Origin: Thermoproteota archaeon
GTDB taxonomy: Archaea; Korarchaeota; Korarchaeia; Korarchaeales; Korarchaeaceae
Direction: 5' to 3'
DNA length: 14,763 nucleotides
Assembly: GCA_003661265.1 (NCBI GenBank)
Contig: QMVU01000004.1
Span: forward strand, 1-14,763
The number at the start of each line of letters is the position of its first letter. Within the stretch, counting starts at the first letter, position 1. Positions 1 to 14,763 of the stretch are shown here, in pieces. The position numbers were made by a program, and so were the translations under genes. A model generated the notes under the pieces. It did not search any database, had not been told where the DNA came from, and was given only the letters and a program-made list of their open reading frames with translations.

Positions 1-1
1 C

Positions 2-2557
2 CTTGGTTTTAAAACTTCCTCCAGTTTTCACGTTTATAACGCGATTATCGAGCTATTATCTGACTCTTGGGACAAGGAGAGCTTTAGTTTAATAGTATGG
101 TCCTTCCCTGCGCTGACAGATCTTTTACCGGATTACTTCTATGTGACCTATGAGGCCAAAGGCAAGGAAGTGTTGTTGCCGATATCTAAATTAAACGTAT
201 CCTCGTATTGGAAGGGACATTTGACTCTCACGGTAGCAATGCCAGATGGTCGGAGCTTCTCATGGGACAGAGGTGAGTGGACGGCTAATGGAACCCTGAA
301 GCTACACGTTGATATCCCAGGGATTAAGCACGTCGATATCTCCTGCAACTTGCCGGTGCATAGATCTTGGTTTAGATACGACTACGGCCTCCAGATGATG
401 AATCCATCCGACAATCTTCCGGTGTCCTGGAATGAATGGTGCTATTTCTTCGGGGACGAGGATTGTTGCGCGAGCTCGTGGATCTCTGACTGCCCAGACT
501 GCCGGATACCCTTATGGGGGTTTGCGCCAGATCCGATTAACCTCATTGTATACCTAATAGGCAGGACTTCAACCGAAAAGGGATATTGCTTTGGGATGTG
601 CGTCACAGCGAGGGACCTCCACAATGGAGAGTTTCAGCTCTGGGTAGGTGGTTCTGAAGACTCCCCAACCCTAGCTCCTCCGGACGAATACCCATTCCTG
701 TATGAGTATTTCGGAAGGCTGCTCTGGAACGGCAGACATTCTGGAAGACACGGCTCCACTCTAAAATCTGCGATCAGAAGGAACCACCTGTGGCAACTAA
801 GCATGGAAACGATCCCTCACATTTTGGACGCGCTTATTCCAGGTGTAATTGAATCAATAAGCCGTATCTTTGAAGAAGGCGTCTTCCAGATGAACGAACT
901 TCTCGAGGAGATAGATGAGTTCAAGTCCGGCGAAGGGGACCCCCCGATCGTTTGCATATACAACGGATTGACGAATGGACACGCACTGCTGGCCTATGAC
1001 TACGAATATCTTCCGGATGGAAAGATTGCCGTAAAGGTCTACGATCCAAACAAGCCGTTTCACTACCTAGAGACCTCTGATAAGAATAGCACGCTCTACC
1101 TAATTCCAGGAGGGGGGATGGTCGACTGGGAGTACGATATGTCAGGAGAAATTTGGCACGGGATAGAGCAGTGGACTCCCTTCATATGGAATCCCTTCGC
1201 GGTAGTTCCACTGGACGACCTCAAGGGAAATCCTGATGGAATAGATATTTGCGACATCCCCGAGTTAGGACTGGATCTTCTCTGGGAAGTGTTAGTGGGG
1301 TCGGCCCATACTGAGCAGATAAACGACCCAGAAGGAAGGTTCTTCTACATCGAGAGTGGTAAAAGAAATTGGGACCCAGATACTTCTTTGCCTTTCTCCG
1401 CGAGGGTCCCTCTGCTTGGCGCCTCAGATGATTCCCCAGAGCTTTACTTCTTGGCCGATAACAACTCCTACTCCTGGACGGTTGTTGGGGACTCGGAGGG
1501 CACCTACATGCTAATGGCCCGGATGGCCAACGACACAGTTCTTGGATTCGAGGAGATAGAGACCTCTTCTGGTTCTAAGGACTTTATAGAGACGGATCCT
1601 TCCAACCTCAGGGTATCAATATGGCCCCAGGAGAGGAAGGGCTTCTTCCTAAGGTACATAAGGGAGGACGAGGAGAGAAGGTACGTCAGATCATTTTCGC
1701 TGAGGTTTCCAGGTTTTCCACAGGAAAACAAACTTGAGGGGATTGCCGATCCTGCTCAGGACTTCCTTCTCATCAGGAACCTAGGTCCAATGGGAGCTAC
1801 CTACGACCTCCTCATAGACTCCATAAGCGGGGAATCCTACAGGAGGTTCCAGCACGACGGAATACCGATAGCTCCAGGTGAGACCCACAGGATAAAGCCC
1901 TCATGGGAAGACCTAGGTAAGGTGATCATTGAGATAGATGAGGACGGCGATGGAACCCCTGACAAGACCTTGGAGCTTGATCAGGCTGTTGAGGGACCTG
2001 TTGCTGATGCTGGACCTGATGTTTGTGCTGTAGCAGGCCCAGACGGGCTTGCAAAGGTAACGCTGGATGGAACAGGCTCCTATTCCCCGCAGGGGAGACC
2101 ACTAGCCTATACCTGGACTGGAGACTTCCTGGAGGGAAACGGAACTGCCCACGGGAGCAAACCCACCCTCACCTTCCCTGTTGGAGTCTGGATGGTTGAG
2201 CTAAGGGTTTCTGATGGGGAGAGGACGTCCTTCCCAGACACAGTTCTCGTTAAGGTCGCGCCTCCGGCTGGGAACATGACGGATTCTGATGGAGACGGGA
2301 TTTCCGATATGTTTGAGGAGGACTTGCTCGGGACGGATCCGAACTCAGCCGACACAGACGGCGACGGGATACCGGACTCTGAGGACAGCATGCCATACCT
2401 CAGAGGAGGGAAACCCAAGGAAACTCCGCCTCCTAAGGAAAGAGGACTTCCGATAATCGAGATAATAGAGCAGAACATGTATCTAGCCATAGCTGCGCTG
2501 CTTATCTTTGCTGTCCTTATCCTGATCGTCCTGATGAAGCTAACTAGCGGTAAGTAG
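2..2557 (+). CDS. Surface-anchored papain-like cysteine peptidase-like protein with PKD and TSP3 repeats (5' partial)
   Basis: The frame is open from the window edge, so the GTG at 143 is probably internal and the true start and any signal peptide lie upstream. Counting from the codon at position 2 (851 visible residues): a likely catalytic Cys196 in GYCFGMC, His327 in GHALLAYD and Asp348 in YDPN form the Cys-His-Asp pattern of papain/C39-like peptidase folds. A beta-rich stretch follows (about 400-660). Next comes a PKD/Ig-like domain (about 665-754, starting VADAGPD), then an acidic TSP3-type calcium-binding repeat (about 761-796, DSDGDG and DTDGDG), a Pro/Lys-rich linker and one membrane helix (827-845) with a short KLTSGK tail inside. 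The protein is probably displayed outside the cell. Whether it is an active protease, and on what, is inference. It ends in tandem stops TAG TGA and is convergent with the acyl-CoA operon. Confidence 0.75.
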   Translation, partial: LGFKTSSSFHVYNAIIELLSDSWDKESFSLIVWSFPALTDLLPDYFYVTYEAKGKEVLLPISKLNVSSYWKGHLTLTVAMPDGRSFSWDRGEWTANGTLKLHVDIPGIKHVDISCNLPVHRSWFRYDYGLQMMNPSDNLPVSWNEWCYFFGDEDCCASSWISDCPDCRIPLWGFAPDPINLIVYLIGRTSTEKGYCFGMCVTARDLHNGEFQLWVGGSEDSPTLAPPDEYPFLYEYFGRLLWNGRHSGRHGSTLKSAIRRNHLWQLSMETIPHILDALIPGVIESISRIFEEGVFQMNELLEEIDEFKSGEGDPPIVCIYNGLTNGHALLAYDYEYLPDGKIAVKVYDPNKPFHYLETSDKNSTLYLIPGGGMVDWEYDMSGEIWHGIEQWTPFIWNPFAVVPLDDLKGNPDGIDICDIPELGLDLLWEVLVGSAHTEQINDPEGRFFYIESGKRNWDPDTSLPFSARVPLLGASDDSPELYFLADNNSYSWTVVGDSEGTYMLMARMANDTVLGFEEIETSSGSKDFIETDPSNLRVSIWPQERKGFFLRYIREDEERRYVRSFSLRFPGFPQENKLEGIADPAQDFLLIRNLGPMGATYDLLIDSISGESYRRFQHDGIPIAPGETHRIKPSWEDLGKVIIEIDEDGDGTPDKTLELDQAVEGPVADAGPDVCAVAGPDGLAKVTLDGTGSYSPQGRPLAYTWTGDFLEGNGTAHGSKPTLTFPVGVWMVELRVSDGERTSFPDTVLVKVAPPAGNMTDSDGDGISDMFEEDLLGTDPNSADTDGDGIPDSEDSMPYLRGGKPKETPPPKERGLPIIEIIEQNMYLAIAALLIFAVLILIVLMKLTSGK

Positions 2558-2578
2558 TGAGTATCTCTCCCCTTCCTC

Positions 2579-2584
2579 TTTTTT
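2579..2584 (+). terminator. T-run terminator after the surface protein gene
   Basis: Six consecutive T residues within a pyrimidine-rich stretch begin 22 nt after the first stop codon. Archaeal RNA polymerase often terminates at such T-runs without a hairpin. No comparable run serves the opposing operon. A weak hairpin (AATCG at 2624-2628, CGATT at 2635-2639) lies just past the stop of the enoyl-CoA hydratase gene. Confidence 0.5.
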
Positions 2585-2642
2585 ACCTGCTGAGTATTGG
2601 ATTTCAGTGAGGGTCTCGCGCCGAATCGTTAAGTCGATTGCC

Positions 2643-3431
2643 CTACTTACCCTTAAACTCTGGTTTTCTCCTCGAAAGGAAGGCATTCAACCCTTCCTTA
2701 GCGTCCTCTGTTGAAAAAACAGCGCTAAAAGCGTGCTTCTCCAGCTCCAGTCCTACGTCGAGGGGAACTTGGGATCCTAAGATTAAGGTCCTCTTTATGA
2801 GGGCTTGAGCGACAGCAGGCCCCTCAACTATCCTCTCCGCCAAAGCTCTAACCTCATCTCTCAGCTTCTCCTTTGGAACTACTTTGTGGACTAGCCCTAT
2901 TTCCAAGGCCTTCGAGGCTGGGATCCTCTCCCCAAGCATTAGCAGTTCCATTGCCCTTGAAAGGCCTATTAGCCTGGCCAGCCTCTGGGTGGCCCCCCAT
3001 CCGGGGATGATCCCAAGCTTAACCTCAGGGCTCCCTAGTTGAGCGTCTTCTGCCGCTATCCTGAAGTCGCAGGCCAAAGCGAGTTCGAAGCCCCCTCCAA
3101 GGGCGTATCCGTTTATGGCAGCTATTACTGGAACCCTAAGGCCCTCAATCTTCTTCATTAATTTCTGCCCGATCTCAGAGAACTCCAGAGCACCAAGGGA
3201 ATCTAGCTTAGACAGCACTTCGAGGTCAGCGCCTGCGCAAAAGGCCTTTTCTCCCTCTCCAGTTATTACAACGCACTTTACCTCCCTGTCCTCATTTATC
3301 TCATCCACTAGCTCAGAGAGCTCCTTTAACATGTCAATGTTGAATGCGTTCAACTTATCTGGCCTGTTCAGGTAGATCCAGACTATTCCCCTTTCCCTCT
3401 CAACCCTTAAGGTCCTGTAATCAGTATACAT
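2643..3431 (-). CDS. Enoyl-CoA hydratase (crotonase family)
   Basis: This 262-residue protein is a normal-length crotonase. It should add water across the 2,3 double bond of enoyl-CoA thioesters such as crotonyl-CoA in the cytoplasm. CAGADL (65-70) and NGYALGGG (107-114) form the oxyanion hole and CoA-binding loops. Both catalytic glutamates are present: Glu116 in GGGFELA and Glu136 in GSPEVKLG. With both acids kept, hydratase activity is more likely than the isomerase, decarboxylase or thioesterase activities of other family members. The ATG lies inside the last codons of the upstream dehydrogenase gene (11-nt overlap, different frame), which implies translational coupling. It is the last gene of the four-gene operon. 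Chain-length specificity cannot be read from the sequence. Confidence 0.9.
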   Translation of the reverse strand: MYTDYRTLRVERERGIVWIYLNRPDKLNAFNIDMLKELSELVDEINEDREVKCVVITGEGEKAFCAGADLEVLSKLDSLGALEFSEIGQKLMKKIEGLRVPVIAAINGYALGGGFELALACDFRIAAEDAQLGSPEVKLGIIPGWGATQRLARLIGLSRAMELLMLGERIPASKALEIGLVHKVVPKEKLRDEVRALAERIVEGPAVAQALIKRTLILGSQVPLDVGLELEKHAFSAVFSTEDAKEGLNAFLSRRKPEFKGK

Positions 3432-4599
3432 AGAACCCTCTCCCCGCCTCCCTACCCAGCCAACCCCTCTTAACGTAATCCTTCAAGATGGGGCAGGGCC
3501 TGTATACTTCCTCCTTCCTCTCCGAGAGGAGGAGCTCAAGCTTTCTAATGACTTCCCTTATTCCCATCTCGTCAGCGAGCTCTAGGGGTCCTTTCGGCCA
3601 CCCAGCTCCCAATTTCATGGCCGTATCTACGTCCTTTACCTCGGCCACCTCATCCATGACTATCCAAGCCGCCTCGTTAACGGCAACTACGAGGAGTTCC
3701 GATGCATCGTACCTCTTTTCAAGCTCCCTCGGTATGCTGGGCCTCCCTTCACTCCAGTCGTAGAACCCCTTTCCCGTTTTCCTTCCCAGCTTTCCCTGAG
3801 AAATCAGGTCATCCATGATGGGGCAGTACCTAAGCCTGTCCCCATAAGCATCTGATAATGTCCTCATGATCTCTGACAGCACGTCAAGTCCTATGTAGTC
3901 TGCCAGCTCGAAAAGTCCCATGGGAAGCCCAGCGCCGTACTTGGCCGCAGCATCGACCTCCTCCTTCTCAGCCCTTCCAAGATGAACGTCCCAAAACGCC
4001 TTGCTGAACACGGCCCCAAGAATCCTGTTCACGATGAATCCCCTCTCATCTTTCTTCACGAGCACTGGCGTCTTGCCTAAGGATCTAGCTAGGCGCATGA
4101 CCTTTTCTATGGTTTCCTCGCTTGTGTAATCTCCCTTGATTACCTCAACCAATGCCATGATCTGGGGAGGGTTGAAGAAGTGCATCCCAGCAACCTTCTC
4201 CGGCCTCCTTGTCGTCTTGGAAATCTCGGTTATGCTGAGACTCGATGTGTTCGACGTCAGGATGGCCTCCTCAGGGGCTACCTCGTCTAACTTCTGAAAC
4301 ACGACTTTCTTCAGGTTCATCCTCTCAGGAACAGCCTCTATGGCCAGGTCTATATCGCTCAGATCCTCATACCTCGTTGTAGGCTTTATCCTCGACATAG
4401 AGGCTTCTGCTTCCTCCTTTCCTATTTTCCCCTTCTCTACAAGCTTGTTAAGGCTCCATTTTATTTTCTCCATGGCCTTCTCTAGTATCTCATTGCTTAT
4501 GTCAACCAGGTAAACCTCCAGACCGGACATCGCGCAGATCTGCCCTATTCCATGGCCCATGACCCCAGCCCCAACTACTCCGACCTTCTTAACATCCAT
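3421..4599 (-). CDS. 3-hydroxyacyl-CoA dehydrogenase
   Basis: This protein oxidises (S)-3-hydroxyacyl-CoA to 3-ketoacyl-CoA, or does the reverse. The Rossmann motif GAGVMGHG (10-17) followed by Asp33 at the end of the second strand indicates NAD rather than NADP. The catalytic set of the family is present: Ser119 in NTSSLS, His140 in GMHFFNPP, Glu152 and Asn191 in FIVNRI. At 392 residues it is longer than the roughly 280-residue single-domain enzymes, because it carries two tandem C-terminal 3HCDH domains; the first ends KTGKGFYDW and the second ends AGRGFYVY. This is the layout of the dehydrogenase half of archaeal dehydrogenase-hydratase fusions, but here the hydratase is a separate overlapping gene. 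The start abuts the DUF35 stop, with a GGGTGG-type ribosome site just upstream. Confidence 0.93.
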   Translation of the reverse strand: MDVKKVGVVGAGVMGHGIGQICAMSGLEVYLVDISNEILEKAMEKIKWSLNKLVEKGKIGKEEAEASMSRIKPTTRYEDLSDIDLAIEAVPERMNLKKVVFQKLDEVAPEEAILTSNTSSLSITEISKTTRRPEKVAGMHFFNPPQIMALVEVIKGDYTSEETIEKVMRLARSLGKTPVLVKKDERGFIVNRILGAVFSKAFWDVHLGRAEKEEVDAAAKYGAGLPMGLFELADYIGLDVLSEIMRTLSDAYGDRLRYCPIMDDLISQGKLGRKTGKGFYDWSEGRPSIPRELEKRYDASELLVVAVNEAAWIVMDEVAEVKDVDTAMKLGAGWPKGPLELADEMGIREVIRKLELLLSERKEEVYRPCPILKDYVKRGWLGREAGRGFYVY

Positions 4600-5028
4600 C
4601 TAACCACCCTGCTCATCCAGAGGCACGAACCTGTAGGTTAAGGAACCATGTTCTTCCTTTGCTAAAAGCCTAACCTTCATGCCAATCGAGATCTCATCTC
4701 CTTCAAACCAGGCCAGCACCTTGACGCCTTCCTTCATCCTCGCTACGACTATTGTGTAGGGAGCTTCTCCTGAAAAGCTGGCTGGAGCGGCAGTTATCCT
4801 AGTGTAAGTTTCGACAATGCCCTCACCGCTTAACTCGACCCATTCCACGTCGGAACTCAGGCAGAAAGGGCAGATAGCAGAAGGGGGGAATCTGAGCTTC
4901 GAGCACTTTCTGCACCTGGTTGCCAGAACCTTCCCCTCCTTCAACCCCTCCCAAAACCTTGCAATCCTAGATATCGGGATCTTGTATACTAAGCTGAGGG
5001 TCTTAGATGTGATGAAGGGCTCGCTCAT
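4600..5028 (-). CDS. DUF35 zinc-ribbon/OB-fold acyl-CoA-associated protein
   Basis: The 142-residue product has an N-terminal helix, a rubredoxin-like zinc ribbon (Cys39, Cys42, Cys53, Cys56) and an OB fold beginning near GEGIVETYT. This is the DUF35/ChsH2-like family. Members bind thiolases, and in archaea bridge thiolase and HMG-CoA synthase, helping hand over CoA thioesters. The gene follows the thiolase directly, so its partner is probably that enzyme. Start choice: a TTG at 5061 would add 11 residues inside the thiolase gene. The ATG at 5028 has GGTGA at 5034-5038, a 5-nt spacer and conserved-looking sequence from its first residues, so it is preferred. The gap to the thiolase stop is then only 5 nt. 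The next gene downstream begins at the base next to its stop. Confidence 0.88.
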   Translation of the reverse strand: MSEPFITSKTLSLVYKIPISRIARFWEGLKEGKVLATRCRKCSKLRFPPSAICPFCLSSDVEWVELSGEGIVETYTRITAAPASFSGEAPYTIVVARMKEGVKVLAWFEGDEISIGMKVRLLAKEEHGSLTYRFVPLDEQGG

Positions 5029-5033
5029 TTTCC

Positions 5034-6197
5034 TCACCTTCCCAGAATCGTCACATAGCAATACTGCCCCGTTCCCCCCACGTTATGGGCCAGGGCTAAG
5101 TACCTCCTCAGGGGGGCCTGCCTATTGGGTTCTACCTCCTCCCTCAACTGCTTTGTGAGCTCAGCTATCATCGAAATCCCTGTGGCTCCAAGCGGGTGTC
5201 CCTTAGCCTTTAACCCTCCATCGACGTTCACAGGTATCCTTCCCCCTATCTCGGTCTCTCCTTGCCTTATCAGCTTAGCCCCCTCTCCCTTCTTACAGAA
5301 GCCCAAGTCCTCGTAGGCAAGTATCTCCGCTATGGTAAAACAGTCGTGGACTTCTGCTACCTCTATGTCCTTCGGCTCCACCCTGGCCATCTTATACGCT
5401 ATTTTAGATGCCTCCCTGCTGGATCTCAGTCCGAGGAAATCGGGCCTGTTCCCCATGGTCGAGGTATCCGAGGAAACGCCAACTCCCTTCACCCAGACTG
5501 GTGCATCGATCCCAAGTTCCCTGACCTTATCCTTCGAGGCCAAGACTACGGCGGCAGCGCCGTCACTTATGGGGCAGCAATCGTAAAGCTTGAGGGGCCA
5601 AGCGATCATCCTGGATGATAAAACGTCCTCGACAGTTATCTCGTTTTGGAACTGGGCCTTAGGGTTTCTTGCTCCATACTTGTGGTTCTTAACCGCTACA
5701 AGCGCCAAGTCCTCCTCTGTCGTCCCGAACTTCTTCATGTGGGCCGTAGCGTAAAGGGCGTAATAAGCTGGAAAGGTTAGGCCGAAGTCATGGAACTCCC
5801 AGAAGTACGAGCCAGCTCTTCCTAAGATCTCTATCATCGTGGGCGTCTCCACCTCAGTCATCTTCTCCACCCCTAGGGCTACTGCTAGGTCGTACAACCC
5901 GGATGAGACCGCCATCCAAGCAGCGTAGAAGGCCGCACTTCCGCTCGCGCAGGCAGCTTCACACCTCATTAGAGCAGCTCCGTGCATTCCAACTTGCTCA
6001 GCGGCTATGACAGCAGGGGTAATGTCCTCTGAGCTGAGACCAAAGTTCCCAACTGAGAGGAACTTAACCTCTCGATTTTCTATTCCTGCATCAATAAGGG
6101 CTTCCCTGAGGGCATCAACGGCCAACTCAGAGAGACTTGCATCTCTCCTCTTCCCGAACCTCGTCTGGCCTACACCGATCACCGCTACTTCTCTCAT
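5034..6197 (-). CDS. Thiolase (acetyl-CoA C-acyltransferase, SCP2-like archaeal type)
   Basis: This 387-residue protein condenses two acyl-CoA molecules or cleaves 3-ketoacyl-CoA. The nucleophilic Cys83 sits in EAACASGSAAF. His284 is in VHDCFT, a mark of the SCP2-type branch. His334 is in KGHPLGATG, and the C-terminus has HNVGGTG with Cys380 before the final strand. It belongs to the archaeal thiolase group whose genes pair with DUF35 proteins. Here there is no HMG-CoA synthase in the cluster; beta-hydroxyacyl-CoA enzymes follow instead. This argues for acetoacetyl-CoA/crotonyl-CoA interconversion or beta-oxidation rather than the mevalonate pathway. It is the first gene of the operon. A purine-rich GAGGAGGG lies 12 nt before the ATG, and a TATA-like box predicts a very short leader. 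Confidence 0.92.
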   Translation of the reverse strand: MREVAVIGVGQTRFGKRRDASLSELAVDALREALIDAGIENREVKFLSVGNFGLSSEDITPAVIAAEQVGMHGAALMRCEAACASGSAAFYAAWMAVSSGLYDLAVALGVEKMTEVETPTMIEILGRAGSYFWEFHDFGLTFPAYYALYATAHMKKFGTTEEDLALVAVKNHKYGARNPKAQFQNEITVEDVLSSRMIAWPLKLYDCCPISDGAAAVVLASKDKVRELGIDAPVWVKGVGVSSDTSTMGNRPDFLGLRSSREASKIAYKMARVEPKDIEVAEVHDCFTIAEILAYEDLGFCKKGEGAKLIRQGETEIGGRIPVNVDGGLKAKGHPLGATGISMIAELTKQLREEVEPNRQAPLRRYLALAHNVGGTGQYCYVTILGR

Positions 6198-6226
6198 CTG
6201 GCAGCCATTCCCTCCTCTTCCTACCT

Positions 6227-6234
6227 CTTAAAAA
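6227..6234 (-). promoter_or_regulatory. TATA-like box for the thiolase operon
   Basis: On the minus strand the sequence reads TTTTTAAG. Its centre is about 33 nt from the thiolase ATG, which would give a leader of roughly 7 nt. A second AT-rich element (TTTAATCC, about 6243-6250) lies further upstream and is a weaker alternative. Confidence 0.45.
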
Positions 6235-6289
6235 CTATTAGAGGATTAAAGCCGTTCGTAGAAAGGAACTTCGTCAAACTAGGGGATCT

Positions 6290-6303
6290 ACCCAAAATTG
6301 GGT
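6290..6303. promoter_or_regulatory. Hyphenated palindrome upstream of the thiolase promoter
   Basis: The sequence is ACCCAA-AA-TTGGGT, two perfect 6-bp arms around a 2-bp centre. It lies about 55 bp upstream of the thiolase TATA-like box and about 60 bp past the CBS gene stop. It is a plausible dimer-binding operator for the acyl-CoA operon; no regulator gene is adjacent. The rest of this 166-bp gap holds a short G/C-rich inverted repeat (6319-6331), too small-looped to call a terminator. Confidence 0.3.
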
Positions 6304-6363
6304 CGAATCCGCCGCAGAGGGGAGGCTCCTCCTAACCTCCGCACACCTTTCTTAACGCTTGAT

Positions 6364-7263
6364 TCAGTAGAAGAAAATCCTCCCAGCAGAAATGAGTTTC
6401 CTTACATCGTCCACGAACACATCAACCCCTATGACCTTCGGTAGTTTCAACAGGAAGTCCCTCTCAGTTATTATCCCCTGACCATCACCTACTATCAAGT
6501 GACCTATCCCATGCCTCCTCATCAAGGCGATGGCCTTCCCTACGTCCTCCAGGGGATCTACTGTTACTATCTCCCTTGGGTTCAAGGCTTGGAGAGGGGT
6601 AGCATGAACTTCCTTCACTCTCTTCTCCTTTAGCATGTTAAGCGTCTTCTCGCTTGAGTAAAAGGAGATGAGATCCATTATCGTCAAAATCCCCTTGAGC
6701 CCCGTGGCTGTTTTTAGAACCAGCCTCCTTATGTCATTGGATATCATGACCTTCTGTCCCTCTAAGACGGATGCCTGGGGGGGAAGCGTTATCAAGCAGG
6801 GAGTCATTATCTCTCCAACTCTTACGTGAGTCTCAACGTCGGAAAATAGGGCCATTAGGTGCTTCTCCGATATGACCCCCACGACCCTCCTGTTCTCATC
6901 AACGACTGGAAGAGCTCCTATGTCCCTCTCCATCATTAGATCCACCACATCAACCAGGGAATCGTCAAGCGAGCACCAAGGATATGGAAACATCAGGGAA
7001 TAGGCTGTCTCCTTCTCTAATGCTGTATAGAGATCCATGTTATAATCTTCAACTACCTTCCTGAACTTCTCTCCTCCTCCCATGAAGTTTATGAGGTATT
7101 TGGCGGAGACAACTCCCTCCAGCTTTCCTTCCTCGTCGGCGACTATCGCATGTCTGACCTTCTTCTTATTCATCTCCAGCATTACTTCCAGGAGGCTTGT
7201 CTCAAGTTTAACCACGATAGCCGGAGGATATCTACCAACCCTCAGTTCCCTAAGCGTCTTCAC
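6364..7263 (-). CDS. Protein with four CBS domains
   Basis: The 299 residues consist almost wholly of four CBS motifs: about 8-60, 92-143, 147-203 and 225-275. Typical turns are visible, such as ALPVVDENRRVVGVIS and IGHLIVGDGQGIITERDFL. There is no attached kinase, transporter, nuclease or DNA-binding domain. Stand-alone CBS proteins of archaea usually bind adenine nucleotides (AMP, ATP, sometimes S-adenosylmethionine) as energy sensors; the ligand here is unknown. The start is GTG. It has GGGGGAG a few bases upstream and a TATA-like box 25 nt away, so ribosome site and promoter agree on this start. The gene diverges from mtd, with about 310 bp between the two starts. A role in tuning C1 metabolism is possible but unproven. 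Confidence 0.88.
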   Translation of the reverse strand: MKTLRELRVGRYPPAIVVKLETSLLEVMLEMNKKKVRHAIVADEEGKLEGVVSAKYLINFMGGGEKFRKVVEDYNMDLYTALEKETAYSLMFPYPWCSLDDSLVDVVDLMMERDIGALPVVDENRRVVGVISEKHLMALFSDVETHVRVGEIMTPCLITLPPQASVLEGQKVMISNDIRRLVLKTATGLKGILTIMDLISFYSSEKTLNMLKEKRVKEVHATPLQALNPREIVTVDPLEDVGKAIALMRRHGIGHLIVGDGQGIITERDFLLKLPKVIGVDVFVDDVRKLISAGRIFFY

Positions 7264-7284
7264 GTATCTCCCCCTTATTATTGG

Positions 7285-7292
7285 ATAAAATT
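7285..7292 (-). promoter_or_regulatory. TATA-like box for the CBS protein gene
   Basis: On the minus strand it reads AATTTTAT inside a longer A/T tract. Its centre is about 25 nt before the GTG at 7263, which predicts transcription starting at or next to the start codon. Confidence 0.45.
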
Positions 7293-7540
7293 TTTACAAG
7301 GGCTTTCTCGTGAGACTTAGTGTCCCATACTTTCATTTAACTATTACGTCGCTATGATACAATTCCTAAGGAAGAAGAGAGTTTGCATCCTAAAGACGGT
7401 CTCTCTAACGTGCAACTTAAAGGAATTCGGGGAGATTTTGTTTTTAGATGACGTTCAGCCCGTATCATCGTTCCTTGTAGTTGGATTTTTAAGGGAGCAG
7501 GGATCGAGGTAGCCCCCGCCAGTAGCCCACCTCAGAAACG

Positions 7541-7548
7541 TATTAATC
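7541..7548 (+). promoter_or_regulatory. TATA-like box for mtd
   Basis: TATTAATC is centred about 29 nt upstream of the ATG at 7574 and only 17 nt upstream of the ATG at 7562. If it is used, the upstream ATG would not be in the transcript, which supports the 7574 start. Confidence 0.4.
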
Positions 7549-7573
7549 TTTTCACCAAAGCATGCACAAGGGG

Positions 7574-8416
7574 ATGCCCGTGGTGGTAAGAGTAGGTTTC
7601 GTAAAGCTGGGTAACATAGGTTGCGCCCCCCTCATCGAATTCCTGCTTGATGAGAGGGCGGAGAGGGAGGACATATCAGTAAGGGTCATAGGATGCGGCG
7701 CGAAGATGAATCCGGAGGATGCAGAGGAGATAAGCAAGAAGATGCTTGAGTTCAAACCTGACTTCGTCGTGATAACGAGCCCAAATGCCTCCCTGCCAGG
7801 ACCAACGAAGGCAAGGGAGATATTGGCCCAATCAGTTCCCGTGATAGTGGTTTCAGACCTTCCAGCCAAGAGGATAGTATCGGAGCTTGAAGAAAAGGGA
7901 ATAGGGTACATAATAGTGGAAGCTGACGCGATGTTAGGGGCTAGGAGGGAGTTCCTAGATCCTATAGAGATGGCCCTATTCAACGCGGACCTGATAAAGG
8001 TGCTTTCCATAACCGGGGTGTACAACATATTGTTCGAGAGCATAGACAAGGTTATTGAGGCGATAAAAGAGGGGAAGAAACCGGAGCTACCTAAGATAGT
8101 CGTGAAGGCGAAGAAGGCGATAAAGGCAGCGGGCTTCTCGAATCCTTACGCTGCCTCTAAGGCCATGGCCTCCTTCGAGATAGCGAAGAACGTGGCCGAC
8201 GTCACAGTAACCGCTTGCTTCAAGGAGAAGGATTGGGAGAAGTACACCCTTCTCTGCTCAGCGGCCCATGAGATGATGGCTGAAGCAGCAAAACTTGCCT
8301 CAGAAGCTAGAGAAATCGAGAAGAGCGCGGACAAAGTCCTTAGGAAACCCCATTACGACGACGGGACGATACTGATCAAGAGGGCCTTGATAGAAAAGCC
8401 CTCAAAGCCTGAATAA
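7574..8416 (+). CDS. mtd: F420-dependent methylene-H4MPT dehydrogenase (Mtd)
   Basis: Mtd reversibly oxidises methylene-tetrahydromethanopterin to the methenyl form using F420, in the cytoplasmic C1 pathway of methanogens, Archaeoglobus and relatives. Family signatures run through the whole protein: VGFVKLGNIG near the N-terminus, LLDERAERED, GCGAKMNPED and SPNASLPGPTKARE. The length of 280 residues matches the family (about 276-283). Two starts are possible. The ATG at 7562 gives 284 residues. The ATG at 7574 gives MPVVVRVG, which fits family N-termini better and suits the TATA-like box, so it is chosen. Neither has a properly spaced ribosome site. The gene stands alone on its strand; its 3' end overlaps the MFS gene by 15 bp. 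Mer, the next enzyme of the pathway, is encoded 3 kb away. Confidence 0.95.
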   Translation: MPVVVRVGFVKLGNIGCAPLIEFLLDERAEREDISVRVIGCGAKMNPEDAEEISKKMLEFKPDFVVITSPNASLPGPTKAREILAQSVPVIVVSDLPAKRIVSELEEKGIGYIIVEADAMLGARREFLDPIEMALFNADLIKVLSITGVYNILFESIDKVIEAIKEGKKPELPKIVVKAKKAIKAAGFSNPYAASKAMASFEIAKNVADVTVTACFKEKDWEKYTLLCSAAHEMMAEAAKLASEAREIEKSADKVLRKPHYDDGTILIKRALIEKPSKPE

Positions 8417-9565
8417 AACTTTCCTACCTTTTTCCCTTAGCATTACAGCTAGGAGACCGCCTACTACCAAATTCATGGTTAAGAAGGAGAAGAGGGCTAC
8501 ATATCCTGCCCTATCCAGCAGGTAGCCTCCAAGGCCCGTTCCGAATGAAGCTCCGATGAAGGTGCTGGTATTCTGAACCGCTAGAGCTGAAGCCCTTCTC
8601 TTCTCTGGAACGATCTGCGAAGTTAAAGATATCATAGGAGCTGGTATCATGGCGTTGACGAAGCCAAAAAGGAGAAGGAGTGGAAGTATCGTCCTATGCG
8701 TTGAGAAGTAGGTTAACGCCATCAGGATGGCTGAGGCAAGGGTTATTGAAGAGACCAGAGCCCCCTTATCGAATTTATCTGCAACTACCCCTCCAAAAAC
8801 GTTTCCCAAGAAACCGACTGCTGGGATCAGACTGGAGAGAACTGCAGCTATCTCTATGGATAGGCCTCTCTCCCTTACTAGGAAAAGGGGGAGAAAGGTG
8901 GTGAGTCCCATGGACGAAGCCATGCCTAGAAATGGAACTATGCAGGCGACGAGAAACTTAGGGGAGAAAAATCCTCCGACGATCTTCTGCCCCTTCTCCC
9001 CTTTGTAGTCTTCCTTCAGGACTAGGAAGAAGGCTAGGGCCACTAGAAAACCTGGCAATGCGAGTGCTATGAAGGCAAATCTCCAACCGGCGAGCAAAGC
9101 TAGCGGAACTGAGACCAATGGGGCTATGGCCGTTCCTATCGATGTTCCAGACATGAAAAGCCCTATAGCCTTTCCCCTCCTCTCAGCCGGGAAGGCACTT
9201 GAAATAGTTGCCGTTATGGGAGGGAAATAAGTCCCAGCGAAGAGGCCGAACAATATTCTAAGCATGAGGAACTGCTCGAAGCTCCTCGATAGCCCAATTA
9301 GTAGGGTGGTCAGGGAGAACACGGCTATCCCAAGGGAGACCACCTTGCGAGCACCGTACTTATCGCTGAGATAGCCCGCAGGTATCTGGGCTATCGCATA
9401 GCTGATCATGAAGCCAGACATCAGGAGCCCAGCCTGGGTGTTGCTTATCCCGAGGTCGTCCACTATCATCGGGAGGAGAGGAGGAACCATCATCCTGTGG
9501 ATGTAGCTTATTATCCAACCAGCCAGACCAAGAGCCAGTAAGACCACGCCTTTCCTCATTAACAT
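8402..9565 (-). CDS. Major facilitator superfamily (MFS) transporter
   Basis: The 387-residue protein is almost entirely hydrophobic, with a pattern of about 12 membrane helices. The MFS motif A is plain between helices 2 and 3: GYLSDKYGARK (64-74). A related GGVVADKFDKGA is seen at the start of the second half. The N-terminal half has the GLLMSGFMISYAIAQIPAG pattern of the sugar-phosphate/organic anion:cation and drug antiporter branches. The substrate cannot be told. The ATG overlaps the stop of the CofE-like gene by one base (TGATG), so the two are translationally coupled and probably act in one process. A second ATG two codons in has a better-spaced GGGAG. The 3' end overlaps mtd on the other strand. 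Confidence 0.9.
   Translation of the reverse strand: MLMRKGVVLLALGLAGWIISYIHRMMVPPLLPMIVDDLGISNTQAGLLMSGFMISYAIAQIPAGYLSDKYGARKVVSLGIAVFSLTTLLIGLSRSFEQFLMLRILFGLFAGTYFPPITATISSAFPAERRGKAIGLFMSGTSIGTAIAPLVSVPLALLAGWRFAFIALALPGFLVALAFFLVLKEDYKGEKGQKIVGGFFSPKFLVACIVPFLGMASSMGLTTFLPLFLVRERGLSIEIAAVLSSLIPAVGFLGNVFGGVVADKFDKGALVSSITLASAILMALTYFSTHRTILPLLLLFGFVNAMIPAPMISLTSQIVPEKRRASALAVQNTSTFIGASFGTGLGGYLLDRAGYVALFSFLTMNLVVGGLLAVMLREKGRKVLFRL
8429..8433 (+). terminator. T-run terminator after mtd
   Basis: CCTTTTTCCC begins 11 nt after the mtd stop. It lies inside the 3' end of the convergent MFS gene, so the two transcripts must overlap there. Confidence 0.35.
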
Positions 9566-10425
9566 CAGCTCCCTCTATTGCCTCTCCTTACTTTCAGGAT
9601 CACCAAGGGGCGATGCTTGACTTGCTCCAACATCTCCCAGCTTACGCCTGTAAGAGATGTGCCGAACCTCTCAGCCATGTCCCAGACGGTGGGGCCAGCC
9701 CCGTGACCACGAACTCTGTCAGCTATCTCAGCCATGTCTAACATCTCCTCAACACTCGTCTTGAGCCCGCTTACTGCTATGGGGGTGGATCTCCTCTTAA
9801 GGTTGAGGAGCCTCCCCATCACGTATGCGATCGGGCCTAAGTTCGCGATCCCTCTAATGAGGCTCCCTCTTGGGGCTAAATGGAATGATTTGAGGGAATA
9901 GGTCTTGTCGCTGTCTGTTATCATGACGGCGACCCTTTTTCCCGTCCTCCTTAGTATTTCAGCCCTTATCTCATCAGCTACCTTGTCTGCGTCCCTCAAG
10001 GGGAGGGAAACGAAGGAGTAAGCGACGTTCGATCCGTCTATACCCCCTTCAGATCCGTGCCTTAGAGCTGAGAGGAAGCCAACCTCGTTTATGCAGACCT
10101 GCTTGTGCCTGGCTCCCTCCAGCAGGGGGTAATTCCTAAACCTAATGATATTTTCCCTCTTCATGTGTAGGAGGGGGCCCAACAGATATCCCCAGATAAC
10201 CCTCATCCAAAAGAGGGCCAGAAAATAGGCCAAAAATCCCGGCTTAACTTTGCTCTCATCAACTAGGTTGCCAAGAGCGACCGACAAGGCCTTCTCGGAG
10301 ATCACCAGGATGTCGCCGTCGTCTAGCTTTCCTTCCACCGCGGATAAGATCTCCTCAACGTAGTCGGTCTTAGGCCTCCAGTACTTAGTTCTGATGGCCT
10401 TGGCCCTGAATTTCCCCGATCTCAT
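9565..10425 (-). CDS. CofE-like protein (divergent F420-0:gamma-glutamyl ligase paralogue)
   Basis: The 286 residues show the CofE (F420_ligase) scaffold: DDGDILVISEKALSVALGNLV (35-55), GIDGSN (128-133) and a metal/GTP-site-like VMITDSD (167-173). Authentic CofE adds glutamates to F420-0. Here the usual GRPxRxG element after the TDT motif is replaced by KTYSLKSFHLAP. A very hydrophobic stretch (63-87, with FLAYFLALFWM) has been inserted. The C-terminal part (GHGAGPTVWDMAERFG, 241-255) is well formed and looks functional. It is therefore probably an archaeal CofE paralogue with an unassigned ligase activity, not plain CofE. It is encoded between the CooT-like gene and the MFS gene and coupled to the latter. 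A weak TATA-like box (GCTTAAAG, 10445-10452) sits 23 nt upstream of the ATG. Confidence 0.75.
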   Translation of the reverse strand: MRSGKFRAKAIRTKYWRPKTDYVEEILSAVEGKLDDGDILVISEKALSVALGNLVDESKVKPGFLAYFLALFWMRVIWGYLLGPLLHMKRENIIRFRNYPLLEGARHKQVCINEVGFLSALRHGSEGGIDGSNVAYSFVSLPLRDADKVADEIRAEILRRTGKRVAVMITDSDKTYSLKSFHLAPRGSLIRGIANLGPIAYVMGRLLNLKRRSTPIAVSGLKTSVEEMLDMAEIADRVRGHGAGPTVWDMAERFGTSLTGVSWEMLEQVKHRPLVILKVRRGNRGS

Positions 10426-10483
10426 AGTACTCGCCGTATCTCAGCTTTAAGCGAAAGCCTCTCATCACAATGACTTCTTGGGA

Positions 10484-10819
10484 TTACTTTCTCCTGGAGA
10501 ACTCCTCTATCATGGAGTCCCCTATGGACTTGACCTTCTCCCAAGCCTCCACCAATTCCTCACCGCAGCCCTTACCTCCCCTGCACCTCTCGTAGATCTC
10601 CAGAAATCTGAGGAAATTCCCCAAGATCTTGTGTCTATGTACCTTCAGAACCTCAGAGTCGACGTTAACCTCCCTTATCAGAGCGCCTCCTACGGAAACG
10701 GAATCCCCAAGTATGTCGATGAGTATTAGCTCTCCATCCTTATACGTGGTTCTAATAATGTCCCTGGCAACCTGGTTCTCCTTACCATCCTCATACAGGA
10801 TTACCGTGAATTCGCACAT
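10484..10819 (-). CDS. CooT-like nickel-binding family protein
   Basis: The 111-residue product begins MCEFTVILYEDG and continues with a small beta-barrel pattern (DIIRTTYKDGELILIDILGD, then VGGALIREVNV). This matches the CooT family, in which the Cys right after the initiator Met binds nickel and serves CO dehydrogenase maturation. The core is about 64 residues. A charged helical tail (about 65-111) with Cys79 and Cys85 is extra compared with the short bacterial CooT proteins. The start is well supported, since it creates the MC pair and lies about 26 nt from a TATA-like box. A CooC-like gene occurs 3.3 kb away, which supports a nickel role. Functional assignment is by family resemblance only. 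Confidence 0.7.
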   Translation of the reverse strand: MCEFTVILYEDGKENQVARDIIRTTYKDGELILIDILGDSVSVGGALIREVNVDSEVLKVHRHKILGNFLRFLEIYERCRGGKGCGEELVEAWEKVKSIGDSMIEEFSRRK

Positions 10820-10841
10820 CTCAAGCTGATTATCGTAAGAT

Positions 10842-10849
10842 TTGATAAA
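10842..10849 (-). promoter_or_regulatory. TATA-like box for the CooT-like gene
   Basis: On the minus strand it reads TTTATCAA. Its centre lies about 26 nt before the ATG at 10819, predicting a leaderless transcript for CooT-like, CofE-like and MFS genes. Confidence 0.5.
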
Positions 10850-10883
10850 CCTTCCCTTAAGGAACCTAAAGCAGTCGGGCTAT

Positions 10884-10908
10884 CCCTCCCTCCCCCAACC
10901 CTCCACCC
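10884..10908 (-). other. G-quadruplex-forming motif (five G-runs)
   Basis: The plus strand has C-runs at 10884-10886, 10888-10890, 10892-10896, 10899-10901 and 10906-10908, separated by 1-4 bases. The minus strand therefore carries five runs of at least three G with short loops, more than the four needed for a canonical G-quadruplex. It lies in the divergent region between the CooT-like gene and the mer operon, just before the latter's first ATG. Formation in vivo is not shown by sequence. Confidence 0.6.
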
Positions 10909-10921
10909 GTAACTCCAAGCC

Positions 10922-11272
10922 ATGAAAAATCTTAAATTATTCAATAAGAGCGAATTGGTGGAAATGGAAAGGCTTAAGTCTTTAGATCCGGAATTGAAGC
11001 GCTTTCTGGTAAATCTCGGATCAGAACAGAGATCCTCGTTAAAATGGGACTTACTCGGATACCTCCTCACGTTAAAGCCGAAGGCCTGTGCTGGAGCCCC
11101 TATAGAAAGCGTGAAACTCATGCTGCTGTTCTGGAAATACGACCTTCTGGAGAGTGATGAAGGGCTTGGAACATTGATAGAGATATGCAAGGCCCTGGAT
11201 CCGGGGAAAACAGCTGAAATTTTGGAGAAGAACGGTTTGCATGAGTTAGCTGAGAGGATGAAGGGAGGGTAG
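10922..11272 (+). CDS. Small helical protein of unknown function, coupled to mer
   Basis: I do not recognise this 116-residue protein. It appears all-helical and soluble, with a charged N-terminus, amphipathic segments such as VKLMLLFWKYDLL (64-76) and two cysteines (56 and 89) too far apart for a metal knuckle. There is no signal peptide or membrane segment. The stop is 7 nt before the mer ATG, and its last codons contain the mer ribosome site (AAGGGAGGG at 11261-11269), so it is a real translated gene in the mer operon. No TATA box sits at leaderless distance. A weak CCCTTAAGG (10854-10862) would put the RNA start near 10885 and give a leader rich in C-runs. A regulator or assembly partner for Mer is one guess; nothing in the sequence proves it. 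Confidence 0.75.
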   Translation: MKNLKLFNKSELVEMERLKSLDPELKRFLVNLGSEQRSSLKWDLLGYLLTLKPKACAGAPIESVKLMLLFWKYDLLESDEGLGTLIEICKALDPGKTAEILEKNGLHELAERMKGG

Positions 11273-11279
11273 ATGGGCT

Positions 11280-12281
11280 ATGGTGAGGTTCGGCATCGAG
11301 TTTATCCCCCAGGAGCCCTTCTGGAGAACCGTATTTTACGTAGCTCAGGCTGAAAAAGGAGGTTTTGACAACACCTGGATAACGGATCACTTCATGAACA
11401 GGAATCCCTACACGACGATGGCCGCTATAGCCCTCTACACGGAGAGGATAACCATGGGAGTGGGTGTAACGAACCCATACCTGGTTAACCCGGTTGTAAC
11501 AGCTCAAAACATAGCATCTCTGAGCGAAATGGCCCCGAACAGGGTCATATTGGGGATAGGAGCTGGCGACAAGACCACTCTAGGCCTACTGGGTGTTGAG
11601 ATGAGCTTACCTGTGAGGGCGGTGAGGGAGTGCGTTGAGATAACAAGGACCCTCCTCTCAGGGGAGAAAATCAAGAATTACGAGGGCAAGATATTCAAGA
11701 TTCAGAAGGCTAAGCTTGCCTTCAAGCCAGCTGGCAGGGTACCAATATACGTGGGAGCACAAGGCCCGATGATGCTAAGGTTAGCCGCGAAGATAGGTGA
11801 TGGTGTCCTGATAAACGCGTCTCATCCAGATGATGTTAAGGAAGCAATATCTCACCTTAAGAAGGGAGCGGAGAAAGCAGGCAGAGACCTGAGCGGCTTC
11901 GATGTCGTCGTCTATACCTCCTTCTCGACCCACAAGGACAGGGAGAAAGCTAGGAAAGCGACCCTCCCTGTAGTCGCATTCATAGTGGCGGGATGTCCTC
12001 CAAAGATCCTGGAGAAGCATGGAATATCACTGGAAAAGGCTGAGCAGCTGAAGAAGGCCCTTAACGAAGGCAAGTGGGACGTCGCATTCTCCAGCGTGAC
12101 CGACGAGATGATAGAGGCCTTCTCAATATGCGGAACTCCGGAGGAGTGCTCAGAGAAGATAGCGAAGATGTTCGAGCTTGGAGTAACTCAGTTTGTCGTG
12201 GGCTCCCCAATAGGTCCTAAAGTTTACAAGGCTATAGAGACGATAAGCAAGGAGATAATACCGAGATTCAAGGAAAAATAA
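11280..12281 (+). CDS. mer: F420-dependent methylene-H4MPT reductase (Mer)
   Basis: Mer reduces methylene-tetrahydromethanopterin to methyl-H4MPT with F420H2, or runs in reverse when methyl groups are oxidised. The 333-residue TIM-barrel protein of the bacterial luciferase-like family has Mer-typical stretches: FGIEFIPQ at the N-terminus, TWITDHFMNRN (32-42), MGVGVTNPY, PNRVILGIGAGDK and VPIYVGAQGP. The C-terminal part (CGTPEECSEKI, then QFVVGSPIGP) completes the family pattern. These features separate it from F420-dependent glucose-6-phosphate or secondary alcohol dehydrogenases of the same fold. The purine-rich AAGGGAGGG 10 nt upstream supports the ATG. It is the second gene of a two-gene operon. 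Its 3' end is 12 bp from the convergent MNT gene, with no clear T-run. Confidence 0.95.
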   Translation: MVRFGIEFIPQEPFWRTVFYVAQAEKGGFDNTWITDHFMNRNPYTTMAAIALYTERITMGVGVTNPYLVNPVVTAQNIASLSEMAPNRVILGIGAGDKTTLGLLGVEMSLPVRAVRECVEITRTLLSGEKIKNYEGKIFKIQKAKLAFKPAGRVPIYVGAQGPMMLRLAAKIGDGVLINASHPDDVKEAISHLKKGAEKAGRDLSGFDVVVYTSFSTHKDREKARKATLPVVAFIVAGCPPKILEKHGISLEKAEQLKKALNEGKWDVAFSSVTDEMIEAFSICGTPEECSEKIAKMFELGVTQFVVGSPIGPKVYKAIETISKEIIPRFKEK

Positions 12282-12293
12282 GTGAGTTGGCTC

Positions 12294-12620
12294 TTACACC
12301 TCCAAGAGCTCATCTATGAACCTTAGGTACCATTTCAACTCCCTCTCGTTGACAATGTGGAGCTGAACAGGGACTTCAAGTCCGATCTCTCTTATTACCT
12401 CAACCTTTAGCTTAAGGGCTTCCTCCCTATTCAGATTGCAGACTACGAGGATATCTATGTCGCTACAGGCAGTCACCTTCCCACTGAGGACAGAGCCGAA
12501 GACATATATCCTTGCATCGCACCTCCGAAGCACTAATTTCTTAACCCTTTCAGCGATTTCTCTGTACCTTCTTAAGAGCGCTAGATCCTTTTTTCCCTCC
12601 TTCACGTACAACTTAAACAC
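12294..12620 (-). CDS. MNT-type minimal nucleotidyltransferase (antitoxin)
   Basis: The 108-residue protein is a minimal nucleotidyltransferase. Gly42-Ser43 followed by exactly ten residues and Asp54-x-Asp56 gives the GSX10DXD motif of MntA-type antitoxins, which AMPylate and silence their HEPN partner. The third carboxylate usually found in a later strand is not obvious; that region reads VQLHIVN. The gene starts with GTG and overlaps the end of the HEPN gene by 8 nt, the usual arrangement of such pairs. It is convergent with mer. The neutralising role is inferred from family and pairing. Confidence 0.85.
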   Translation of the reverse strand: MFKLYVKEGKKDLALLRRYREIAERVKKLVLRRCDARIYVFGSVLSGKVTACSDIDILVVCNLNREEALKLKVEVIREIGLEVPVQLHIVNERELKWYLRFIDELLEV

Positions 12621-12993
12621 TCTCCAGCTCCTCCCTGAATCTCTCCGCGAAGGAAATTAATTCCTCTACCTCTCTCCTCTCATACCTCCTCGGAAGGTAC
12701 CTTGCAGCTATGTATGCGTCTTCAAGCCTCGTGAGGAACATGATCTCCCTATCTATGAATGATAGGAGATTAATTTCAGTAACCTCGTCCAGGAGCCTTA
12801 ATAGCCTCACTAACGAGTGAGTTCTGGGGTAGGTTCCTGTTCTCACAAGAAGTTTGTATTTGACGAATAACTGACAGAACTGCTCAATGCAAAAGGCGGC
12901 TATATCATAATCTCCCTCTTCAAAGAGTCTTCTTGCATTTCTCAAGAATGAATAAGCTCTTTCCCTGATTATCTCTGCCTCTTCGCTTGACAA
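12613..12993 (-). CDS. HEPN domain protein (toxin of HEPN/MNT pair)
   Basis: The 126 residues form the all-helical HEPN fold of the archaeal type. An early helix carries ARRLFEEGDYDIAAFCIEQ. The central motif RTGTYPRTHSL (51-61) places Arg51, Arg57 and His59, which correspond to the RNase site of this family. The late helix ends DAYIAARYLPRRYER, another hallmark. In HEPN/MNT modules this protein is the ribonuclease toxin. The start is TTG at 12993 with no ribosome site, but a TATA-like box 25 nt away predicts a leaderless message starting there. Its partner follows with an 8-nt overlap. The pair sits between mer and the FrhB-like gene, so it may have been inserted into the C1 gene group. Confidence 0.85.
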   Translation of the reverse strand: MSSEEAEIIRERAYSFLRNARRLFEEGDYDIAAFCIEQFCQLFVKYKLLVRTGTYPRTHSLVRLLRLLDEVTEINLLSFIDREIMFLTRLEDAYIAARYLPRRYERREVEELISFAERFREELESV

Positions 12994-13007
12994 CGTTATT
13001 GCAGGAC

Positions 13008-13083
13008 AATCTGCATATTTAAGCTTTGAATCGAGTCACTACCTACTAATCTGCCTGCTGAAGGGTTCTCCAGAACTAATCTG
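13008..13083. repeat. Phased direct repeats upstream of HEPN/MNT
   Basis: A perfect 9-bp repeat ACTAATCTG occurs at 13045-13053 and 13075-13083. Its core AATCTG occurs a third time at 13008-13013. Spacings of the core are 40 and 30 bp, multiples of about one helical turn. A short palindrome GTTCT-CC-AGAAC (13065-13076) lies between the outer copies. These are candidate regulator sites for the toxin-antitoxin promoter. Confidence 0.4.
13014..13022 (-). promoter_or_regulatory. TATA-like box for the HEPN/MNT operon
   Basis: On the minus strand it reads TTAAATATG. Its centre is about 25 nt from the TTG at 12993, supporting that unusual start. Short inverted arms GCAG/CTGC flank the bases between box and start (13001-13014). 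Confidence 0.5.
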
Positions 13084-13090
13084 AGCGAAC

Positions 13091-14071
13091 TTACGTTAGC
13101 GGAAGCTCCTTCTCAAGCCTCTTCTTCTTTAGGGAGATGAACTTTAGGATGAAGGACTTTGAGTCTTCGCTTAACTCCCTAACCTCTAGGAGACCGGAGG
13201 TAACAGCCCTATCCAACAGATCCTTAGCTTCCTGACTCCTGACTATGATCGTTGACCAGCCCTCATCGGATCCTATGCTTCCAACCGACAGGTCCGCAGA
13301 TTCTGCAGCAAAATCGCCGCAGAAGTGGCAGGATCTCCTGGCGTATTCCTTAGTCTCCTTGATTTTGATCCCATGAATCCCGCCATCTCTAAGCTTCACG
13401 GAGAACTTCCCGTGCTTTATCTCAGATCTTATGACGGAGGAGGGATCTACGCTCATCTTATCCCTCAGCATCTCACAGAACTTGGTATATGGATAGCTTT
13501 CCGTGCAGAAGAGGCCGATGACCAGTTTAATGGGTCTAGCATATCTAGGAGCTTTCTTCCTCATGAATTGGATGGCCCTCACCTGACATGGTACACCCAC
13601 GACGGCTACGGACTCGTACTTGTCAACGACCTGCCTTAACGCAGAGAGGCTTGGACATGAAACGTACTTAGACCCAGCGGATGAGATCAAGTCCTGCTCA
13701 GTTAAAGCTACCATGGGCTCCGGCCTCAGCGGTTCTTCGCTGAACTTGCATACGACTGCCGCTTCTATCATGCCCTCCCTCAAGGCTTGAATGAGCAACG
13801 TCGTGACGACTCCCCCATCCTGGGCAACCCTTGCTACATCTTCCATCAGGCTCCTTCCTGTGTAATAAGCTATGACTGGACCTTCTTCAACTCCCCTATT
13901 CATCACTGGGCAAACGAAGGTGCACAGCTTGCACTCAATGCACTTCTCAGAATCATAGAGGGGCTCATCTGCGTCTGGAGTGACAGCCTCTTTCGGACAT
14001 ACCGTTATACAAGCCCCACAGTACGCACAAAGACCGGACTCTATGATCCTGCCAACAGACTTTAGCTCCAT
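13091..14071 (-). CDS. Ferredoxin-FrhB type F420 oxidoreductase subunit (FpoF/FqoF-like)
   Basis: The 326-residue protein joins a two-cluster ferredoxin domain to FrhB N- and C-terminal domains. Cluster ligands are Cys15, 18, 21, 25 and Cys44, 47, 50, 54 in two CxxCxxCxxxCP motifs. The FrhB part shows VGVPCQVRAIQF, GLFCTES and CHFCGDF...ADLSVG, the region binding flavin and a further cluster. Such proteins oxidise F420H2 and pass electrons to iron-sulfur partners (the F420H2 dehydrogenase input module, hydrogenases, sulfite or glutamate enzymes). No such partner is next to it. Start choice: a TTG at 14095 would lie inside the TATA-like box, so the ATG at 14071, about 26 nt from that box, is preferred. 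CooC lies 94 bp upstream on the same strand. Confidence 0.88.
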   Translation of the reverse strand: MELKSVGRIIESGLCAYCGACITVCPKEAVTPDADEPLYDSEKCIECKLCTFVCPVMNRGVEEGPVIAYYTGRSLMEDVARVAQDGGVVTTLLIQALREGMIEAAVVCKFSEEPLRPEPMVALTEQDLISSAGSKYVSCPSLSALRQVVDKYESVAVVGVPCQVRAIQFMRKKAPRYARPIKLVIGLFCTESYPYTKFCEMLRDKMSVDPSSVIRSEIKHGKFSVKLRDGGIHGIKIKETKEYARRSCHFCGDFAAESADLSVGSIGSDEGWSTIIVRSQEAKDLLDRAVTSGLLEVRELSEDSKSFILKFISLKKKRLEKELPLT

Positions 14072-14092
14072 CAGGGCAGCCCATAACGTGAA

Positions 14093-14100
14093 CAATTTAA
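14093..14100 (-). promoter_or_regulatory. TATA-like box for the FrhB-like gene
   Basis: On the minus strand it reads TTAAATTG, preceded by CCC. Its centre is 26 nt before the ATG at 14071, predicting a leaderless message. This suggests the gene has its own promoter although CooC is just upstream. Confidence 0.5.
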
Positions 14101-14165
14101 GGGTTCCCAGAGCGAGGGAGACTCCAAGTTCATCGTAAACGGCATCTAACTAGGCTCTATGAACT

Positions 14166-14763
14166 TCAGCTTAGTAAACCAATCCTCCTAGCGATATTCT
14201 CAGCTGCCTTCAGCGCCGGAGAATCCATTGGAAGCTCAAGAATGGGCCTTCCCTCGATGTTAAACTTGACAACGTTAGGATCTGTTGGGATGGAGCCAGC
14301 GAAACCCACACCCATCTCTTTAGCCTTCTCCTCGAGCATAGGGACAAGTTCCTCCGGAAACCTGTTCCCTACCAGATATATCTCCTTAACCTCTATGTGA
14401 ACCTCATGTGCAAGCTCCTTTATCCTCTCAGCCGTCTTGAACCCCATCTTAGATGGGTCTGTGACGATAAGCAAGATGTCCACATCCCTATCCGTCCTCC
14501 TGCTTAGGTGCTCCAGCCCAGCCTCCATGTCCATGATGGTGACGTCATAGTTCCCGGTAATAGCATCCAGTATCCTCGTGAGGACGCTATTCACGTAGCA
14601 GTAACATCCCTCTCCCTCCGTTCTCCCCATTACCAACAGGTCATACTCAGGGAGCTCGACTAACGTCTCGAAGACCCAAGCTTCAAGTAAATCAGCTTTA
14701 GAGATTCCAATAGGAAGAGATCCTTTCTCTATCTTTTTCTTTAGCTCAGTTGCCACGATTCCA
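14166..14763 (-). CDS. cooC: CooC-type nickel-insertion ATPase (5' partial)
   Basis: The frame runs off the right edge, so about 60 N-terminal residues, including the P-loop, are outside the window; the GTG at 14756 is not the real start. The visible 198 residues match CooC: the metal-binding CxC pair (Cys53, Cys55) in GEGCYCY, the switch region DMEAGLEHLSRRT (78-90), LLIVTDPSK and the base-recognition VGNRF. CooC is a SIMIBI-class dimeric ATPase that helps place nickel in the active cluster of CO dehydrogenase. In archaea with CODH/acetyl-CoA synthase its gene commonly lies near that complex, which would be expected beyond the right edge. The FrhB-like gene follows on the same strand. Confidence 0.88.
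   Translation of the reverse strand, partial: GIVATELKKKIEKGSLPIGISKADLLEAWVFETLVELPEYDLLVMGRTEGEGCYCYVNSVLTRILDAITGNYDVTIMDMEAGLEHLSRRTDRDVDILLIVTDPSKMGFKTAERIKELAHEVHIEVKEIYLVGNRFPEELVPMLEEKAKEMGVGFAGSIPTDPNVVKFNIEGRPILELPMDSPALKAAENIARRIGLLS

Follow-up and report, generated by a model that had tools for sequence, protein, structure and literature searches.

A contig from the archaeal lineage Korarchaeia carries a gene of the CofE family between mtd and mer, side by side with a CooT-like gene and an MFS transporter gene, raising the questions of what the CofE-like protein acts on and whether the three genes belong together. Methanofuran is the carrier that takes up CO2 both in methanogenesis by archaea and in the archaeal Wood-Ljungdahl pathway, the latter of which has already been described in marine Korarchaeia, as stated in the source consulted (PMC10667645). 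The window, i.e. the whole stretch of 14,763 nucleotides that was analysed, is one whole contig (QMVU01000004.1, G000:C4) of a genome that is 71% complete. A near protein relative (P0007) carries the name Candidatus Korarchaeota.

Genes of the window and its sister contig

Profile matches and coordinates confirmed the arrangement given in the original prediction, in which the CooT-like, CofE-like and MFS genes follow one another on one strand between mtd and mer. The three genes lie on the minus strand, with mer divergent on one side and mtd convergent on the other:

7562..8416, plus strand: mtd, F420-dependent methylene-H4MPT dehydrogenase (PF01993, 409.5 bits; NF002162, 410.5 bits, cut-off 297)
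8402..9565, minus strand: MFS transporter, 387 aa, substrate unassigned (PF07690, 231.1 bits)
9563..9567, minus strand: TGATG, in which the CofE-like stop and the MFS start share one base (from the sequence)
9565..10425, minus strand: CofE-like protein, 286 aa (PF01996, 77.4 bits, cut-off 25)
10484..10819, minus strand: CooT-like protein, 111 aa (PF10133, 42.1 bits over residues 1-55, cut-off 27)
10922..11272, plus strand: 116-aa protein without family, directly before mer (92% identity over 102 residues in the sister contig L004)
11280..12281, plus strand: mer, methylene-H4MPT reductase (TIGR03555, 421.6 bits, cut-off 348.7)
13091..14095, minus strand: FrhB/FpoF-like F420 oxidoreductase subunit (PF04432, 154.9 bits; best NCBIfam match 251.6 bits, cut-off 269)
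14166..14762, minus strand: CooC-like ATPase, truncated by the contig end (PF10609, 27.4 bits, cut-off 27.1; 85% identical stretch in L004)

The 116-aa protein gave no Pfam match at E 0.1 and no NCBIfam match at E 0.01. The CooC-like ATPase matched no CooC model and takes its name from its position beside cdh genes in relatives. Elsewhere in the genome, matches to fwdA, fwdC and mch sit on another contig; an FTR match was found neither in this genome, 71% complete, nor in G022.

The arrangement recurs in a sister contig, L004 (QMVZ01000002.1); L032 from G028 is evidently this contig again, as both have a length of 36,060 and matching coordinates. There the CooT-CofE-like-MFS order between mer and mtd is retained and the order of all named genes is identical; the order is therefore more than a single-genome accident. 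The one-base overlap between the CofE-like and MFS genes, also part of the original prediction, is real in the window, where base 9565 is common to the CofE-like stop and the MFS start (minus strand ...CTGATGTTA...), and is not conserved in the sister, in which the CofE-like gene ends at 7438 and the MFS gene starts at 7470, leaving a 31-base gap. Identity between the sisters is 63% for the CooT-like and 74% for the CofE-like protein, lower than the 81% of the MFS protein and the 92% of mtd and mer. The sister genome adds matches to mptN, ftr, cdhD and cdhE.

Family, fold and retained residues of the CofE-like protein

The CofE-like protein is a member of PF01996 by domain score, well above the curated cut-off, and its gene belongs to a large, widespread family. 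A database search retrieved 2732 proteins at E 1e-3, possibly with distant family members among them, and in a number of named MAGs the protein is annotated as coenzyme F420-0:L-glutamate ligase. PF01996 was also matched in M. jannaschii and M. acetivorans, where the matches include CofE itself. The CofE equivalog TIGR01916 was failed by the CofE-like protein (55.9 of 180.65 bits) and passed by two other family members in the window's genome (296.7 and 265.6 bits). TIGR04132, a putative folate gamma-glutamate ligase, was not reached either (15.3 of 350 bits).

The CofE fold is retained, and residues D130, N133 and D171 are 100% conserved in 59 CofE-like and 7 CofE sequences; aspartates equivalent to D130 and D171 bind metal in CofE. 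The protein thus has the fold and these three residues in common with the F420-0:gamma-glutamyl ligase CofE of Archaeoglobus fulgidus (PDB 2PHN, 7ULD). By contrast, it differs from CofE in its low equivalog score, in its neighbours, in coexisting with CofE genes that pass the equivalog, and in its own invariant residues, which include W78, H107, K108, E126, D173, T214-P215, W263, H271 and P273. Fold and residues fit the glutamylation of a pathway cofactor suggested in the original prediction.

Distribution and gene neighbourhoods

Presence of the CofE-like protein was scored at E 1e-15, a threshold that divergent members may escape, in three genome sets: the window's phylum (n=29), the class around a Nitrososphaeria genome (n=200) and the class around a Bathyarchaeota genome (n=151). 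Group names follow record titles and protein names; the Nitrososphaeria class includes one member named Geothermarchaeota. The gene was found in 5/29, 6/200 and 106/151 genomes, respectively, giving 117 carriers, and mch in 9/29, 7/200 and 106/151. All five carriers of the window's phylum, all six of the Nitrososphaeria class and 92 of the 106 of the Bathyarchaeota class have mch. Within the Nitrososphaeria class, six of the seven genomes with mch carry the gene, compared to none of the 193 without it.

FTR shows a similar pattern in the Bathyarchaeota class, where it was detected in 112 of the 151 genomes: 101/112 FTR-positive genomes carry the CofE-like gene, compared to 5/39 FTR-negative ones. 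Among the 45 genomes of this class that lack mch, the gene still follows FTR, being present in 11/11 FTR-positive and 3/34 FTR-negative genomes. None of the ten FTR-negative genomes listed at 1.8 Mb or more carries it. An FTR match was found in three of the five carriers of the window's phylum. Exceptions occur in both directions. Among genomes in which the CofE-like gene was not found, G001, G002 and G004 have both mch and FTR, G003 has mch, G222 has mch together with mptN-like and mfnD-like genes, and 11 of the Bathyarchaeota class have FTR; conversely, G279 (1.19-Mb contig), G315 and G324 carry the gene without FTR or mch. Overall, the CofE-like gene tracks the methanofuran/H4MPT pathway rather than F420.

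Neighbouring genes were annotated in 65 stretches with a CofE-like gene, corresponding to 63 genomes out of the 117 carriers. Each neighbour was identified by a tblastn search (E 1e-6) that used a single reference protein or a handful of them, so that some genes may have been missed; 13 of the stretches (L153-L165) were chosen for FTR, MfnF or mch nearby. The names MfnD, MfnE, MfnF and MptN denote best matches under the equivalog cut-offs, of which TIGR03123 alone was passed, in L006, L048 and L155 and at the L153 place; NF040622 and NF040623 matched below their cut-offs at the mfn loci.

In four loci from two classes (L006, L048, L050 and L155), mfnE lies directly before the CofE-like gene. 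L006 and L050 have the order fwdC-mch-mptN-cofE-(HisAF, opposite strand)-mfnD-mfnF-mfnE-CofE-like, and L048 has mfnD-mfnF-(one gene)-mfnE-CofE-like, whereas L155, which belongs to the other class, has mfnF-mfnE-CofE-like. With L153, in which mfnF adjoins the CofE-like gene on the other strand, an mfn gene is adjacent in 5/65 stretches and hence not in most loci. In L154 and L156 it is ftr that adjoins the gene on the other strand, with mtd next.

Longer pathway clusters were found as well. L157-L160 share one gene order on mixed strands (cdh, CooC, mptN, CofE-like, CitG, nucleotidyltransferase, ftr, mtd); fwdA follows further along in L158-L160, and L159 and L160 also have mch. L121, L161 and L162 have RACo-CooC-CooC-CofE-like on one strand, followed by DHPS-like, mptG, DUF447 and nucleotidyltransferase genes on the other and then by CitG and mch. 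Genes of cdh lie upstream in L083, L108, L110-L112, L114, L115 and L164. Many neighbours of the CofE-like gene are on the opposite strand.

An unselected count covered 40 loci from 40 of the 106 Bathyarchaeota-class carrier genomes, picked by score and length of contig; within ~8 kb on each side, less at contig ends, a core pathway gene was present in 9 and absent from 31. Outside these 40, the L005 stretch had no core pathway gene. A distance survey, which had pointed to the 13 stretches L153-L165, drew on 80 of the 112 FTR-positive genomes, with a single FTR place per genome, and on 19 mch places that had been picked out by eye because they shared contigs; its distances serve as a lead rather than a statistic. 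Altogether, phyletic pattern and gene order in three archaeal groups bore out the predicted tie of the CofE-like gene to the H4MPT/methanofuran/CODH pathway. The gene was not found to be common in genomes lacking both F420 and CODH, a finding that would have spoken against the prediction, as far as tested, CODH not having been scanned genome by genome.

Candidate acceptors and the role of the neighbours

We propose, at roughly even confidence, that the CofE-like protein is a gamma-glutamyl ligase, dependent on GTP and metal, that has departed from F420 and acts on one of the C1 carriers of the archaeal Wood-Ljungdahl pathway, with methanofuran the likeliest. It would attach glutamate through a gamma linkage, the candidate step or steps coming after MfnF forms the APMF-Glu core of methanofuran. 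We infer the activity and the nucleotide by analogy to CofE: GTP would phosphorylate the terminal carboxylate of the acceptor to an acyl phosphate, which would be attacked by the amine of L-glutamate with release of phosphate, and the cycle may repeat to add further glutamates.

For methanofuran speak the adjacency to mfnE in two classes, the adjacency to ftr and the FTR pattern in genomes without mch. A 2021 paper describes the enzymes that add the further glutamates of methanofuran as unidentified (PMC8141765), and the CofE-like gene offers a candidate for this step that is concrete and can be tested. The bacterial methylofuran glutamate ligases MyfA and MyfB are similar in that they extend a chain of glutamates on a furan C1 carrier, as is proposed for the CofE-like protein; however, the same paper describes them as ATP-grasp enzymes, of a fold other than PF01996 (PMC8141765). 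A broader reading holds that the gamma-glutamyl ligase still missing for methanofuran in Bathyarchaeia, Korarchaeia and related archaea is this CofE-like family, a CofE fold recruited from F420 to methanofuran that sits after mfnF-mfnE in some operons and inside a Wood-Ljungdahl supercluster in others, and is still labelled an F420 enzyme in databases. We advance it tentatively, at somewhat less than even confidence. A wrong F420-ligase label on this gene would mislead reconstructions of F420 metabolism.

The main rival acceptor is H4MPT. The CofE-like protein might glutamylate H4MPT or a relative, in the way that folate is glutamylated by folylpolyglutamate synthase; the product would be a gamma-glutamyl variant alongside the alpha-glutamate of MptN. 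The neighbours mtd, mer, mch, mptN, mptG, the pterin-binding DHPS-like gene and cdhD/cdhE all serve H4MPT synthesis or use, and thyX was found in 5 of the 40 unselected loci. MfnF (TIGR03123) is present in only 41 of the 151 Bathyarchaeota-class genomes; the CofE-like gene occurs in 38 of these 41 but also in 68 of the 110 MfnF-negative genomes, and among genomes with mch, MfnF adds nothing to its presence (p 0.37). In the MfnF-negative genomes, mch was detected in 57/68 carriers compared to 11/42 non-carriers (p 1.6e-9; Fisher values ignore shared ancestry). Moreover, a chlamydial CofE homologue with FolC activity is reported to act in place of folC (PMC1971073), so that there, too, a member of the CofE family works on a C1 carrier rather than on F420. 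That protein is bacterial and belongs to the folate pathway, and is likened to the CofE-like protein by its description in the source, not by sequence. Against H4MPT stand the four loci with adjacent mfnE and three more with adjacent mfnF or FTR, the persistence of the FTR association where mch is missing, and the alpha linkage of the glutamate addition by MptN, the characterised archaeal one according to the source (PMC8141765). The tests do not separate the two carriers cleanly. We rank methanofuran before H4MPT since the known methanofuran gap needs the addition of a gamma-glutamate and MptN makes an alpha bond, and consider H4MPT a rather unlikely acceptor. Overall, the CofE-like gene makes a good candidate for encoding a gamma-glutamyl ligase of a C1 carrier, with methanofuran first.

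On another reading, the CofE-like protein is still a ligase acting on F420 and lengthens or alters the gamma-glutamyl tail of the cofactor that serves Mtd, Mer and the FrhB-like protein. Its family and fold are those of CofE, and in the window the gene is bracketed by mtd and mer, both encoding F420 enzymes. However, F420 is a less likely acceptor than the wording of the original prediction implies, since two CofE genes of the genome score above the equivalog cut-off and the CofE-like protein falls far under it. Thaumarchaeota are described as commonly having F420 (PMC8498797), yet 194 of the 200 Nitrososphaeria-class genomes, a class itself not scanned for CofE, gave no CofE-like match, which therefore argues against this role. 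Nor are the mfnE and fwd/ftr neighbours F420 genes. Altogether, an F420 role appears improbable.

Still less probable is some other pathway-bound substrate, such as a peptide or a nickel-pincer-type nucleotide. LarE adjoins the CofE-like gene or lies one gene off in L029, L030, L031 and L052, the last of which also has LarC, and a nucleotidyltransferase of unassigned role and a CitG-like protein are seen repeatedly nearby; LarE or LarC, however, is found in just 4/65 stretches.

The weakest reading, that the CooT-like, CofE-like and MFS proteins jointly make, glutamylate and transport a single cofactor or nickel ligand, could draw on their common strand, the overlap in the window and the order retained in the sister, but is very improbable given that the full trio is present in only 2/65 annotated stretches, that the sister has a gap in place of the overlap, that the CooT-like query retrieved four proteins only (a search of limited sensitivity, the window's own protein among them), and that the MFS protein has no specific family among the 25 NCBIfam models shown out of the 85 that matched, all 25 scoring below cut-off. 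The CooT-like gene accompanies the CofE-like gene in the window and its sister only, and an MFS match in these two and in L110, where it lies ~4 kb away on the opposite strand. The original prediction of one functional system is accordingly not upheld: its trio is nearly confined to a single genome, yet the sister has it too. The CooT-like and MFS genes are better seen as local neighbours in this genus than as parts of a ligase system.

A nickel ligand made by the trio likewise found no support, and the CooT-like protein is better read by itself. It shares PF10133 and Cys2 with CooT, the nickel protein of CODH maturation, in which Cys2 is implicated in nickel binding according to the source (PMC6006190); its sequence starts with MCEF. 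The window contig stops inside the CooC-like gene, whereas the sister contig L032 has cdhE, RACo and a CooC-like gene together with the CooT-like gene, the cdhE-RACo-CooC block preceding mer, with mer and the FrhB-like gene in between. Since Cys2 is kept and cdhE, RACo and the CooC-like gene lie a few genes away in the sister, the plain reading is a nickel role for the CooT-like protein, probably in the service of the CODH/ACS block nearby. Compared to CooT, it is a protein of 111 aa with a C-terminal extension beyond the PF10133 part, and a second PF10133 match lies elsewhere in the window's genome, in a 64-aa open frame. Across the window's phylum, PF10133 was matched in 15 of the 29 genomes.

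Protein families recurring near the pathway genes

Two protein families recur in the neighborhood of the CofE-like gene. The first is an unassigned nucleotidyltransferase-like family of ~350 residues, with a weak match to PF01909 in the two members tested; its genes turn up close to mch and ftr as well as to the CofE-like gene. Two copies lie in the genome to which the window belongs, and the family is also present in the annotated loci L029, L031, L051, L052, L121 and L157-L163.

L144:5636-6679 and 6695-7684: two nucleotidyltransferase-like genes beside mch

The second is a CitG-like protein, one tested member of which matched PF01874, encoded near the CofE-like gene in L029-L031, L104, L109, L119, L121, L122 and L157-L163. 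Together, the two families are candidates for methanofuran/H4MPT steps that have no assigned enzyme.

LarE, LarC and thyX close to the CofE-like gene

The nickel-pincer cofactor genes LarE and LarC were both found at one locus, where LarC was tested, and LarE lies near the CofE-like gene in L029, L030 and L031 as well (tested in L031).

L052:7042-9112: LarE and LarC, near the CofE-like gene

At five loci of the Bathyarchaeota class (L089, L092, L093, L095 and L099), thyX adjoins the CofE-like gene or is separated from it by one small ORF; the ThyX identity was confirmed in the single member tested.

CofE genes and the nucleotidyltransferase-HEPN pair

Genome G279, of the Bathyarchaeota class, carries the CofE-like gene on a 1.19-Mb contig, and no match to mch or FTR was found in this genome.

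G279:C1:979373-980197 (L103): CofE-like gene

Besides its CofE-like gene, the incomplete genome of the window (G000) encodes two CofE genes scoring over the equivalog cut-off.

G000:C20:4155-4805: CofE
G000:C27:4187-4840: CofE

Within the window, a nucleotidyltransferase-HEPN pair sits between mer and the FrhB-like gene.

12294-12993: nucleotidyltransferase-HEPN pair (PF01909, PF05168)

This pair, a type known to form toxin-antitoxin systems, was not found in the sister contig QMVZ01000002.1, in which only ~130 bases separate mer from the FrhB-like gene.
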